Shown here piece after piece: positions 1 to 64,000 of a stretch of 64,000 nucleotides of DNA. Within the stretch, counting starts at the first letter, position 1. Every line of letters begins with the position of its first letter. Source of the DNA: Chlorobaculum limnaeum (GTDB taxonomy: Bacteria; Bacteroidota; Chlorobiia; Chlorobiales; Chlorobiaceae); assembly GCF_001747405.1 (NCBI RefSeq), contig NZ_CP017305.1, positions 1,940,001-2,004,000 of the forward strand. The letters are read 5' to 3'. The position numbers and the translations under genes are program-made. The notes under the pieces are model-generated. The model did no database searches. It saw only the letters and a list, made by a program, of their open reading frames with translations, and was not told the origin of the DNA.

Positions 1-168
1 CACCGAAAGCGCTTCGACGATCATGCCGTATTCGACCGGGTTCACTTTGACGACCAGCCCCGCCTGCTCCACGGTCGCTTCCGGAGCTACCGAACTCTGG
101 AGCGAAACGGTTTCGGGCGCTCTTGACGTTTCCTCTCTTCCCGCTTTCCCAGCCGTCCTTTCCAACAA
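1..168 (-). CDS. possible 5' part of a gene running off the left edge
   Basis: On the minus strand a frame stays open from a TTG near 168 to the window edge and would encode a polar stretch followed by a segment ending in residues like KVNPVEYGMIVEALSV. It would be divergent from the alcohol dehydrogenase gene. I do not recognise the protein, no convincing ribosome-binding site supports the TTG, and only about 56 codons are visible, so this is a weak call. Confidence 0.25.
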   Translation of the reverse strand, partial: MLERTAGKAGREETSRAPETVSLQSSVAPEATVEQAGLVVKVNPVEYGMIVEALSV

Positions 169-732
169 TTTTGCACGAAAAACATGTAAAGTTCAGGCGC
201 AAGTACGCAAATTGCGCCAAGACATTTCGCTACGATCACGCGAAAAACGGACAAAATTTTCAGGAGTATCTCATGAAATTCGAATATCATAACACCACGC
301 ACCTTGTTTTTGGAGCAGGCACCCTTTCTCGACTCGGCGAGGTGACCAGCGCATACGGCAAAAAGGCGATGATCGTCACCGGCGGCGGCAGCGTCAAGCG
401 CAACGGAACCTTCGACCGAGCGGTCGCGAGCCTCAAGGCCGCCGAAGTTTCGGTGGTGGAGTGCGACGGCGTCGAGCCGAACCCCCGTCTTTCGTCGGTG
501 GCCCGAGGCGGCGAGATCGCCCGGGAAAACGGATGCGACGTGGTGATCGCGCTTGGCGGCGGCAGCGTGATGGATTCCGCGAAGGTGATGGCTGCGGCAG
601 TCTTTTACGAGGGCGACCTGTGGGAGATGTTCCAGCACAGCCAGAAAACCCGGCGGCTCCCGACCAAAGCGCTGCCGATCATCACCGTGCCGACGCTCGC
701 TGCCACCGGCTCGGAGATGAACAGCGGCGCAG

Positions 733-738
733 TCATTA
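733..738. repeat. target-site duplication, left copy (TCATTA)
   Basis: TCATTA directly precedes the left end of the IS and is repeated at 2362-2367 directly after its right end. Both copies are exact. Confidence 0.92.
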
Positions 739-2361
739 GGGTCTGCTGAATAATGGTTAAATTGTTTTATGGTAATGAATTAAGCGGTATTTTTGTATCT
801 TGAATGCAAGGAAAAGCCTGAAAAAGCCCCAAAAACCCTGCACCTCGATACCGCCGATTCATGTACCAGCCGAAGTTTCAGCAGCTCACGTTCGAAAATT
901 TCCATCTGCCGTTTGGTGGTAAACTCGATCCGGAAAACCGGTGGGTGAAGCTCGCCGACGTAATTCCCTGGCACGTCGCCGAGACGATGTATGCCAAAAA
1001 CTTCATGTCGAAACGGGGCGCTCCTGCACTGACGGTTCGCATGGCGCTGGGGTCCTTGATTATCAAGGAGAAGCTCGGCCTTTCGGATATCGAGACGGTC
1101 GAACAGATCAAGGAGAACCCGTATCTCCAGTTCTTTATCGGTCTTGAAACGTACCAGCATGCAGCGCCCTTCGATGCCTCGATGCTGACCCACTTTCGGA
1201 AGCGGCTGAAGCATACCGATCTGGCCGCGTTGCAGGAGGAACTCCTGCAACGCCATCTGGCTGAAGAGCGCAGGAAGGCTGAGGAAAGGAACCAGAATGA
1301 CGACGGAGACGGTGGTTCCGGCAACAAGGGCAAACTCATCGTTGATGCCACCTGCGCACCGGCAGACATCGCCTATCCGACGGATATTGGTCTGCTCAAC
1401 GAAGCACGGGAAAAGACCGAGAAAATCATCGACCAGTTGTGTGCCAATGCTCCGCAGGAGTTGGGCAAGCCGAGGACGTATCGCAAGAAGGCCAGGAAAG
1501 CGTTTCTCTCGGCAATCATGAAGCGGAACCTGTCGAAAAAAGCGCTTCGTCGAGCCATTCGCCAGCAGTTGCAGTACATCGGTCGAAACCTGAAGCATAT
1601 CGAAGCGCTCAGCGCCGCTGTACCGCTGACCGTCCTCTCGACAGCGCGGTATCGCGACCTGCTGGTGATCGATGAGCTGTATCGGCAGCAACAGGAAATG
1701 TACAAGAGTGACAGGAAGAGCATCAGCGATCGAATCGTCAGCATCAGCCAGCCCCATGTCAGGCCGATCGTACGGGGCAAGGCCGCAGCCAGGACGGAGT
1801 TCGGCATGAAGCTCTCCATCAGCGTCGTCGACGGCATCAGCCTGCCGGAACGGATGAGCTGGAACGCCTACAACGAAGGCTGCGACCTGGTGCGGGATAT
1901 CGAGCGATATCGCGAGCGCTACGGGCACTATCCCGAATCAGTCCATGCCGACAAGATCTACCGGACGCTGGCCAACCGGATGTGGTGCAAGGCACGAGGA
2001 ATCCGGCTGAGCGGCGTGCCGCTCGGTCGGCCCCCGAAGGATGTTGAGAAGAACCGGGCCCGCCGGCGGCAGATCAGGGAAGACGAAGGAGTCCGGAATG
2101 CCGTCGAAGGCATGTTCGGTAAGGCGAAGCGCCGATACGGGCTGGGCCGGGTAATGGCGAGGCTTGCCGAGAGCAGTCTGAGTGTGGTCTCGATCACGTT
2201 CCTCGTGATGAACTTGGACCGGCTGCTCGCCGCTCCTTTTTTGCGCCTGTTTGAATGGCTCCTTTTGGAGCTTGATGTAATCAGAAATTTGTTCGCGTGG
2301 TCACCTCCCCGAGCGGCGATTGAGTGCCGCGGGGCGATGGCTTGAATTCTTCAGCAAACCC
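739..2361 (+). mobile_element. IS of the IS5/IS1182 type, copy 1 (1623 bp)
   Basis: The element begins GGGTCTGCTGAA and ends TTCAGCAAACCC, giving 12-bp terminal inverted repeats with one mismatch. It is flanked by a 6-bp TCATTA duplication and contains a single transposase gene. The boundaries were set by comparing this copy with the inverted copy at 12785-14407, which has the same length and the same ends. It disrupts the alcohol dehydrogenase gene. The family name rests on the DUF772 N-terminal domain and DDE layout of the transposase and could be refined with ISfinder. Confidence 0.93.
861..2345 (+). CDS. IS transposase, DDE type with DUF772 domain
   Basis: 494 residues. The N-terminal third is the DUF772 domain typical of IS5/IS1182-like transposases (around residues 40-125: KLADVIPWHVAETMY, GAPALTVRMALGSLIIKEK). 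It is followed by a catalytic RNase H-like region with VDATCAPADIAYPTD (first acidic residue), then SVVDGISLPERMSWNAYNEG, VHADKIYRT (second acidic residue) and a basic region near VRNAVEGMFGKAKRRYGLGR, where the last glutamate is expected. The ATG at 861 lies 122 bp from the left IS end. The protein is identical, residue for residue, to the copy at 12801-14285, so both copies are probably functional and recently amplified. A long antisense frame (780-1928) is a shadow. Confidence 0.92.
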   Translation: MYQPKFQQLTFENFHLPFGGKLDPENRWVKLADVIPWHVAETMYAKNFMSKRGAPALTVRMALGSLIIKEKLGLSDIETVEQIKENPYLQFFIGLETYQHAAPFDASMLTHFRKRLKHTDLAALQEELLQRHLAEERRKAEERNQNDDGDGGSGNKGKLIVDATCAPADIAYPTDIGLLNEAREKTEKIIDQLCANAPQELGKPRTYRKKARKAFLSAIMKRNLSKKALRRAIRQQLQYIGRNLKHIEALSAAVPLTVLSTARYRDLLVIDELYRQQQEMYKSDRKSISDRIVSISQPHVRPIVRGKAAARTEFGMKLSISVVDGISLPERMSWNAYNEGCDLVRDIERYRERYGHYPESVHADKIYRTLANRMWCKARGIRLSGVPLGRPPKDVEKNRARRRQIREDEGVRNAVEGMFGKAKRRYGLGRVMARLAESSLSVVSITFLVMNLDRLLAAPFLRLFEWLLLELDVIRNLFAWSPPRAAIECRGAMA

Positions 2362-3101
2362 TCATTACGGACGAGAAGACGACCATCAAATCGTTCGTCG
2401 GCGCGAAGTGCCTCTACCCGAAAGCGGCCATCGTCGATCCAGAGCTGACCCTGAGCGTGCCGAAGGATCAGACCGCCTACGGCGTCTGCGACCTCATCAC
2501 CCACGTCACCGAGGCCTACTTCAACGGCGTTGACGGCACGCCCATGCAGGATCGCTTCGCCGAAGGGGTCATCCTCACCGCAATGGAGTACGGGCCGAAA
2601 GCGGTCGCCGACGGCAGCGACCTCGAAGCGCGCGCGCAGGTGCAGTGGGCCTCGGTGGTCGCGCTCAACGGCTGGGTGCAGGCCGGTTGCCTCTCGCCCT
2701 ACCCGGTGCACATGATCGAGCACACCCTCTCCGCGCTGCACGACATCGCCCACGGCGCAGGCCTCGCGGTCGTCAACCCGGCCTGGATGCGCTTCGCCGC
2801 AAAGACGCGCCCGGCCCGCTTCGCGCAATTCGCGCACCGCATCTTCGGCATTGAACTGAAAAGCCCGGACGACATGGAGGCCGCAATGGAAGGCATCGAC
2901 CGCTTCGAAGCATTCCTGCGCTCCATCGGCTGCCCGACGCGCCTCTCGGAATGCGGCATCGGCGACGAACTCCTCGCCCGCTACGCCGAAGACACCCTGC
3001 TCGTCGCAGGCAACGCCGAAGGCCAACTCCCGGGCAGGCCGATGATGACGAAAGCCGACATCGTCGAAGTGTTGCGCTCGGCGGTGTGATAGATGTTACG
3101 A

Positions 3102-3132
3102 TAGGGGGCTGATGATAAACACAAGCCCCCTA
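3102..3132 (+). terminator. hairpin terminator after the alcohol dehydrogenase
   Basis: TAGGGGGCT and AGCCCCCTA form a perfect 9-bp stem around a 13-nt loop, starting 12 bp after the dehydrogenase stop codon. It is followed by AAAA and not by a T run, so on the plus strand it may end transcription inefficiently. Confidence 0.7.
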
Positions 3133-3140
3133 AAACCCGT

Positions 3141-3285
3141 CCAGAACAACCGACCGGAGAACCTCAACCTTCAACCTCGACCTCTTCAGAAGCCTCACGC
3201 TTTCGTCGGACATCGAAGGCGCGATCTCGGAGAAGGTGCTGGAAAAAAGCGGGGGGAAGAAGGGGGGAAGAAGAAGTGGTGATGG
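3141..3285 (+). pseudogene. relic of a ydbH C-terminus
   Basis: This stretch matches 18890-19033, the 3' end of the ydbH gene further right. It encodes, in part, FNLDLFRSLTLSSDIEGAIS and EKVLEKSGGKKGG, compared with LNIEQNLLDLLRSLTISSEI and KVLEQSGGKKGGK in the intact gene. The frame is broken near 3170 and nothing upstream of the last 45 or so codons is present. It is the left edge of the diverged duplicate described in the findings. Confidence 0.85.
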
Positions 3286-3300
3286 CGTCAGGCTGGGTTT

Positions 3301-3403
3301 ATTCCAAAACATCTATCCGCGACGCCGTCAATTGAATAGATCATGAAAGCTGACGAGAATATCTACATCGTTTTCGCCGATATTTTTACCTGATGTAAAA
3401 GAG
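3301..3403 (-). pseudogene. relic of an MNT-type nucleotidyltransferase gene
   Basis: The sequence aligns without large gaps to 19536-19634, the middle of the intact MNT antitoxin gene (shared stretches such as CATCTATCCGCGA and AAAGCTGACAAG-like). Stop codons and small indels destroy the frame. The HEPN partner that lies between ydbH and MNT in the intact locus is deleted here. The order (ydbH end, MNT, attC-like site) is the same as in the intact copy. Confidence 0.8.
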
Positions 3404-3472
3404 CTGTCAGCCCCCCTGAGGTTGTCGATGTTTTTGATAAATAAAATCCGGGATACTACAGCTACTCTTATC

Positions 3473-3541
3473 GTCTAACGTCTGAATTCACCGGCCTTGC
3501 GCGGCTTTATGCGCAAGGTCCGGTGGAATGATGGGTTGGGC
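3473..3541 (-). other. attC-like integron recombination site, cassette A
   Basis: Read on the minus strand the site starts with GCCCAAC (R'' consensus RYYYAAC) and ends with GTTAGAC (R' consensus GTTRRRY). Between them, the inner arms ATTCCACCGGACCTTGCGC and GCGCAAGGCCGGTGAAT pair into a long imperfect hairpin with unpaired bases on one strand, as in attC folding. The length of 69 bp is typical of small attC sites. The stop codon of the HNH gene lies 1 bp before R''. R'' is the exact complement of the core GTTGGGC found in front of the same gene, which is the rule for integron cassettes. Confidence 0.8.
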
Positions 3542-3542
3542 A

Positions 3543-4439
3543 TCATCCGTAGAACGCCTCTATGAAAGGATTCGACGGTAGGCCGATGACCAAAGGCGTA
3601 ACGCTCATGGATTGCCCATCAACTGCGTTTACGATCCCAAGCCCGGCAAATTGATTCTGCCCACTTGAAGGCCGGAATTGGACGAACGCCGTTGTCGTAG
3701 TGATCCATCTCGGGTCGATCACCATTGAAACTTTAACCCCAGTAAGTTTGACGTAGATGTGTGGGTCCGTCCGCAGATCGCCACGCACAGCGGTTCTATA
3801 TCCTTCCGTGGTCTGGGGCATGTCGATATTCTTCGTGCGGAATCTGGCGTCAAACGATACGATCCATCCACGAGCTTCCGACCCGCGAGACAGGGCGTTA
3901 GCCAGCGGAATGGATTTAAGCTCGATATGCTCCAAGAGGCGTTTGTAACCCGCCATCAGCCCTCCGAGTTCCCACCCCAGTTCGTGCAGTGCTACAAACT
4001 CGCCATATTGCGATAGGTTCAGAGAAGCGCCAGACATCGCCGATAGAACCTGAAGCCGCGGGACATTGAGATAGTAAAAGTTATGGAGTTTTGTTTGCCA
4101 AGGGGTCTCAAGACGTAGGCGATCAGCGACCCAAGCACCATGGTCGGCTCTGATGGATTGAAGACGATCAACTGGGTACTGCGGTACGTTGGTGTCGATC
4201 TCGTTGTGGTGGTCGAAGCAAAGAAGTAGAAGATTGCTCTCCTGATTTCTCTCCTCACCCGTAAGCGGAGAATTGCCGCGCGGACCATCCAATTGCTCGG
4301 CAACGATGTGGGCAACCTCACCTCGAAATTGAGCTGGCGTTGCGTCAAGTGCGTCGAGGTATACGCGCTCGCGGCAGATTGCACAGCAACCTGCATCACG
4401 GACCCAGACGGAACGCCTGACTGCTGGAGAGACTGGCAC
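3543..4439 (-). CDS. HNH endonuclease domain protein in an integron-like cassette
   Basis: 298 residues with a GTG start preceded by AAGGAG (7-nt spacing). The N-terminal 110 residues form an HNH nuclease: CAIC zinc pair at C19/C22, the catalytic His in GEVAHIVAE (H44), and LLCFDHHNEID with C74, H77 and H78. The C-terminal two thirds (about 115-298) matches no domain I recognise; it contains no SAVED signature that I can see. The gene fills the cassette exactly: the core GTTGGGC lies just upstream and the attC-like site begins right after the stop. HNH proteins in cassettes and islands are often DNA-cleaving defence or toxin modules, so an anti-phage role is a reasonable guess, but nothing here proves it. 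Confidence 0.85.
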   Translation of the reverse strand: MPVSPAVRRSVWVRDAGCCAICRERVYLDALDATPAQFRGEVAHIVAEQLDGPRGNSPLTGEERNQESNLLLLCFDHHNEIDTNVPQYPVDRLQSIRADHGAWVADRLRLETPWQTKLHNFYYLNVPRLQVLSAMSGASLNLSQYGEFVALHELGWELGGLMAGYKRLLEHIELKSIPLANALSRGSEARGWIVSFDARFRTKNIDMPQTTEGYRTAVRGDLRTDPHIYVKLTGVKVSMVIDPRWITTTTAFVQFRPSSGQNQFAGLGIVNAVDGQSMSVTPLVIGLPSNPFIEAFYG

Positions 4440-4456
4440 AGATGGCTCCTTATGAT

Positions 4457-4463
4457 GCCCAAC
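4457..4463 (-). other. integron core site GTTGGGC upstream of cassette A
   Basis: The minus-strand heptamer GTTGGGC fits GTTRRRY and is complementary to the R'' of the attC-like site at 3473-3541. The homology with the second locus ends inside this heptamer: the shared flank runs up to GTT and the copies differ in the last four bases (GGGC here, AGGT at 20366-20372). This is close to the G/TT crossover point of integron integrases. Confidence 0.75.
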
Positions 4464-4644
4464 ATTGTTTATACTGATCCGCCTAAACCGCGGATTTTTG
4501 AATCATAGTCCATATAAGACGCAATCGAGAAACCATCGCAAATACTGCTAATAACCTGATTTTTAATCACTTAAGCCTTACATTGCGTTTTATTTTTGCT
4601 TTTTATACGGATCGGCATAAGAACACGGCTCACAGCCCATCGAC
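4461..4644. repeat. 184-bp long repeat, copy A block 1 (attI-like position)
   Basis: This block matches 20370-20553 over 184 bp with scattered substitutions and no indel. It lies immediately upstream of the cassette gene in both loci and therefore holds the position of an attI or a preceding attC site. It contains a small hairpin, ATCCGC-CTAAACC-GCGGAT. The stretch 4461-4862 as a whole contains no credible coding sequence. Confidence 0.85.
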
Positions 4645-4680
4645 TGACCCACACCAAAACCGAAGCCGAGAACACACCCG

Positions 4681-4740
4681 CAAATCAATCACCTGAAAAA
4701 TTAGCGCAAAATCCACATCCAAACAACCATAATCATCTGA
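4681..4740. repeat. 60-bp long repeat, copy A block 2
   Basis: Matches 20901-20960 (shared core TGAAAAATTAGCGCAAAAT and ATCATCTGA). Here the two repeat blocks are 36 bp apart; in the other locus 347 bp containing a hicB gene separate them. Confidence 0.8.
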
Positions 4741-4811
4741 GCAGCAATCCTCCAGCCGTCCGACACTCTCGCTCGACACAACCCCCGTCTGCTTCCCGCG
4801 CACTTTTCAAT

Positions 4812-4845
4812 TTGCATCTCACCAAATCAATCGTATATTTACGAT
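4812..4845 (+). promoter_or_regulatory. arsR promoter with overlapping ArsR operator
   Basis: A sigma-70-like promoter (TTGCAT at 4812-4817, 16-bp spacer, TATATT at 4834-4839) is overlapped by the inverted repeat ATCGT-N6-ACGAT at 4830-4845. The same operator (ATCGT-TCATTT-ACGAT) occurs at 5232-5247. Two equal operators in one cluster fit autorepression by ArsR, released by As(III) or Sb(III). Confidence 0.7.
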
Positions 4846-4862
4846 GAACTAAACACGAAATC

Positions 4863-5195
4863 ATGCAGAGAACCCTGTCAGAAATCAGCTACACCACGGA
4901 TGAAACCGCCATGGCGGCGATGGCCAAGGCACTGGGGCATCCGGTGCGGCTCAGGATTCTGCGGCTGCTGGCCGGGGAGACCTGCTGCTTCACGGGGGAG
5001 CTGACCGGGCTGATTCCGATGGCGCAGTCCACCATTTCGCAGCACCTGAAGGCGCTCAAGGAGGCGGGGCTGATCCAGGGCGAGATCGATCCGCCAAAGG
5101 TGAAGTACTGCATCGACCGTGAGAACTGGAAAAGGGCGCAGACGCTCTTCGGGGAGTTTTTCGCCTCCGAAAAGAGCGGCGGATGCGGGTGTTGA
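4863..5195 (+). CDS. arsR: ArsR/SmtB-family metalloregulator
   Basis: 110 residues. A winged-helix DNA-binding domain is visible (KALGHPVRLRILRLL at 22-36; recognition helix around AQSTISQHLKALKEAGLI, 54-71). A vicinal Cys pair C41-C42 sits where ArsR proteins carry their inducer-binding motif, and the protein ends in GGCGC (C108, C110), which offers more thiols for trivalent arsenic. It is the first gene of the arsenic cluster and has its own operator-promoter. Thiol placement differs from the ELCVCDL motif of E. coli ArsR, so the exact binding site is inferred. Confidence 0.92.
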   Translation: MQRTLSEISYTTDETAMAAMAKALGHPVRLRILRLLAGETCCFTGELTGLIPMAQSTISQHLKALKEAGLIQGEIDPPKVKYCIDRENWKRAQTLFGEFFASEKSGGCGC

Positions 5196-5231
5196 GATCG
5201 GAAATCGTCGAAACAAAGCTTCTTCAATAAA

Positions 5232-5247
5232 TCGTTCATTTACGATA
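5232..5247 (+). promoter_or_regulatory. second ArsR operator
   Basis: ATCGT-TCATTT-ACGAT differs from the operator at 4830-4845 only in the spacer. It lies 20 bp upstream of the small thioredoxin gene and probably gives the downstream genes their own ArsR-controlled promoter. Confidence 0.65.
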
Positions 5248-5266
5248 AACTCACAACAACAGAACA

Positions 5267-5572
5267 ATGAAAGAGATCAAGATTCTCGGTACAGGATGCG
5301 CCAAATGCAACCAGCTTGCCGATGCGGTGAAAGCGGTCGTCGCCGCTGAAAACATCGAGGCCGATGTGCAGAAGGTCGAAGACATGCAGCAGATCGTGTC
5401 GTATGGCGTGATGTCAACGCCCGGCCTGGTGGTGGATGGCAAGGTGGCGTGCACCGGGCGCGTGCCGTCCGGCGACGAACTTCGCCAGATGCTCACCGCC
5501 GCGCCGAAGCCCTCCGGCTGCTGCGGCAACCACGCCAAAGGCATCGGCCGCCAGAACGGAACCTGCTGCTGA
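5267..5572 (+). CDS. small thioredoxin-like redox-active disulfide protein
   Basis: 101 residues, thioredoxin fold of the TM0996/MTH895 type. The active site is CAKC near the N-terminus (GTGCAKCNQLADAV, residues 8-21), with the cis-proline loop in MSTPGLVVDGKV. The extra Cys-rich tail (GCC near 85, TCC at the end) is unusual and could bind thiophilic metals. It lies 4 bp before the permease and behind an ArsR operator, so it probably handles electrons or arsenic thiol chemistry for the permease or the arsenate reductases. Confidence 0.88.
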   Translation: MKEIKILGTGCAKCNQLADAVKAVVAAENIEADVQKVEDMQQIVSYGVMSTPGLVVDGKVACTGRVPSGDELRQMLTAAPKPSGCCGNHAKGIGRQNGTCC

Positions 5573-5576
5573 AGCA

Positions 5577-6638
5577 ATGCAGAAGCACGATTCGCGCAAC
5601 TCCGGCGGCTTGCTCGTTTCGACCCCGGCCTGGATCGCCGGGGTTGCGGCTGCGGTGGCGCTCTGGGCGGCGCTTTACCTGAACCTCGAAGCTGGCGCTG
5701 ACTTGCTGGTCGGCGCTCTCGGCCTGAGCCGCACGACCCCGTTCGGCGAGGCGCTGCACTTCTTCATCTACGAAACGCCAAAGGTGCTCCTGCTCCTGAC
5801 GGCGGTGGTGTTCGTGATGGGGGTGGTGCATACCTTCATTTCGGCGGAGCGGACGCGGGCGATGCTCTCCGGCAGGCGCGTCGGCGTCGGCAACGCGATG
5901 GCCGCCACGCTCGGCATCGTCACGCCATTCTGCTCCTGCTCCGCCGTACCGCTCTTTATCGGCTTTTTGCAGGCAGGGGTGCCGCTCGGCGTCACCTTCT
6001 CGTTCCTCATCTCCGCGCCGATGGTCAACGAGGTGGCGCTCGCGCTGCTCTTCGGCATGTTCGGCTGGAAGGTCGCCATGCTCTATCTCTCGATGGGATT
6101 GCTGGTTGCGGTGATCTCCGGGATGGTGATCGGCAAGCTGCGGCTGGAGCGCTTTCTGGAGGAGTGGGTGCAAAAGATCCAGAACAGCGCGGTCTCGCAG
6201 GAATTCTCCGCCGATGCCGTGAGCTGGCCGGAGCGGATTCGTGAAGGCATGAAGCATGTCCGGGAGATCGTCGGCAAGGTGTGGCTCTACATCGTGCTCG
6301 GCGTAGGCCTCGGCGCGGGCATCCACGGCTACGTGCCGGAGAACTTCATGGCTTCGCTGATGGGCAACGAGGCGTGGTGGTCGGTGCCCGCCGCCGTGCT
6401 GATCGGCGTGCCGATGTACTCCAACGCCGCCGGAATCATTCCCGTCGTGCAGGCGCTGCTCGGCAAGGGCGCGGCGCTCGGCACGGTGCTCGCCTTCATG
6501 ATGAGCGTCATCGCCCTCTCCGCGCCGGAGATGATTATCCTCCGCAAGGTGCTCCGCCCGCAACTCATCGCGGTTTTCGCCGGAGTCGTGGCGACGGGCA
6601 TCATGCTGGTCGGCTTTGTTTTCAACGTTTTGTTCTGA
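5577..6638 (+). CDS. ArsP/YraQ-type permease (DUF318 family)
   Basis: 353 residues with about eight hydrophobic segments. The family hallmark is the pore-helix pair GIVTPFCSCSAVPLFIGF (about 120-137, with the conserved Cys cluster) and GVPMYSNAAGIIPVVQALL in the second half, giving an inverted-repeat architecture. The start at 5577 was chosen because it is 4 bp after the thioredoxin stop. Members located in ars clusters (ArsP) export trivalent organoarsenicals; the CSCS motif and the location behind ArsR operators support arsenical transport here, although other permeases of this family have unknown substrates. Confidence 0.87.
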   Translation: MQKHDSRNSGGLLVSTPAWIAGVAAAVALWAALYLNLEAGADLLVGALGLSRTTPFGEALHFFIYETPKVLLLLTAVVFVMGVVHTFISAERTRAMLSGRRVGVGNAMAATLGIVTPFCSCSAVPLFIGFLQAGVPLGVTFSFLISAPMVNEVALALLFGMFGWKVAMLYLSMGLLVAVISGMVIGKLRLERFLEEWVQKIQNSAVSQEFSADAVSWPERIREGMKHVREIVGKVWLYIVLGVGLGAGIHGYVPENFMASLMGNEAWWSVPAAVLIGVPMYSNAAGIIPVVQALLGKGAALGTVLAFMMSVIALSAPEMIILRKVLRPQLIAVFAGVVATGIMLVGFVFNVLF

Positions 6639-6876
6639 ATGGATGGTATCGCTCCAGCAGTGAAAAACCGGAAAGGAATATCAAAAAGAGGTCTCTCATT
6701 CTGTCCTGACAAGTCGGCAGAAAATCCGTTTTTTTCGAGCCGCACGATATTTGACTGATTCGAAACACTTTACGTGGCTATTCTGGACTCTTCGCCCGAC
6801 TTTGTCGGACTCAGAATGACAGAAAAAGAGCATATACAACAATTGATCGCCATCAACCACAAACACAACTCAAGTC
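6639..6876. other. intergenic region inside the arsenic cluster
   Basis: 238 bp without a credible gene. It contains an imperfect long hairpin (ATTCTG ... CCGAC-TTT-GTCGG ... CAGAAT, about 6780-6818) followed by GACAG, of the dispersed ...ATGACAG repeat style. No third ArsR operator was found here, so arsC and acr3 may be transcribed from the upstream operator or from an unseen promoter. Confidence 0.5.
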
Positions 6877-7305
6877 ATGAAACAGTCGATACTTGTCCTC
6901 TGCACCGGCAACTCCTGCCGGAGCCAGATGGCCGAAGGGTTCCTGCGCTCCTTCGACCCCGAACTCGAAGTATTCTCCGCAGGCACCATCCCTGCTGGCG
7001 AAGTTCATCCGCTGGCGGTTCAGGTGATGAGGGAGGCCGGTATCGATATTTCGGCAAACCGGCCAAAAAGCGTTGACGAATTTCTCTCCAGGCCGTTCGA
7101 TTATGTCGTGACAGTCTGCGACGGCGCGAACGAGTCCTGCCCGATGTTCAGCGGCGAGGTGAAACAGCGCCTGCACATCGGCTTCGACGATCCGGCAGGG
7201 GCCACCGGCAGCAGCGACGAGGTGCTCGAAGTCTTCCGCCGGGTGCGCGACGAGATCGAAGCTCGGTTCGGCGAATTTTATCGCGAAACCATTGCAGGAG
7301 TCTGA
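6877..7305 (+). CDS. arsC: arsenate reductase, thioredoxin-coupled, LMW phosphatase fold
   Basis: 142 residues. The P-loop CTGNSCRS has the nucleophile C9 and R15 (CX5R). C81 and C88 in [13 protein letters not shown] correspond to the Cys82/Cys89 relay of Staphylococcus aureus ArsC, so this is the thioredoxin-linked class that reduces As(V) to As(III). It has an extra Cys (C14) in the P-loop, absent from the second ArsC. The product As(III) would be exported by the permease encoded 2 bp downstream. Confidence 0.92.
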
Positions 7306-7307
7306 TC

Positions 7308-8363
7308 ATGAGTAACACGACAAAACAGCTCTCGTTCCTCGACCGCTACCTGACGCTCTGGATTTTCCTGGCGATGGGCGTCGGGGTGCTCTCCGGCTTT
7401 CTCTATCCGCAGATCGCCGGATTCTGGAACCGCTTCAACTCCGGCACGACGAACATTCCCATCGCCATCGGCCTCATCGTGATGATGTATCCGCCGCTCG
7501 CCAAGGTGAAGTACGAGGAGCTTGGCGACGTATTCCACAACACGAAGGTGCTGGGCCTGTCGCTCGTGCAGAACTGGGTGATAGGGCCGGTGCTCATGTT
7601 CGCGCTTGCCGTGCTGTTCCTTGCCGACATGCCACACTACATGGCGGGGCTGATCATGATCGGCCTGGCCCGCTGCATCGCGATGGTGATCGTCTGGAAC
7701 GAGCTGGCCAAGGGCGACACCGAGTACGCCGCTGGCCTCGTGGCCTTCAACTCGGTGTTTCAGGTGCTCTTCTTTTCGGTCTATGCCTGGGTGTTTCTGA
7801 CGGTACTGCCCGGCTGGCTCGGCTTGAGTTCGTTCCGCGTCGAGATCACCATCGCCGAAATCGCCTCGTCGGTCTTCATCTACCTCGGCATTCCCTTCAT
7901 CGCCGGATTCCTGACGCGCTTCGTCATGCTGCGGCTGAAGGGGCGCGAGTGGTACGAAACGGTTTTCGTGCCGCGCATCAGCCCGCTGACGCTGGTGGCG
8001 CTGCTCTTCACGATTGTGGTGATGTTCTCGCTCAAAGGTGAATACATTGTGAAAATTCCGATGGATGTGGTGCGTATCGCCATTCCGCTGCTACTTTATT
8101 TTGTCATCATGTTCCTCGTGTCGTTCTGGATGGGGCGCAAGATCGGCGCGGACTACTCTAAAACCGCCACGCTCTCCTTCACGGCGGCGAGCAACAACTT
8201 CGAGCTTGCCATCGCCGTGGCGGTCGCGGTCTTCGGCATCGACTCCGGCGAGGCCTTCGCCGCCGTCATCGGCCCGCTGGTGGAAGTGCCCGCGCTCATC
8301 GCGCTGGTGAACGTCGCGCTGTGGTTCAGGGAGAAGTGGTTCGGCGGCGTGAGCGAAGCCTGA
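7308..8363 (+). CDS. acr3: arsenite efflux permease, ACR3 family
   Basis: 351 residues, ten predicted membrane segments, the usual size of Acr3. Family motifs are [19 protein letters not shown] (about 121-139, with the essential Cys in the fourth segment) and [19 protein letters not shown] with the conserved Glu in the ninth segment. It catalyses proton-driven export of As(III) across the inner membrane. It starts 2 bp after arsC, so the two are almost certainly co-translated. Confidence 0.95.
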
Positions 8364-8410
8364 CAAGGCCTGAATGTTTGCTTCGAGTTCAAACAAAAAC
8401 CTGTACGAAG

Positions 8411-8848
8411 ATGGAAAAAAAACAACATGTGCTCTTTCTCTGCACCGGGAACTCGGCGCGGAGCCAGATGGCCGAAGGGCTGCTCAGGGAGATGGCTGGC
8501 GACCGGTTCGTCGCCATGAGCGCCGGGCTGGAACCAAGAGAGGAGGTGCATCCGCTCGCGGTTGAAGTGATGCGGGAGGTCGGCATCGACATCGCCTCGC
8601 AGAAACCCAAGCCGGTGGACCTCTACCTCGGCAGGGTTCCCGTGCACTATCTCATCGTTGTCTGCGACAAGGCCCAGGCAAGCTGCCCGAGAATCTGGCC
8701 GGGCCTTCTCGATGGACGCCGTTTTTTCTGGCCTTTGCCGGATCCGGCCGATCAGAGCGGCACCAGAGAGGAGCAGCTTGCCGGCTTCAGGGCGGTGCGC
8801 GATGAACTGCGCGGACAATTGCAGGAGTGGGTTAAAAGTGTCGAGTGA
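8411..8848 (+). CDS. arsC: second arsenate reductase (LMW phosphatase type)
   Basis: 145 residues. The P-loop is CTGNSARSQ (C11, R17) and the relay cysteines are C85 and C92 in VVCDKAQASCP. It shares the overall plan of the first ArsC but is clearly diverged, and it has Ala where the first copy has the additional P-loop Cys. The ATG at 8411 is preceded by a weak CGAAG. Two reductases in one cluster may differ in electron donor. A phosphotyrosine phosphatase role cannot be fully excluded, but both relay cysteines favour arsenate reduction. Confidence 0.9.
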   Translation: MEKKQHVLFLCTGNSARSQMAEGLLREMAGDRFVAMSAGLEPREEVHPLAVEVMREVGIDIASQKPKPVDLYLGRVPVHYLIVVCDKAQASCPRIWPGLLDGRRFFWPLPDPADQSGTREEQLAGFRAVRDELRGQLQEWVKSVE

Positions 8849-8892
8849 TCTATCCCGTCCGCCGGAACTACTAAGTCCTTCTCCATAGCGAT

Positions 8893-9108
8893 TCAACCTG
8901 CCCGTCTGCCGACCGCGAGGCTGTAAAATCCGGCAACGTGATTGGTTGTATCTTCGCATGAAACATCGGTTTGAGCGCTGTTGGCTTTCTGATTGACCAG
9001 CGCGAATCGTTGCAGAAACTGGTTCAGCGCCAGGCTGCCGCAATCGAACACTGATACGTCGTGTGTGGAGGCGAGCTTCTGAACCTGGCTGAAACGGGCA
9101 TCCGTCAA
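8893..9108 (-). pseudogene. truncated TacT-type GNAT toxin
   Basis: The 71-residue frame begins at a TTG and reads like the N-terminus of TacT/AtaT acetyltransferase toxins: FDCGSLALNQFLQRFALVNQ and KANSAQTDVSC, then GFYSLAVG, where it breaks off. The acetyl-CoA-binding half is missing, so no active toxin can be made. The TTG overlaps the stop of the preceding frame (TTGA), as is usual for the tacA-tacT pair. Confidence 0.75.
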
Positions 9109-9290
9109 TCGAGTACTCCCGGCTCGGTCAGCAAAGCTTTCATCCGACTGTCGGGAGCGGACACCGGCCAGTCGAGCAGCTTCAACCTTCCGCTCGTGGA
9201 CTTGTAAGGAAACTCTTTGGTGTACTCGAAGATATTCAGGATCATCACGTACACATCGCAGTAAACCGGAAGTTCATCATACAATGCCAT
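9105..9290 (-). pseudogene. chimeric relic: N-terminus of bAvd joined to C-terminus of a TacA (DUF1778) antitoxin
   Basis: The 61-residue frame begins MALYDELPVYCDVYVMILNI with FEYTKEF, which resembles the start of the four-helix-bundle protein Avd of diversity-generating retroelements. From about residue 33 it changes to KLLDWPVSAPDSRMKALLTE, which looks like the C-terminal end of DUF1778 antitoxins, followed by the overlapping TacT relic. A deletion has apparently fused two unrelated genes. Both assignments rest on motif memory and should be checked by profile search. Confidence 0.55.
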
Positions 9291-9304
9291 AACTCGTCAG
9301 CCTC

Positions 9305-9329
9305 AGCAGGGGGCTCCCCCCCCCCTGCT
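9305..9329 (-). repeat. G/C-run hairpin downstream of the variable-protein gene
   Basis: AGCAGGGGG and CCCCCTGCT form a perfect 9-bp stem with a 7-nt C-rich loop, 35 bp beyond the stop codon of the DUF1566-type gene. Retroelement target genes often carry such a hairpin or cruciform just after the variable region; it could also serve as a simple terminator. Confidence 0.6.
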
Positions 9330-9363
9330 CCTCCCCTCAATAAATTGATGTATAGATGAATGG

Positions 9364-9822
9364 TTAAAAAGCCCGCACCGGACGAACACGGAAATTGTCG
9401 CTGCCCTTGCTGAAGTAGGTCTGGCCGCCATCGACGAAGTACTGGAGCCACGCGTAGTGGGCACTGACCTCCGTTGAACTCCAGTAGCTGTCGTCGGCAA
9501 ACCCTCCAACGACCCATTTGTGCTTATACAGCTCACTCAACTCCCATTTGCTCGGTAAATACCAGTCTGAGTAACCATTATGAACAAACCGCCCACAAGC
9601 CTCTTTCGCCTGTTGCCAATCATAGTTGTTGCCCGGCAAATCTCTGGTCGCGGCAACGAGACCGTGCCGACCTGACTCATCGACGTTGAACACAACGCCC
9701 CCGGCATAACGCTGCCCGATTTCGACGGCTTCCGCCTGAGACGGACGGGCTACTGCCGATAATAAAGCGAACACGATGAACACGTGTCGCCAATCGATTA
9801 CTGATTTAAAAGTATAACGCAT
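9364..9822 (-). CDS. secreted DUF1566/Lcl-type C-type-lectin-fold protein, possible retroelement target
   Basis: 152 residues. A signal peptide is visible at 1-31 (hydrophobic VFIVFALLSAVARPSQA). The rest is a DUF1566-like domain: QRYAGGVVFNVDESGRHGLV, then DWQQAKEACGRFV, YSDWYLPSKWELSELY and the terminal WSSTEVSAHYAWLQYFVDGG followed by FRVRPVRAF. This C-terminal layout is that of proteins diversified by retroelements, where the last 100-130 bp are the variable region. A hairpin lies just downstream and an avd fragment further on, but no reverse transcriptase or template repeat is present. The function, presumably ligand binding outside the cell, is inferred. Confidence 0.75.
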   Translation of the reverse strand: MRYTFKSVIDWRHVFIVFALLSAVARPSQAEAVEIGQRYAGGVVFNVDESGRHGLVAATRDLPGNNYDWQQAKEACGRFVHNGYSDWYLPSKWELSELYKHKWVVGGFADDSYWSSTEVSAHYAWLQYFVDGGQTYFSKGSDNFRVRPVRAF

Positions 9823-9860
9823 TGTTGATCTCGTTTTTCAGGTTTTTGGATGAGACCCAA

Positions 9861-9881
9861 GTGGCTACCGACAATAGCCAC
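9861..9881. terminator. hairpin near the ISL3 insertion
   Basis: GTGGCTA and TAGCCAC form a perfect 7-bp stem around a 7-nt loop. Before the IS inserted it would have been about 25 bp beyond the stop of the 96-residue secreted protein gene, so it may have been its terminator. Confidence 0.5.
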
Positions 9882-9909
9882 CTGCATCTCAAAAAATTAT
9901 ACTATTTCA

Positions 9910-11267
9910 GGTTCATCGTAAAATTTAATGGTAACGCTCGTCAGCAATTACGTCAACCGGTAATAGCCATGTTGAGCTTTCCACAGTAAAACAAAATCCT
10001 TATGCGGTAGCTGTGAAAGCTGTGGAACCCACGAGCCGATGCTTTGTACAACTGGATCTTGCTGTTCAGACCTTCGGAAACTGCGTTGGTCATTTCGTGC
10101 TCGAAATAGTTCAGGATGTTGTCGAGATGCCGCTTCAGCAGCTCTTTGACCTTGATCATGGGTTTCAACGCTAACTGGTCAACGCGTTCAGACCAGTAAT
10201 CGAAAAAGAAGCTTGCACTCTCTCGACAACCCAGCCGCCAGAACTCCCGAAACATGTTCTTCATCGACCAGGCTTTTCCGGTTTTCAGCTCACAGGCCAT
10301 CAATTGATCAAAGCTTGTCCGCTGGCTTTCCGTCATGTTCTCCGGATTGCGCAGCCAGGTGAATTTCGAGCCAATCAGAGTCCTGTCCCCTGCATGATGA
10401 AGTTGACGGGACTCTTGGCGACGAACCGTGTCGACCGCCTCGTTCAGATATTTGCTGATATGGAAACGGTCATGCACAATATCGGCCTGCGGCAGATGCT
10501 TTTTGGCAGCAATCGCGAAGGGTTTCCACATATCCATCGAGATCGATTTCACACCCTGGCGTTGCGATGCTTCAAAGCTGAGGAGTAGCGCTTCTGCTCC
10601 ATCGGTCGTTCGGCTCTGGACCACCTCAAGTACCCGGCCACCTTTCAGGTCGTTCAGGATCGTCACATACTGATGGCCTGCCCGGAAGCTCTTTTCATCA
10701 AGACCAAGATGAGCAATCGCCTCCTTATTCCGGCGGCTCAGGCCTCGCTTAACCGCACGGTTCATGATCTCGTTGGTTGCATGCCAGTTCAATCGCAAGA
10801 GCCTCGATGCCGACTGAATGCTTGAACACTCCTGAAGCAACTCGACAGCAAGCGCTTCAAACTTCAGGGTGTAGCGCGAATAGCGCGTTGCCCACGGAAC
10901 TTTAATTGTCTTGATCCTGTGCTCTTTGCACTCACACCGAGGCACCCTGGCTATCAGATGCGTCTCATACTCCATGGTATCCAGATGCCGCCACCGTTGT
11001 TCTGGCGCCAGGTCATAAATTCGTCCGGCCTTGCCGCATTCAGGGCATTCGACTTTGGGTCCGATATACTCCAGATGGATTTCTATCCGGGGGCCGGACA
11101 TCGACAGCCGGACATCCGACACCTTCCATGTTTCTGGTAATCCTAATAACTGCTGGTAATGGGCAATGAGGCTCGGCATACGTTGGGGTTAGTGTTTTGG
11201 CGTTCTTGGATAAATTACACCAAGCCACTCATTTTTACTACCAGCCCATTAAATTCTGCGAAGAGCC
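9910..11267 (-). mobile_element. ISL3-family insertion sequence (1358 bp)
   Basis: The right end, read inward, is GGCTCTTCGCAGAATTTAAT and the left end GGTTCATCGTAAAATTTAAT: imperfect 22-bp terminal inverted repeats (about 18 of 22 identical). The flanks are an exact 8-bp duplication, CTATTTCA, at 9902-9909 and 11268-11275. An 8-bp duplication and ends starting GGCTCTTCG are usual for ISL3. One intact transposase is inside. Confidence 0.93.
9953..11179 (-). CDS. ISL3-family transposase
   Basis: 408 residues, full length for the family. N-terminal zinc finger CPECGKAGRIYD near residues 47-58 and a second Cys pair in RVPRCECKEHRIK; an HTH region follows (SIQSASRLLRLNWHATNEIM). The DDE catalytic domain starts at IAHLGLDEKSFRAGHQYVTI, continues with SMDMWKPF and DIVHDRFHISKYLNEAVDTV, and ends with TNAVSEGLNSKIQLYKASAR, where the catalytic Glu is expected. 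No frameshift is seen, so the element may be active. Confidence 0.93.
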   Translation of the reverse strand: MPSLIAHYQQLLGLPETWKVSDVRLSMSGPRIEIHLEYIGPKVECPECGKAGRIYDLAPEQRWRHLDTMEYETHLIARVPRCECKEHRIKTIKVPWATRYSRYTLKFEALAVELLQECSSIQSASRLLRLNWHATNEIMNRAVKRGLSRRNKEAIAHLGLDEKSFRAGHQYVTILNDLKGGRVLEVVQSRTTDGAEALLLSFEASQRQGVKSISMDMWKPFAIAAKKHLPQADIVHDRFHISKYLNEAVDTVRRQESRQLHHAGDRTLIGSKFTWLRNPENMTESQRTSFDQLMACELKTGKAWSMKNMFREFWRLGCRESASFFFDYWSERVDQLALKPMIKVKELLKRHLDNILNYFEHEMTNAVSEGLNSKIQLYKASARGFHSFHSYRIRILFYCGKLNMAITG

Positions 11268-11558
11268 CTATTTCACAACGAACTCGACACTGGCTCCGTT
11301 TTTGCAAGAACCACGATCATCACCATCTATGTATATATTTGCAAGCGATCTATCACCGCTCCATCTCAAAGTAGCCTCTCCGTTCCCATTAGTATAAACG
11401 TTCTCTACCATTCCGCCCCATGAGATGTATCCTCCTATCTTAACACCGCTACGCGGCTCTCCACTTGGCCAGGTTGTCTTGACGTAACACTCACCTGCCT
11501 GTACAGCAGCAGGAAGGGCCATAGCGCTTAACAGAAAAAGTAATGTTGTTTTTTTCAT
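11268..11558 (-). CDS. small secreted protein of unknown function
   Basis: 96 residues. A signal peptide covers 1-21 (KKTTLLFLLSAMALPAAVQA). The mature part has a pair of Cys (C24, C84 in GSCKNGA) and short repeats of Gly and aromatic residues, suggesting a small beta-sheet domain (VKIGGYISWGGMVENVYTNG). The ISL3 element has inserted at the stop codon: the TAG lies inside the CTATTTCA duplication, so the protein is unchanged but its terminator is now separated. I recognise no family. Confidence 0.7.
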   Translation of the reverse strand: MKKTTLLFLLSAMALPAAVQAGECYVKTTWPSGEPRSGVKIGGYISWGGMVENVYTNGNGEATLRWSGDRSLANIYIDGDDRGSCKNGASVEFVVK

Positions 11559-11685
11559 CAGTATTCATTTTATGGTTAGATAAAATCTCATGCCCGGCAA
11601 GTACAAGAATGCTTTTAACTTGCAATTAAGCATAAAATTGCAAACAAATTTTTCATGCATTCTCCTTTTTTTGTTTCAAGGACGT

Positions 11686-12783
11686 TCACTTCATGATATC
11701 GGAATACTTGATCCATATTTCTTTACCCAGCGCATTCGACTTATAGGCGCTTACCGCCCGCTTCTCGTATTCGAGGTATTTTATCGAGACCGCGAACGGC
11801 ACATCCAGCGTAGCCGAACTTACCTGAACCAGTAGCGTTTCATTTTTGATATCGACCTGTTTCACTTTGCCTGTCAGAATGAACTTGTAGGTCACCCACA
11901 TGTTTTTTCTGAAAAACATGATCTGCATCACCTCATCCGTCTCGTACTGATAGGAGACTTTCCACTTCACATTATTGGCTACAAGGGCCTTCAATTCTGC
12001 GATTCTCTGTTCCTGAGCAATTTTATCCCTGACCGACTGGGAGTAGTATCCATCCGGATATTTCGTCAGGTATTTTTGCAACCCCATACGACCTCCTTTC
12101 TGCGCCAGCCCGTAGGCTGCGATCTCGTCGGCAACCTTCTTCGCCTCGGACGAAAACTTGCTGCCTTGCGACAGATAGCGAGCCAGAGGCTTGGAACTCG
12201 CCGCCGAATAGGCATCTTTTTTTGCCGTTTCAAACATCTCCGTTTCCCTGGCCTCAGCTTGGCTCACTGGAGAAAACTGAGCCATACTGCCGATCCCGTA
12301 AACTTCGATCTCCTGCCAGGCAATCCAAGATGGCGATGAAACCGATTTTACCATCATTTTCGATACGTTGTGCAGAGGAGGCAAAAACTCCTGCACCAGC
12401 GGCACCCCATCCGAAGTGTATTCTTCGATCCGAGCCACCATGCGATACGTACCCGTCGAATCGGCGGCATAGACTTCATGTGCCGTCCGGCCTGCAGGAG
12501 ATTGACCGGGAACTAATCGCATCTTCGTGATGATGTTCTTCTTTTTTTCGAGCTCGAACTCAACGCTTTGCGGCGCGTAATCCCCAGCATTCCAAGCACT
12601 GACGAGGCTACCATCCCCAATATTTTCAGCCCTCGTACCAGCATAGGTATTTGACGCGACCATATTAGTTAACCCGATCCGCTCATCACTCTTTGCTGAC
12701 TCATCGACAGCCAGTCCGACACGAACACCAACCCCACTACTCAACCATACCGCAAGCATGATCCCCTTCAGATTTCTTATCAT
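11686..12783 (-). CDS. secreted discoidin-like (F5/8 type C) domain protein
   Basis: 365 residues from the ATG at 12783. A signal peptide or anchor is at 1-25 (hydrophobic IMLAVWLSSGVGVRVGLAV). Residues 35-160 resemble the discoidin-like NADase-associated domain: ASNTYAGTRAENIGDGSLVS, WNAGDYAPQSVEFELEKKKN and IAWQEIEVYG. The C-terminal half (about 190-365) is unrecognised and rich in Lys and aromatic residues. The inverted IS copy ends one base before the start codon, so the native promoter and ribosome-binding site have been removed and expression, if any, starts within the IS. A longer frame that begins inside the IS is an artefact. Confidence 0.7.
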   Translation of the reverse strand: MIRNLKGIMLAVWLSSGVGVRVGLAVDESAKSDERIGLTNMVASNTYAGTRAENIGDGSLVSAWNAGDYAPQSVEFELEKKKNIITKMRLVPGQSPAGRTAHEVYAADSTGTYRMVARIEEYTSDGVPLVQEFLPPLHNVSKMMVKSVSSPSWIAWQEIEVYGIGSMAQFSPVSQAEARETEMFETAKKDAYSAASSKPLARYLSQGSKFSSEAKKVADEIAAYGLAQKGGRMGLQKYLTKYPDGYYSQSVRDKIAQEQRIAELKALVANNVKWKVSYQYETDEVMQIMFFRKNMWVTYKFILTGKVKQVDIKNETLLVQVSSATLDVPFAVSIKYLEYEKRAVSAYKSNALGKEIWIKYSDIMK

Positions 12784-12784
12784 A

Positions 12785-14407
12785 GGGTTTGCTGAAGAAT
12801 TCAAGCCATCGCCCCGCGGCACTCAATCGCCGCTCGGGGAGGTGACCACGCGAACAAATTTCTGATTACATCAAGCTCCAAAAGGAGCCATTCAAACAGG
12901 CGCAAAAAAGGAGCGGCGAGCAGCCGGTCCAAGTTCATCACGAGGAACGTGATCGAGACCACACTCAGACTGCTCTCGGCAAGCCTCGCCATTACCCGGC
13001 CCAGCCCGTATCGGCGCTTCGCCTTACCGAACATGCCTTCGACGGCATTCCGGACTCCTTCGTCTTCCCTGATCTGCCGCCGGCGGGCCCGGTTCTTCTC
13101 AACATCCTTCGGGGGCCGACCGAGCGGCACGCCGCTCAGCCGGATTCCTCGTGCCTTGCACCACATCCGGTTGGCCAGCGTCCGGTAGATCTTGTCGGCA
13201 TGGACTGATTCGGGATAGTGCCCGTAGCGCTCGCGATATCGCTCGATATCCCGCACCAGGTCGCAGCCTTCGTTGTAGGCGTTCCAGCTCATCCGTTCCG
13301 GCAGGCTGATGCCGTCGACGACGCTGATGGAGAGCTTCATGCCGAACTCCGTCCTGGCTGCGGCCTTGCCCCGTACGATCGGCCTGACATGGGGCTGGCT
13401 GATGCTGACGATTCGATCGCTGATGCTCTTCCTGTCACTCTTGTACATTTCCTGTTGCTGCCGATACAGCTCATCGATCACCAGCAGGTCGCGATACCGC
13501 GCTGTCGAGAGGACGGTCAGCGGTACAGCGGCGCTGAGCGCTTCGATATGCTTCAGGTTTCGACCGATGTACTGCAACTGCTGGCGAATGGCTCGACGAA
13601 GCGCTTTTTTCGACAGGTTCCGCTTCATGATTGCCGAGAGAAACGCTTTCCTGGCCTTCTTGCGATACGTCCTCGGCTTGCCCAACTCCTGCGGAGCATT
13701 GGCACACAACTGGTCGATGATTTTCTCGGTCTTTTCCCGTGCTTCGTTGAGCAGACCAATATCCGTCGGATAGGCGATGTCTGCCGGTGCGCAGGTGGCA
13801 TCAACGATGAGTTTGCCCTTGTTGCCGGAACCACCGTCTCCGTCGTCATTCTGGTTCCTTTCCTCAGCCTTCCTGCGCTCTTCAGCCAGATGGCGTTGCA
13901 GGAGTTCCTCCTGCAACGCGGCCAGATCGGTATGCTTCAGCCGCTTCCGAAAGTGGGTCAGCATCGAGGCATCGAAGGGCGCTGCATGCTGGTACGTTTC
14001 AAGACCGATAAAGAACTGGAGATACGGGTTCTCCTTGATCTGTTCGACCGTCTCGATATCCGAAAGGCCGAGCTTCTCCTTGATAATCAAGGACCCCAGC
14101 GCCATGCGAACCGTCAGTGCAGGAGCGCCCCGTTTCGACATGAAGTTTTTGGCATACATCGTCTCGGCGACGTGCCAGGGAATTACGTCGGCGAGCTTCA
14201 CCCACCGGTTTTCCGGATCGAGTTTACCACCAAACGGCAGATGGAAATTTTCGAACGTGAGCTGCTGAAACTTCGGCTGGTACATGAATCGGCGGTATCG
14301 AGGTGCAGGGTTTTTGGGGCTTTTTCAGGCTTTTCCTTGCATTCAAGATACAAAAATACCGCTTAATTCATTACCATAAAACAATTTAACCATTATTCAG
14401 CAGACCC
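12785..14407 (-). mobile_element. IS of the IS5/IS1182 type, copy 2 (1623 bp, inverted)
   Basis: Same length, ends (GGGTTTGCTGAA outermost on the left, TTCAGCAGACCC on the right) and transposase as copy 1, in opposite orientation. The flanks ATCATA (left) and GATTTA (right) do not match, so there is no target duplication. This points to a rearrangement or deletion involving this copy after it inserted. Confidence 0.93.
12801..14285 (-). CDS. IS transposase, identical to copy 1
   Basis: 494 residues, identical in translation to the transposase at 861-2345, including DUF772 and the acidic catalytic positions. It has no frameshift. It reads toward the discoidin-like gene, whose start codon lies just outside the element, so transcription from the IS could run into that gene. 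Confidence 0.92.
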   Translation of the reverse strand: MYQPKFQQLTFENFHLPFGGKLDPENRWVKLADVIPWHVAETMYAKNFMSKRGAPALTVRMALGSLIIKEKLGLSDIETVEQIKENPYLQFFIGLETYQHAAPFDASMLTHFRKRLKHTDLAALQEELLQRHLAEERRKAEERNQNDDGDGGSGNKGKLIVDATCAPADIAYPTDIGLLNEAREKTEKIIDQLCANAPQELGKPRTYRKKARKAFLSAIMKRNLSKKALRRAIRQQLQYIGRNLKHIEALSAAVPLTVLSTARYRDLLVIDELYRQQQEMYKSDRKSISDRIVSISQPHVRPIVRGKAAARTEFGMKLSISVVDGISLPERMSWNAYNEGCDLVRDIERYRERYGHYPESVHADKIYRTLANRMWCKARGIRLSGVPLGRPPKDVEKNRARRRQIREDEGVRNAVEGMFGKAKRRYGLGRVMARLAESSLSVVSITFLVMNLDRLLAAPFLRLFEWLLLELDVIRNLFAWSPPRAAIECRGAMA

Positions 14408-14825
14408 GATTTATTGTTGCCAGAGTAATAATTCTGGCCGCTTATACAGATCAATCTAATCCGGCAATACACACAGCGTGACGCAAAAAACGCTTCGCGC
14501 AAGATCGAAGCACGTATCATCATTTCCATCACTCATGTTGCATCAGGTCTGTTCTGCTCATTCGGCAATCCGTCTCGGGAGGGGTACTGCATAAGCTCGA
14601 CGGCGAAGCTCACATACCATATGTACGAAGAATCGCGGTAATTATCAAGTCCCCGCGCTTAAAATGCCGCTCCTAAATCCCCCACTCACGCTCATAACCA
14701 GCCGACCATCGCCGTAAGCCGAAATCCATCGTAAGCTCTATGCATTCCGTAAGTTACTGCCGGCAAGAGCATGAGCGGCTTTTCGCGACTACTGTTCGCA
14801 TACGTCGAAGCGGCCTGCTATTTCA
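14408..14825. other. intergenic region right of IS copy 2
   Basis: 418 bp without a supported gene. The first 40 bp (ATTGTTGCCAGAG, AATAATTCTGG, CTTATACAGATCA) resemble the end of the dispersed repeat seen at 30757-30800, so the IS probably inserted in or next to such a repeat. Nothing else was recognised. Confidence 0.5.
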
Positions 14826-15755
14826 TCACGTCAGCGACGCTTTCAGACGTTGCGCGGCTTCGGCTATGCGGCGGCGTTCGGGTTCGCCGAAGCGCTGGAA
14901 CGGCTCGGCCATGAAGTCACTGCACAGGCCGAGGCTGCCGAGGGCGCATTTCAGGCCCTTTATGACGCTGGAGGCTCCGTGGCCGGCTTCGTAGATGAGG
15001 CGGCACACCTCCATCACCTCGCCGTGCAGCTCAACGGTGCGGCGCAGGTCGCCCGCCACGGCGGCGTGGTAGAGCGCGACGTAGAGCTTCGGAAACAGAT
15101 TCGCCCCCGCGCAGACGCCGCCGTGCGCGCCCGTCAGCACGGACTCGGCGAGCAGTTGTTCGGGGCCGATGAACAGGCTGGCATGAGGAAAGTCCGCGAA
15201 CAGCGCCCGGATTTTCTGGAAATAGCACATGTCGCCGGAGCTGTCCTTCAACCCCGCGATGCCCGGCATCGTCATGGCCTGCCTGACCGTCTCTGGCGCG
15301 AAAACCGGAGGCCGGTAAGGCATGTTGTAGAGGAAGAGCGGAAGCGGAAGCTGCGGCGCGAGACGCTCCAGATAGCCGAGCAGCTCGTCCTGCGTGGCGG
15401 GAAAGTAATAGGGCGGAGCGAGCACGAGCGCGTCGGCGCCGCAGCGGTGCGCCGTCTCGGCGATGGCGAGCGACTCCGTGATCGCCGTTTCGCTGATGCC
15501 CACCAGCACCGGCACCCGCCTGGAGACGCTGCCGCAAACCCGCCGCACAAGCTCGTGCTTGAGCGACGCGCCGAGGCCCGGAGCTTCGCCGGTCGTGCCG
15601 AGGATGAACAGGCCGTGCACGCCGCCGCCGATCACGTGCTCCGTCAACCGCTCCAGCCCCGGCAGATCGAGCGTCGAGTGGTCGGCGAGAGGGGTGACGA
15701 GCGGCGGTATGATGCCTCTCAACGGAGCTCCCGGAGCTTCACTGACATGGTGCAT
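14826..15755 (-). CDS. DapA-family aldolase (dihydrodipicolinate synthase / N-acetylneuraminate lyase superfamily)
   Basis: 309 residues forming a TIM barrel. Family landmarks are GTTGE (53-57), the catalytic Tyr in LYNMPYRPP (Y143) and the Schiff-base Lys in AGLKDSSGD (K170). The pyruvate-binding residues support a pyruvate-dependent aldolase. The sequence differs from housekeeping DapA (GGAHG instead of the usual G-G-GVIS stretch; no lysine genes nearby), so the acceptor substrate is open: a sugar acid or related aldehyde is possible. It stands alone, convergent with nothing obvious. Confidence 0.85.
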   Translation of the reverse strand: MHHVSEAPGAPLRGIIPPLVTPLADHSTLDLPGLERLTEHVIGGGVHGLFILGTTGEAPGLGASLKHELVRRVCGSVSRRVPVLVGISETAITESLAIAETAHRCGADALVLAPPYYFPATQDELLGYLERLAPQLPLPLFLYNMPYRPPVFAPETVRQAMTMPGIAGLKDSSGDMCYFQKIRALFADFPHASLFIGPEQLLAESVLTGAHGGVCAGANLFPKLYVALYHAAVAGDLRRTVELHGEVMEVCRLIYEAGHGASSVIKGLKCALGSLGLCSDFMAEPFQRFGEPERRRIAEAAQRLKASLT

Positions 15756-16338
15756 AGTGTGTTGTTTTTACTGATTTTATGATAAGCGTCGCATCCCCGG
15801 CAGAACGGAATGCGCTGGATCAGACGAAGTGAAACCGTTATTACTCCGGCAACAAAAAATCGCAATCGCTGCCGCTGAAAGATGTTGGGCTAAAGCCCCA
15901 TGATTTATTTCGTTTTATCCACATACCCCGGACTGAAGTCCGGGGCAATAAGCTTACGTCGGTCACGGAACAAACGGTTTTCGACAGTTCATCCGAAAAA
16001 AAATCGGACGAGAATCGTCACTCAAATTACATATACAAATATTCACTTGATTATCACAAAATCAAAACATTGGCCGCCGAATCATCGACAAATCCGGACT
16101 CTCCCTCGCCTTGCGCGACCGGGTTGCCGGAACGCTGATCGATCTGAAACAACCTTCTTTCCTTGCAGCGGAAAAACGGGCTATCTTTTTATCTTTCGGT
16201 AACATGCCGCGCGATTCGGCCATTGCGGCAGGGGCGCTGAAGCTGTTGGCTGGAGGCTCCGGCCTCTGGAGCGGCATGAACTTTTTCAACGTCGGGGCGG
16301 TTCAGGGCCGTAACTTCGACCAACCAATTCGGAACCAC
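15756..16338. other. intergenic region with a dispersed repeat
   Basis: 583 bp without a convincing gene. At about 15838-15955 it holds, in reverse orientation, a member of the dispersed repeat also present at 24645-24765 and 30660-30785: a GGGCTAAAGCCC palindrome and a CCCCGGACTGAAGTCCGGGG hairpin. An open frame from 16111 into ynbE has no family resemblance. Confidence 0.55.
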
Positions 16339-16545
16339 ATGAAAAGATTGAGTGCTCACGCCTTACCCGCGATCATGCTTGCGCTTGCGGGCCTCGTCAT
16401 CGGCGGTTGCAGCCCCACCGTGAAGGTGGAAGCGCCCGACAAGCCGATCACGATCAACATGAACATCAAGATCGACCACGAAATCAGGGTCAGGGTCGAC
16501 CGCGACATCGACAACGCGCTCAACAAGAGAACGGACATTTTCTAA
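16339..16545 (+). CDS. ynbE: YnbE-like lipoprotein
   Basis: 68 residues. A lipoprotein signal ends at the lipobox LVIGGC (Cys24). The short mature part, with PTVKVEAPDKPITINMNIKI, matches the YnbE family in length and pattern. In E. coli the YnbE lipoprotein in the outer membrane joins the end of the YdbH bridge and is needed for phospholipid transport between the membranes. It is the first gene of a set with ydbL (15 bp later) and ydbH. The order here differs from the ydbH-ynbE-ydbL order of E. coli. Confidence 0.85.
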   Translation: MKRLSAHALPAIMLALAGLVIGGCSPTVKVEAPDKPITINMNIKIDHEIRVRVDRDIDNALNKRTDIF

Positions 16546-16560
16546 TCAGGGAGGATCACC

Positions 16561-16917
16561 ATGCACATGTTCAAAACGTATCGCCTCGTGACGCTGGCCA
16601 AAACCTTCGTCCTCTTTCTCACGCTCTTTGCCGCATCGGCGGCTTCAGCTTTCGCGCTCGACCTCGAAACGGCCCGGGCAAAGGGGCTGATTGGCGAGGT
16701 TGACGACGGCTACATCGCCATCCCGCCGGGCAAGGGAGCCGAGGCGCAGCATCTTGTCGAAACCGTCAATCAGGAGCGCCGCGCCGTGTACATCGACATC
16801 GCCAAAAAGAACGGCATATCGGTCGAAGTGACCGGCCAGCGCACCTTCGAGAAGCGCTATCCCGCCTTTCCCGCCGGAACGTGGGTAAAGATCAAGGGCG
16901 CGTGGTCGCAGAAATAA
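16561..16917 (+). CDS. ydbL: YdbL-family periplasmic protein (DUF1318)
   Basis: 118 residues, preceded by GGGAGG. Signal peptide at about 1-33. The mature domain contains the family pattern: ETARAKGLIGEVDDGYIAIP, then VNQERRAVYIDIAKKNGISV and AGTWVKIKGAW. In E. coli YdbL acts in the periplasm and helps YdbH and YnbE assemble correctly. Its place between the two partner genes supports the same role. Confidence 0.88.
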   Translation: MHMFKTYRLVTLAKTFVLFLTLFAASAASAFALDLETARAKGLIGEVDDGYIAIPPGKGAEAQHLVETVNQERRAVYIDIAKKNGISVEVTGQRTFEKRYPAFPAGTWVKIKGAWSQK

Positions 16918-16927
16918 TCCGCCTGAC

Positions 16928-19036
16928 GTGAAGTGGCTTGCGCGCATCATCGGCTTGCTGCTCCTGCTCGCGGCTCTTGCGGTGTTCGGAGCGTGGCTGG
17001 CCTTTCCGTGGTACGCACAGGCGCTCATCGACCGCGCGACCGCTGGCAAAGGCATCGTCGTGAAACTGCACAGCCCCGGGCGTCCGGGGCTGTCGGGCAT
17101 CCGCTTCGACCGGCTCGACGCCACGATCCACGTGAAGCCGGACTCCTGCTCGACCACCGCTTCGACTTTCGCGCTGACGCTTCAGCATGGCCGCCTCTCA
17201 TGGCGAAGCATCGCCGGAAGCGCCACGCCAGCGCTCGCGCTCCGGCTCGACGCCGACGCCGTTTCGGGGCGGCAGATGCCATCGGAGATCCGCTTCCGGC
17301 AAGCCAATCCGAGCCTCCGGGCGCGCCTCGATTTCCATGAGGCGGCGGGCCTGCTGCCATCGGTTACGCCCGATTCGATAGCCGTCACGATCAGGCGCGG
17401 CCAAGCCGAGGTGGGGCAGTTGCGCCTCGAAGAGATTTCGTACGACCTGCTGCTCACCCGCTCGCGCGACTGGGTGCAGCAACCCGCCCGCTTCACCGCC
17501 CGATCGCTTTTTTCCGGCAGCGCCAGAACGCCGCTCTCCAGTTTCGAGGCGACCTTCGGCCTGCAACGCGATCCCCGCAACCCCTGCACGCTGAAATTCA
17601 GGAACTGTTCAGTCGAACTCTTCGGCCTCAGGGCCACGACGCCTGAAGTCGAGTACAGCCTCAGGAACAAGCGCACGGCCTTCGTGCTCAAGCTCCGCAA
17701 CGTGCCTCTCGACCGGTTCTCGCCCGCTTCGGGACGAGCCGCGCTCACCGGCGAGGTCAGCGGCTCCGTGCCGGTCGAATACCTCGGCTCCACGATCCGC
17801 CTCAGCGATGGCATCGTCGATGCCGCCAAGGGCGCGGCGATCACCTTCAGCACCGGCAAAACGAAACTCTCCTTCGATGCCGGACGCCGTCCGGGCGGGC
17901 CGCCGCTCATCGGAGGCCTCAATGCCCGGGTAACGCTCGACGCCACGAGCGGCGCGGTATCGGCGATCCGCCTCGACTCGCTCTCGGCGCGGCTTTTCGG
18001 CGGGCGGATCGAATCGACGCCCACGCGCTACGATCTCCGGTCGGGCAAGACGGCGGTTACGATCAAGATCGACAACGCCCCGATTCTCGACCGCCTCCGC
18101 CTGGGCGGCGAGTTCAGCGGCCCGATGAAGGGACGGATTTCCGGCACGATTCCGCTCCGCCTCGACCGCAACGGCGTGGCGATCACCAGCGCCCGGCTCG
18201 CCGCGCAAGGGGGCGGCTCGATCCGGCAGACGTTGCCCAGGAGACCCTCCGGCGAGGAGAAGCTGTTCTCGAACGCCGCAAGCAGCGTGGTGCTCTGGGA
18301 GTTGAGCGACCCCGCTGTCACGCTGAGCCGTGAGGCGACGGGCAAGCTGACGATGAACGTCGCCCTCAAAAGCATCGAGCGCAAAACCGGCGGCGGCAAG
18401 CTGCTCCTCGCCGCGCCGAAAGGCACGCTCACGATGTTCGCTATTCCCGGCAAGCCATCGCTGATCACCTTTTCTGACTTTTCGGCGGGCCTGCTCGACG
18501 GCTCGGTCTCCGTCGATCGCATGGAGTACGACCTCGCGACGAAACACACCGAAACCGTTGTGCAGCTCGACGGCATTCCGATCCAGTCGCTGCTCGACCT
18601 TCAGGGCGCGTCGAAGCTCTCCGCCACCGGCACCATCCGCGCCGCCATCCCGGTGGTGCTCGACAACAACGCCTTCAGCATTCCCGACGGCAGCATGGAC
18701 GCGGAGAAGAGCGGCCTCATCATCTACGCGAGCACGCCGGAAGAGCGGGCCGCCGCCGGAGCCGGGCTGCGCCTCACCTACGAAGCGCTCGGCAACTTTT
18801 TCTACTCGGAGCTGGTCTCGACCATCACCATGACCCCCGACGGCAACTCCACGATTTCGATCCAGCTCAAAGGTCGCAACCCCGAATTCCAGAACAACCG
18901 TCCGGTAAACCTGAACCTCAACATCGAACAGAACCTGCTCGACCTCCTCAGAAGCCTCACCATCTCGTCGGAAATCGAAGAGGAAATCTCGAAAAAGGTG
19001 CTGGAGCAGAGCGGGGGGAAGAAGGGAGGGAAGTAG
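16928..19036 (+). CDS. ydbH: YdbH-family intermembrane phospholipid transport protein (AsmA-like)
   Basis: 702 residues from a GTG. One N-terminal membrane segment (about 6-25) anchors it in the inner membrane; the rest is a long beta-rich AsmA-like repeat protein expected to form a hydrophobic groove across the periplasm. The C-terminus (NRPVNLNLNIEQNLLDLLRS, then EISKKVLEQSGGKKGGK) is the part that meets YnbE at the outer membrane. The gene starts 11 bp after ydbL. A damaged second copy of its last 45 codons lies at 3141-3285. Assignment rests on length, architecture and the complete ynbE-ydbL-ydbH context. Confidence 0.85.
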   Translation: MKWLARIIGLLLLLAALAVFGAWLAFPWYAQALIDRATAGKGIVVKLHSPGRPGLSGIRFDRLDATIHVKPDSCSTTASTFALTLQHGRLSWRSIAGSATPALALRLDADAVSGRQMPSEIRFRQANPSLRARLDFHEAAGLLPSVTPDSIAVTIRRGQAEVGQLRLEEISYDLLLTRSRDWVQQPARFTARSLFSGSARTPLSSFEATFGLQRDPRNPCTLKFRNCSVELFGLRATTPEVEYSLRNKRTAFVLKLRNVPLDRFSPASGRAALTGEVSGSVPVEYLGSTIRLSDGIVDAAKGAAITFSTGKTKLSFDAGRRPGGPPLIGGLNARVTLDATSGAVSAIRLDSLSARLFGGRIESTPTRYDLRSGKTAVTIKIDNAPILDRLRLGGEFSGPMKGRISGTIPLRLDRNGVAITSARLAAQGGGSIRQTLPRRPSGEEKLFSNAASSVVLWELSDPAVTLSREATGKLTMNVALKSIERKTGGGKLLLAAPKGTLTMFAIPGKPSLITFSDFSAGLLDGSVSVDRMEYDLATKHTETVVQLDGIPIQSLLDLQGASKLSATGTIRAAIPVVLDNNAFSIPDGSMDAEKSGLIIYASTPEERAAAGAGLRLTYEALGNFFYSELVSTITMTPDGNSTISIQLKGRNPEFQNNRPVNLNLNIEQNLLDLLRSLTISSEIEEEISKKVLEQSGGKKGGK

Positions 19037-19083
19037 GGAGGGAAGTAGGAAATACAAAAGGCGAAATCCGGCGAATATAATAG

Positions 19084-19425
19084 TTATACGTCAATATCAA
19101 ATTTTGAGATGTCTTCGGCAAGCAGTGGAAGCTTGTTTTTGATTATATCCCAGGTTATTGGATCGGAAATCATATCATAACCATGAATGAGTTGATTGCG
19201 AAAACCGACAATCTTGTTCGACTCGCGTATTTGATCAGAAATGGACGGATCGTATTTGCGGATATTATTGATAGCTTCACCGATTATTTCAAAGTTTCGT
19301 TCAACGGCTTGTTTGGTCCGTGTGTCAACAGCGAAGCTGTCAAGATCATATCCCTTTGTGAATGCAGTAATATTCTCAATACATTCGTTAATATCATAAA
19401 GAAATTTTTTGATCTTCTCATCCAT
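19084..19425 (-). CDS. HEPN-family toxin (DUF86, HepT-like)
   Basis: 113 residues, all helical. It carries the HEPN RNase motif R-X4-H in GFRNQLIHGYD (about 75-85) and the usual conserved Glu in RNFEIIGEAINNIRK. HEPN toxins cleave RNA and are silenced by the partner nucleotidyltransferase, which in known pairs AMPylates a Tyr near the RX4H motif; the Tyr in HGYD is in the right place. The gene overlaps the upstream MNT gene by 8 bp. AT-rich compared with ydbH, which suggests acquisition. Confidence 0.9.
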   Translation of the reverse strand: MDEKIKKFLYDINECIENITAFTKGYDLDSFAVDTRTKQAVERNFEIIGEAINNIRKYDPSISDQIRESNKIVGFRNQLIHGYDMISDPITWDIIKNKLPLLAEDISKFDIDV

Positions 19426-19714
19426 AGATAAGTTTCCTGTTTCTGTTTATGGAATTTCTGAAAAATGGATTTTTGATCGCCGATTCTTCGATAAGATCTA
19501 CATCTTCATGAAGTTCTTCTTTGAGAAAATCCAGGAATCCAAAATATCTATCCGCGATGCCGTCAGTTGAGAGATCGTTAAAGCTGACAAGAAAATCCAC
19601 ATCGCTCTTTTCGGTATTTTTACCAGAGGCAAAAGACCCAACAAGGTATAAGCGCCTGATATTAAAGCGCTTACAGGCTTCATTGAGCTTGTCGAGATGA
19701 TCTTCGATGTTCAT
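19418..19714 (-). CDS. MNT-type nucleotidyltransferase antitoxin (MntA-like)
   Basis: 98 residues. The nucleotidyltransferase signature GSFASGKNTEKSDVDFLV gives GSX10DXD, the metal-binding pair of the fold. It is the minimal single-domain form that partners DUF86 HEPN toxins. The two reading frames overlap, so translation is coupled. A broken copy of this gene lies at 3301-3403, beside the second attC-like site. Confidence 0.9.
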   Translation of the reverse strand: MNIEDHLDKLNEACKRFNIRRLYLVGSFASGKNTEKSDVDFLVSFNDLSTDGIADRYFGFLDFLKEELHEDVDLIEESAIKNPFFRNSINRNRKLIYG

Positions 19715-19760
19715 AACTGAAATGTACGTAAGTGTTATAGATCAATGTACAACAAGCTTG

Positions 19761-19848
19761 ACTCAACGACGCAATTCACCGGCGGCAAAAACCAGAGCGA
19801 GGAACGAGCGGCGCTTTTTGACGTCCGAGTGAAATTGCCTTGTTAGGT
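19761..19848 (-). other. attC-like integron recombination site, cassette B
   Basis: On the minus strand the site begins ACCTAAC (R'') and ends GTTGAGT (R'). The arms GGCAATTTCACTCGG and CCGGTGAATTGC pair, with one extra base in one arm, as in attC sites. The length is 88 bp. R'' is the exact complement of the core GTTAGGT just upstream of the DUF1643 gene. The gene runs into the site and stops inside it. Confidence 0.8.
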
Positions 19849-20360
19849 GCGATATTCTTTAATAAAGCCGTCATAAATAACTCGTGATGGATGCCTGCTA
19901 GTTGCAACAAAACTTTATCTTTCTGTTTTTCTATCATTCTTTCAATGGTTTCTTTTCTATCACTGAACCCATTGTCCTTTCCCCACGCCAACAGAATGAT
20001 TTCTGCCTCACTCAATGCACTTTCAATTGCGGCATCATTGTTTCTGCCCACCTGATCGTTTCTACCTGCAAAATCATTTGTTTGAATGAATGCAAATTGA
20101 TTTACAATTATTAAACGCTCTACGCCCTCAAATTCAGGATATGGCTTTTCAAATACGACCCTCTCCAACACCTGAACTGATTTATCTGCAAACTCGACAC
20201 ACGCATAGCTTGGATTCTGCATGATGGCACAGACAGACTTCGGATTATTGCTCGCACCGGTCTTAGTTGCACTCAGTCGATAGCGAAATACAGGGGAATT
20301 TTCTTTCGAAAATTCCGCCTCAATGTGGAGCCCTGGACGATGTTTGAAAGTTTGCTTCAT
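19776..20360 (-). CDS. DUF1643 family protein in an integron-like cassette
   Basis: 194 residues. The DUF1643 pattern is visible: FRYRLSATKTG near the start, CAIMQNPSYA, then ERLIIVNQFAFIQTNDF and EIILLAWGKDNG. Function unknown; the family is frequent in mobile elements and cassettes. The ATG is preceded by AGGTG, which is part of the core site GTTAGGT, so the cassette boundary doubles as a ribosome-binding site. The last 20 or so residues (after KNIAP) are encoded by the attC-like site and are probably not part of the native fold; the usual C-terminal motif of the family is not seen. Confidence 0.8.
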   Translation of the reverse strand: MKQTFKHRPGLHIEAEFSKENSPVFRYRLSATKTGASNNPKSVCAIMQNPSYACVEFADKSVQVLERVVFEKPYPEFEGVERLIIVNQFAFIQTNDFAGRNDQVGRNNDAAIESALSEAEIILLAWGKDNGFSDRKETIERMIEKQKDKVLLQLAGIHHELFMTALLKNIAPNKAISLGRQKAPLVPRSGFCRR

Positions 20361-20365
20361 CTAGC

Positions 20366-20372
20366 ACCTAAC
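20366..20372 (-). other. integron core site GTTAGGT upstream of cassette B
   Basis: Minus-strand GTTAGGT fits GTTRRRY, is complementary to R'' of the attC-like site at 19761-19848, and marks the exact end of the homology between this locus and the one at 4457-4463. Confidence 0.75.
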
Positions 20373-20553
20373 ATTGTTTATACTGATCCGCCTAAACCGC
20401 GGATTTTTGAATTACAGCCCATATAAGACGCAATCGAAAAGCCATTGCAGATACCTCTAATAACCTGATTTTTAATCACTTAAGCCTTGCATTGCGTTTT
20501 ATTTTTGCTTCTTATACGGATCGGCATAAGAACACTGCTCACAGCTCATCGAC
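20370..20553. repeat. 184-bp long repeat, copy B block 1
   Basis: Matches 4461-4644 without indels, in the same orientation and in the same position relative to the cassette gene. Confidence 0.85.
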
Positions 20554-20587
20554 AAAACTACACCTTTTAATAAAAACAACGGAGGCA

Positions 20588-20794
20588 TCAGGCATTTACC
20601 TCAACTTGACTTGTCTCTATCGTCAATGGAACTCCTTTTTCAGCACGTACCTCCAGGCACAGTTGAATGGCTTCCTTGATGTTTTCCAACGCTTCATCTT
20701 TTGTTGCGCCTTGACTTACACATCCCGGAATCGAAGGGCACTCAGCAATCCACACGCCGTCTTCATCCCGATCGATGGTTACTGAAAATTTCAT
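20588..20794 (-). CDS. HicB-family antitoxin-like protein, without a HicA partner
   Basis: 68 residues with the HicB fold pattern: FSVTIDRDEDGVWIAECPSI, PGCVSQGATKDEALENIKEA and a conserved Leu/Glu helix after it. No hicA (double-stranded RNA-binding toxin of about 60-80 residues) was found on either side, so this is an orphan. It lies inside the 347 bp that separate the two repeat blocks in copy B and is absent from copy A, so it was gained here or lost there. Confidence 0.8.
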   Translation of the reverse strand: MKFSVTIDRDEDGVWIAECPSIPGCVSQGATKDEALENIKEAIQLCLEVRAEKGVPLTIETSQVEVNA

Positions 20795-20900
20795 GGCAAA
20801 TCACCAGTTGGTTGTCGTTCATGTGTCGCCAAGCCCGATGGACGGCGAAACGGTTGAAAACACGAGCACAGCTCACCGCAGTTTTATCAGCCTTTCCCGC

Positions 20901-20960
20901 AAAATCAAACACTTGAAAAATTAGCGCAAAATACGCGACCAAACAACCACAATCATCTGA
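20901..20960. repeat. 60-bp long repeat, copy B block 2
   Basis: Matches 4681-4740 and marks the right end of the duplicated segment. No gene was found in 20795-21072. Confidence 0.8.
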
Positions 20961-21072
20961 ACTGATACAGAAACCAAAACAGCGCTGAAACCGGCAAAGG
21001 CATCAGCGCTGACGGCGAGCGGCTGACTCGGGCGGGGGTCGAAAAAGCTGCTCACTTCGCGGCCATCCGCCC

Positions 21073-21426
21073 TCAGGCGCATTTGTGCATGACGGCCTCC
21101 TTCGACCGGGCCGACCGCTTTTTCATGTAGCGCTCGCACTGCTTGCGAATATCGTAGCCGAGCATCGAGCCGAGCACGAAATCCTCTTCCGGCGTCAGAT
21201 CGTTGAGCTTCTTGCCGCCGCAGATCGAACGGACGACCGCCACGCACTCCGATGCGCCGAAAAAGACGTTGATGTGCGCCTTGCCGACGTCGTGAATGTG
21301 GTAGTCGATGCCGCATCTCCTCAGTTTTGCCGTCGCTTCGAGCATGTGCCGGGCAGGCAAGGTGTGCATGACCAGGCTCCGCAACCCTTTGCGGTATTCG
21401 TAGATATGATGAATCAGTACTTTCAT
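21073..21426 (-). CDS. DUF2023 family protein
   Basis: 117 residues. The start MKVLIHHIYEYRKGLRSLVM and the middle CGIDYHIHDVGKAHINVFFG are characteristic of DUF2023, a small family usually encoded near flavodoxin and iron-uptake genes. The C-terminal half is Lys/Arg rich (MKKRSARSKEAVMHK). Biochemical function unknown; the position beside ferredoxin, DtxR and flavodoxin genes suggests a link to iron status or flavodoxin use. Confidence 0.8.
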   Translation of the reverse strand: MKVLIHHIYEYRKGLRSLVMHTLPARHMLEATAKLRRCGIDYHIHDVGKAHINVFFGASECVAVVRSICGGKKLNDLTPEEDFVLGSMLGYDIRKQCERYMKKRSARSKEAVMHKCA

Positions 21427-21637
21427 GGATGTGGTGTTTTTGGATTTTTTAAAAACTCTGCCTCTTTTCGGCTCGCGTTCGGAAAGTCACGCCTCTCGTC
21501 TGTTCGCGGCTTCGGCTCGCCTCTCTGCACCTCTTCGTCATTGACGAACAGCACTCTGGCGGTTTACTTGTCTGTTGTAGATGAGTGGATCAATGAGTGA
21601 TCGACCCGTCGCTTCGACAACCAAAACAACTACCGCC

Positions 21638-21826
21638 ATGTCACTGAAAATCACCGAAGAGTGCACCTTCTGCGCCGCCTGCGAACCCGAGTGCCCGGTC
21701 AACGCCATCAGCGCGGGAAGCGACCTTTACCTCATCGACGCCTCGGCCTGCACCGAGTGCGAGGGTTATGCCGACCAGCCCGCCTGCGTCTCCGTCTGCC
21801 CGGCCGAGTGCATCGTCAAGGCGTAA
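21638..21826 (+). CDS. 2[4Fe-4S] ferredoxin
   Basis: 62 residues from the ATG at 21638; an upstream in-frame ATG would add a Ser/Thr-rich extension not known in this family. Cluster I ligands are C9, C12, C15 and C19-Pro; cluster II ligands C38, C41, C50 and C54-Pro, with the long CX8C gap typical of green sulfur bacterial ferredoxins. An extra Cys is at 58. Such ferredoxins accept electrons from the type I reaction centre and feed carbon fixation and NAD(P)H formation. Divergent from the DUF2023 gene and beside the DtxR regulator, so it may respond to iron. Confidence 0.93.
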   Translation: MSLKITEECTFCAACEPECPVNAISAGSDLYLIDASACTECEGYADQPACVSVCPAECIVKA

Positions 21827-21834
21827 CGCCGCGC

Positions 21835-22596
21835 TCACAGCGCGAGCGACTCGCCGCCGCCGTCGGCCTCGGGGAAACGCTCATCCTGCCCGGCCTGAAC
21901 ATCGATGATCGCGGCGATCTCGAAGGCAATGGCAACCCGCTCCGAGCCATCAGCGATGGTCAATGGCCCCTGAAAAGGGGCCTTTTGTATGACCGTGCAG
22001 CTCTTGCCGGGCAAGAGGCCGAGCCGGGCAGCATATTCGAGCACTTCGGGATCGGCGCTCCGCAACTGGGCAATGCGCACCATCCGCCCTTCATCGACCG
22101 CCGAGAGCGGTTCGAGCAGCTCTTTTCTGACGGAGCCGTCCCGCACCGGAATCGGGTGGCCGTGCGGATCGTGCATCGGGTAGCCGAGCATCCGGTCGAG
22201 CGCGTCGGAGAGCCGCTCCGAAATCAGATGCTCCAGCCGACACGCCTCCTCGTGCAGCTCGTGAATGCCGTAGCCCGCCATCCTGAAGAGAAAGGTTTCG
22301 AGCAGCCGCCGCTTCCTGAGGGTGCGGCAGGCGGCTTTCCGCCCCTTCGGCGTCATCGACACCCCTTCGCGCCACTCATGGCGGAGAAATCCGCCCACCG
22401 TCAGCCGCACGATCTTTTCGGAGACCGTCGAAAGGGTGTGGCCCATCGCCCTGGCGATGTCGCTCACCGACACCTCGCCCCCCTTTTCGGTGAGCCGCCA
22501 GATAACCTGGAGGTACATCTCGCTCGACTCGCTCAACTGTGCCGGTTTTCCGCCGGAATGGGCGTTGTTCGCGCTCCCGCTCCTTTGGCGCGTCAT
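21835..22596 (-). CDS. DtxR/MntR-family metal-dependent repressor with FeoA-like C-terminal domain
   Basis: 253 residues from the ATG at 22596, which overlaps the flavodoxin stop as ATGA; a GTG at 22626 is an alternative start. The N-terminal winged helix (SESSEMYLQVIWRLTEKGGE, DIARAMGHTLSTVSEKIVRL) is followed by the metal-binding and dimerisation domain (AACRTLRKRRLLETFLFRMA, HEEACRLEHLISERLSDALD). An SH3-like FeoA domain closes the protein (about 165-240, LGLLPGKSCTVIQKAPFQGP). It probably senses Fe(II) or Mn(II) and controls the surrounding iron genes, with which it shares orientation. Confidence 0.9.
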   Translation of the reverse strand: MTRQRSGSANNAHSGGKPAQLSESSEMYLQVIWRLTEKGGEVSVSDIARAMGHTLSTVSEKIVRLTVGGFLRHEWREGVSMTPKGRKAACRTLRKRRLLETFLFRMAGYGIHELHEEACRLEHLISERLSDALDRMLGYPMHDPHGHPIPVRDGSVRKELLEPLSAVDEGRMVRIAQLRSADPEVLEYAARLGLLPGKSCTVIQKAPFQGPLTIADGSERVAIAFEIAAIIDVQAGQDERFPEADGGGESLAL

Positions 22597-23099
22597 GGCA
22601 GACAGGGCCTGATCGAGCAGACCCACCGGCGAATCCGCTCCCTTGTCAGGTGCTCCTGATTGTCGGCGTCGAGCGCCAGGCCAACGAACATGCCGTCACG
22701 CAAGGCCCGCGAGGAGGAAAATTCGTAGGTGTCGTTCGGCCACGCGCCAACCACCTTCGCGCCGAGCGAAACGAAGCGGTCGTGCAGAATCCCCATCGCA
22801 TCGACATACCAGTCGCCATAGACGAGCTGGTCGCCAAGTCCGAAAAAGGCGACGGTTTTCCCCGTAAAATCAAGTTTGTCGAGCGCACCGACCGCCTGTC
22901 GCCAGCCGTGCGGAAGCTCGCCCGCGCCCCAGGTCGAGGTTCCGATGATCAGCATATCGTATTCAGACAACCGGCACGCCGGTATGTCGGCCACGTCGAA
23001 CAGATCGATGCGCTCCCGACCGATCTGTTCGGCGATCAGCTCGGCGGCCTCTTTGGTGTTTCCGGTCTGCGACGCCCAGACCACGGCTGTTTTGTTCAT
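22593..23099 (-). CDS. fld: flavodoxin
   Basis: 168 residues, long-chain flavodoxin. The FMN phosphate loop is ASQTGNTKEAAEL near residues 8-20; the flavin-stacking aromatic loops are TSTWGAGELPHGW (W near 58) and LGDQLVYGDWYVDA. It replaces ferredoxin as electron carrier under iron limitation, which fits its place between the metal repressor and ferritin. The start at 23099 was chosen for homology with the family; the stop overlaps the start of the repressor gene. Confidence 0.93.
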   Translation of the reverse strand: MNKTAVVWASQTGNTKEAAELIAEQIGRERIDLFDVADIPACRLSEYDMLIIGTSTWGAGELPHGWRQAVGALDKLDFTGKTVAFFGLGDQLVYGDWYVDAMGILHDRFVSLGAKVVGAWPNDTYEFSSSRALRDGMFVGLALDADNQEHLTRERIRRWVCSIRPCLP

Positions 23100-23115
23100 G
23101 GCGAATCGGTGATTT

Positions 23116-23490
23116 TCAGTTTTGCGTTCCATTCGTGCGGTCATTTTCCCCGGATTCGGCGGCGACGAGGAGCTTGCCGATGCCGAGATCCTCGCTCACG
23201 GCATCGCCAATCGCCCTGCTGAAAGCGGCGTAATCCATCGGCAAAATCGTCAGCGTCACCACGCCAAGCGAAAAGATCATCGGCGACGGCGCGTCGCCTT
23301 CGTTGCCAGCGTTCAGCTCATCATGCCGGAAGCACTCCTCCATGATGAGGTAGAGCGTCTCGCGGTGGATGGCGACATCGACGTAACGGTATCGCAGATG
23401 CCACGCCCCGCACTTGCATCGGCTCACGGCGATCCGGGTAGCGCAGGCTGGCGCTTTCGGTTCATTGCTGTTTTTGTTCTCTTCCTGCAT
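23116..23490 (-). CDS. conserved-looking small protein of unknown function in the iron operon
   Basis: 124 residues from the ATG at 23490, which has an AAAGGAG ribosome-binding site at good spacing; an upstream in-frame start is much less likely. Three Cys lie in the first 35 residues (PACATRIAVSRCKCGAWHLR), which could bind metal or a cluster. The rest shows no motif I know. It lies 16 bp before flavodoxin in the same orientation and is probably co-transcribed with it. Confidence 0.7.
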   Translation of the reverse strand: MQEENKNSNEPKAPACATRIAVSRCKCGAWHLRYRYVDVAIHRETLYLIMEECFRHDELNAGNEGDAPSPMIFSLGVVTLTILPMDYAAFSRAIGDAVSEDLGIGKLLVAAESGENDRTNGTQN

Positions 23491-23601
23491 GTCACTCTCC
23501 TTTCGGTTGTATCGGTTTCGGTTGATTCTGTCTTGCTTCATCGAGGCCCTGGCGCGTCTCCGGGCGAGGCGAGAGGAGACGCGCCGACAGCCCGTTTCCG
23601 T

Positions 23602-24174
23602 TCACTCCTGCCCCGCGCCACCTCCGCTGACGGCGTGATGCGGAAGATTGCCGGCGTGATGCTGGTGAACCCACCCCTGATTCAGCGCCGACTTGCGAAT
23701 CTCTTCGTCGAAGCGAAAGCGGGCGCGCCCCTCCATGGTATCGACGATGCGGGCCTTATGCAGCATCGAGCTGAAGATGTGCTCCTCCTCGTGCTGCTCG
23801 GCGACATACCACTGGAGGAAGTTGAGGGTCGAGTAATCTTTCTCCTGCAAAGCCGCATCGACCAGTTCGTTGATGGATGCGGTGACCGCGCATTCGTGAC
23901 TGTACGCCGCTTCGAGCAGCTCGATATGCGTACTCCAGTTGACATCGGGCAGAGCGACATCGCCAATACGCGCAAGCGCGCCGGTTTCGTTGATGTAATC
24001 GAAGAGCTTCATCATGTGCGCCCTCTCCTCTTCGGCGTGGGCGCGGAAAAAGGCCGCCGTGCTGTCGAGCGACTGCGAGAGCAACCAGGCGCTCATGTGC
24101 AGGTAAAGATTGGATGACCCCGCTTCGAGGTTGACCTGGCGATTCAACTTGTCGAGAATGGTGTTACTGAGCAT
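23602..24174 (-). CDS. ftn: bacterial non-haem ferritin
   Basis: 190 residues. Four-helix bundle with the ferroxidase ligands in NLEAGSSNLYLHMSAW (Glu17 region), AHAEEERAHMMKLFDYI (Glu50/His53 region) and VAEQHEEEHIFSSML (Glu126-Glu130 region). It oxidises and stores iron in a 24-subunit shell. The C-terminus is about 20 residues longer than usual and rich in His and Gly (VHQHHAGNLPHHAVSGGG). Upstream of flavodoxin and metal repressor genes in the same direction. Confidence 0.93.
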   Translation of the reverse strand: MLSNTILDKLNRQVNLEAGSSNLYLHMSAWLLSQSLDSTAAFFRAHAEEERAHMMKLFDYINETGALARIGDVALPDVNWSTHIELLEAAYSHECAVTASINELVDAALQEKDYSTLNFLQWYVAEQHEEEHIFSSMLHKARIVDTMEGRARFRFDEEIRKSALNQGWVHQHHAGNLPHHAVSGGGAGQE

Positions 24175-24317
24175 GAAATGAATGGTTTAACGTTTATTTT
24201 ATCTGGAGTTATGAAGAACTGTATCTCTGAACGCGACGATCACCTCCTCTACTCTATTTAGAAATTGTATAAATAAGCAGGCGGACAAAAAAAAATTGAC
24301 GCTGCCGCTGGCCGGTG

Positions 24318-24539
24318 TCAGCCGACCCACTCGTACCGGACATGGCCCGCGCCGCCGCACTTGCCGCAACAGGCCGACCCGCTGGCGTCGCTACGCCTGG
24401 CCACCACGCGCCCCTTGAGAATCCACTGATCGAGCATCGACTCGACCAGCGAAGCATCGGCCTTGAAGTGGCTCGAAATCTCTTTGAGCGACGCGCTCCG
24501 CTCCTGCCGGAGATAGTCCCGTATGTCGGTTAAGGTCAT
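24318..24539 (-). CDS. feoC: FeoC-like regulatory protein
   Basis: 73 residues. A winged helix (TLTDIRDYLRQERSASLKEI, FKADASLVESMLDQWILKG) is followed by a Cys-rich loop with CCGKCGGAG, the place where FeoC proteins bind an oxygen-sensitive iron-sulfur cluster. FeoC controls or stabilises FeoB. It lies downstream of feoB in the same direction, separated by a 245-bp repeat element. Confidence 0.87.
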   Translation of the reverse strand: MTLTDIRDYLRQERSASLKEISSHFKADASLVESMLDQWILKGRVVARRSDASGSACCGKCGGAGHVRYEWVG

Positions 24540-24600
24540 CTTTTTTATAAGTTTAGGGTTGTTGGAAAATCAAATCATCCGGGATTTTCAATCGCTTCTC

Positions 24601-24845
24601 TTCAGAAGGGTTTTAACCCTTCGGACATTATAACTCTTGAACAATTGCCCCGGACTTTAGACCGGGGGTTATGAGACGGCCATAGTAATAAGGGCTTTAG
24701 CCCAATATCTTCCTGTTGTGGCATTAGCAAGTTTTTGTCGCGAAAGTAACAAGTGATTGAAATCCATACTTCACCCCGGCTTGAAAGCCGGGGCAACATA
24801 AATGCAAGAGTCACCGGATGTCCGAAGGGTTAAAACCCTTCTGAA
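24601..24845. mobile_element. 245-bp element with perfect 28-bp terminal inverted repeats (MITE/REPIN-like)
   Basis: Positions 24601-24628 and 24818-24845 are perfect inverted copies of each other. Each end is itself a palindrome (AGAAGGG-TTTTAA-CCCTTC). Inside lie a GCCCCGGACTTTAGACCGGGG-type hairpin, a GGGCTTTAGCCC palindrome and a CCCCGGCTTGAAAGCCGGGG hairpin. No coding capacity. It separates feoC from feoB. Confidence 0.8.
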
Positions 24846-24877
24846 TCAGGCCTCTTCCCTGCTATCGTCAATCAGCC

Positions 24878-27244
24878 TCACGCCCTCCCTTTTTTCGCAA
24901 ACGCGCCGCTACCAGCCAGGCGCATGAGCGTCACGGCAGCGGCGAGCACCAGCAGCATCGCGGCGATCCAGGCGGCGGATGCGCCGGGATGTGCGCCCCA
25001 CGTGCCGATCTGGTAGCTGAGCACGGCGAAGACGTACGCCAGACCTGTCGTCCACGCTCCGGCGAAGAGCGTCCAGGCGAGGTTGGTTTCGCGATAGACC
25101 GCCGCGATGGCCGCCACGCACGGGAAGTAGAGCAGGATGAACACCAGGTAGGCGAACGCGCCCGCCGTGCCGTCGAAGAGCGTGACCATCGAGCCGAAGA
25201 TCGACGCGCCGACACCCTGCTTTCCGGCCACCGCCGCCTGGTCGCTCACGTCGCCGACGCTGAGGCCGAGCGGATCGAGGAGCGACCCGGCGATGCCCGC
25301 AAGGTTCGCCGGAATCGTAGCGAACGCTTCGCCGAGGCTCGCCGCGAGGCTGAACGGCTCCTCGCCGCCCTCGTCAGCCGCGGCCTTCGCGTCCATCGCC
25401 GCATAGAGGTTGTCGAGTGTGCCGACCACCGCCTCCTTGGCGAAGATACCGGTGAAGAGACCGACAGCGGCGGGCCAGTTCTCCTCCCGGAGGCCGAGCG
25501 GCTTGAACACCGGAACCAGCGCCTTGCCGGTGGCGGCGAGCACCGAATTCTCGTTCTCCTCGTTGCCGAAGCTGCCGTCGGTGCCGATGGAGTTCATGAA
25601 GCCGAGCACCACGATCACCGGCACCAGCACCTTGCCCGCCTTGACGAGGAACGAGCCGAGCCGGTCGCCGACCCTGAGCGCCACGCCCCGGAGCGTCGGC
25701 AGATGGTAGGGCGGCATCTCCATGATGAAGGGGGACGGCTCGCCCTTGAGGAGCGTCTTTTTCAGGATGAAGCCGGTCATGATCGCCACGGCGATGCCCA
25801 TCAGGTAGAGCAGGAAGACGAGGTTCTGCCCTCCGGTCGGGAAAAAGGCCGCCGCGAAAAGCGCATAGACCGGCATCCTTGCGCCGCACGACATGAAGGG
25901 GGTCATCATCACCGTCATGATGCGGTCGCGCTCGTCGCTCATCGTGCGGGCTGACATGATCGCCGGAACGTTGCAGCCAAAGCCGACGAGCAGCGGAATG
26001 AACGCCTTGCCGGGCAGGCCGACGGCCCGCATCCCGCGATCCATCACGTAGGCCGCGCGGGCCATGTAGCCGGAGTCTTCGAGGATCGACAGGAAAATGA
26101 ACATGAAGCCGATGGGCGGAATGAAGGTGGCCATCGTCTGCAACGCGCCGCCAACGCCACTTGCGAGCAGCACCGTGAGCCATTCGGGCGAACCGACGGT
26201 CTGGAGCAGCAGCCCGAATCCATCGACGAAGAGGGCTCCGGCGGCGATGTCGAAAAAGTCGATGAACGCGCCGCCGAGGTTGATCGTGAAGAGGAACATC
26301 AGGTACATCACGCCGAGAAAGAGCGGAATGCCGAGAAAACGGTTCAGCACGAGCGAGTCGATTTTGTCGGAGAGCGATTTCCCGGTACTCTCCTTGCGCG
26401 TGATCGCCGCCGCCGACAGATTCGAGACGAGCCGGTAGTGCGCATCGGCGATGACGATGTCGGGGTCGTCGCCAAGCGCCTCGGCGGCGCGGTCGCGCTC
26501 CTTTTCGAGCGTCAAGCGGGCCGCGACGTCCAGTCCCTCTTCGAGCTTGTGGTCGTTTTCGAGCAGCTTCAGGGCGAGCCACGCCGGATCGTAGCCGAGC
26601 TTGCGAGCGTGGCTTCCGGTTGATTCGGCGACCCTGCGGATCGCCTCGTCAAGCTCCACCGGAAAGCTCACCTTCGAGCCGGGCGCAGAGGCCCCGCCGG
26701 TCGTAAATCCTTTCGCAATCGCCGCCTTCAGCTCCCCGATCCCCTCGCCGCGCGACGCCACCATCGGAATGACCGGGCAGCCGAGAAGCGAGGAGAGCCG
26801 CGCCGGATCGACCGAAATGCCGCGCTCCTGGGCCGAGTCGATCATGTTGAGCGCCACCACCACCGGCACGCCCATCTCCAGAAGGCGGCTGGTCAGGTAG
26901 AGGTTGCGGTCAGGGTTGGAGGCATCGACGATGTTGACGTACAATCCCGCCTCGTCGGAGAGGATGTAGTTCCGCGCCACCTCCTCGTCCTGCGAAAGCG
27001 AGGAGAGCGAGTAGATACCCGGCAGATCGATAAGCTCGTACTCCTGCCCCTCGTACCTGAAGCGCCCGCTCTTTTTTTCGACCGTCACGCCGGGCCAGTT
27101 GCCAACCCGCTGGTTCAGCCCGGTCAGGGCGTTGAAGAGCGTCGTCTTGCCGCAGTTGGGATTGCCCACCACAGCCACGACGCGCTCCGGCGGCGACGCT
27201 TGGGCCGGTGGCCTGATGCCGGTCTCGCGTACTGTCGTCTCCAT
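24878..27244 (-). CDS. feoB: ferrous iron transporter FeoB
   Basis: 788 residues. The N-terminal G domain shows GNPNCGKTTLFNALTG (G1), DLPGIYSLSS (G3) and a later NMID (G4). The membrane part has the two Gate motifs, with PFMSCGARMPVYALFAAAFF as the clearest, and a second PCVAAIAAVYRETN region near the end. It moves Fe(II) into the cell with GTP hydrolysis. The ATG overlaps the feoA stop (TGATG), so translation is coupled. Confidence 0.96.
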   Translation of the reverse strand: METTVRETGIRPPAQASPPERVVAVVGNPNCGKTTLFNALTGLNQRVGNWPGVTVEKKSGRFRYEGQEYELIDLPGIYSLSSLSQDEEVARNYILSDEAGLYVNIVDASNPDRNLYLTSRLLEMGVPVVVALNMIDSAQERGISVDPARLSSLLGCPVIPMVASRGEGIGELKAAIAKGFTTGGASAPGSKVSFPVELDEAIRRVAESTGSHARKLGYDPAWLALKLLENDHKLEEGLDVAARLTLEKERDRAAEALGDDPDIVIADAHYRLVSNLSAAAITRKESTGKSLSDKIDSLVLNRFLGIPLFLGVMYLMFLFTINLGGAFIDFFDIAAGALFVDGFGLLLQTVGSPEWLTVLLASGVGGALQTMATFIPPIGFMFIFLSILEDSGYMARAAYVMDRGMRAVGLPGKAFIPLLVGFGCNVPAIMSARTMSDERDRIMTVMMTPFMSCGARMPVYALFAAAFFPTGGQNLVFLLYLMGIAVAIMTGFILKKTLLKGEPSPFIMEMPPYHLPTLRGVALRVGDRLGSFLVKAGKVLVPVIVVLGFMNSIGTDGSFGNEENENSVLAATGKALVPVFKPLGLREENWPAAVGLFTGIFAKEAVVGTLDNLYAAMDAKAAADEGGEEPFSLAASLGEAFATIPANLAGIAGSLLDPLGLSVGDVSDQAAVAGKQGVGASIFGSMVTLFDGTAGAFAYLVFILLYFPCVAAIAAVYRETNLAWTLFAGAWTTGLAYVFAVLSYQIGTWGAHPGASAAWIAAMLLVLAAAVTLMRLAGSGAFAKKGRA

Positions 27245-27471
27245 CACTGCACCTCCTCGACCGTAATGTTCCCGATCTCCGACTTGCGCAGCGTGAGCCG
27301 GTAGCGGCGAACCAGCAGCTCAACCGGATCACCCAGCGGCGCGACACCTTCGACCCTGACCACCTCGCCGACGAGCATTCCCATCTCGGCAAGCCGCTTC
27401 CGCAGGCCGCCCGACGAGGGCATGGCAACAATCCGCGCGGATTGCCCCTTTTTCAGTTCCGACAACTTCAT
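27244..27471 (-). CDS. feoA: FeoA
   Basis: 75 residues, SH3-like fold. Pattern LSELKKGQSARIVAMPSSGG, then KRLAEMGMLVGEVVRVEGVA and PVELLVRRYRLTLRKSEIGN is typical of FeoA. It binds and tunes FeoB. The start overlaps the stop of the preceding feoA-like gene by ATGA, and its stop overlaps feoB. Confidence 0.94.
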   Translation of the reverse strand: MKLSELKKGQSARIVAMPSSGGLRKRLAEMGMLVGEVVRVEGVAPLGDPVELLVRRYRLTLRKSEIGNITVEEVQ

Positions 27472-27752
27472 TCCAGAATCCTCCTGACCATGATGCGCAT
27501 GGCGATTGTCCGGTCGATGGCCACCCTGCTGTCGTGCACCCGCACCAGCATCGGCATCGCCGGGTTGTTTTCGATGACTTCAATATTCTGGCCCACGGAG
27601 AAACCCATGTCGGCCAGGCGTTTTCCACTGTTCCGGCCATGCGCGTGATGACCATGACCGTGCTGAAATCCCGCGCCAGCATGGTGCCGACCCGGTCGGA
27701 GGTTGACGATCTCGCCGACCTCCCCTTTACCAAGCATTCCTAACGGAGCCAT
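27468..27752 (-). CDS. feoA: second FeoA-like protein with a His-rich insertion
   Basis: 94 residues from the ATG at 27752, which has GAGGAGG at 9-nt spacing (a GTG 6 bp upstream is too close to that site). The FeoA core is present on both sides: MAPLGMLGKGEVGEIVNLRP before, and KRLADMGFSVGQNIEVIENN after. Between them is an insertion of about 20 residues with nine His and several Gly (GRHHAGAGFQHGHGHHAHG), absent from the companion FeoA. The insertion probably binds metal ions. Two FeoA genes before feoB are common, the His-rich loop much less so. Confidence 0.9.
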   Translation of the reverse strand: MAPLGMLGKGEVGEIVNLRPGRHHAGAGFQHGHGHHAHGRNSGKRLADMGFSVGQNIEVIENNPAMPMLVRVHDSRVAIDRTIAMRIMVRRILE

Positions 27753-27766
27753 AACCACACGCCTCC

Positions 27767-28795
27767 TCAGAATTCCATTGCCAGTTGCAGCGTAAACAGG
27801 TCGCGATTACCCTTCACGCCCTCATCGACCCGACCTTTTTCGCGCAAATATTCGAACGCCACCGCCGTATTCTCGGTGAACTCGTAGCTGATGGCCGCGC
27901 CATACTGCCGACGGAGGTCGAAATCTGTCGCGCCCGCGTAGCGCAGCGTTACGGCTACCGGCTCCGAGACGGCGTATCCGGCTTCGAGGTTCCATGCCAG
28001 CGGCTTGCGCCCCGCGCGGTCGCCATCGGCGAACTCGTCGAGCGCGGTGATGTACTCCGCCCGCAGATCGACCGGCCCGAAGCCCGCCATCGCCGAAAGC
28101 CCCACGCCGCCGACCAGCTCCGAAGTGCTGCCGTCGAGCGCTTCGTAATCGCCGCTCAGCCCGTCGGTGGCCGCGATGTTATTGATCCACGAAGCGCCGA
28201 CGCGATAGCGCAGCTTCTCACTCTCTTCGTCGGCCACGCACAAAGCGGCGACGATGGTATTGACCGCATCATCGCCGCCCTTCTGCACATCGGCCTTGAA
28301 CGCCGACACGCGCGCGCCGAAAAGCCCCTCTTCATAGCCGAGCGTCACGGTGCCGTGATGCTTCGTTTCGGCAAGTTCGAGCGTCACCGGATCGGCCACC
28401 ATGCCGGTCGAAAAATCACCGAAAGCCTGGGTAATGCGGCCAGCCTCGATAAAGAGCGGAACCTTCGCAGGCGTGACGCGAATGAACGCCTCGTCCACCA
28501 GCAGCTCGTCGTCACCATCCTCTTCGTACAGCAGCGTCGCGAAACCGCTGATTTGTTCGTTCAGCTTGGCTTCGAGACCAAGCTCGAAGGTTGAAAGGAT
28601 GATGTTCGAGGAGGTTTTTCCAACGGAAGGATCAGTGATGGATCCCTCGACTTCGATAAGACCGGCGAGGGCAATATTTTTTCCGAATCGCGTCGAAGCC
28701 ACCGACTCGCCGTTACTTTCGGCGGCCTGGAGACCGGTCGAGCACAACATGCCCAAAAGGGCGAGTGAAAGAGATCTGGAGAAAGAGAGGTTCAT
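27767..28795 (-). CDS. LbtU-family outer-membrane porin
   Basis: 342 residues. Signal peptide at 1-24 (cleavage after LQA). The rest is a beta barrel ending in Phe (LAMEF), with the LbtU-type features: acidic loops (YEEDGDDELLVDEAFIRVTP), AGRITQAFGDFSTGMVADPV, and a repeat of amphipathic strands. LbtU of Legionella is a siderophore receptor without TonB plug. Lying 15 bp upstream of feoA, it is likely the outer-membrane entry for iron in this operon. Confidence 0.85.
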   Translation of the reverse strand: MNLSFSRSLSLALLGMLCSTGLQAAESNGESVASTRFGKNIALAGLIEVEGSITDPSVGKTSSNIILSTFELGLEAKLNEQISGFATLLYEEDGDDELLVDEAFIRVTPAKVPLFIEAGRITQAFGDFSTGMVADPVTLELAETKHHGTVTLGYEEGLFGARVSAFKADVQKGGDDAVNTIVAALCVADEESEKLRYRVGASWINNIAATDGLSGDYEALDGSTSELVGGVGLSAMAGFGPVDLRAEYITALDEFADGDRAGRKPLAWNLEAGYAVSEPVAVTLRYAGATDFDLRRQYGAAISYEFTENTAVAFEYLREKGRVDEGVKGNRDLFTLQLAMEF

Positions 28796-28856
28796 TCATC
28801 TGTGATTTTATGGTTAAACGCAACAAGCGATTCATCAAACTGATTGAACATAATTT

Positions 28857-28879
28857 TTATTTAGATTAATTACAAATAA
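28857..28879 (-). promoter_or_regulatory. candidate iron-regulator operator upstream of the lbtU-feo operon
   Basis: An AT-rich imperfect inverted repeat (TTATTTAGATT / ATTACAAATAA, 8 of 11 positions paired) about 60 bp before the start codon. Similar TATTTAGAA / TATTTAGGAA strings occur before ferritin (near 24257) and before peroxiredoxin (near 28934). A link to the DtxR-type regulator is a guess. Confidence 0.3.
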
Positions 28880-29026
28880 GAATCAATAAAAAAACCTCCG
28901 CAAAAAGCAGGAGATCGATAAGAATCTCTCCTATTTAGGAACTATTTAACGGATACCAGGCATTCACTCTGTTACTCTTACATAACACAACTTCAATAAA
29001 ATAAAGATCATAAGGAGCACTGAACA

Positions 29027-29701
29027 ATGTCACAGCACTTTGACGACGAAGCGTACTATGAAATCTCCATGCCGTTGCTCGGGGACGATTTTCCGGAACT
29101 CAAGGTTCAGACGACCCACGGCCCGATGAACATTCCGGGAGATTTGAAGGGTTCATGGTTCGTTCTCTTCAGCCATCCGGCTGACTACACGCCGGTCTGC
29201 ACGACCGAGTTCGTCGCCTTCCAGCAGCGGGCGGAGGAGTTCGAGAAGCTCGGCTGCAAGCTCATCGGCATGAGCGTCGATCAGGTCTTCTCCCACATCA
29301 AGTGGGTCGAGTGGATCAAGGACAATCTCGATGTCGAGATCACCTTCCCGATCGTGGCGGCCAACGATCGCATCGCCAACCAGCTCGGCATGTTGCATCC
29401 CGGCAAGGGCACGAACACTGTGCGGGCCGTCTTCGTTGGCGACCCGAATGGCAAGGTGCGCCTCGTGCTCTACTACCCGCAGGAGATCGGACGCAACATC
29501 GACGAGATTCTGCGCGCGGTCAAGGCGCTCCAGATTTCCGACAAAAACAAGGTAGCCATGCCTGCCGACTGGCCGAACAACGCGCTGCTCAACGACCGGG
29601 TGATCGTGCCGCCCGCCAACAACATCGCGGACGCCCGAAAGCGCAAGGAGCAGTACGACTGCTACGACTGGTGGTTCTGCCACAAACCGCTCGACAAGTG
29701 A
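29027..29701 (+). CDS. peroxiredoxin, Prx6/archaeal type
   Basis: 224 residues, ATG preceded by AAGGAG. The peroxidatic Cys is C58 in [13 protein letters not shown] with the conserved Thr and Arg of the family. The C-terminus carries two further cysteines, C212 and C218 in [10 protein letters not shown], the arrangement seen in archaeal-type peroxiredoxins, where they can resolve the disulfide. It reduces hydrogen peroxide and organic peroxides in the cytoplasm. Divergent from the iron operon. Confidence 0.95.
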
Positions 29702-29723
29702 GCCGCTGAGACCTGACGAAAAA

Positions 29724-29776
29724 AAACGAAGCCGCCCCGGAACCAATGATCTCACAGTTCCGGGGCGGCTTCGTTT
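29724..29776. terminator. strong bidirectional terminator
   Basis: A perfect 20-bp stem (first half starting AAACGAAGCCGCCCCGGAAC) with a 13-nt loop. A-rich and T-rich flanks on the two sides suit termination of both the peroxiredoxin gene and the convergent methyltransferase gene. Confidence 0.92.
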
Positions 29777-29809
29777 CAGGCCGGATGATTTCCGCGATCC
29801 ACGCTCCGG

Positions 29810-30604
29810 CTATTTTCGGGCGACGAGCCTCCCCCGCCCCACCTTGCCTGCCGCCGAAGCGTCGCGCCAGAGGGTGATGCCCTCTTCGACCGCTTTGTAC
29901 ATCTCCTGGCCGTAATTGTCGATGATCGCCTGGCGGAAGTCGTTCTGCACCATGTCGAGGTAACCCTGAACGTGCGTAGCGAAATCTGGCGTGAGGTCTT
30001 CCCTTTCGACGACGGTCAACCCGGCAGCTTCGGCGAGCGCCGCATATCCGTCGAGCGTCTCCATGTAGGGAAAGACCATGAAGGCGTTCAGCGCCCTCCA
30101 CTCTTCGTCCGTCATCGGGCCGGTCTCCAGCCAGTCGGTGAAGGCGAGCACACCGCCCGGCTTCAGCACGCGGGCACACTCCTCGACGAGCCGCTGCTTG
30201 TCGGTGATGTAGCACCACGCATCCTGCCCCCAGACTACGTCGAAGGTACTGGTTGGAAAGGGCATGTCGAGCGCGTTGCCGAGTACGAAGTCGAGCTTGC
30301 CGGAAAGCCCCGCCTCTGCCGTCCGGCGGATCGCCTCCGCGTGCATCCGCTGCGTGGCGTCGAGGCCGGTGACGCGGCAGCCGTAATTTCTTGACAGATA
30401 CCGCGCCGGGCCGCCGAGGGCGCTGCACACGTCGAGCAGATGCGTCTCCGCGCCGACCCCCGCTTTTCGCGCCAGTACGTCAGTTTCCGCTTCCGCGCCG
30501 ACGTGAATCTGCTCGCCCATCAGCATCTCCCAAAGGATCCCGCCCGGGCCGTCGTACACCTCGCTGACGTTGCCTATCGTGACATCGAGTTTATGCTTGG
30601 CCAT
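29810..30604 (-). CDS. class I SAM-dependent methyltransferase
   Basis: 264 residues from the ATG at 30604 (GAGAGG upstream). The SAM-binding motif I is LLDVCSALGGPARYL (about 50-64), followed by an acidic end of beta-2 (VTGLDATQRM) and DVVWGQDAWCYI. Residues EVYDGPGGILWEMLMGEQIH near the N-terminus are reminiscent of sarcosine/dimethylglycine-type N-methyltransferases. The substrate is unknown. The neighbouring radical SAM gene is in the same direction about 100 bp upstream and may act in the same pathway. Confidence 0.85.
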   Translation of the reverse strand: MAKHKLDVTIGNVSEVYDGPGGILWEMLMGEQIHVGAEAETDVLARKAGVGAETHLLDVCSALGGPARYLSRNYGCRVTGLDATQRMHAEAIRRTAEAGLSGKLDFVLGNALDMPFPTSTFDVVWGQDAWCYITDKQRLVEECARVLKPGGVLAFTDWLETGPMTDEEWRALNAFMVFPYMETLDGYAALAEAAGLTVVEREDLTPDFATHVQGYLDMVQNDFRQAIIDNYGQEMYKAVEEGITLWRDASAAGKVGRGRLVARK

Positions 30605-30659
30605 AGAAACCTCTCGTTCTTGATTGATAAAGCTACTACTCCAATAATGAAAACTCTTA

Positions 30660-30785
30660 AGCAATTGCCCCGGACTTCAGTCCGGGGATTACGGATAAAG
30701 CAAAATAAATCAAGGATTTAGCCCAATTTCTTCATTTGATGGCTTATGCGAATTACTGTTGCCAGAAAAATAATTTGGCGTTTGC
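30660..30785 (+). repeat. dispersed repeat unit between radical SAM and methyltransferase genes
   Basis: Contains GCCCCGGACTTCAGTCCGGGG, a GGATTTAGCCCAAT segment and TGTTGCCAGA. The same order is seen at 24645-24765 and, inverted, at 15838-15955. The last residues of the radical SAM protein are encoded inside this unit. Confidence 0.7.
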
Positions 30786-31849
30786 TCTGTACGGATCAGC
30801 CAGCACTTGGGGTCGAGGCCATCCGCGTCGCCGCTGTAGTGGTACGCGCTGGCCCGGCATCCCCAGCAATGGGGATTGTTGCCGCAGGTGTCGCAGGGGG
30901 CGGGCAGGTTACGCACGTCGTGCAACTCCGCGTGAACGAGTTTGTCGAGGTGGCGGGCGATGATCTCGCGGAAGGGCGTCTCGCGGATGTTGGCCACGCC
31001 GTCGCGAATGACCGAGCAGGGCGTTACGTCACCGGTGAAGGTCACGGTGGCCATCGTGCCGCAGTAGAATTTGTCGGTGTCCATCGCCGCGATGGAGATG
31101 TTGTCGCCGCCGAAATCGATGCGGTCGCGCTCGGTGTAGACGCGCTGCACCTCGTCGAGACCCGGCTCGAACGCCCGCCACTCCGCGCCCATTCCGGCGG
31201 GATTGAACATCGTCAGGCAGGTGCGCAGTCCCTTCTCTTCGAACCACCAGCGCATCGTCTCGATGGCGTCCTCCGGTCCCTGCTCGGCGGTATAGGTGAT
31301 GCAGTTGATCATCATATCGGCGGGCTTGCCGAGCGCGAGCAGGTTATCGACTCCTTCGACAATGGCGTCGATGAAGTGCGCGTTGCCGCCGCGATGGAGC
31401 CGGGCATAGACCTCCGGCGTGATCGAATCGACGTGCACCGAGACAAAGCCACCTTCAGTCACCTCATGCACGCGGGCCGCGATCTCCTTGCTTTTCAGCG
31501 GCAAGCCGCTCGTCCAGACGTTGTTCACAAGGCCCAGCGACCGGGCGTACTGCATCAGTTCATACCAGTCCGGGCGGACGAGCGGATCGCCGCCGAGCCA
31601 GTCGATGGCGCGAATTTCGAGTGCCGCCGCATCATCGAGCAGGCCGCGGATTTCGTGCGACGTGAGGCCATGATGCTCGCGCGGAGTCGAGCCGGCGTAA
31701 CAGTAGATGCACCCCTGCTGGCAGGCGTCGGTGGTCTCGATTTGCAGCGCATAGAGCCGCCGCTCCTCGAAGTACCGTTTCTGCTCCTCCTCCCGCCCGG
31801 CAGCCAGCCCGCCATATCGCTTCAGATGATCGTTGATGCAAGCCGCCAT
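30710..31849 (-). CDS. radical SAM protein with SPASM/Twitch-type C-terminus
   Basis: 379 residues. The radical SAM cluster motif is C43-X3-C47-X2-C50 in TTDACQQGCIYCYAG. A C-terminal auxiliary-cluster region follows: CGTMATVTFTGDVTPCSV, then CDTCGNNPHCWGCRASA and a last Cys in DPKCW, the style of SPASM proteins that modify peptides or build cofactors. No small precursor peptide was found next to it. The last 20 or so residues (SGNSNSHKPSNEEIGLNP) come from a dispersed repeat that has replaced the native end. The substrate is unknown; the downstream methyltransferase may be its partner. Confidence 0.87.
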   Translation of the reverse strand: MAACINDHLKRYGGLAAGREEEQKRYFEERRLYALQIETTDACQQGCIYCYAGSTPREHHGLTSHEIRGLLDDAAALEIRAIDWLGGDPLVRPDWYELMQYARSLGLVNNVWTSGLPLKSKEIAARVHEVTEGGFVSVHVDSITPEVYARLHRGGNAHFIDAIVEGVDNLLALGKPADMMINCITYTAEQGPEDAIETMRWWFEEKGLRTCLTMFNPAGMGAEWRAFEPGLDEVQRVYTERDRIDFGGDNISIAAMDTDKFYCGTMATVTFTGDVTPCSVIRDGVANIRETPFREIIARHLDKLVHAELHDVRNLPAPCDTCGNNPHCWGCRASAYHYSGDADGLDPKCWLIRTEQTPNYFSGNSNSHKPSNEEIGLNP

Positions 31850-32091
31850 ACTACTCTCCTCCCTGGTTGAATGATGTGGTTGTAATGACTGTAACCTGTC
31901 TTTAAACAGGTCTTTAACAGCGAAAAAGGTTCCTTCGGACAGTTACGGCAAATTTTCTGGAGTCACTTCAACGAAGCGCTCAAAATCATCTTGCTATTCA
32001 TAATACAAATTACTACATTAATAACGCACTCCCGTGCATATACCCCTTCACGTGTGGTACCCCTTACCCCCTAACCAAACGGAGAACAATC

Positions 32092-32733
32092 ATGAAAGCT
32101 GCCGCAGCAACAATCGGCATTTTGTTTACCGCCATGTCCTGGACAGGCGCACTTGCAGACGTCATCAGCTCGAACCCGATAACCGGTACAAACCCAGGTG
32201 CCGACAACCCCTATGTGACTGGACTTTCCGGAAACGCGAACATCACGGCATCTGGAATCGGACGCGGCGCAGGAATCACGGGAAACACTGGTGCGGATCG
32301 ATACAACGCGAAAAACTGGTCACTACCATTTGATGCCAACGATTATTTCACCTTCACGCTGGATGCAAAGGATGGCTACGAAATCAACTTCACCAGTTTT
32401 GAATATCACGCCCAGAGATCGACCACTGGGCCAACATCCTTCGCGTTCAGGTCAAGCATTGACGGGTTTGCAACGGACATCGGAACGCCAACCGCAGCAG
32501 GAACGACAATTGATCTGCCCGGCGACAAGTTTTATAACCTCACAGACCCAATCGAATTCCGGCTTTATGGTTATGGTTCCGAAGGCGGCACCTTCAGCGT
32601 CAACGACTATACCTTTAACGGCACAGTCGAAGCCGTTCCCGAACCCGGTACGCTGGCGCTTGTCGGAGTCGGCTCGTTGCTGATGCTTGCAAGCAGGCAT
32701 CGCACGCGCAAGTCGTCCGAAATGGCAGCGTGA
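32092..32733 (+). CDS. PEP-CTERM exported protein
   Basis: 213 residues, preceded by CGGAG. Signal peptide at 1-22. The C-terminus has a PEP-CTERM sorting signal: [18 protein letters not shown] then a basic tail (SRHRTRK), the substrate pattern of exosortase. The mature domain is beta-rich, with [20 protein letters not shown] and YTFNGTVEA, and has no family I recognise. PEP-CTERM proteins are usually released to the surface or the extracellular matrix. No exosortase gene is in the window. Confidence 0.87.
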
Positions 32734-33007
32734 CGGCAGGCGCACGCCAGAACGACTCATCGATCCCGGCGCTTCAGGTACGGCGGCCAAAACCGCCATC
32801 CCGAAAGCAGCCGGGATCATTGTTACAGGCACCTTTTCGCCTGACGATACTTCACCACTATTTTACACTCCCCATCAGTCATTCCACAAAAACAACGGCC
32901 TGAATCAGGTTCCGGCGCCTGTGAAAATTCAGATGGAAACGTATATTCCTGCCGTCCGTCACGAGACGGGCCAGAATACTTTTGAACCGATAAATTGATT
33001 CACGATA
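32734..33007. other. intergenic region
   Basis: An overlapping open frame (32687-32998) has no family resemblance and poor codon character. No hairpin with a T run was seen after the PEP-CTERM gene. Confidence 0.4.
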
Positions 33008-33181
33008 ATGGAGATCATGTACAAACAGAAGGCAGAACCCGGCAAGCAGTGCCAGGAGTGCCAGAGCTTCACCGTCAACCCCTCGAATGCGGCTGCGGGC
33101 ACCTGCTTCGGCAAGGACGTGGTTGCTGAAGGCGGCTGTATGTTTTTCAAGGCCAAGGAAGCAAACGCAGAAGCGAAATAA
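33008..33181 (+). CDS. small HiPIP-like iron-sulfur protein
   Basis: 57 residues, short enough to be missed by length cut-offs. Four cysteines are spaced as in high-potential iron-sulfur proteins: CQECQSF, then TCFGKDVV, then GGCMFF (C-X2-C-X13-C-X11-C). Length and the lack of a signal peptide suggest a minimal cytoplasmic form carrying one [4Fe-4S] cluster. An internal ATG at 33017 is an alternative start. Assignment to HiPIP rests on the Cys pattern and the C-F-GK-V-GGC context. Confidence 0.7.
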   Translation: MEIMYKQKAEPGKQCQECQSFTVNPSNAAAGTCFGKDVVAEGGCMFFKAKEANAEAK

Positions 33182-33344
33182 ATTTCGCCATCCGCTCACT
33201 GTTTCAGACGCCGCGCACTAACGAAATCTCTCAGGAAATGCCGGTGAATGAACAGGATAATATTGGACAGACAGGGTCTCCGGAAAAATATGAATCACTT
33301 CCGGAGACTTTTTTTATTTGTCGAACAATATGCAAGCAGTAAGA

Positions 33345-33358
33345 GGGACGTTCCTGAA
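33345..33358 (+). repeat. inverted repeat flanking the REP-associated transposase, left
   Basis: GGGACGTTCCTGAA is the inverted match (one mismatch in 14) of TTCAGGAGCGTCCC at 34386-34399. Confidence 0.7.
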
Positions 33359-33392
33359 TTCATTAAGTCACAACATCAAAACCACCTGAGCG

Positions 33393-34373
33393 ATTCCGAG
33401 AGGAGCGAGACTCGATTCGCCCGGAACCCTTCACCATGTGATCGTTCGCGGGATCGAAACAAGAGCGATCGTCAACGATGACGACGACCGTACCTTTTTC
33501 ATCTCCAGAATGGGGCAGATCGCCGCTAAAACCGGCACGACCGTCTATGCGTGGGCGCTGATGAGCAATCATGCGCATATACTGCTCAAAAGCGGACAGC
33601 CCGGACTGTCTACCTTCATGAGCAGGTTCCTGACTGGATATTCGATCTATTACAACCGCAGGCACGGGCGACATGGCCACCTCTTCCAGAACCGCTACAA
33701 ATCGATTGTCTGCCAGGAGGATGCCTATTTTCTGAAACTGGTCAGCTATATCCATCTCAATCCGTTGCGCGTCGGCATGGTCGATTCGATCGAGACGCTT
33801 GGTCAATTTCCATGGTGTGGTCATGAGGCGCTGATGGGCAAAAAAAGGTATGACTGGCAGGATGCCGATTATGTACTTCGCTATTTCGGCAAACAGACGG
33901 GCGCGGCGCGGCAGGCATATGTCGATTTCATGCAGCGGGAAAGCTATCTCGGTCAGCAGCCCAATCTTGTGGGCGGGGGCCTGATCCGTTCTGCCGGAGG
34001 CTGGTCGGAGGTCTTGTCATTGAGGCGGCGCGGAGACAGGCAGTTCAGCGACGAGAGAATCCTCGGCAGCGGAGCGTTTGCGCAAGAGGTGATCGATGAG
34101 GCCAACGCCGCGATCATAGAAAAGGTGCCGCGTTCAAAGTGCAGCGCGGAGGTGAATGCGCTGGTTGAGCGACACTGTGAACGTCGCGGCATCACTCGCC
34201 ATGCGCTGGAGAGCGGAGGACGAAGCCGGGCGTGTTCGGAAATCAGAAAAGAGCTTGCGCCGAAGCTGGCCTTCGACCTCGGATTGTCATATGCGGAAAC
34301 GGCCCCGCTGCTCGGCATCTCGGCTTCGGCTGTCTGCCAGATCATCCGGGCAGCGAAGGGGGATCGAACGTGA
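33393..34373 (+). CDS. REP-associated tyrosine transposase (RAYT, IS200/Y1 type)
   Basis: About 326 residues if read from 33393. The Y1 HUH signature is WALMSNHAHILLK (His-U-His) with the catalytic Tyr downstream in SYIHLNPLR or YSIYYNRRHGRHGHLFQNRY, both typical of RAYTs. The C-terminal part holds a DnaA-like helix-turn-helix (LAFDLGLSYAETAPLLGISA). The conserved N-terminus (PRGARLDSPGTLHHVIVRGI) lies upstream of the first usual start codon (GTG at 33438) and would start at ATT instead of the expected ATG. So the gene either uses a rare ATT start or is shortened. It is flanked by inverted repeats. Confidence 0.85.
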   Translation: MPRGARLDSPGTLHHVIVRGIETRAIVNDDDDRTFFISRMGQIAAKTGTTVYAWALMSNHAHILLKSGQPGLSTFMSRFLTGYSIYYNRRHGRHGHLFQNRYKSIVCQEDAYFLKLVSYIHLNPLRVGMVDSIETLGQFPWCGHEALMGKKRYDWQDADYVLRYFGKQTGAARQAYVDFMQRESYLGQQPNLVGGGLIRSAGGWSEVLSLRRRGDRQFSDERILGSGAFAQEVIDEANAAIIEKVPRSKCSAEVNALVERHCERRGITRHALESGGRSRACSEIRKELAPKLAFDLGLSYAETAPLLGISASAVCQIIRAAKGDRT

Positions 34374-34385
34374 ATTCTTAACGTT

Positions 34386-34399
34386 TTCAGGAGCGTCCC
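34386..34399 (-). repeat. inverted repeat flanking the REP-associated transposase, right
   Basis: TTCAGGAGCGTCCC, partner of 33345-33358. Confidence 0.7.
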
Positions 34400-34433
34400 T
34401 AAAGCGCAAGAAAGTCAAAGCAGCTAATCAATA

Positions 34434-34465
34434 AACCCCGTCCCGATCATATTCGGGACAGGGTT
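34434..34465. terminator. terminator between RAYT and hcp
   Basis: AACCCCGTCCCGA and TCGGGACAGGGTT form a 13-bp stem with one mismatch and a 6-nt loop, followed by ATTGTTTTG. It serves two convergent genes. Confidence 0.8.
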
Positions 34466-34499
34466 ATTGTTTTGATGATTTTTCTTTCGGAACGATAAT

Positions 34500-36128
34500 C
34501 TACTGTCCGGCCATCATCGCTTCGACGTCGGCATCGACCGTGCCAATGCCTTTGAGGTCGAATTTTTCGATGATCGCCGCAGCAATATTCGGCGTCAGGA
34601 ACTCGGGAAGTGTTGGGCCGAGGCGGATGCCTTTGACTCCGAGGTAGAGCAGCGCCAGCAGCACCGTGACAGCCTTCTGTTCGTACCAGGCGATGTCGTA
34701 GGAGATCGGCAGGTCGTTGATGTCCGCCAGTCCGAACACCTCCTGGAGTTTCATGGCGATGACCGCCAGCGAGTAGCTGTCGTTGCACTGGCCGGCGTCG
34801 AGCACTCGCGGAATGCCTCCGATGTCGCCAAGCGCCAGCTTGTTGTAGCGGTACTTCGCGCATCCGGCAGTGAGAATCACCGTGTCCTGCGGCAGCGCGG
34901 CGGCTACGTCGGTGTAGTACTGGCGCGTGGCGTGGCGTCCGTCGCATCCGGCCATGACCACAAAGCGCTTGATCGCGCCCGTCTTGACCGCATCAACAAC
35001 CTTGTCGGCCAGCGCCAGCACCTGGGTGTGGGCAAAGCCGCCGACGATCTCGCCGTTCTCGATCTCCGTCGGAGCCTGGCAGGTTTTGGCCAGCTCGATG
35101 ATTTCGGAGAAGTTCTTCTGGCTGCCTTCGACGCGCGCCGGGATGTGCTTCAAGCCCGGCCAGCCCGCCATGCCGGTGGTGAACATGCGACCGCGATAGG
35201 ACTCGCGCACCGGCACGATGCAGTTGGTCGTCATGAGAATCGGGCCGTTGAAGCTCTCGAACTCGCGATCCTGCTTCCACCACGATCCGCCATAGTTACC
35301 GACGAAGTGGTCATACTTCTTGAAGGCTGGATAGTAGTTCGCTGGCAGCATTTCGCAGTGGGTATAAACATCCACGCCGGCGCCTTCGGTCTGCTTGAGA
35401 AGGTCTTCCATGTCGCGCAGATCGTGGCCAGAGATGAGAATGCCGGGACGAGTGCCGACGCCGATATTGACCGTGGTGATCTCCGGGTTGCCGTAGGTTT
35501 CGGTGTTGGCCTTGTCGAGCAGCGCCATCGCCTTGACGGCCGTCGCACCGGTCTCCATCACCAGGCCGAGCAGCTCGTCTGCGGAGAGATCTTTCGTCAG
35601 CGCGGAGAGGCCTTTGACGTAAAATGCGTAAATCTCGTCATCGTTATAGCCAAGCACGGCGGCATGGTCGGTGTAGGCGGCCAGCCCCTTGATACCGTAG
35701 AGAATGAGACTCTTGAGCGAGCGCAGATCGGCATCCTCGCTCAGGCTGTCGATGCCGCAGGTGACGGCCTTGGCGAGAAACTCCTCGCGCGTGCTGCCGC
35801 TCCAGGTGGCGGCGTCGTGATCGGGCGTGGTTCCGGCGAGCGCCCTGACTTCGTCGCGCATGGCGAGCGCTTTCCGGATCTGCTCGACGATAGCCACGTC
35901 GTCGAAGTTGGTGTTGGTGACGGTCACGAACAGGCACTCGCTGATGAACTGCCCGTACTTCCGGTCGATGCCGCCTTCGAGCGCTTCGGCGCACAGGGCG
36001 ATCCCCTCGGCGGCGTACACGAGCGTATCCTGTAGTTTGGCTGTCATCTCATCCTTGCCGCACACGCCCCGGACGAAACAGCCCGTTCCTTTCACGCTCT
36101 CCTGACATTGGTCGCAATGCATACTCAT
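34500..36128 (-). CDS. hcp: hydroxylamine reductase / hybrid cluster protein, class I
   Basis: 542 residues. The N-terminal cluster motif is C5-X2-C8-X8-C17-X5-C23 ([15 protein letters not shown]), which marks the [4Fe-4S] class found in anaerobes. Hybrid-cluster ligands are in [48 protein letters not shown] and [12 protein letters not shown]. Hcp reduces hydroxylamine in vitro and acts as an NO reductase or S-nitrosylase in vivo. It is the last gene of an operon with a TPR protein and an iron-sulfur protein, behind an Rrf2 regulator. Confidence 0.96.
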
Positions 36129-36138
36129 GGTGTTCTCC

Positions 36139-36564
36139 TCAGTTTTCAGTTGTTTGTTTGTTCATCTCTGGTGACAGGATTCTGGCCAGCCGCCGGTCGG
36201 CTGCGCCGCCCTCCAGATCACCAAGCTTCTCTTTTGCGTGCGCCCGCTGCATGAGCGCCGCTTTCATGATAGATTTGCGGGGCCGCACCTCGATCACCGC
36301 GCTGAAATCTTCGATTGCCCCTTCGTAGTCTCCGGTTTCGCATCGTATGATTCCGCGATTGCCGTACGCGATGATTCTTTCGCGAAATCGCAAGCCGAGC
36401 TCGATCGCCATGCTGAAATCGGCCAGCGCCCCCGCCAGATCGCCCGAGGCGCTCCGGACTCCCGCCCGGTTGTTCCAGGCATCGGCGTTCACCGGATCGG
36501 CTTCGATCAGGCGACTGATCTCCTCCTCCGACCCGCGCCAGGCTCCAAGTGCGTCCTTCAGCAT
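36139..36564 (-). CDS. TPR-repeat protein
   Basis: 141 residues with about three tetratricopeptide repeats: [20 protein letters not shown], then [20 protein letters not shown] and [18 protein letters not shown]. It probably mediates protein contacts in the cytoplasm. It begins 1 bp after the stop of the iron-sulfur gene and ends 10 bp before hcp, so it is part of that operon. Specific partner unknown. Confidence 0.82.
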
Positions 36565-36565
36565 C

Positions 36566-37450
36566 TCACACCCACTCCTCGCTCAGCGTGTCGCCCTGCA
36601 CGCCAATGACAATCTTTTTGACCGGAACCTTGCGCGACGCTCTCCTCGACGCCTCCTCGACGACCGAAAGCAGACCTCCGCAGCACGGCACCTCCATGAT
36701 CGCCACGGTGATAGTGTTGATGCGCGCATGGTCGATCATAGCGACAAGCTTTTCCACGTACGCATCGAGGCCGCTGTCGAGCTTCGGGCAGGCAACGGCG
36801 AGTGTTTTGCCGCGCAGGAGCCTGTTGTGAAAATCGCCTGCCGCGAATGCCACGCAGTCGGCGGCGAGAAGCAGGTCGGAACCTTCGAAATAGGGCGCGA
36901 TCGGGCTGACCAGGTGCAACTGTACCGGCCACTGGCGAAGCTCGCTCGGTGCATGAACCGCACCCCCAACCGGGGATACCGGCGCGCTCACGTTCGGTGA
37001 ACGGAAATCCATCATTTTACTGCCGGGGCATCCTCCCCCGTGATGCGCGTGAGCCGGATGCGCCGCCTGTGGAGCCGAAGCGGCGGAGTGTTCGAGCGGA
37101 TTCGGTATCCCCTGCTCTTCGAGATAGGCCACCGCCTCACGCAGGTAATCATTGGCGCCGTGATCGCGCAGGTGGCGCAGGTGCGCCGCAATGACATTCG
37201 GCCCGGCCTTCACGATGCTCTCCGCCATCACGCGCCGCTCGTCGTACGGCTCGGCCTCGCGCGTCTCGATCCGCATCGCACCGGTCGGGCAATGGCCGAT
37301 GCATGCGCCGAGGCCGTCGCAGAAGAGATCACTCACCAGCCGCGCCTTGCCGTCGATAAGCTGCAAGGCCCCTTCAGGGCATCCGGGTATGCAGTCGCCG
37401 CAACCGGTGCATTTTCTTTCATCTATGGTTATGATCTGCCGTTTCATCAT
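36566..37450 (-). CDS. 4Fe-4S ferredoxin-domain protein of the hcp operon
   Basis: 294 residues. The N-terminus has two ferredoxin-type cluster motifs: CTGCGDCIPGCPEGAL (about 16-31) and a second CDGLGACIGHCPTGAM (44-59). A His-rich linker (AHPAHAHHGGGCPG) leads to a C-terminal domain with LLLAADCVAFAAGDFHNRLL, VACPKLDSG and VPCCGGLLSV, Cys motifs seen in reductases that accompany Hcp. It probably donates electrons to Hcp. Spacing to the next gene (1 bp) supports one operon. Confidence 0.87.
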   Translation of the reverse strand: MMKRQIITIDERKCTGCGDCIPGCPEGALQLIDGKARLVSDLFCDGLGACIGHCPTGAMRIETREAEPYDERRVMAESIVKAGPNVIAAHLRHLRDHGANDYLREAVAYLEEQGIPNPLEHSAASAPQAAHPAHAHHGGGCPGSKMMDFRSPNVSAPVSPVGGAVHAPSELRQWPVQLHLVSPIAPYFEGSDLLLAADCVAFAAGDFHNRLLRGKTLAVACPKLDSGLDAYVEKLVAMIDHARINTITVAIMEVPCCGGLLSVVEEASRRASRKVPVKKIVIGVQGDTLSEEWV

Positions 37451-37467
37451 GTTTCCTGTTTTTTTTA

Positions 37468-37540
37468 TTCAGGAGGGTTTCAACCCTCCGGACATTTTGA
37501 CCTCATGTATTCATATTGCCCCGGCTTTCAAGCCGGGGAA
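37468..37540. repeat. palindromic repeat cluster
   Basis: GGAGGGTTTCAACCCTCC followed by GGACATT, then GCCCCGGCTTTCAAGCCGGGG. It resembles one half of the 245-bp element at 24601-24845 (same order of palindrome, GGACAT and CCGG hairpin). It lies between the Rrf2 gene and the operon it may control. Confidence 0.7.
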
Positions 37541-37563
37541 CTCGTGATACTCACTCCACTCAC

Positions 37564-37992
37564 TCACCCCTTCATCGCTTCGACCGCTTTCAAATCGTCG
37601 ATCAGTTTGCCGATGGTCACTTTTGCAAACTCGCTGCTCACCATCCGCTCGATGCGCATGATCTCGTGGCGCAGCACGCAGTTGGCGCGGTTCGAGCAGA
37701 GCTGCTTGCGGAACATGCACTCCGAAATCTGCACCTTGCCCTGGAAGATTTCGATCACCTCCGCCACGCCGATTTCGGCGGGATTTTTGCCCAGCCGGAC
37801 GCCGCCGCCCGCCCCCTCTTTAGACTCCACCAGCCCGCTGCGGATCAGCTCCTGCAAAATGCGCCGCAGGAACTGGTAGGGAATCGCCTGCTCGCCGGAG
37901 ATCACCTTGGCCGACACCCAACCGTCAGGCTTCATCCCGAGGGAGATCAGCGCCCGGACGGCGTAGTCGGTCTCTTTGTTCAGTACTTTCAT
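37564..37992 (-). CDS. Rrf2-family transcriptional regulator
   Basis: 142 residues. The N-terminal winged helix starts at NKETDYAVRALISLGMKPDG, with the recognition region around IPYQFLRRILQELIRSGLVE. Three cysteines in SECMFRKQLCSNRANC have the spacing of an iron-sulfur cluster site as in NsrR and IscR. A cluster-bearing regulator ahead of hcp points to NO sensing, but a role in iron-sulfur homeostasis is possible. A perfect palindrome lies 14 bp before the start codon. Confidence 0.92.
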   Translation of the reverse strand: MKVLNKETDYAVRALISLGMKPDGWVSAKVISGEQAIPYQFLRRILQELIRSGLVESKEGAGGGVRLGKNPAEIGVAEVIEIFQGKVQISECMFRKQLCSNRANCVLRHEIMRIERMVSSEFAKVTIGKLIDDLKAVEAMKG

Positions 37993-38005
37993 AATGGTCG
38001 TTTTT

Positions 38006-38026
38006 CTGATACTAATTTAGTATCAG
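38006..38026 (-). promoter_or_regulatory. operator palindrome of the Rrf2-family gene
   Basis: CTGATACTAA is repeated inverted around a single T, giving a perfect 21-bp dyad. The position immediately upstream of the regulator gene suggests autoregulation. Confidence 0.75.
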
Positions 38027-38198
38027 TTAATGAAAATCCAAAATCATCCGGGAAAATTCCCCGTTTCAGAAAAAAATCCAGATTAGCGGAAACCACCGCC
38101 AACGCATTGCGGTATAAACTACAAGGCGTCGATCCGCCAACGGAGGAATGCCCGGACGGGGGTGATATTTTTTTCATCAGACGAACACGCTCAACGCC

Positions 38199-39119
38199 AT
38201 GCTGCAACTGAAAACTGCCGGATACAAGGCGCTCGACCAGCTCCGTTCGCAAGGCGAGTTCCCGCCGAAGTGGACAAAAATCGATGAACTCGAAGGCGTG
38301 ACCGACCGCTTCATGGAGCGTTTCCGCCGCGAACGCTTCGAGGTCTCGAAAGAGCTTGGACCGGGATTTCTCATTCCGGAGCTGATCGAGCAGGCGACGA
38401 GAACCGCTGAGACCGAGCACATGGATAATTCGGCGGATGGGCGGGAGCGGCTCGAAGCAGTGCAGGCGCTCGACCGGATGAACCGGATGACCTTCGCCTA
38501 CGAACATCAGTGCGACCTCGTAATGCCGCTTGTCGCCGAACTTGCGACGAACGGCAAGCCGGTCGGCATCCTCGAACTCGCGGCGGGATCGGGCGGCCTG
38601 GCCTTCGCGCTCGCCGAACGGGCGCGGCAGACGGGCATCGAGGTAAGCGTCACGGCCTCGGACATCGTGCCGGATATGGTGAACGAGGGCAACCGGCTGG
38701 CCGGTGAACGGCACCTGCCCGTGAGCTTCCGGCGGCTGAACGCCTTCGACCTGCGCGATCTCGACGGCCTCGAGCCCGGCTCCGCCGATCTGGTGGTCAT
38801 CTCCCAAAGCATGCACCACTTCTCGCCCGGCCAGCTCGCGCTCATGATCGCGAGCGCGGAGCGCCACGGCGCGTCGGCTTTCGTGGGCCTGGACGGCTAC
38901 CGCAGCCTCCTGCTCACCGGCGGTGTGCCGCTCGTGGCGAGCCTTCAGGGCATAGGCACCTTCACGCAGGACGGCCTGATCTCAGCCAGGAAGTTCTACT
39001 CCGAAATCGAACTCGACATCATCGCCGCCATCGCCACCGGCAGGCAGGAGCATCGCGTGACCTGCTCCTGGCCCATGACGATGCTTCACGCCCGCCTGAC
39101 ACCGCTCGCCGGGTCATGA
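38199..39119 (+). CDS. class I SAM-dependent methyltransferase-like protein
   Basis: 306 residues. SAM-binding motif I is GILELAAGSGGLAFALAERA near residues 123-142; acidic residue after beta-2 in VTASDIVPDMV; motif IV region VVISQSMHHFSPGQ. The N-terminal 90 residues are helical and unassigned. The C-terminus (LTGGVPLVASLQGIGTFTQD) resembles methyltransferases acting on small molecules. No target is suggested by the neighbours. Confidence 0.8.
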   Translation: MLQLKTAGYKALDQLRSQGEFPPKWTKIDELEGVTDRFMERFRRERFEVSKELGPGFLIPELIEQATRTAETEHMDNSADGRERLEAVQALDRMNRMTFAYEHQCDLVMPLVAELATNGKPVGILELAAGSGGLAFALAERARQTGIEVSVTASDIVPDMVNEGNRLAGERHLPVSFRRLNAFDLRDLDGLEPGSADLVVISQSMHHFSPGQLALMIASAERHGASAFVGLDGYRSLLLTGGVPLVASLQGIGTFTQDGLISARKFYSEIELDIIAAIATGRQEHRVTCSWPMTMLHARLTPLAGS

Positions 39120-39205
39120 TTGGTAAACCGCGGTAAAGATTTTAACTTTATCCTATAGAATAGCTGACTTTTTCTGGTCACAACCCACAACAGGAGAACC
39201 TGCTC

Positions 39206-39661
39206 ATGAAAATAGGCAAAGCATTGACAGTGGTTCTGGTCGTCCTCGTGCTCATCCAGCTCATTCCCGGCAACGATCACCAGAACCCGCCCGTCACCGG
39301 CACTCCTGAATGGGACAGCCCCCGAACGGCGGAGTTATTCAAACGAGCATGCAACGACTGCCATTCGAACGAAACCTTCTGGCCCTGGTACAGCAACGTC
39401 GCCCCCATCTCATGGATTATCAACTACGACGTTAAGGAAGGTCGCTCGAAGTTCAACGTCTCCGAATGGGGCAGAACCGGCAAGAACGAGGGTGACGAGG
39501 CTGCTGCTGAAGTCAGGAATGGCAAGATGCCGCCATGGTTCTACCTGCCCGCGCATCCCGAGGCGAAGCTGACGCCTGCCGAAAAGGATGAACTGGTCAA
39601 GGGTCTCGTCGCGACCTTTGGGGACGAGGAGGCGGCAAAAGAGCAGAAAAAAGCTCAATGA
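39206..39661 (+). CDS. haem-binding domain protein, membrane-anchored c-type cytochrome-like
   Basis: 151 residues, ATG preceded by CAGGAG. An N-terminal membrane anchor covers 5-21. The haem attachment motif is C49-N-D-C52-H53 in [13 protein letters not shown], in the pattern of the haem-binding domain family ([49 protein letters not shown]). The Met in KMPPW is a candidate sixth ligand. It would sit in the periplasm and carry one haem c. Partner unknown. Confidence 0.87.
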
Positions 39662-39778
39662 CCGGCCCCCATTCCTGCAATGGTATCGGGAACGGATTTC
39701 GATTTCGACTTGACGTGAACCAGCGATCGAGTCGCAAGTCGGAACAAAAGATGACGAGGACAATGATGCCCATGACAA

Positions 39779-40804
39779 ATGCCTGATTTTCGCTACGAAA
39801 AAACAAAGCTTACGGCCGGCAGAAATTATCCGCTTCATCTCTCTCTTTTTGTCGCGACCCTCCTGACCACGACATGGGCGGGCGCGATCTGGACCGGTAA
39901 GCCTCCCGAAACGGAGAGCGTCGGCGGGTTTCTTTCCGCACTGAAAACGGGCGTGCCGTTTTCGCTCTCGCTGCTGGCGTTTCTGACGGTGCACGAATTC
40001 GGCCACTTTTTCGCCACCGTGCGCCACGGCATCCGTTCCACGCTCCCCTACTACATTCCGCTGCCGCCGCTGCCGTTCCTTATGAGTATTGGCACACTCG
40101 GCGCGGTGATCCGCATGAAAGAGCCGATCCTGAGCCGCCGGGCGCTTTTCGACATTGGCGTAGCGGGGCCACTCACCGGATTCGCGGTCGCACTCGGCCT
40201 GCTCGCTTACGGCTTCACGCATCTGCCGCCTGCGGAGTACATTTACGCGATCCACCCGGAGTACCGGGTAACGGGCGGCATTCCGTCCGCGCCGACGGAG
40301 ACGCTGTATCTCGGCAAGAACCTGCTCTTCATCCTGCTCGAAGCGCTGATCGGGCCGAAAGGGCTGCCGCCGATGCATGAACTCTACCACTACCCATTCC
40401 TCTTCGCCGGATGGCTCGGCTGTTTCGTCACCGCGCTGAACCTTTTGCCAGTCGGCCAGCTCGATGGCGGCCACGTCATTTACGCCATGTTCGGCGGCGA
40501 AGGGCACCGCAAAATCTCGAAGCTCTTTCTCGCCTTCATCACCATCCTCGGCGCACCGTCGTTCATTGCCGCCATACTCCAACTGATCGATCCGGCAATC
40601 GTCATTCCCGCGCCGGAGCTGCTGCTGCGCTGGTCGTGGCCGGGATGGATCATCTGGGCCTTCATCCTGCGCCGCTTTCTCGGCACGAAGCACCCGCACG
40701 CCGGCAGCGACCGCCCGCTCTCGAAGCGCCGGATGATCGTCGGCTGGGCCTGCATCGCCATCTTCGTGCTGACCTTCACCCCCGTGCCCTTCGCCATCAT
40801 CTGA
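39779..40804 (+). CDS. M50-family intramembrane metalloprotease (site-2 protease)
   Basis: 341 residues with about seven membrane segments. The zinc motif is H72-E-F-G-H76 in FLTVHEFGHFFA; the third ligand motif is LLPVGQLDGGHV. It lacks the PDZ domain of RseP and is of the compact type found in many bacteria. It cleaves membrane-embedded substrates. A start codon overlap is absent, and folP follows after 10 bp, so both may be transcribed together. Confidence 0.9.
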   Translation: MPDFRYEKTKLTAGRNYPLHLSLFVATLLTTTWAGAIWTGKPPETESVGGFLSALKTGVPFSLSLLAFLTVHEFGHFFATVRHGIRSTLPYYIPLPPLPFLMSIGTLGAVIRMKEPILSRRALFDIGVAGPLTGFAVALGLLAYGFTHLPPAEYIYAIHPEYRVTGGIPSAPTETLYLGKNLLFILLEALIGPKGLPPMHELYHYPFLFAGWLGCFVTALNLLPVGQLDGGHVIYAMFGGEGHRKISKLFLAFITILGAPSFIAAILQLIDPAIVIPAPELLLRWSWPGWIIWAFILRRFLGTKHPHAGSDRPLSKRRMIVGWACIAIFVLTFTPVPFAII

Positions 40805-40814
40805 GCTTTTCGCG

Positions 40815-41726
40815 ATGAACCTGAAACTGACTGACAAAAGCCGTTACCGGCTGAACTGCGCGGGCGCGACACTCGACCTCTCGGCGCGACCGGCCATCAT
40901 GGGCATCGTCAACCTGACGCCTGACTCCTTCTTCGATGGCGGCAGCTACGGCGACGCCGGAGAGGCGACGCAGCTCGACCGCGCTCTCGAATCAGCTCTC
41001 GGGATGATTCGGGCGGGCGCGGAGATCATCGACGTGGGCGGCGAATCGACCCGGCCCGGCGCGGAGCCGGTCGGCATCGAAGAGGAGATGCGACGCACCA
41101 TTCCCTTCATCGAACTGTTACGCCGCCATAGCGACGTAGTTATCTCCATCGACACCTGGAAGTCCGGGGTGGCCGAAGCGGCTCTCCGCGCCGGCGCGAA
41201 CATCGTCAACGACATCTCCGGCTTCACCTTCGACCCCGCGATGCCCGAAGTGTGCGCCCGGCACTGCGCTGGCGTGGTGCTGATGCACACACCCGCAAAG
41301 CCTGACCAGCTCCGCTGGAGCTACAATACCGGCGCGGAAACGGAGGAGGTGATGAGCCGCGTGACCGGCTTTTTGCGCCGCTCTATCGACATTGCGAGAG
41401 AGTATGGCATCGAGGCGATCATCGTCGATCCCGGCCTCGGCTTCGGCAAAACCGTCGAGGAGAACTACCGCCTGCTCGCCCGGCTCGACGAACTGCACGA
41501 TCTCGGTTGGCCGGTGCTCGCCGGAGTGTCGCGCAAATCGTTTCTCGGCCAGGCGATCCGCAAGCCCGGCGAGGAGGTGCCGCCGCCCTCGGAGCGCCTC
41601 GACGCCACGATCTGCGCCAACACCATCGCCCTCCTGCACGGCGCGGACATCCTGCGTGTGCACGACGTTCAGGCGGCGGCAGACGCCCGCGCCGTGGTGA
41701 TGGCAATGCGGAGTGCAAGCAGTTGA
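40815..41726 (+). CDS. folP: dihydropteroate synthase
   Basis: 303 residues. All pterin- and pABA-binding motifs are present: GIVNLTPDSFFDGG, DVGGESTRPGA, DISGFTFDP, VDPGLGFGKTVEENY and AGVSRKSFLG. It joins p-aminobenzoate and hydroxymethyl-dihydropterin diphosphate in folate synthesis. A pabBC fusion gene for p-aminobenzoate lies at 47965-49797. Length slightly above the usual 270-280, with a longer N-terminus. Confidence 0.95.
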   Translation: MNLKLTDKSRYRLNCAGATLDLSARPAIMGIVNLTPDSFFDGGSYGDAGEATQLDRALESALGMIRAGAEIIDVGGESTRPGAEPVGIEEEMRRTIPFIELLRRHSDVVISIDTWKSGVAEAALRAGANIVNDISGFTFDPAMPEVCARHCAGVVLMHTPAKPDQLRWSYNTGAETEEVMSRVTGFLRRSIDIAREYGIEAIIVDPGLGFGKTVEENYRLLARLDELHDLGWPVLAGVSRKSFLGQAIRKPGEEVPPPSERLDATICANTIALLHGADILRVHDVQAAADARAVVMAMRSASS

Positions 41727-41734
41727 GTCCCCGG

Positions 41735-41812
41735 TTGTAGGGCAGCCGCAAGGGCTGCCCCTACAAGATTTTCTGGTATTTCCGTAGGGGCAGCTCTTGC
41801 GGCTGCCCTTCC
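41735..41812. repeat. inverted pair of REP-like hairpins (REPIN-like)
   Basis: The first hairpin (GTAGGGCAGCC-GCAAGG-GCTGCCCCTAC) and the second (GTAGGGGCAGC-TCTTGCG-GCTGCCC) are near-identical inverted copies about 20 bp apart. Such doublets are mobilised by RAYT proteins, one of which is encoded at 33393-34373. They may also end folP transcription. Confidence 0.75.
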
Positions 41813-41910
41813 ACCCTGTCAACCATTCTTCTTTTTTTGTTAAATTTCGTCCGGCAGTGGCGTTCGAACGGACGCCGTCGCTCTTTCGTCAGACCGCTAA
41901 AACCCCGTTC

Positions 41911-44900
41911 ATGTACCTGTCGAAAATCGAACTTTTCGGCTTCAAAAGCTTCGCCCACAGGGTCAGGATCCATTTCGACAAAGGACTGACGGCCATCGTC
42001 GGGCCGAACGGCTGCGGCAAAACCAACGTCGTCGATGCCATCCGCTGGGTGCTCGGCGAGCAAAAATCGATGCTCCTTCGCTCGCCCAAGATGGAGAGCA
42101 TCATCTTCAACGGCACCAAAAAGCTCAAGCCCCACAGCTTCACCGAGGTTTCGATCACCATCGAGAACACCCGCAACGTCCTGCCGACGGAGTACACCGA
42201 GGTGACGGTGACGCGCCGCCTCTACCGCAACGGCGACAGCGATTACCTGCTCAACATGGTGCCCTGCCGCCTCAAGGACATTCTCGACCTCTTCGCCGAC
42301 ACCGGCATGGGCAGCGACGCCTACTCGGTGATCGAGCTGAAGATGATCGAGGAGATCATCAGCAACAAGAGCGAGGAGCGCCTCCGCCTCTTCGAGGAGG
42401 CCGCCGGCATCACGCGCTACAAGCAGCGCCGCAAGCAGACCTTCCGCCAGCTCGAAAGCGCGAGCCGGGATCTTGCCCGCGTGGACGACGTGCTGGCCGA
42501 GGTGGAAAAAAAGGTGCGCAACCTCCGCTCGCAGGTGCGCAAGGCCGAGCGGCTCAAGGAGATTCGGGAGGAGCTGCGCACGCTCGACCTCACCATTTCG
42601 GCCATCACGATGGACGAGCATTTGCAGAAGCTCCGCCCGCTGCTCGACTCCATCGCCACGGAGGAGCGCCAGAGCCACGAACTGGCCGCCACCATCGCCA
42701 GGCTCGACAGCGCGCATCAGGAGTCGGAGCTGCGTCAGCTCGATCTCGAACGCAAGCTCGCCGACGACCAGCGGGAGCTGAACGCCTCGAACCAGCAGGC
42801 GCACGCGCTTGAAAAGCAGCTCTTGCAACACCGGGAGAAACAGAAAAACCTGCTTCAGACCATCGACCGCCTGAACCACTCGATTGCCGAAAAAGGGCGC
42901 AAGCGGCTCGAACAGGAGGCGTTGTCGAAGGAGCTGTCGGAGAAGCAGACGCCGCTGAAGGAGGCGTGCGCCGCACAACTCGCCGGATTCGAGCGACTGA
43001 AGGAGCAGCAGGCGGAGCTGAACCCGGCGCTCGACGCCAGCCGTCAGGCGCTGCAACAGGAGCGCCGCGCCGTGGCCGAACTCCAGAAATCGCTCAACGC
43101 GCTGAACCTGACGCGCCAGTCGCTCCGCACCCGCAAGGAGCATCTCGAAGGGTCGGTGCACCGCCTCGACCAGCGCAAGCGCGACCTCGAACGCTCGATG
43201 GAGCAGTCGGAGCCGGAGCGCCGCCGCGCGTCGGAGGCGATCGAGGAGAAAAAAGTCGCCCTCGACGAGCTGAAGAAGGAAGAGGAGCGGCTCGTGGCGC
43301 TGAAGGCGAGCATCACCGAACAGGGGGAGAAGCGCAAAGAGGAGCTGCTCTCGCTCAAAGGTGAGCACAACCATCTGAACAACCAGATTCTCCTCTGCAA
43401 CTCGATTCTCGAAAAGTTCGAGGGACTGCCCGAGGGGGTCGCCTTCCTCGAAAAGCGCCGTGAGGGCAAGCCGGGACTCGGCTGCCTCTCCGACCTCATC
43501 TCCGTCCGGCAGGGCGACCGCAAAGCGCTCAACGCGGCCTTCGGCGAGAGCCTCGGCTACTACCTCTGCCGCAACCTCGACGACGCCCGGCTCGCCGTGT
43601 CGAGCCTCGCCAAAGCCGACAAGGGCAAGGTGCACTTCCTGATTCTCGACCTCATCGACGGCGGCGGCGAGATCGACTACGCCGGAATCGAGGGGGCGCG
43701 CCGGGCCATCGATCTGGTGGAGGCTCCGGCGGAGCTGTCGAAAGCGCTGCTGCTGCTCTTGCAGCACTGCCACGTCGTGGAGGATCTCGACGCCGCCGAA
43801 CGGCTGGCCGAGCGCCATCCCGAAGCGCTCTTCATCACCGCGCAGGGCGAGAAGTTCACCCGCCGGGGCGTGCTCTACGGCGGCAGCCCGAAGGGCGGCG
43901 AAAGCCTCCGGCTGGGCAAGAGGGCCGAGCGCGACCGGTTGCAGGAGCAGATGACGGGAATCGCGGCCTCCATCGCCGGGGCGGAAACCGCGCTCACGAT
44001 GCTCCGCAAGGAGTTCAGCGCCATCGACACCGAGCGCACCAAACGCGCCGCCGCGTCGATCAGTCAGGAGATTTCGGCGCTCGAAAAGCGGCTCGCGCGA
44101 CTCGAAGCCGAGGAGCGCTCCGGCGCGGATCAGATCGCCCACGCGGACCGCGAGCGCGACGCGCTCTTCACCTCCATCCAGAGCGTGGCGGAGGAGCTGG
44201 AAAAATCGCAGCCCGAGACGCTCCGCCTGGAAGCCGAAATCGAGGCGGGCCAGCAAAAGTTGAACGCCATGCAGGAGGAGCTTGCCGCCGGGGAGAGTCG
44301 CAGCCGGGCGCTGAACGCGGAGCTTCAGGCGCAGCAGGGGCGCTACCGCGACGCCCAGCTCGACCTCGAAAAGCACGGCTTCCGGGCGAGCGCCTGCCAG
44401 CAGACGATCGTCACGCTCAGCGACGAGATCGAGGGAATGCAGCGCCAGATCGCGCGGACGGAAAAGGAGATTGCCGGACTCGGCCAGACAATCACCGAAG
44501 CGGCGGCGGCGCACGAACAGGCCATCGTCGTCTCAGCCCGCCAGCAGGAGGCGCTGAACCAGCTCGAAACCACCTGCCGCGACCTTCAGGCGCGCAACCA
44601 CGACGCGCTGTCGAACCTGCGCGACCTGCGTCGCAAGCACGATCTCTCGGCGCAGATGCTCGCCGAGTTCGGCAACCGGAAGGCAAAGCTCGAACAGGAG
44701 ATCGCCCACCTGCAAGCCACGGTGATGGAGCGCTACAGCGTCGAACTCGAGATGATGCCCGCCCACGCGCCGGAGGGGTTCGACATCGCCGCCTCCCGGG
44801 AGCGGCTCGCCTACCTGCAGAAGCAACGCGAGCAGTTTGGCGGCGTCAACGAGCTGGCACTGGAGGAGTACGAGAGCGAAAAAGAGCGGCTCGACTTTTT

Positions 44901-45462
44901 GACCACGCAGAAGGAGGATCTGGTCAACGCCGAGGCACAGCTCCGGGAGACCATCGAGGAGATCAACCGCACGGCACTCGAAAAATTCGAGGAGACCTTC
45001 GTCGAGGTGCGAAAAAATTTCATCAGGATTTTTCATGACCTGTTCGACCCCGAGGACGAGGTCGATCTCCTGATCCACACGGACGAAGATCCGCTCGAAG
45101 CGCACATCCAGATCGTCGCCAAGCCACGCGGCAAAAAGCCTCTCGCCATCGAACAGTTGAGCGGTGGCGAAAAGGCGCTGACGGCGCTCTCGCTGCTCTT
45201 CGCGATCTACCTCGTCAAGCCGAGTCCCTTCTGCATTCTCGACGAAGTCGATGCGCCGCTCGACGACGCCAACGTGGGAAGATTCGTGAAACTTCTGAAA
45301 AAATTTGAGAATAACACCCAATTTATTATCGTTACGCACAACAAAAAGAGCATGGCATCCTGCCAGGCGCTCTATGGCGTCACGATGGAAGAGGAAGGAG
45401 TGTCGAAACTCATTCCGGTGAAGATTGAAAAAGCACGTTCTGAAGAAGAGTCTGTAGCCTGA
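41911..45462 (+). CDS. smc: chromosome segregation protein SMC
   Basis: 1183 residues from the ATG at 41911; an upstream in-frame start would add residues before the conserved YLSKIELFGFKSFA. Walker A is GPNGCGKTN (31-39), followed by coiled coil, a hinge near 500-660 (PGLGCLSDLISVRQGDRKAL), a second coiled coil, and the C-terminal ABC signature LSGGEKA with Walker B FCILDEVDAPLDD. It forms the condensin complex with ScpA and ScpB; scpB is at 58015-58641. Full length, no defects. Confidence 0.97.
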   Translation: MYLSKIELFGFKSFAHRVRIHFDKGLTAIVGPNGCGKTNVVDAIRWVLGEQKSMLLRSPKMESIIFNGTKKLKPHSFTEVSITIENTRNVLPTEYTEVTVTRRLYRNGDSDYLLNMVPCRLKDILDLFADTGMGSDAYSVIELKMIEEIISNKSEERLRLFEEAAGITRYKQRRKQTFRQLESASRDLARVDDVLAEVEKKVRNLRSQVRKAERLKEIREELRTLDLTISAITMDEHLQKLRPLLDSIATEERQSHELAATIARLDSAHQESELRQLDLERKLADDQRELNASNQQAHALEKQLLQHREKQKNLLQTIDRLNHSIAEKGRKRLEQEALSKELSEKQTPLKEACAAQLAGFERLKEQQAELNPALDASRQALQQERRAVAELQKSLNALNLTRQSLRTRKEHLEGSVHRLDQRKRDLERSMEQSEPERRRASEAIEEKKVALDELKKEEERLVALKASITEQGEKRKEELLSLKGEHNHLNNQILLCNSILEKFEGLPEGVAFLEKRREGKPGLGCLSDLISVRQGDRKALNAAFGESLGYYLCRNLDDARLAVSSLAKADKGKVHFLILDLIDGGGEIDYAGIEGARRAIDLVEAPAELSKALLLLLQHCHVVEDLDAAERLAERHPEALFITAQGEKFTRRGVLYGGSPKGGESLRLGKRAERDRLQEQMTGIAASIAGAETALTMLRKEFSAIDTERTKRAAASISQEISALEKRLARLEAEERSGADQIAHADRERDALFTSIQSVAEELEKSQPETLRLEAEIEAGQQKLNAMQEELAAGESRSRALNAELQAQQGRYRDAQLDLEKHGFRASACQQTIVTLSDEIEGMQRQIARTEKEIAGLGQTITEAAAAHEQAIVVSARQQEALNQLETTCRDLQARNHDALSNLRDLRRKHDLSAQMLAEFGNRKAKLEQEIAHLQATVMERYSVELEMMPAHAPEGFDIAASRERLAYLQKQREQFGGVNELALEEYESEKERLDFLTTQKEDLVNAEAQLRETIEEINRTALEKFEETFVEVRKNFIRIFHDLFDPEDEVDLLIHTDEDPLEAHIQIVAKPRGKKPLAIEQLSGGEKALTALSLLFAIYLVKPSPFCILDEVDAPLDDANVGRFVKLLKKFENNTQFIIVTHNKKSMASCQALYGVTMEEEGVSKLIPVKIEKARSEEESVA

Positions 45463-45467
45463 AGACA

Positions 45468-46169
45468 ATGTATCGCAAACTTGTTCTGTTTGACATCGAT
45501 GGAACCCTGCTCAGGGTCGGCGGCATGAACCGCCTCGTGCTGGCGGACGCACTGTTCGAGGTGTACGGCACCGAGGGCAGCACCGGCTCGCACGACTTTT
45601 CGGGCAAGATGGACAGCGCCATCATCTACGAGGTGCTCGCAAACGGCGGCCTCACGAGAGATGAGATCGCCGGAAAGTTCGCCGAGGCCAAGGCGGCCTA
45701 CATCGCGCTCTTCCGCCAGCGCGCCCGGCGCGAGGACATCACGCTGCTCCAAGGGGTGCGCGAACTGCTCGACGCGCTCTCGTCCCGCTCCGACATCCTG
45801 CTCGGCCTCCTGACCGGCAACTTCGAGGCTTCGGGACGCCACAAGCTGAAGCTTCCCGAAATCGACCACTACTTCCCGTTCGGAGCGTTCGCCGACGACG
45901 CCCTCGACCGCAACGAACTTCCCCGCATCGCCCACGAGCGCGCCCGCAGCATCACCGGAAAAAACTTTTCCCCTTCGGAGATCGTTATCATCGGCGACAC
46001 CGAGCACGACATCCGGTGCGCCCGCGAACTCGACGCCCACTGCATCGCCGTGGCGACGGGCAACTTTTCCATGCAGGAACTCTCCCGGCACCAGCCCGGA
46101 GCGCTGTTCCAGAATTTTGCGGAGACCGGCGAAGTTCTCGCCGAGATCCTTACTCCACAACTCTCTTAA
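45468..46169 (+). CDS. HAD-superfamily hydrolase (phosphoglycolate phosphatase-like)
   Basis: 233 residues. HAD motif I is LFDIDGTLL (D9, D11), motif II in LLGLLTGNF, motif III Lys in the KLKLPEI region, and motif IV IIGDTEHDIRCA. A helical cap lies between residues 20 and 90. It is close in layout to phosphoglycolate phosphatase. It follows smc after 5 bp and precedes nusB after 9 bp, so all are probably in one operon. The native substrate is not evident. Confidence 0.88.
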   Translation: MYRKLVLFDIDGTLLRVGGMNRLVLADALFEVYGTEGSTGSHDFSGKMDSAIIYEVLANGGLTRDEIAGKFAEAKAAYIALFRQRARREDITLLQGVRELLDALSSRSDILLGLLTGNFEASGRHKLKLPEIDHYFPFGAFADDALDRNELPRIAHERARSITGKNFSPSEIVIIGDTEHDIRCARELDAHCIAVATGNFSMQELSRHQPGALFQNFAETGEVLAEILTPQLS

Positions 46170-46178
46170 TACCGCATC

Positions 46179-46673
46179 ATGAAAACCTACCGACGGCAAA
46201 TCCGGGAAAAAATCCTTCAGGCGCTCTACACGCTTGAACTCCGGGATGTAGACACCGAATCGGCGACCCACTGGCTCCTGACCAAAGAGATCATGGACGA
46301 TCCCAATGCGATGAAATTCTTCAACCACCTGATGCAGAGCATCGTCAGGAACCGCGAAGAGATCGACCGATATATCGCCAAGCACACCTTCAACTGGGAC
46401 ATGAGCCGCATCGCGATCATCGACAAGAACATCCTGCGCATGGCTCTTGCCGAGATTCTCTACTGCGAGGACATTCCGCCGAAGGTGTCGATCAACGAGG
46501 CCATCGAAATCGCCAAGAAGTTCAGCAGCACCGACAAAAGCAGCAAGTTCGTCAACGGCATTCTCGACGCGATCTTCAACGACATGAAAGCCGAAGGGCG
46601 GATCAGGAAGTGCGGACGTGGCCTGATCGACCACTCCGATCAGAAAATGCAGAAGACGGAAAACAACCAGTAA
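46179..46673 (+). CDS. nusB: transcription antitermination factor NusB
   Basis: 164 residues, all helical. Typical elements: [17 protein letters not shown] at the start, [20 protein letters not shown] in the middle, and [20 protein letters not shown] with FVNGILDAI near the end. It binds boxA RNA with NusE/S10 in rRNA antitermination. The C-terminal 20 or so residues are an extra polar tail. Confidence 0.95.
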
Positions 46674-46691
46674 CCAGCTCTTTCAGGGACG

Positions 46692-47351
46692 ATGAGCACT
46701 TCCGTGATTAAAAAAATCGCCTTCATCGAAGAGGCGCTTTCGGCCGTCTGGCCGAATCCGAAAAGCGAACTGAACTTCGATAGCCCTTTTCAGCTCCTCG
46801 TCGCCACCATCATGGCCGCGCAGGCCACGGACAAGAAGGTCAACCAGCTCACCGAGGTGCTCTTCAAGGCCGCGCCCGACGCCGCGAGCATGAGCCGGAT
46901 GGATGTGGAGGATATTCGGACGATCATCCGCCCGATCAACTACTACAACAACAAGGCGAAAAACATCCTTGCCGTCAGCCAGCGCCTCGTCGATGAGTTT
47001 GGCGGCGAGGTGCCCGCGTCACGCGAAGCGCTGGAGAGCCTGCCTGGCGTGGGCCGCAAAACCGCGAACGTGGTGCTCGGCAACGCCTTCGGCATCCCCG
47101 CCATGCCGGTGGACACGCACGTGCACCGGGTCTCGAACCGCATCGGCCTCTGCAAGACCGCAAAGCCGAAAGAGACCGAAGAGGCGCTCCTGAAGATCAT
47201 TCCCGAAGAAAAACTGATCGACTTCCACCACTACCTGCTACTCCACGGCCGCTACACCTGCAAAGCCAAAAAGCCCGAATGCGGGAAATGCGCGGTGCGG
47301 GAAATCTGCGACTGGCCGGAGAAGGTGGACTTTGTGGACGCTGTGGACTGA
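46692..47351 (+). CDS. nth: endonuclease III (DNA glycosylase/AP lyase)
   Basis: 219 residues. Helix-hairpin-helix LPGVGRKTANVVLG with the catalytic Lys; catalytic Asp in MPVDTHVHRVSNR; the [4Fe-4S] cluster ligands C-X6-C-X2-C-X5-C in CKAKKPECGKCAVREIC. It excises oxidised pyrimidines. The gene follows nusB after 18 bp. Confidence 0.96.
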   Translation: MSTSVIKKIAFIEEALSAVWPNPKSELNFDSPFQLLVATIMAAQATDKKVNQLTEVLFKAAPDAASMSRMDVEDIRTIIRPINYYNNKAKNILAVSQRLVDEFGGEVPASREALESLPGVGRKTANVVLGNAFGIPAMPVDTHVHRVSNRIGLCKTAKPKETEEALLKIIPEEKLIDFHHYLLLHGRYTCKAKKPECGKCAVREICDWPEKVDFVDAVD

Positions 47352-47421
47352 GTGGACGAATGCAGGAACGATTCTCCGCAGAATTATTCTTTCTCTTCGT
47401 CCACCAAGTCCACTCCCCCTT

Positions 47422-47880
47422 TTACGGTAGCTCAACCTTTTTGTCCACGGCGTAAATCCACTCGCACTCGGGGCGGTTGCGCGTTCCGGCCCAGAGTTCT
47501 ACCGTGACGCCCTGGTTGGCGGTGGCCTGGGCGGTGAAGATTTCGATCTGGTAATAGAGTTCGTCGAGCAGGTCATTCCATGCCACGTCGAGCGGATTTG
47601 CCGTGCCGCGATACTCCGCTGCTGGTTCGAGGGCCTTGGTGCCTGTGGCGAACCAGTCCGAAAGGCAGAGGTAGCAGTCCGGCATAAGACAGCCTCCCCG
47701 GAAGGTGCCGCGCGGATGCCTCACGCCGGGAATCTCCACCCAAAATTCGAGGCGGGCCTCGGGCGTGAGCTGGCCGTCACCGGCGAGTTTTTCAAGAAGT
47801 TGGGTTACGGTCTCTCTGATGAGTCTCTTGCTCTCTCTCGAGAGTTCGAGAAGTTTGAAATTCGGCGTGTGGTCTCTCAT
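47422..47880 (-). CDS. protein of unknown function
   Basis: 152 residues from the ATG at 47880, chosen because MRDHTPNFKLLELSRE starts a plausible helix; an earlier in-frame start at 47952 would overlap the run-up to pabBC. The region GVRHPRGTFRGGCLMPDCYL has two Cys near 84-90. The second half is acidic and ends in WIYAVDKKVELP. No family recognised. It is downstream of pabBC on the same strand. Confidence 0.6.
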   Translation of the reverse strand: MRDHTPNFKLLELSRESKRLIRETVTQLLEKLAGDGQLTPEARLEFWVEIPGVRHPRGTFRGGCLMPDCYLCLSDWFATGTKALEPAAEYRGTANPLDVAWNDLLDELYYQIEIFTAQATANQGVTVELWAGTRNRPECEWIYAVDKKVELP

Positions 47881-47964
47881 GGCCGGAAGCGGTTGGGGGT
47901 TGCTTAAGATGAGTTCCTGTATCAATATACTGAGCGGGCCGTTGCGCGTCAAACTTCGAGACGT

Positions 47965-49797
47965 TTATTCCAAAATGAGGATCTCCGCCCGGCGAACGCC
48001 GCGCAGCGCATTGCAGACGAGCACCATGTCGGCCTTGAGCAGTTCGTCGAGGGTAATCGCTTTTTCGATGATCCACGGGCGCGTGCGCAGGAGGTAGCGC
48101 CGGAAGACTCCGTTGAGCAGTCCCGACGACTCCGGCGGCGTCAGCCAGCGCCCGTCGATTCGCGCGAGCACGTTGCTGATCGCGCCTTCGGTGACTTCGC
48201 CCCGCTCGTTCAGAAAGAGCGCCTCGCCAAATCCACGCTCCTGCGCCTCGCGATATGCGCGGTCGTAGCGCTCGCGGGCGAGGCTTTTGTGCCGGAGCAG
48301 CGGGTCTCGTGAATCGACCCGTTCGGCGGCGATGCAGACCCGCACGGGCTGAGCGCTGGCGTCGAGGGAGAACGGCTCCGATATGAGCGTGACGCTGCCG
48401 TCGCGAGCAAGCGTCAGCCGCACGCGATGCCTGCCGCCTGCCGCACGTAACTCCCGAGCTTTGCGGGACAGTGCGGTGGCGATGGCGTCGCGGCTGAACG
48501 TGAATCCGAGCGCCGTGGCCGACGAGTCGAGCCGGTCGAGATGGTCGCCGAGCAGGAGATATTCCCAGCCATTCCACTGCATCGTCTCGAAAATTCCGGG
48601 AACTGACGATGCGGGGGACGTCGCGAGGTCGGCGAGAATGCGCGTCTTGAGCATGCACTCGCGGAACTCGGCGCGAGGGTCGGAGTCCCAGACGATGCCG
48701 CTGCCGGTGCCGTACAGGCCGCTTCGCCCGTGCAGTTCGATGGTGCGGATCGCCACGTTGAAGGCCATGCGGCCTTCGGGCAGCATGAAGCCAACCGCGC
48801 CGGTGTAGACGCCGCGCGGGCTTTGCTCCAGCTCGCGGATGAGCTGCATCGCCCGCACTTTCGGCGCGCCGGTCACGGAGCCGGAGGGAAAGAGCGCCCG
48901 GAAAAGATCGCGCAGCCGCGTCTCATCACGCAACTCGCCGCGCACGGTCGAGACCATCTGGTGCAGCGTCGGGTAGCTCTGCGTCTCGAACAGGCCGGAG
49001 GCCCGCACCGACCCGGTCTCGCAGATGCGCCCGAGATCGTTGCGCAACAGATCGACGATCATCAGGTTCTCCGCGCGGTTCTTCTCGCACTTCGAGAGGC
49101 CCGCCTTTTCGGCGAGGTCTTCGTCGGGCCGCTCGCGGCGGGGAGCGGTGCCCTTCATCGGCATGGTTTCGATGAGGCGGCCACTCCGGACGAAAAAGAG
49201 TTCGGGCGAAAAGGAGAGGATGTGGCGGTCGCCGGTGTTGAGAAAGGCCGACCACGGCGACGGCTGGCGGCGCTTCATCTTGACATAGAGCGCTTCGACA
49301 GCGCCCTCAAAGCTGAAGCGGCAACGCCCGGTGAAGTTGACCTGATAGACGTTGCCCGCCGCGATCTCCGAGCGCAGCCGGTCGATGGTCCGGCAATACT
49401 CCGCCTCGCCGTACTCGAAATCGAACCCGGAGATCGCGCAGCTCCGCGCTTCGGCGGCGGCATCCCCGGCCTCGACGGCCTCGCGGCTGAAGCGCTCCGG
49501 ACGGCGATAGACGCCGAACCAGCCAAGCACGTCACCGACGCCGGCGGGCCATGCGCACCCGGCGAGCGCCGGATCGAAGAGGCTGCCCGCCTCGTAGCCG
49601 AGCCATCCGGCGAGACAATAACCCGCGTGGAGCCGCGACTCCAGTTCGGCGAACCACGCCGCAATGTCATCGCCCTCGTGGAGCGTCAGCGTTTCAAGCG
49701 GATCGGAGAAAAAGAGCGAGTCGCCGTACCGCGCCTCTCCGGCGGTCGATTCGAACCAGAGCGATCCCGGTCTGGCAAGCTGGTCGTACAACCCCAT
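47965..49797 (-). CDS. pabBC: aminodeoxychorismate synthase component I fused to 4-amino-4-deoxychorismate lyase
   Basis: 610 residues with two domains. Residues 1-350 or so are the chorismate-binding PabB domain: GNVYQVNFTGRCRFSF, METMPMKGTAPRR, NLMIVDLLRNDLGRICETGS, FPSGSVTGAPKVRAMQLI. The rest is a PLP-dependent PabC domain starting near FETMQWNGWEYLLLGDHLDR, with LNERGEVTEGAISNVLARID. Together they make p-aminobenzoate from chorismate and ammonia for folate synthesis; PabA is not in the window. The start codon overlaps the stop of the phosphatase gene (TAATG). Confidence 0.93.
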   Translation of the reverse strand: MGLYDQLARPGSLWFESTAGEARYGDSLFFSDPLETLTLHEGDDIAAWFAELESRLHAGYCLAGWLGYEAGSLFDPALAGCAWPAGVGDVLGWFGVYRRPERFSREAVEAGDAAAEARSCAISGFDFEYGEAEYCRTIDRLRSEIAAGNVYQVNFTGRCRFSFEGAVEALYVKMKRRQPSPWSAFLNTGDRHILSFSPELFFVRSGRLIETMPMKGTAPRRERPDEDLAEKAGLSKCEKNRAENLMIVDLLRNDLGRICETGSVRASGLFETQSYPTLHQMVSTVRGELRDETRLRDLFRALFPSGSVTGAPKVRAMQLIRELEQSPRGVYTGAVGFMLPEGRMAFNVAIRTIELHGRSGLYGTGSGIVWDSDPRAEFRECMLKTRILADLATSPASSVPGIFETMQWNGWEYLLLGDHLDRLDSSATALGFTFSRDAIATALSRKARELRAAGGRHRVRLTLARDGSVTLISEPFSLDASAQPVRVCIAAERVDSRDPLLRHKSLARERYDRAYREAQERGFGEALFLNERGEVTEGAISNVLARIDGRWLTPPESSGLLNGVFRRYLLRTRPWIIEKAITLDELLKADMVLVCNALRGVRRAEILILE

Positions 49798-51353
49798 TAC
49801 CGGACGCGGGCTTCGATCACGATGGTTTTTCCGAGCACCGCTTCGAGCCAGGACTTCAGGCCGCCCGCCGCCCAGAGTTCGATGTCCGGTTCGAACCGCG
49901 TGAGCGCTTCGAGTACGATGCGCTCCTGGTCGAGGCGGGCCGTGATCGACTGCACGTTCTGGCGGTGGCCCCGTTCGAGGCCGTTCGAAATGCGCAGGAT
50001 GCCGGAAAGCACATCGACCGCGCGGCGGTGCGAGGGCTTGAGCTGAAAGTAGAGCGGATGCTTCTCGGTGGGCGGCTGCTTGCGGTGGTAGCGGGCGACG
50101 TTGCCGATAATCTCGATCTCGGTCGGCGCAAAGCCCCGCAGGTCGGCGTTCATGATGATGTACTGGCTGTGCTTGTGGTGCGCCGAGATCGAGATGAACT
50201 CCCCGACGTTATGCAGCATCGCCGCGTATTCGAGCAGCTCACGATAACGCTCCTTGAGTCCGTGCAGTGGTTGCAGCTCATCGAACATCATCAACGAGAG
50301 CCGCGCCACCTGCTCCGCGTGCGGCTTGTGCCAGTTGCAGCGGTAGCCGAGTTCCGTCACGCTCTGCCGCCGGATGTCGTGCTGGCTGCTGCCGTCGCGC
50401 CCGCGGATGGAGGCGATGAAATGCAGCACCATCCCCTCGCGCAGTGCCGAATCGGAGATGACCACCTCCCTGATGCCGAACACCCGGAAGATGGTGTCGA
50501 AGAGGATGAGGCCCGGCACGATCAGATCGACGCGCTTTTCGTCGAGGCCGGTCAGCTTGCGCCGCGCCGGAGCATCCATCGTGATCACCTGCCGGTAGAA
50601 ACTTTCGAACTCCTGCCGGGTGAAGCCGCTCTGGTTCAGCACCTCCACCGCGTCCGCATCCTTGCCCGACCGGATCATGCGGGCGATATTCTGCGCCGTA
50701 CCCGACGAGGCGATGGCGCGGTTCACGCCGAGATCGCGCGCCATCTCCGCCGCGCCGCCATACATTTCGGCAGCGAAAAACTGCTGCAACAGCTTCAGCT
50801 CGTGCGTCGAAACAGGATCGGAGGTCACGAAACGCTCCAGCATTCTGGCCACGCCGATCTTGCGGCTTTCGAGCAGATGCACCTTCGACTTGTCGGCGAT
50901 GATGAACTCCACCGAACCGCCGCCGATGTCGAAGAGCAGATCGGGCCGGTCGCGCAGCGTGACGGCGTTGCGCACGCCGTAGTAGATGAACTGCGCCTCC
51001 TCCTTGCCGGTGATCACCCGCACCTTCAGGCCGGTCTCCTGCCGCACCATTTCGATGAATTCGTCGCGATTCTCCGCCTCGCGGATGGCGCTGGTGGCGA
51101 AAGCGAGGATATGGTGCGGCGCGACGCCCCGCTGGGTGGCCAGCACGATGAAGTTACGGAGCGTGGCCACGCCAGCCTCCATCGCCCCTGCATCGAGTTT
51201 TTTGGAGGAAATACTGCCGCGCCCGATGCAGATCATATCCTTGACACGGTCGATCTCGACGATCCCCTTCTCTTCACTCTCCTCGACGATGACCATGTGG
51301 AAAGAGTTTGTACCGAGATCGATGGCGGCCAGCCTGAGTTTTTCTGTTGACAT
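49797..51353 (-). CDS. Ppx/GppA-family phosphatase
   Basis: 518 residues from the ATG at 51353. The ASKHA phosphate-binding motif AAIDLGTNSFHMVI starts at residue 8, followed by FATSAIREAENRDE and LLFDIGGGSVEFI. A C-terminal HD-like helical domain (HNVGEFISISAHHKHSQYII, near 370-400) is present, as in exopolyphosphatase/guanosine pentaphosphatase proteins. It removes phosphate from polyphosphate or pppGpp. Overlaps pabBC by one base. Confidence 0.93.
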   Translation of the reverse strand: MSTEKLRLAAIDLGTNSFHMVIVEESEEKGIVEIDRVKDMICIGRGSISSKKLDAGAMEAGVATLRNFIVLATQRGVAPHHILAFATSAIREAENRDEFIEMVRQETGLKVRVITGKEEAQFIYYGVRNAVTLRDRPDLLFDIGGGSVEFIIADKSKVHLLESRKIGVARMLERFVTSDPVSTHELKLLQQFFAAEMYGGAAEMARDLGVNRAIASSGTAQNIARMIRSGKDADAVEVLNQSGFTRQEFESFYRQVITMDAPARRKLTGLDEKRVDLIVPGLILFDTIFRVFGIREVVISDSALREGMVLHFIASIRGRDGSSQHDIRRQSVTELGYRCNWHKPHAEQVARLSLMMFDELQPLHGLKERYRELLEYAAMLHNVGEFISISAHHKHSQYIIMNADLRGFAPTEIEIIGNVARYHRKQPPTEKHPLYFQLKPSHRRAVDVLSGILRISNGLERGHRQNVQSITARLDQERIVLEALTRFEPDIELWAAGGLKSWLEAVLGKTIVIEARVR

Positions 51354-51741
51354 GCGCGTGAGACTGATAACGAAAACTTCCGGGAATAAAATAAGCGATT
51401 TAAGGGAAAAACGAACCTGGCGCGTCCCGGTGTTCTGTGAGCTTGTCGATCTTGCCGACGCCGGTATCACGATTCAGCTTGACATGATGCTCTCACGCTC
51501 CTTCTTTGCGAGCATGAAGAAGTCATCCATGCGAACATACCGTGAGCTGGATTGCCACGCAGCTTCGCTCCTCGCAATGACAGCCGCAAACGTGGTAAAA
51601 TTCGACAGGCCCGTGTAATGATTTTCCTGCTTTCTGTATTTGCCTGCTCACCTTTCCGCATCCGGCTTTTCAGTGTATATTCAGCTTGGAATTTCGTAAG
51701 GACTGCATTATGTATAACGTTTTCGAACCACTTTTCGCGTA
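51354..51741. other. intergenic region between divergent genes
   Basis: 388 bp containing a dispersed repeat of the type GCTGGATTGCCACGCAGCTTC ... CTCGCAATGACAGC (about 51547-51590). Promoters for both flanking genes should lie here but none is clear. No gene supported. Confidence 0.5.
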
Positions 51742-52422
51742 ATGAATCGATCATCCAAAAACGTCAAGATCGAACCGGATTCCGACCATCTCGACTTCCG
51801 TTACGAGTTAGCGCGCAAGGCGATTCATCTCTCTTCCCTCCTGATTCCGCTGATTTACTGGCACATCGGCAGAAAACAGGCTCTGCTGATCCTCGCTCCA
51901 GTGACGGCTGGATTCCTGCTTGTCGATGTATTCAAGCATTTCGTGCCATTCATTTCAACCTGGTACCACTCGACCTTCGGCACCATGCTGCGCGGCCATG
52001 AGTTGAGCCGGGAGCGGCTGCATCTGAACGGCGCAACCTGGATCACGCTGGCGGCGTTCGTCCTGATCGCCTTTTTCCCGAAAACGATCGCCGTCGCCTC
52101 CTTCGCGATGGTCTCGGTGTCGGACACTGTGGCGGCGCTGGTGGGCAAGAAGTTCGGCCGTCACCGTTTCGGTCAGAAAAGCATTGAAGGGAGCCTCGCG
52201 TTTTTCGTGAGCGCTCTCATTATCGTCTCGCTTATTCCCGGCCTGCTGTTCCCGGTCGGCATTGTCATGGCTGTGGCAGGAACCTTCACCGAAGCGCTTG
52301 TTCTCAAGATCGGCGCTTTCAGGATCGACGACAATTTCAGCGTGCCGCTGGCCGGAGCCGTCGCGGGCCTCCTCTGCTACATCTGGCTTTTCCCCGAAGC
52401 GTTGCAAGCGCTCGCCCGCTGA
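51742..52422 (+). CDS. diacylglycerol/polyprenol (phytol) kinase-like membrane protein
   Basis: 226 residues with six or seven membrane segments. The pattern fits the SEC59/DGK1/VTE5 superfamily: ARKAIHLSSLLIPLIYW at the start, LSRERLHLNGATWI, SVSDTVAALVGKKFGRHRFG and KSIEGSLAFFVSALI. Members use CTP to phosphorylate dolichol, diacylglycerol or phytol. In a green sulfur bacterium a phytol or farnesol kinase serving chlorophyll or quinone tails would make sense, but the substrate is not visible from the sequence. Confidence 0.82.
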   Translation: MNRSSKNVKIEPDSDHLDFRYELARKAIHLSSLLIPLIYWHIGRKQALLILAPVTAGFLLVDVFKHFVPFISTWYHSTFGTMLRGHELSRERLHLNGATWITLAAFVLIAFFPKTIAVASFAMVSVSDTVAALVGKKFGRHRFGQKSIEGSLAFFVSALIIVSLIPGLLFPVGIVMAVAGTFTEALVLKIGAFRIDDNFSVPLAGAVAGLLCYIWLFPEALQALAR

Positions 52423-52439
52423 CCGCTGACCGCGAGACG

Positions 52440-53384
52440 ATGCAGACCCTCGTGACCGACCGGCCCGAAGAGGCCGCAAACTGGCTCAACCGTGGCGAAA
52501 CGGTGGCCTTTCCGACCGAAACTGTCTACGGCCTCGGCGCCGACGCTTTCGATGCGGAGGCGGTGGCAAAGATTTTCAGCGCGAAAGGGCGACCGTCTGA
52601 CAATCCGCTGATCGTGCACGTGGCGACGCCCGACCGCATCGGCGAGGTGGCGGCGGAGATCGGCGAGATGGCAGAGATGCTCGTCGAGCGCTTCTTCCCC
52701 GGTCCGCTGACCCTCGTGCTGAAAAAGCGCAACTCCGTACCGGAGATCGTCTCCGCCGGACTGCCGACGATTGGGGTGCGCTGCCCGTCGCACCCGGTGG
52801 CTGCGGAATTCTTGAAATACTGCAAGCACCCGGTCGCCGCGCCCTCCGCGAACGTTTCAGGCCGCCCAAGCCCGACCGACTGGAAAACCGTCTATCACGA
52901 CCTCGGCGGCAGAATCGCCTGCCTGTTGCGCGGCGAACCAAGCACCATCGGCCTCGAATCGACCATCGTTGACTGCTCCGTCAACCCACCGCGCCTCCTG
53001 CGCACCGGAGCCGTCAGCATCGAAAGCCTCCGAGAGCTGGTTCCCGATCTGGAAATTGCGACTGTCTGCAAACCCGGCGAAGCCCCAAAAAGCCCCGGCC
53101 AAAAGTACCGTCACTACAGCCCCGAAGCCGAAATCGTGCTCGTCGAAACCCCGCCCCAAAGCCTGCCGACAGACTCCCGATCCGCATGGATCGGCCTCGC
53201 CGCCCCGCCAGCCGGAGCCACGAAATCACTCCGATGCCGCGATATGGACGAATACGCCCGCGTTCTGTTCGTATTTTTTCGGATGTGCGACGCCGAGGGA
53301 ATTGGCAGGATTTATTGCGAGTTACCGCCAGAAGAGGGAATTGGACGGGCAATACGGGATAGATTGGTTAAGGCGGCGGGATAA
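52440..53384 (+). CDS. sua5: L-threonylcarbamoyladenylate synthase, Sua5 type
   Basis: 314 residues. The YrdC domain covers about 1-200: GETVAFPTETVYGLGADAF, SAKGRPSDNPLIVHV, KYCKHPVAAPSANVSGRPSP and LESTIVDCSVNPPRLLRTGA. An extra C-terminal domain (about 215-314) makes this the longer Sua5 form. It forms threonylcarbamoyl-AMP for the t6A modification of tRNAs. It starts 17 bp after the kinase-like gene. Confidence 0.94.
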   Translation: MQTLVTDRPEEAANWLNRGETVAFPTETVYGLGADAFDAEAVAKIFSAKGRPSDNPLIVHVATPDRIGEVAAEIGEMAEMLVERFFPGPLTLVLKKRNSVPEIVSAGLPTIGVRCPSHPVAAEFLKYCKHPVAAPSANVSGRPSPTDWKTVYHDLGGRIACLLRGEPSTIGLESTIVDCSVNPPRLLRTGAVSIESLRELVPDLEIATVCKPGEAPKSPGQKYRHYSPEAEIVLVETPPQSLPTDSRSAWIGLAAPPAGATKSLRCRDMDEYARVLFVFFRMCDAEGIGRIYCELPPEEGIGRAIRDRLVKAAG

Positions 53385-53416
53385 GAGGTTATGGAAATAA
53401 ACAATAAATAAATATT

Positions 53417-54265
53417 TTAAAAAATGTTTTGAATACGAGGTATCATTATTCCTTTATCCTCCATCCATTTCCATAGAGCTGATGGAATAGTTTCATCGCA
53501 ATTCAATGGATCAAACTCCTTGTATAGCTGACCTACGAGATCGGTTGGTAAAGTCTTAAGTGTACGATCTTTAAGTAAACAAACTGGCTTATCAAGTCCT
53601 AATAAATACCCGACTTCCAGAGAAACGTTTGGATTGAATGTATCACTCTCTATTCTCTCAAACACGGCAATGCCAAAACGGCAACCATAGACATACGTCA
53701 AGATATTTAAAAACAAGTTATCATGATACTGCTTGTCATCAGCGCGCAGTGCAAAATATTGATGGGGTTCAAGAGCACTCCTGATGCCACCTAAAATCGA
53801 TCTGTGAACTTTAGAGTTGCCGAACTGCATCATAACAAAAGTCAGCCTTGTTGGATCAGGAAAGTCTTTCCTGAAAGCTGCAAGACTTGCTGTAATCTCA
53901 ATTGGAGGTCGGCGTTGCAAGATGTCTTCAAACGGAGCAAAATTAGTATCAACTGCACGGAAACCTTCAGGCGTGATATAGCATTCACGAGAATCTTCTA
54001 ACTCACGCTCTATCATAATTGAGGTTGATCCTGTTGATCGACGTCTGCTATTTGTAAGTGAAAATATAAGCCCAGAACGTGTTAGGGCTTCGAGTCCGAG
54101 CCGAGACAAACCTTTGACTTGAATAAACTTGTTATTTTGTAGACGTATAACTGGAGTTCCCAGCTGGTAAACCACGTAAAATTCTTCATCTATTGTTTTT
54201 TCACGCACTAATTTCACCAAGTCTCGCAGACATTCCTTATGTAAATCTGTAAGCGTAAATTGCAT
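53417..54265 (-). CDS. TIR-like/nucleotide-binding domain protein, possible defence effector
   Basis: 282 residues. The N-terminal part (about 1-110) looks like a winged helix (FIQVKGLSRLGLEALTRSGL, YITPEGFRAV). The C-terminal part (about 135-265) has the look of TIR-like or deoxyribosyltransferase-like domains: LTFVMMQFGNSKVHRSILGG, RFGIAVFERIESDTFNPNVS then LEVGYLLGLDKPVCLLKDRT and LPTDLVGQLYKEFDP. The Glu in LEVGY is in the place of the catalytic Glu of TIR NADases. The region is much more AT-rich than its neighbours and lies with other accessory genes. Defence function is an inference. Confidence 0.7.
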   Translation of the reverse strand: MQFTLTDLHKECLRDLVKLVREKTIDEEFYVVYQLGTPVIRLQNNKFIQVKGLSRLGLEALTRSGLIFSLTNSRRRSTGSTSIMIERELEDSRECYITPEGFRAVDTNFAPFEDILQRRPPIEITASLAAFRKDFPDPTRLTFVMMQFGNSKVHRSILGGIRSALEPHQYFALRADDKQYHDNLFLNILTYVYGCRFGIAVFERIESDTFNPNVSLEVGYLLGLDKPVCLLKDRTLKTLPTDLVGQLYKEFDPLNCDETIPSALWKWMEDKGIMIPRIQNIF

Positions 54266-54276
54266 AAGTCACTATT

Positions 54277-54396
54277 TCAAATGAAAAGATTCGCTAGCCT
54301 GAACGCGCCGTGCACACCAGTTATCACCATCTGCGCTCCAATGACGGCGAGAATCAGGGCCATCATTCGCGTGATAACGCCCAACGCGATAGTCAT
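54277..54396 (-). pseudogene. C-terminal relic of a MarC-family membrane protein
   Basis: The minus-strand frame encodes MTIALGVITRMMALILAVIG then AQMVITGVHGAF, which resembles the last membrane helix of MarC/NAAT proteins (about 200 residues when intact), and a stop at 54277-54279. The rest of the gene is missing; the YgiT-type gene ends directly before it. It marks a deletion or integration point inside a former marC gene. Confidence 0.6.
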
Positions 54397-54398
54397 TT

Positions 54399-54611
54399 TT
54401 ATGCTGTCTTTGCAAACTTTTGCGTTTGCTCCTCAACAGCTTTGACTAACTCCTGAATCACATCAACTTCCTTTTCCTCAAAATACGATTCTCCGCATTG
54501 AGAGCAAACCCACGCAGGAATTTCATCGAGACTGACATGAACACCGTCTCTGTCAATGTGAAATGGCGCAGTACCTTTTTTCATTTCGGCTTGACAGTAC
54601 ATACATTCCAT
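54399..54611 (-). CDS. YgiT-type zinc finger protein
   Basis: 70 residues from the ATG at 54611. Two Cys pairs, C-X2-C near the start (MECMYCQAEMKKG) and WVCSQCGESYF in the middle, form the MqsA-like/YgiT zinc finger. A short helix follows (DVIQELVKAVEEQTQKFAKT). There is no MqsA HTH domain. Such genes are usually the antitoxin-side partner of DUF4258 or MqsR-like toxins; no such partner is adjacent, but the DUF2442 gene is 23 bp upstream in the same direction. Confidence 0.85.
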   Translation of the reverse strand: MECMYCQAEMKKGTAPFHIDRDGVHVSLDEIPAWVCSQCGESYFEEKEVDVIQELVKAVEEQTQKFAKTA

Positions 54612-54634
54612 ATTTATCGCCTCATTAAAATCTG

Positions 54635-54883
54635 CTATGAAATAGATTCTCCGTGGCTCCACAGCTCATATTCGCTAATATCGATGTCACCATTCCAGAC
54701 CACAGCATACCCGCCTTGCTCGACTTTCACGGATTTAAACAAAGCAGCATCCTTTAACGGCGAAAACATATCGATACTCAACAACGGAGTAATATCGTAT
54801 TTCTTCTTTTCATCATTGTCGAACTCCACCAACAAGGTATTGTCGTCAAGTGTCGATACCGCTTTAACTTTTGGATATTTCAT
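54635..54883 (-). CDS. DUF2442 family protein
   Basis: 82 residues from the ATG at 54883 (GGAG upstream). Family pattern: VKAVSTLDDNTLLVEFDNDE, KKYDITPLLS, LFKSVKVEQGGYAVVWNGDI and DISEYELW. DUF2442 proteins are commonly encoded right after DUF4160 proteins, and the pair behaves like a toxin-antitoxin module in genome surveys; no mechanism is established. It starts 3 bp after the DUF4160 stop. Confidence 0.9.
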   Translation of the reverse strand: MKYPKVKAVSTLDDNTLLVEFDNDEKKKYDITPLLSIDMFSPLKDAALFKSVKVEQGGYAVVWNGDIDISEYELWSHGESIS

Positions 54884-54886
54884 CAC

Positions 54887-55135
54887 TTACTCCAACGGTG
54901 GCAATTTGTGATATTTACCGCTATTCCACATTTTTTTCATCTCGTCTTTATTCACCGTAGCCCATTCAACAACCAACCTCTTGGCCCTCATAGGCAAGTT
55001 GCCTTCAATCATCTCAAGCGTGTCAATATCGAACACCCCAATATACTCACCATACTGCGCGTGAAAATGGGGCGGAGGGTGATCACCGAAAAAGAGCTTG
55101 ATAACGATCCCGTAAAACCTTGCTATTTCTGGCAT
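54887..55135 (-). CDS. DUF4160 family protein
   Basis: 82 residues from the ATG at 55135, with AAGGAGG at 5-nt spacing. The pattern is ARFYGIVIKLFFGDHPPPHF, HAQYGEYIGVFDIDTLEMIE and GNLPMRAKRLVVEWATVNKD, typical of DUF4160. The HPPPHFHA stretch is the family hallmark. It is the first gene of the DUF4160-DUF2442-YgiT group, AT-rich compared with the flanking housekeeping genes. Confidence 0.92.
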   Translation of the reverse strand: MPEIARFYGIVIKLFFGDHPPPHFHAQYGEYIGVFDIDTLEMIEGNLPMRAKRLVVEWATVNKDEMKKMWNSGKYHKLPPLE

Positions 55136-55199
55136 TTCAACCTCCTTATTATACATTTGATTTTCCGGTAATTCAACCCCTGCTGCACCACCATTCCTC

Positions 55200-57200
55200 T
55201 CAGAACTTCCACATGCACCCCACGTGAAACGAGCTGGGCGAGGCGGTGTTGCGGAGGTCGTTGCCGCTGCTGTAGACTTCGCGGTCGTCGTACCATGTCG
55301 TTTCGTATTTGGCGGTCAGGTTGAAGTTTTTCACCGGCTCGAAATCGAGCACGATGAACCACGCCTTGCCGCGCCCGTAGTAGGCGTTGAGCGTGTAGAC
55401 CAGCGGCAGGTCGTCTTCGTAGGCGTAGAGCGCGGCGTCGTAGCTGTCGGTGTCGAAGCGGGCCAAGCGGGTTTTGAGCGTGACGGGGCCGGTTTGCCAG
55501 TTGAGCTGCTGGTAGAGAAGCCACCCCTCTTCGCTCTCGACTCCGCTGATGAAGTGGCTCCGGAGGCTCTTGAAGGCGGCGCGCGATTTCAGCGTGATAT
55601 TCGAAGAACATCGGGCCGACAGGGCGATCTGTGCCCGGTTGGTGATTTTGGGCACCGGCAGGTAATACGAGCGTTTGGCGTCGGCATCGTACTGCTTTTT
55701 GGCCTCCTCCTTCTCCTTGTGCTGAAGCATCACATCCCAGCTCATCCAGCGGTTCTGCTTCCAGGTGGCGTAAAATCGCGTTTCGTAGCCCGATGATGGA
55801 AGGGCGTAATACCGCTTGTCGAGCACCGGAAATCTGAATTTATCGTACAAACCGGCGAGAGTCAGGTTGTCGAGCACTTTTGCCTTCAGGCCGACATAGA
55901 GGCCGCTTTCGTTCGCAGCATTGTCGCCCCGCTCCGAAAACGCGGCGGCGAACGGGGAGTAGTACTCGAAAGCGTAGTCACGCATGGAGACAACGCCGGT
56001 AATCCCCTCGCCCAGATCGGCCTGAACGCCGCAGATCCATGACGTGGCGTCGGACTCCTCCGCATAGGCGGACTCGCCGAAAACCTGCACATTGCGATAG
56101 ACGGCGCTCGCCTCGACCGATGCAAGCTGGCTGCCGTGCTCGCCGCCAAGCGATTCGAGCGGCAAATCATACCGGAGGTTCGCCCAGGTCGCGCCGATGG
56201 CGGTGCTCAATTCGCCAGCGCGATACCGGTATCGGAGATTCACCCCCTTGACCTTCTGGGTCAGGACATCCTTTTTCTTCAGCTCGTTCTCCGTGCGATG
56301 ATAGCCGCCGGTCGCAATGCTCGTGACCACGCCATTCTTGATGGTCGCGTCGAGCTTGTTGCTCGAAGTGAACGCCGTCAGCTCGAATGGCTCCGGTGAG
56401 AGCGTCGCCGCCGCGCCTTGCAGGAAGTTATCCTCGCCCGCCGAGTTGTAGGGTCGGAGCCCCGGGGCGAAAAGCAGAACGCCATCGACGGCGTCCGAGC
56501 CTTTAAAAAAGTAGCGCCCCTGGCCAAAGAGCAAGCCCTGCCCGAAGCTGAGCCTGTAATTTCCGGCAACCGCCTGCGTCAGGATGCCGATCCGCTCGGC
56601 GTGAACGTTGAACGAGAGAAAGTCGTCGATATCCGGCTCGCCGACATCACTGTCCGAAAGGAGATGCACGCCGTAGTGCTCAGTGGCCGCCTGAAAGCGA
56701 CTGTAAGCGTGACGATTGTCTCCGGCATATTTGCCGTTTTTGATTCCAGCGCGTGGCGGATCCTCCCAATAAACGCGCCCGATCACGCTGCCCCGGAGTT
56801 TTTCTCGTGACTCTTTTTTCTTTTCTGCGGGCGGCAGCTCGAACGAGAGATACGGGGCGATCCGGCGGGCGGCATCGACGCCGATCACCGCTTCGAGACC
56901 GGCGATGGAGTCGAGCGGGCCTCGCTTTCGCCGCCAGTCGATGATCTTTGTCGCTTCGGCGGCGGAGAGCAGCGGCAGTGCGAGCAATCGCTCTTCGGTG
57001 GCGAGATTGACGGGAATTTTGTTCTGCCGCAGCTCTTCGAGATCGCTGAAGAGCACTTCGGCATTACCTTCGGATTCAGAACGGTCGAGCAGCTCTTCGA
57101 ACGAGTCGAAAGCCAGCGCTGGTACTGGCGAGGCTACGGACGCCAAAAGCAGGGCCAGCGCCGTCATGCGGCGCAGCCGGGTGGTGTATGTCGGTTTCAT
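55200..57200 (-). CDS. helix-hairpin-helix outer-membrane beta-barrel protein
   Basis: 666 residues. Signal peptide at 1-30. Residues 60-115 carry ComEA-like helix-hairpin-helix motifs (KIPVNLATEERLLALPLLSA, RKRGPLDSIAGLEAVIGVDA). The remainder is a long beta barrel ending in Phe (VGCMWKF). This architecture is known from Bacteroidetes and Chlorobi proteins of unknown role; the HhH domain suggests contact with DNA or protein at the outer membrane, perhaps in DNA uptake. It stands alone. Confidence 0.78.
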   Translation of the reverse strand: MKPTYTTRLRRMTALALLLASVASPVPALAFDSFEELLDRSESEGNAEVLFSDLEELRQNKIPVNLATEERLLALPLLSAAEATKIIDWRRKRGPLDSIAGLEAVIGVDAARRIAPYLSFELPPAEKKKESREKLRGSVIGRVYWEDPPRAGIKNGKYAGDNRHAYSRFQAATEHYGVHLLSDSDVGEPDIDDFLSFNVHAERIGILTQAVAGNYRLSFGQGLLFGQGRYFFKGSDAVDGVLLFAPGLRPYNSAGEDNFLQGAAATLSPEPFELTAFTSSNKLDATIKNGVVTSIATGGYHRTENELKKKDVLTQKVKGVNLRYRYRAGELSTAIGATWANLRYDLPLESLGGEHGSQLASVEASAVYRNVQVFGESAYAEESDATSWICGVQADLGEGITGVVSMRDYAFEYYSPFAAAFSERGDNAANESGLYVGLKAKVLDNLTLAGLYDKFRFPVLDKRYYALPSSGYETRFYATWKQNRWMSWDVMLQHKEKEEAKKQYDADAKRSYYLPVPKITNRAQIALSARCSSNITLKSRAAFKSLRSHFISGVESEEGWLLYQQLNWQTGPVTLKTRLARFDTDSYDAALYAYEDDLPLVYTLNAYYGRGKAWFIVLDFEPVKNFNLTAKYETTWYDDREVYSSGNDLRNTASPSSFHVGCMWKF

Positions 57201-57274
57201 CGCAAGGGGTCGATGAAGGTTGGAGAGAAAAAGGCGAGGCGTTTGAGACGCCAGGAGAAACGATTACAATATAA

Positions 57275-58018
57275 TCACTGGCCGCGACACAAGCGATAGA
57301 GTTTTTCCACCTCCTTGCGGGAGAGGAAGCGCCACTCGCCGCGCCGAAGCTCGCCCGGCGTGAGGCCCGCGTAGGCCACGCGGTCGAGCCGCTTGACCTC
57401 GAAGCCGAGGGTGCTGAACATGCGGCGCACCTGGTGGTTTTTGCCCTCGTGGATACCGACGAGCACGCTCATGCCGTCGTCGAGGATTTTTGCCCGGCAA
57501 GGACTCACCTTTTCGCCGGTGTCCTTGAGCCTCATGCCGCTGGTCAGCTTCTGGAGCATCGCGGGCGGGAACTTCTCGTCAAGCGAGGCGAGGTACTCCT
57601 TCTGCACCTGCGACGACGGGTGCATCAACAGATGCGCCAGCGTGCCGTCGTTGGTCAGAAGCAACAGGCCGGTGGTTTTGCGGTCGAGCCGACCGACCGG
57701 AAAGACCCGCTCGGGGACATCGATAAAATCGAGAATCTGCTGGCGGTCGCGCTCGTCATGGCTGGTGGTGATGACGTTCCTCGGCTTGTTGAAGAGGATG
57801 TAGACCTGTTTACTCTCCGGTTCGGCCATGCGCTTGCCATCGACGATCACCTCGTCCTTGCGGGGATCGACCCTCGAACCCGGCTCGACGATGAGCTGGC
57901 CGTTGACGGTCACGCGCCCTTCGAGCACCATCTGGTCGGCGGCCCGGCGCGACGCGACGCCGCACATGGCGAGAAACTTGTTGATCCTGACCTTCTCTTC
58001 CTGCGCCTGCTTTTTCAT
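57275..58018 (-). CDS. rluB: 23S rRNA pseudouridine synthase, RluB/RsuA family
   Basis: 247 residues. N-terminal S4 RNA-binding domain (INKFLAMCGVASRRAADQMV) and the catalytic Asp motif GRLDRKTTGLLLLTNDG, then EGKNHQVRRMFSTLGFEVKR. It converts a uridine in 23S rRNA to pseudouridine. The start overlaps the scpB stop by 4 bp (ATGA), a common pairing. Confidence 0.93.
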   Translation of the reverse strand: MKKQAQEEKVRINKFLAMCGVASRRAADQMVLEGRVTVNGQLIVEPGSRVDPRKDEVIVDGKRMAEPESKQVYILFNKPRNVITTSHDERDRQQILDFIDVPERVFPVGRLDRKTTGLLLLTNDGTLAHLLMHPSSQVQKEYLASLDEKFPPAMLQKLTSGMRLKDTGEKVSPCRAKILDDGMSVLVGIHEGKNHQVRRMFSTLGFEVKRLDRVAYAGLTPGELRRGEWRFLSRKEVEKLYRLCRGQ

Positions 58019-58641
58019 TCAATCGTCTCCGTTCGTGGGTTATCGTCTTCATCTGCGGCCAGCGGCAAAGCGCCTTCGGCCAGGTATTGCTGCTCCTCGT
58101 GCTCCCGAAGTATCTCCTTGATTTCACGCAATTTGGGAAGAGCCTTCAGGTTCGGCAAGTGGAACAGATCGAGAAACGCGGCGCTCGTGCCGTACTGCAA
58201 CGGGCGGCCGGGCGAATCGGCCCTGCCGCGCACCTCGATCAGCCCGCGCGAAAGCAGGCGGTCGATGGAGTAGTCGGGACTCGCGCCCCTGATCTGCTGG
58301 ATTTCGCCCTTCGTGACAGGCTGGTGCCAGGCCACCACGGCGAGCACTTCGAGCATGGAACGCGAAAGCCGCCGCTGGATCACCGGCGCGAGCAACTGGC
58401 GGACGAGATCGGCGAACTCCGGCTCGGTGAGAAAGCGGTAGCCACCGGCGATGGCGTGGATGCGGAAGGTTCTGCCAGTCGCCTCGTAGTCGCCGTTGAG
58501 CTCGTCTACCGCCTCCTGGAGTTCGCGCGGCGTGAGCTTCAGGCCGGTGATCTGGCAGAGCGTCTGGAGATTCACCGGCTCTTCGGCAGAAAAGATCAGC
58601 GCTTCGAGCGACTGGAGTTGTTGTTGGCGCTGTTCCTGCAC
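58015..58641 (-). CDS. scpB: segregation and condensation protein ScpB
   Basis: 208 residues from the GTG at 58641, chosen because VQEQRQQQLQSLEALIFSAE is where the family begins; a longer frame overlaps hisA. Two winged-helix domains: LNGDYEATGRTFRIHAIAGG, FLTEPEFADLVRQLL and SRSMLEVLAVVAWHQPVTKG, EIQQIRGASPDYSIDRLLSR. It works with SMC and ScpA in chromosome condensation. The C-terminal 25 residues are acidic and not conserved. Confidence 0.92.
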   Translation of the reverse strand: MQEQRQQQLQSLEALIFSAEEPVNLQTLCQITGLKLTPRELQEAVDELNGDYEATGRTFRIHAIAGGYRFLTEPEFADLVRQLLAPVIQRRLSRSMLEVLAVVAWHQPVTKGEIQQIRGASPDYSIDRLLSRGLIEVRGRADSPGRPLQYGTSAAFLDLFHLPNLKALPKLREIKEILREHEEQQYLAEGALPLAADEDDNPRTETIE

Positions 58642-58679
58642 GGCGGCTGACGATGGTTGCGCGAGCGATGCGAAGAGCG

Positions 58680-59462
58680 TCAGGAGCAGCACTCCTTTTT
58701 GCGGGCCGTGGAAAATTCGCCGTCGATGCCGAGTCCACCCTCGTAGGCGTACCACATCTCCTGGCACGGAAAGTTGCACTCGTAGAGCGCCTTGCCGATG
58801 ATGACCGAATCGACGCCGTACTTTTCGAGCGAGCGGAGCTTGTGCAGGTCATCGGAGGTGGTCACGCCACCCGACGCGGTCACCTTCATGCCCGCCCTCT
58901 CGGCGAAACGCTTGGTGCTCTCATAGCCGACCCCCTGCAACATGCCGTCGCGGGTGATGTCGGTGTAGATGATGCGCTCGACGCCGAGCTTCTTCATTTC
59001 GGCGGCAAGTTCGTAATCCTGCATGTCGCAGCTCTCGGTCCACCCCTTGATCTTTGGAATGCCATGTTCGGCGTCGATGCCGACGACGATCTGCGAGGGG
59101 CGATATTTCTTTAGCAGCTCGACGATGAGACCGGGATTGGTGACCGCCGCCGAGCCAATGACCACGCGGCTGACGCCGATTTCGAGATACTTCTCGACCG
59201 CCTCGACGGAGCGGATGCCACCGCCGACCTGGATCGGAATGTCGAGCACGTTGACGATCTCGCGAATCCGCTCGAAGTTGACCGTCTCGCCGGTCAGGGC
59301 GGCGTCGAGATCGACCACATGGATCATCTTGGCGTTCTGCTTCCGCCAGATGACCGCCATGTCGCACGGGTTGTCGAGATAGATTTTCTTCTGGGCGAAA
59401 TCACCCCTGGTGAGCCTGACGCACTTTCCATCTTTTATATCTATAGCGGGTATGATCAACAT
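58680..59462 (-). CDS. hisA: phosphoribosylformimino-5-aminoimidazole carboxamide ribotide isomerase
   Basis: 260 residues, TIM barrel. The catalytic acid/base pair is in IPAIDIKDGKCVRLTRGDF (Asp near 8) and IYTDITRDGML (Asp near 130). Two phosphate-binding GG loops: IQVGGGIRS and VTASGGVTT. It performs the Amadori rearrangement in histidine synthesis. The C-terminal tail ends in KKECCS, a little longer than usual. Confidence 0.95.
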   Translation of the reverse strand: MLIIPAIDIKDGKCVRLTRGDFAQKKIYLDNPCDMAVIWRKQNAKMIHVVDLDAALTGETVNFERIREIVNVLDIPIQVGGGIRSVEAVEKYLEIGVSRVVIGSAAVTNPGLIVELLKKYRPSQIVVGIDAEHGIPKIKGWTESCDMQDYELAAEMKKLGVERIIYTDITRDGMLQGVGYESTKRFAERAGMKVTASGGVTTSDDLHKLRSLEKYGVDSVIIGKALYECNFPCQEMWYAYEGGLGIDGEFSTARKKECCS

Positions 59463-59485
59463 AGCGTAACCTCTACATCTTTTAA

Positions 59486-60094
59486 TTAAAACTCTGCAAA
59501 ATTCTTCAGTACCTGCAAGCCAGCTTCCGAGCTTTTTTCCGGGTGGAACTGAACCGCGAAAATACCATTTTTTTCAATGGCCGAACAAAAATTTTTCCCG
59601 GCGAAAAAGGTGGTCGCGGCCACGCTTTCAGGCTCGTCGGGACTGCAATAGAAGGAGTGCACGAAGTAAAAATACGACCGGTCGGGAATGTTACGGAAAA
59701 GAATGGAGTCCTTGTGACACAGGTCTGCCGAGTTCCAGCCGATCTGCGGAATCTTGTCCTCGCTGCTCCTGAAGCGGAGCACCTTGCCCGGCACGATGCC
59801 GAGTCCCTCGTGCTCGCCCATCTCCTCGCTTTGCGAAAGGAAGAGCTGCATTCCGAGGCAGATACCGAGCACGCTGCGCCCTTTGTCGATATGCTCCCTG
59901 AGCGCTTCGCCAAACCCTTGACGATTCAGCGCCTCCATCGCCGGGCCGAAGGCTCCGACGCCGGGAATGAGCACTTTTTCGTAACGGCTCATCTCCGAAG
60001 CCTTGTCACTGACAACCGCCTCGATGCCGAGATAGTCGAAAGCCTTGTGCACCGATCTGAGGTTTCCGGCGCCATAGTCGGCAATAAATACCAT
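59486..60094 (-). CDS. hisH: imidazole glycerol phosphate synthase, glutaminase subunit
   Basis: 202 residues, class I glutamine amidotransferase. Nucleophile Cys in LGICLGMQLFLSQSE, oxyanion region IPGVGAFGPA, and the His-Glu pair in VQFHPEKSSEAG. It feeds ammonia to HisF, which is not in the window. It lies 23 bp before hisA on the same strand. Confidence 0.95.
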   Translation of the reverse strand: MVFIADYGAGNLRSVHKAFDYLGIEAVVSDKASEMSRYEKVLIPGVGAFGPAMEALNRQGFGEALREHIDKGRSVLGICLGMQLFLSQSEEMGEHEGLGIVPGKVLRFRSSEDKIPQIGWNSADLCHKDSILFRNIPDRSYFYFVHSFYCSPDEPESVAATTFFAGKNFCSAIEKNGIFAVQFHPEKSSEAGLQVLKNFAEF

Positions 60095-60288
60095 GAAAAA
60101 AAGATTAAAACGTTACTGATGGCCTCCGGGTGGAGAAAAAAGAGCATGAAACCTCAAAAAAAAGTCAACACGTCTTTTTTTTAAGAAGTTCTCGCCGTAT
60201 TATATATCCTTCTGTGACTTTCACTTTTTTCCTTGCTTCCCTGCTGAAAGTCATTCCAATCCACATATCACGTGTAATCGCAAGAACA

Positions 60289-61134
60289 ATGTACAGGATT
60301 GTTTCCGCTATTTTTTTAGCTGAAAATATTAAAAAAATCGAAATCGAGGCTCCGAGGATCGCAAAAAAGCGAAAAGCCGGCCAGTTCGTCATCGTCAGGA
60401 TCAACCAGAACGGCGAGCGCATCCCTCTGACCATCGCCGATTCGAATCCCGAAACGGGCACCATCACCATCATCGCGCAGGGTGCGGGTAAATCGACACG
60501 TGAGTTGAACCGCAAGGAGGCAGGCGACTCGATCGCCGATGTTGTCGGCCCGCTCGGAACCCCCTCGCACATCGAGAACTTCGGCACGGCGGTAAGCATC
60601 GGCGGCGGCGTAGGCACGGCTATCGCCTACCCGACGGCGGCGGCGCTGAAGGAGGCGGGCAATTACGTCATCACCATCAACGGCGCTCGCTCGAAGGATC
60701 TCGTGATCCTCGAAGAGGAGATGAAGGCGGTCAGCGACGAGGCCTACATCACCACCGACGACGGCTCGTACGGCTTCCACGGCTTCGTGACGCAGAAGCT
60801 CCAGGAGCTGATCGACTCGGGCAAAAAGATCAACTTCGTACTCGCCATCGGCCCGATCCCGATGATGCGGGCCGTGGCCGAGGTCACCCGCCCGCACGGC
60901 ATCAAGACCGTGGTGAGCCTCAACCCCATCATGATCGATGGCACCGGCATGTGCGGCGGCTGCCGCGTCACGGTTGGCGGCGAGGTAAAGTTCGGCTGCA
61001 TCGACGGCCCGGAGTTCGACGCCCACCAGGTCGATTTCAAGAACCTTGCCGACAGAAACCGGATTTACCAGCACGAAGAGAAGGAGGCGGACGACACTTT
61101 CGCTCACCAGTGCAATCTGACCGGGCAGGCGTAA
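60289..61134 (+). CDS. nfnA: NADH-dependent ferredoxin:NADP oxidoreductase small subunit (NfnA / sulfide dehydrogenase subunit)
   Basis: 281 residues from the ATG at 60289. An FAD domain (RIPLTIADSNPETGTITIIA), an NAD(P) domain (VSIGGGVGTAIAYPTAAALK) and a C-terminal [2Fe-2S] site (GMCGGCRVTVGG and GCIDGPEFDAH) follow in the order typical of NfnA. With NfnB it couples NADH, NADPH and ferredoxin electron flow by bifurcation. A longer frame upstream adds residues unlike the family. Confidence 0.9.
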   Translation: MYRIVSAIFLAENIKKIEIEAPRIAKKRKAGQFVIVRINQNGERIPLTIADSNPETGTITIIAQGAGKSTRELNRKEAGDSIADVVGPLGTPSHIENFGTAVSIGGGVGTAIAYPTAAALKEAGNYVITINGARSKDLVILEEEMKAVSDEAYITTDDGSYGFHGFVTQKLQELIDSGKKINFVLAIGPIPMMRAVAEVTRPHGIKTVVSLNPIMIDGTGMCGGCRVTVGGEVKFGCIDGPEFDAHQVDFKNLADRNRIYQHEEKEADDTFAHQCNLTGQA

Positions 61135-61254
61135 TTCCTGCATAATCTTACATTTTTCCTGGAAGCAGTTCCCCTTCCGGAGCCGTTTTGACCGGCTTCC
61201 GGCGGGCTGGGCTGTCACGAAAACACGTTTCACCGCTAAACCAGCAATCGTATC

Positions 61255-62706
61255 ATGGACGCTCGTACTATCACGGCCAAGGAACGCATGGCCATTCCGC
61301 GCCAGGAGATGCCGGCGCAGGATCCGCAGGTTCGCATCGGCAACTTCAACGAGGTGAACCTCGGCCTGACGCCCGAGCAGGCGCAACAGGAGGCGCTGCG
61401 CTGCATCCAGTGCAAGGACCCGGTCTGCATCGCGGGCTGCCCGGTCAGCATCAAGATCGACCAGTTCATCAAGCTGATCGCCGAGGGGGACTTCATGGGC
61501 GCGGTCAGGAAGATCAAGGAGGACAACGTGCTGCCGTCAATCTGCGGTCGCGTCTGCCCGCAGGAGGATCAGTGCGAGAAGGTGTGCGTCATTGGCAAAA
61601 AGCACAAGCCTGTGGCCATCGGCAACCTCGAACGCTTCGTCGGCGACTACGAGCGCATGAGCGGCCAAAAGATCGATCCGGTGATTCCGGCTCCGACCGG
61701 CAAGAAGGTGGCTGTCGTCGGCAGCGGCCCGGCGGGTCTGAGCTGCGCTAACGACCTCGCGCAGTACGGCCACAAGGTGGTGGTGTTCGAAGCGCTGCAC
61801 GAGCTGGGCGGCGTGCTGATGTACGGCATTCCGGAGTTCCGCCTGCCCAAGGAGATCGTGCGCGAGGAGCTCGAAGGTTTGCGTCGCATGGGCATCGAGT
61901 TCAGGACTGACGTGGTGGTCGGCAGGACGATCACCGTGGACGAGCTGATGGAGGAAGAGGGCTTCGACGCGGTTTTCATCGGCGTCGGCGCGGGCCTGCC
62001 ATGGTTCATGGGCATCCCCGGCGAGAACCTGGTCGGCGTGCTCGCGGCCAACGAGTTCCTCACGAGGGTGAACCTCATGAAGGCTTACGACTTCCCGAAG
62101 AGCAGCGACACGCCGGTGTTCGACTGCAAGGGCAAGAACGTCGCGGTCTTCGGCGGCGGCAACACCGCGATGGACGCCGTGCGCACCGCCAAGCGGCTCG
62201 GCGCGGAGCACGCCTACATCGTCTATCGCCGCTCCGAAAAGGAGATGCCCGCCCGCGAGGAGGAGATTCACAACGCCCTGCAGGAGGGTGTCGAGTTCCT
62301 GCTGCTCACTATTCCGCTCGAATTCATCGGCGACGAAAAGGCGTGGCTCACCGGCGTGAAGTGCCAGAAGATGGAGCTTGGCGAACCCGACGATTCGGGA
62401 CGCCGCCGTCCGGTTGCCGTGCCGGGATCAGAGTACGTGCTGCCCATCGACATGGCGATCATCTCCATCGGCAACGGCTCCAACCCGCTCATCCGCCAGA
62501 CCACGCCCGACATCGAGGTCAGCAAGAAGGAGACCATCGTGGTGGACGTCAACACCATGCAAACATCCAAGGAGAACGTCTACGCTGGCGGCGACATCGT
62601 CACGGGTGGCGCGACGGTGATCCTCGCGATGGGCGCGGGACGCACGGCGGCAGCGGCCATCAACGAGAAGCTCGCAGGCACGGCCAAGAACTTCAACGAG
62701 TGGTAA
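61255..62706 (+). CDS. nfnB: NfnB / glutamate synthase small-subunit-like flavoprotein
   Basis: 483 residues. The N-terminal domain binds two [4Fe-4S] clusters (RCIQCKDPVCIAGCPVSIKI and ICGRVCPQEDQCEKVCVIGK). It is followed by an FAD-binding domain (VAVVGSGPAGLSCANDLAQY) and an NADPH-binding domain (VAVFGGGNTAMDAVRTAKRL, with ARRLGAEHAYIVYRRS-like lead). A length of 460-490 is normal. It pairs with nfnA just upstream (120-bp gap). Confidence 0.93.
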   Translation: MDARTITAKERMAIPRQEMPAQDPQVRIGNFNEVNLGLTPEQAQQEALRCIQCKDPVCIAGCPVSIKIDQFIKLIAEGDFMGAVRKIKEDNVLPSICGRVCPQEDQCEKVCVIGKKHKPVAIGNLERFVGDYERMSGQKIDPVIPAPTGKKVAVVGSGPAGLSCANDLAQYGHKVVVFEALHELGGVLMYGIPEFRLPKEIVREELEGLRRMGIEFRTDVVVGRTITVDELMEEEGFDAVFIGVGAGLPWFMGIPGENLVGVLAANEFLTRVNLMKAYDFPKSSDTPVFDCKGKNVAVFGGGNTAMDAVRTAKRLGAEHAYIVYRRSEKEMPAREEEIHNALQEGVEFLLLTIPLEFIGDEKAWLTGVKCQKMELGEPDDSGRRRPVAVPGSEYVLPIDMAIISIGNGSNPLIRQTTPDIEVSKKETIVVDVNTMQTSKENVYAGGDIVTGGATVILAMGAGRTAAAAINEKLAGTAKNFNEW

Positions 62707-62710
62707 TCGC

Positions 62711-63115
62711 GTGAGTGACCTGTACCGCTTCGGCATTTCGCTCGACAAAGAACTGATCGAGGCTTTCGACCGGCACATCAAGGCCCAGGGCTACCAGAGC
62801 CGGTCGGAGGCCCTGCGCGACCTCATCCGCGAGGCGCTGCTGCGCAAGACCACGACGGAGGGCGGGCTGGTGGCGGGGGCTATCGTGATGACCTACGACC
62901 ACCACAAGCGCGAGCTGGTCAACCGCCTGATCGACATTCAGCACGACTTCCACGACCTCATCATCTCGACCCAGCACATACACCTCGACCACGAGAACTG
63001 CCTCGAGGTGATCGCCGTCAAGGGCAACGCCCCGGAGATCGAAAAGCTTTCGAGCGCCCTCAAGGTGCTGGTTGGCGTGAAGCATCTCGACCTCTCCCTC
63101 TCCTCCGCCGACTGA
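62711..63115 (+). CDS. nikR: nickel-responsive regulator NikR
   Basis: 134 residues from a GTG 4 bp after nfnB. The N-terminal ribbon-helix-helix (YRFGISLDKELIEAFDRHIK, QGYQSRSEALRDLIREALL) is followed by an ACT-like domain with the square-planar nickel ligands H78, H89, H91 and C97 (QHDFHD, TQHIHLDHENC). Nickel loading lets it bind its operator and repress nickel uptake. The predicted operator lies 55 bp after its stop, in front of the next gene. Confidence 0.93.
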   Translation: MSDLYRFGISLDKELIEAFDRHIKAQGYQSRSEALRDLIREALLRKTTTEGGLVAGAIVMTYDHHKRELVNRLIDIQHDFHDLIISTQHIHLDHENCLEVIAVKGNAPEIEKLSSALKVLVGVKHLDLSLSSAD

Positions 63116-63124
63116 CAGCGCGGC

Positions 63125-63154
63125 GTTGAATCGCTCTCCTCGGGACGATTCAAC
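63125..63154 (+). terminator. terminator after nikR
   Basis: GTTGAATCG and CGATTCAAC form a perfect 9-bp stem with a 12-nt loop, 9 bp after the nikR stop. Confidence 0.65.
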
Positions 63155-63170
63155 ACCGTTACCTGTTGCC

Positions 63171-63207
63171 TGTCGATAGCACAAATATTATTTTCATGCT
63201 ATCGACA
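63171..63207 (+). promoter_or_regulatory. probable NikR operator
   Basis: TGTCGATAGCA and TGCTATCGACA are perfect inverted 11-bp half-sites with a 15-bp AT-rich spacer. NikR operators are inverted half-sites of 6-7 bp spaced 14-16 bp apart, so the spacing fits while the half-site sequence differs from the E. coli GTATGA. It sits between nikR and the outer-membrane channel gene. Confidence 0.65.
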
Positions 63208-63226
63208 ACCACAATCCGCCTTCGCC

Positions 63227-64000
63227 ATGCGAAAAAAAACCGCCCTTCTCGCCTCCGCGCTTATGCTCTCTTCGACGCCGCTCTTTGCCGCCATGCCGCT
63301 TCAGACTGACGACACCGGCACACAGGGAAAAGGCCGCAGCCAGATCGAAACCGGATTTGAATCCGTCAGCGACAAGGCGAACGACTCGGGAGTCTCATGC
63401 AAAACCACCGGCGGCGCGGTGTCGGCCACCTTCAGCTACGGCCTGTCGGACACCATCGACCTGGTCGCAGGTCTGCCGTGGGAGTGGTACACGGAAAAAG
63501 CGGATGGCGTGAAAGTGGCCGACGGAAACGGCATAGGGGACCTCGCGCTGCAAATCAAGTGGCGCTTTTACGACGATGCAAACGCCGGATTCAGCCTTGC
63601 CCTGAAACCGGGCATCACGATCCCGACCGGCGACGAGCGCAAGGGTCTTGGCACCGGCAAGGTGTCGGGCGAGGTGACGCTGATCGCCACGCGCGAAGCC
63701 GAGCTTGCCAGCTACCATGTCAACCTCGGCTACAGCCGCAACGAATACCGGCTCGACGAGGACAGCGCATCGTCGAGAAAGAACATCTGGCACGCCTCGG
63801 TGGCCGCCGAGCTGAACGTGACCGCCAGGCTCAGGGCCGTGGGCGACATCGGCATCGAGACCAACCCGGAGAAAGATTCGGATACCGATCCGGCCTACAT
63901 GCTCGGCGGCCTGATCTACGGAGTGAGCGACAATACCGACCTCGACATCGGCATCAGGGGCGGCCTGAACGACGCCGAAACCGACACGACCCTGCTCGCA
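63227..64000 (+). CDS. outer-membrane channel of the MetA-pathway (phenol degradation) family, cut by the window edge
   Basis: At least 258 residues, continuing beyond the window. Signal peptide at 1-22 (ALLASALMLSSTPLFAA). The body is a series of amphipathic strands with the family pattern: SYGLSDTIDLVAGLPWEW, GIGDLALQIKWRFYDD, LKPGITIPTGDERKGLGTG. Proteins of this family are outer-membrane channels of broad or unknown substrate. Its position 20 bp after the predicted NikR operator makes nickel or nickel-complex entry a good hypothesis. Confidence 0.82.
   Translation, partial: MRKKTALLASALMLSSTPLFAAMPLQTDDTGTQGKGRSQIETGFESVSDKANDSGVSCKTTGGAVSATFSYGLSDTIDLVAGLPWEWYTEKADGVKVADGNGIGDLALQIKWRFYDDANAGFSLALKPGITIPTGDERKGLGTGKVSGEVTLIATREAELASYHVNLGYSRNEYRLDEDSASSRKNIWHASVAAELNVTARLRAVGDIGIETNPEKDSDTDPAYMLGGLIYGVSDNTDLDIGIRGGLNDAETDTTLLA

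What the first reader, a model, noticed from the sequence alone, without database searches (positions are those of the whole stretch)
9105..9822. Remnant of a diversity-generating retroelement
A DUF1566/Lcl-type secreted protein with a C-type-lectin-like end, a perfect hairpin just after its stop, and an Avd-like N-terminus form the order expected for target gene, hairpin and avd. The reverse transcriptase and template repeat are missing. The variable region may thus be frozen at one sequence. DGRs are known in other green sulfur bacteria.
Basis: partly seen in the sequence, partly recalled or inferred. Interest (0 to 1): 0.68.

Follow-up and report, generated by a model that had tools for sequence, protein, structure and literature searches.

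The report
Orphaned target of a lost retroelement
This is the fossil of a diversity-generating retroelement, a system that rewrites one end of a binding protein at random: the last-written protein gene, its hairpin signal and a stump of the helper gene remain, but the template and the reverse transcriptase are gone from the whole genome, so the protein is probably frozen at its last version.

Summary
The 152-aa protein (9364-9822, minus) is an Lcl_C/DUF1566 protein whose last 148 bp (9363-9510) are a DGR variable repeat. Related genomes of the same family carry intact DGRs in the order target, GC hairpin, avd, template repeat, reverse transcriptase. The window is colinear with them through VR, hairpin and the first ~100 nt of avd (70-77% DNA identity). 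Against eight of their template repeats the window VR differs at 48-54% of template adenines but at 12-20% of other bases (Fisher p about 1e-6 for most). Third codon positions are ~70% conserved inside the VR and ~40% outside, at similar protein identity: a trace of copying from a template. The 61-aa ORF is a chimera: avd's first ~32 codons joined near 9193-9196 to the last ~28 codons of a TacA-type antitoxin, followed by a truncated GNAT toxin. The complete chromosome has no template repeat, no other avd and no DGR reverse transcriptase (only RT-Cas1 and AbiP2). Most likely a deletion from avd into tacA removed template and RT. DGRs in green sulfur bacteria and DUF1566 targets are known, so this is a decayed member of a known kind.

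The parts
9364..9822 (-). target gene: 152-aa protein with a signal-peptide-like N-terminus and an Lcl_C/DUF1566 (C-type-lectin-like) domain
   Evidence: Pfam PF07603 E 7.9e-14; 8q4e E 1.1e-13; orthologues 56-61% identical
9363..9510 (-). variable repeat (VR), colinear with template repeats of intact DGRs in related genomes; ends in the VR-type sequence GTGCGGGCTTTTTAACCAT
9305..9329 (-). GC-rich hairpin (9-bp perfect stem, 7-nt loop) downstream of the VR, at the place of the DGR hairpin in relatives
9196..9290 (-). avd stub: first ~32 codons of avd with an internal 6-nt deletion
9105..9193 (-). 3' end of a TacA1-type antitoxin gene, joined in frame to the avd stub; together they form the 61-aa chimera
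8906..9108 (-). 5' ~67 codons of a GNAT toxin gene (truncated; intact homologues are 170 aa)
9910..11267 (-). complete ISL3-family insertion sequence 88 bp upstream of the target start codon, with 22-bp terminal inverted repeats and an 8-bp target duplication CTATTTCA

Best explanation
The locus is an orphaned DGR target. It once worked as DGRs do: RNA of a template repeat was reverse-transcribed with errors at adenines, and the cDNA replaced the end of the Lcl_C gene, guided by the shared 3' end and the hairpin behind the stop. That the VR was written this way is shown indirectly, from its adenine pattern and its conserved third codon positions. Loss of RT and template repeat from this genome is shown. 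Most likely (inferred, about 0.65) a complete target-hairpin-avd-TR-RT locus lay beside a tacA/GNAT toxin-antitoxin module, and one deletion from avd codon ~32 into tacA codon ~65 removed the rest of avd, the TR, the RT and the start of tacA. The target ORF stayed open, so the cell would now carry one fixed version of the exported binding protein. An IS inserted 88 bp upstream may have changed its expression (inferred).
For: Colinearity of VR, hairpin and avd with intact DGRs. Adenine bias against eight non-cognate TRs: 22-26 of 44-49 A sites differ against 12-20 of 96-101 other sites; five cognate pairs in relatives show 20-24 A sites against 2-3 others. Third-position identity to three lone orthologues is 69-73% in the VR and 39-42% outside, at protein identity 51-61% and 58-61%. 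No TR, no DGR RT and no second avd in a 99.98% complete single-contig genome. Junction avd/tacA. Parallel losses in relatives: avd fused in frame to a HigA-type antitoxin without TR or RT (L109); avd stub fused to the 3' half of RT (L101); avd cut at codon ~80 with transposase-like reading frames behind it (L106).
Against: The order of events is inferred from one genome. No trace of TR or RT remains between the avd stub and tacA. In the DGR loci read here no tacA/GNAT pair lies next to a DGR. The 7-nt hairpin loop is longer than the loops of relatives, so the hairpin may be decayed or different. Non-cognate TRs inflate the differences at non-adenine sites.
Confidence: 0.88

Rival explanations
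1. Accessory target cassette: the piece never had its own TR and RT here. A target-hairpin-avd-stub unit, as found beside DGRs in relatives, was duplicated or transferred, and the DGR that served it from elsewhere was later lost or never entered this genome.
For: In four relatives an accessory target carries its own hairpin and an avd stub ending at the same place, reference position 206-208 (L097, L099, L108, L109). Lone targets with hairpin and decayed avd occur in L110 and L111. None of 21 genomes of the window's genus has a close DGR RT.
Against: The window stub ends elsewhere (about 30-40 nt earlier) and runs directly into an antitoxin gene, which fits a private deletion as well. No master DGR remains in the genome.
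Confidence: 0.28
2. Ordinary Lcl_C/DUF1566 surface protein with no DGR history; the resemblance of its end to template repeats is shared ancestry of the domain.
For: DUF1566 proteins are widespread without DGRs. Any sequence compared with an AAC-rich template differs at its adenines, so the A bias alone is not proof.
Against: Non-adenine sites stay 80-88% identical to templates of another genus, third positions in the VR are conserved far beyond the rest of the gene, and the hairpin and avd start follow in the DGR order.
Confidence: 0.04
3. The target is still diversified in trans by a DGR on a phage or plasmid, or in other cells of the population.
For: VR, VR-type 3' end and a hairpin are intact enough to be recognised; action on remote targets is known for DGRs (PMC8144416).
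Against: No DGR RT or TR in the complete chromosome; one scan of viral contigs for the target protein found no relative; the hairpin loop is enlarged.
Confidence: 0.06

Closest known systems
DGRs with bAvd and Lcl_C/DUF1566 targets in the sister genus of the same family (L097-L100, L105, L107, L108)
   Same: Target with VR, hairpin and avd in the same order; avd stub up to 70-76% identical; VR-type end GTGCGGGCTTTTTAACCAT shared
   Different: Here avd is cut after ~32 codons, and TR and RT are absent
DGRs reported from green sulfur bacteria (Chlorobium phaeobacteroides DSM 266 with 2 VRs, Pelodictyon phaeoclathratiforme BU-1 with 4 VRs; PMC3521204)
   Same: Presumably the same family of elements, with multiple targets
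   Different: Those records have the RT; not compared by sequence here
BPP-1 DGR hairpin requirement (PMC3240598)
   Same: GC-rich 9-bp stem shortly behind the VR, inside the 7-10 bp range reported
   Different: Loop 7 nt instead of 4 nt; in BPP-1 enlarging the loop by 2 nt brought homing to near background
Legionella Lcl C-terminal domain (8q4e, PMC11162425)
   Same: Same DUF1566 domain, C-type-lectin-like fold by homology
   Different: No collagen-like region here

Membership tests
Diversity-generating retroelement (functional) | DGR-type reverse transcriptase ([I/V/L]GxxxSQ motif) | tested here: not met
   Own genome has only RT-Cas1 and AbiP2; no match to a related DGR RT at 1e-20
Diversity-generating retroelement (functional) | Template repeat resembling the VR and differing at adenines | tested here: not met
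   Own-genome DNA and pattern searches find only the VR itself
Diversity-generating retroelement (functional) | VR at the end of a C-type-lectin-like target with adenine-specific differences | tested here: met
   Against non-cognate TRs; third-position conservation
Diversity-generating retroelement (functional) | Accessory protein Avd | tested here: not met
   Only the first ~32 codons remain
Diversity-generating retroelement (functional) | GC hairpin just downstream of the VR | tested here: met
   9-bp stem, 7-nt loop; same place as in relatives
DGR remnant / orphan target | VR-bearing target with flanking DGR pieces, no RT or TR | tested here: met
Lcl_C / DUF1566 protein | Match above Pfam cut-off | tested here: met
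   52.4 bits against cut-off 34.9
TacA-GNAT toxin-antitoxin module (intact) | Complete antitoxin and toxin genes | tested here: not met
   Only the antitoxin 3' end and toxin 5' end remain
DGR activity in the present strain | VR heterogeneity among cells at template-adenine positions | not testable with these tools
   One genome per species held; no reads

The most novel reading that the evidence does not exclude
Orphaned DGR targets are a recurrent end-state in this family: the retroelement is used to find a binding specificity and is then deleted, sometimes by joining avd to a neighbouring antitoxin gene, which fixes the chosen lectin variant.
Probability: 0.15. Interest if true: 0.6.

Novelty: new member of a known kind. 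Interest (0 to 1): 0.34.

Why it matters
It is a clean fossil of targeted hypermutation in a complete genome. The last-written VR can be recognised without its template, and the junction suggests how the machinery was lost. Surveys that start from the reverse transcriptase miss such loci. The third-position signature used here could find orphaned VRs elsewhere and help ask whether cells keep the frozen variant under selection.

Tried and rejected
AlphaFold model of the target gave pLDDT 47 and was not used. The scan of genome contigs with the target returned only distant DUF1566 proteins, and viral contigs returned none. Pfam and NCBIfam do not recognise the 61-aa chimera or its 30-residue start; the Avd identity rests on relatives found, one full-length example of which matches bAvd PF22296 (E 5.5e-18) and NF033474 (E 2.1e-17, below its curated cut-off). 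Short own-genome hits to the VR (15-21 nt) were taken as chance by E-value and not inspected one by one. A TR/RT remnant inside the 64-kb window was sought with DGR proteins and DNA of relatives and not found.

Full report
What is there. On the minus strand, reading from 9822 downwards, the window holds a 152-aa protein gene (9364-9822), a GC hairpin (9305-9329) and a 61-aa ORF (9105-9290). The protein has a hydrophobic, signal-peptide-like start and an Lcl_C/DUF1566 domain (PF07603, E 7.9e-14), and it matches the solved Lcl C-terminal domain 8q4e (E 1.1e-13). [quoted passage not shown]

The window chromosome. The genome is held as one contig of 2,797,276 bases, 99.98% complete, with the window at 1,940,001-2,004,000. 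Only two reverse transcriptases pass Pfam PF00078: an RT-Cas1 fusion (P0001) and an AbiP2-type RT (P0002, PADLOC AbiP2 E 1.2e-184). Neither is a DGR RT. A related DGR RT finds nothing at E 1e-20 in this genome or in the 20 other genomes of its genus.

Intact relatives. Searching 61 genomes of the family with the first 30 residues of the chimera gave about ten matches of 72-76% identity (E 1e-10 to 6e-9), all outside the window's genus. They sit just downstream of Lcl_C targets and, in the complete loci, upstream of reverse transcriptases. Those taken out read target, hairpin, Avd of about 110-120 aa, adenine-rich template repeat, RT with GLPIGNLTSQ and YVDD. One such Avd matches bAvd PF22296 (E 5.5e-18) and NF033474 'diversity-generating retroelement protein Avd' (E 2.1e-17, 63 bits against a cut-off of 80).

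The variable repeat. The last 148 bp (9363-9510) align without gaps, apart from one extra codon, with template repeats of these DGRs. Against eight of them the window differs at 22-26 of 44-49 template adenines and at 12-20 of 96-101 other bases. Fisher p is about 1e-6 for five, 7e-5 for two and 8e-4 for one. Polarising on the window's own adenines gives no excess (p 0.93-0.96 for the two templates tried). Five cognate VR-TR pairs in relatives show the same pattern more sharply, since their template is the true one. The A bias alone is a weak argument, because the templates are AAC-rich and any homologue would differ there. The stronger evidence is at third codon positions. Compared with three lone orthologues in other genomes, third-position identity is 69-73% in the VR and 39-42% in the rest of the gene, while protein identity is 51-61% and 58-61%. 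That is expected if the VR is repeatedly overwritten from a conserved template and hard to explain otherwise. The VR-type end GTGCGGGCTTTTTAACCAT is shared with targets of intact DGRs, whereas most of their TRs read GTGCGGGGTTTTGAAC.

The hairpin. Relatives carry a GC hairpin at the same place, in most of the few examples folded with loops of 3-5 nt. The window has a perfect 9-bp stem but a 7-nt loop containing a run of G. In the BPP-1 phage DGR, enlarging the loop by 2 nt brought activity to near background (PMC3240598), so this hairpin may no longer work; that transfer between systems is an inference.

The chimera. DNA of the 61-aa ORF matches avd from its start codon to about 9196, with a 6-nt deletion, and from about 9193 matches the 3' end of a TacA1-type antitoxin gene (PF08681). 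Behind it lie 67 codons of the GNAT toxin that follows this antitoxin in congeners (77.6% identity, E 1.1e-30; intact pairs in L118-L120). So the 61-aa ORF is a fusion scar and the TA module is broken as well. The simplest account is one deletion from avd into tacA that took TR and RT. Relatives show similar losses: avd joined in frame to a HigA-type antitoxin with no TR or RT (L109), an avd stub joined to the last half of RT (L101), and avd cut short with transposase-like reading frames behind it (L106). These are draft assemblies and were not checked for misassembly.

Alternative route. In four relatives accessory targets carry their own hairpin and an avd stub ending at the same reference position (206-208). 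The window could be such a cassette, moved or left behind. Its stub ends at a different point, which favours but does not prove a private deletion.

Consequences. Template repeat, RT and working avd are absent, so the VR should be fixed unless a plasmid or phage supplies the machinery. The target ORF is still open. A complete ISL3-family element (9910-11267, 8-bp duplication CTATTTCA) sits 88 bp upstream of its start and may have altered expression.

Novelty. DGRs in Chlorobium and Pelodictyon, including multi-target ones, and DUF1566 as a common target domain are published (PMC3521204, PMC6642488). Two literature searches for Chlorobium DGRs and for orphan or degenerate DGR targets returned one paper each; the paper found by the orphan search (PMC4372165) was not opened. 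The element is a decayed member of a known kind.

Noticed in passing
window 9910-11267: Complete ISL3-family IS with 22-bp terminal inverted repeats and exact 8-bp target duplication CTATTTCA, directly between the target gene and a small secreted-protein gene (11268-11558) whose stop codon lies in the duplication.
   Followed up: partly
window 8321-8848 and 6877-7305: Two low-molecular-weight phosphatase/arsenate-reductase-like genes flank a membrane transporter gene (7308-8363); a congener has the same transporter and second reductase, but its stored sequence ends shortly after (L121).
   Followed up: no
L097 5768, L099 8652, L108 7605, L109 3963: Accessory DGR targets in four genomes carry a hairpin and an avd stub that ends at the same reference position (206-208), as if target-hairpin-avd-5' moves as one cassette.
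   Followed up: partly
L109 (avd fused to HigA), L101 (avd stub fused to RT 3' half): Other decayed DGRs in the family, one with avd joined in frame to an antitoxin after loss of TR and RT.
   Followed up: partly
L109 and L102: DGR targets in relatives are fused to a TIR-like domain and to a Ser/Thr-kinase-like domain, judged from the translated sequence only.
   Followed up: no
G000:C1:1046491 (L001) and G000:C1:2655134 (L002): The genome encodes an RT-Cas1 fusion and an AbiP2-type defence RT.
   Followed up: partly
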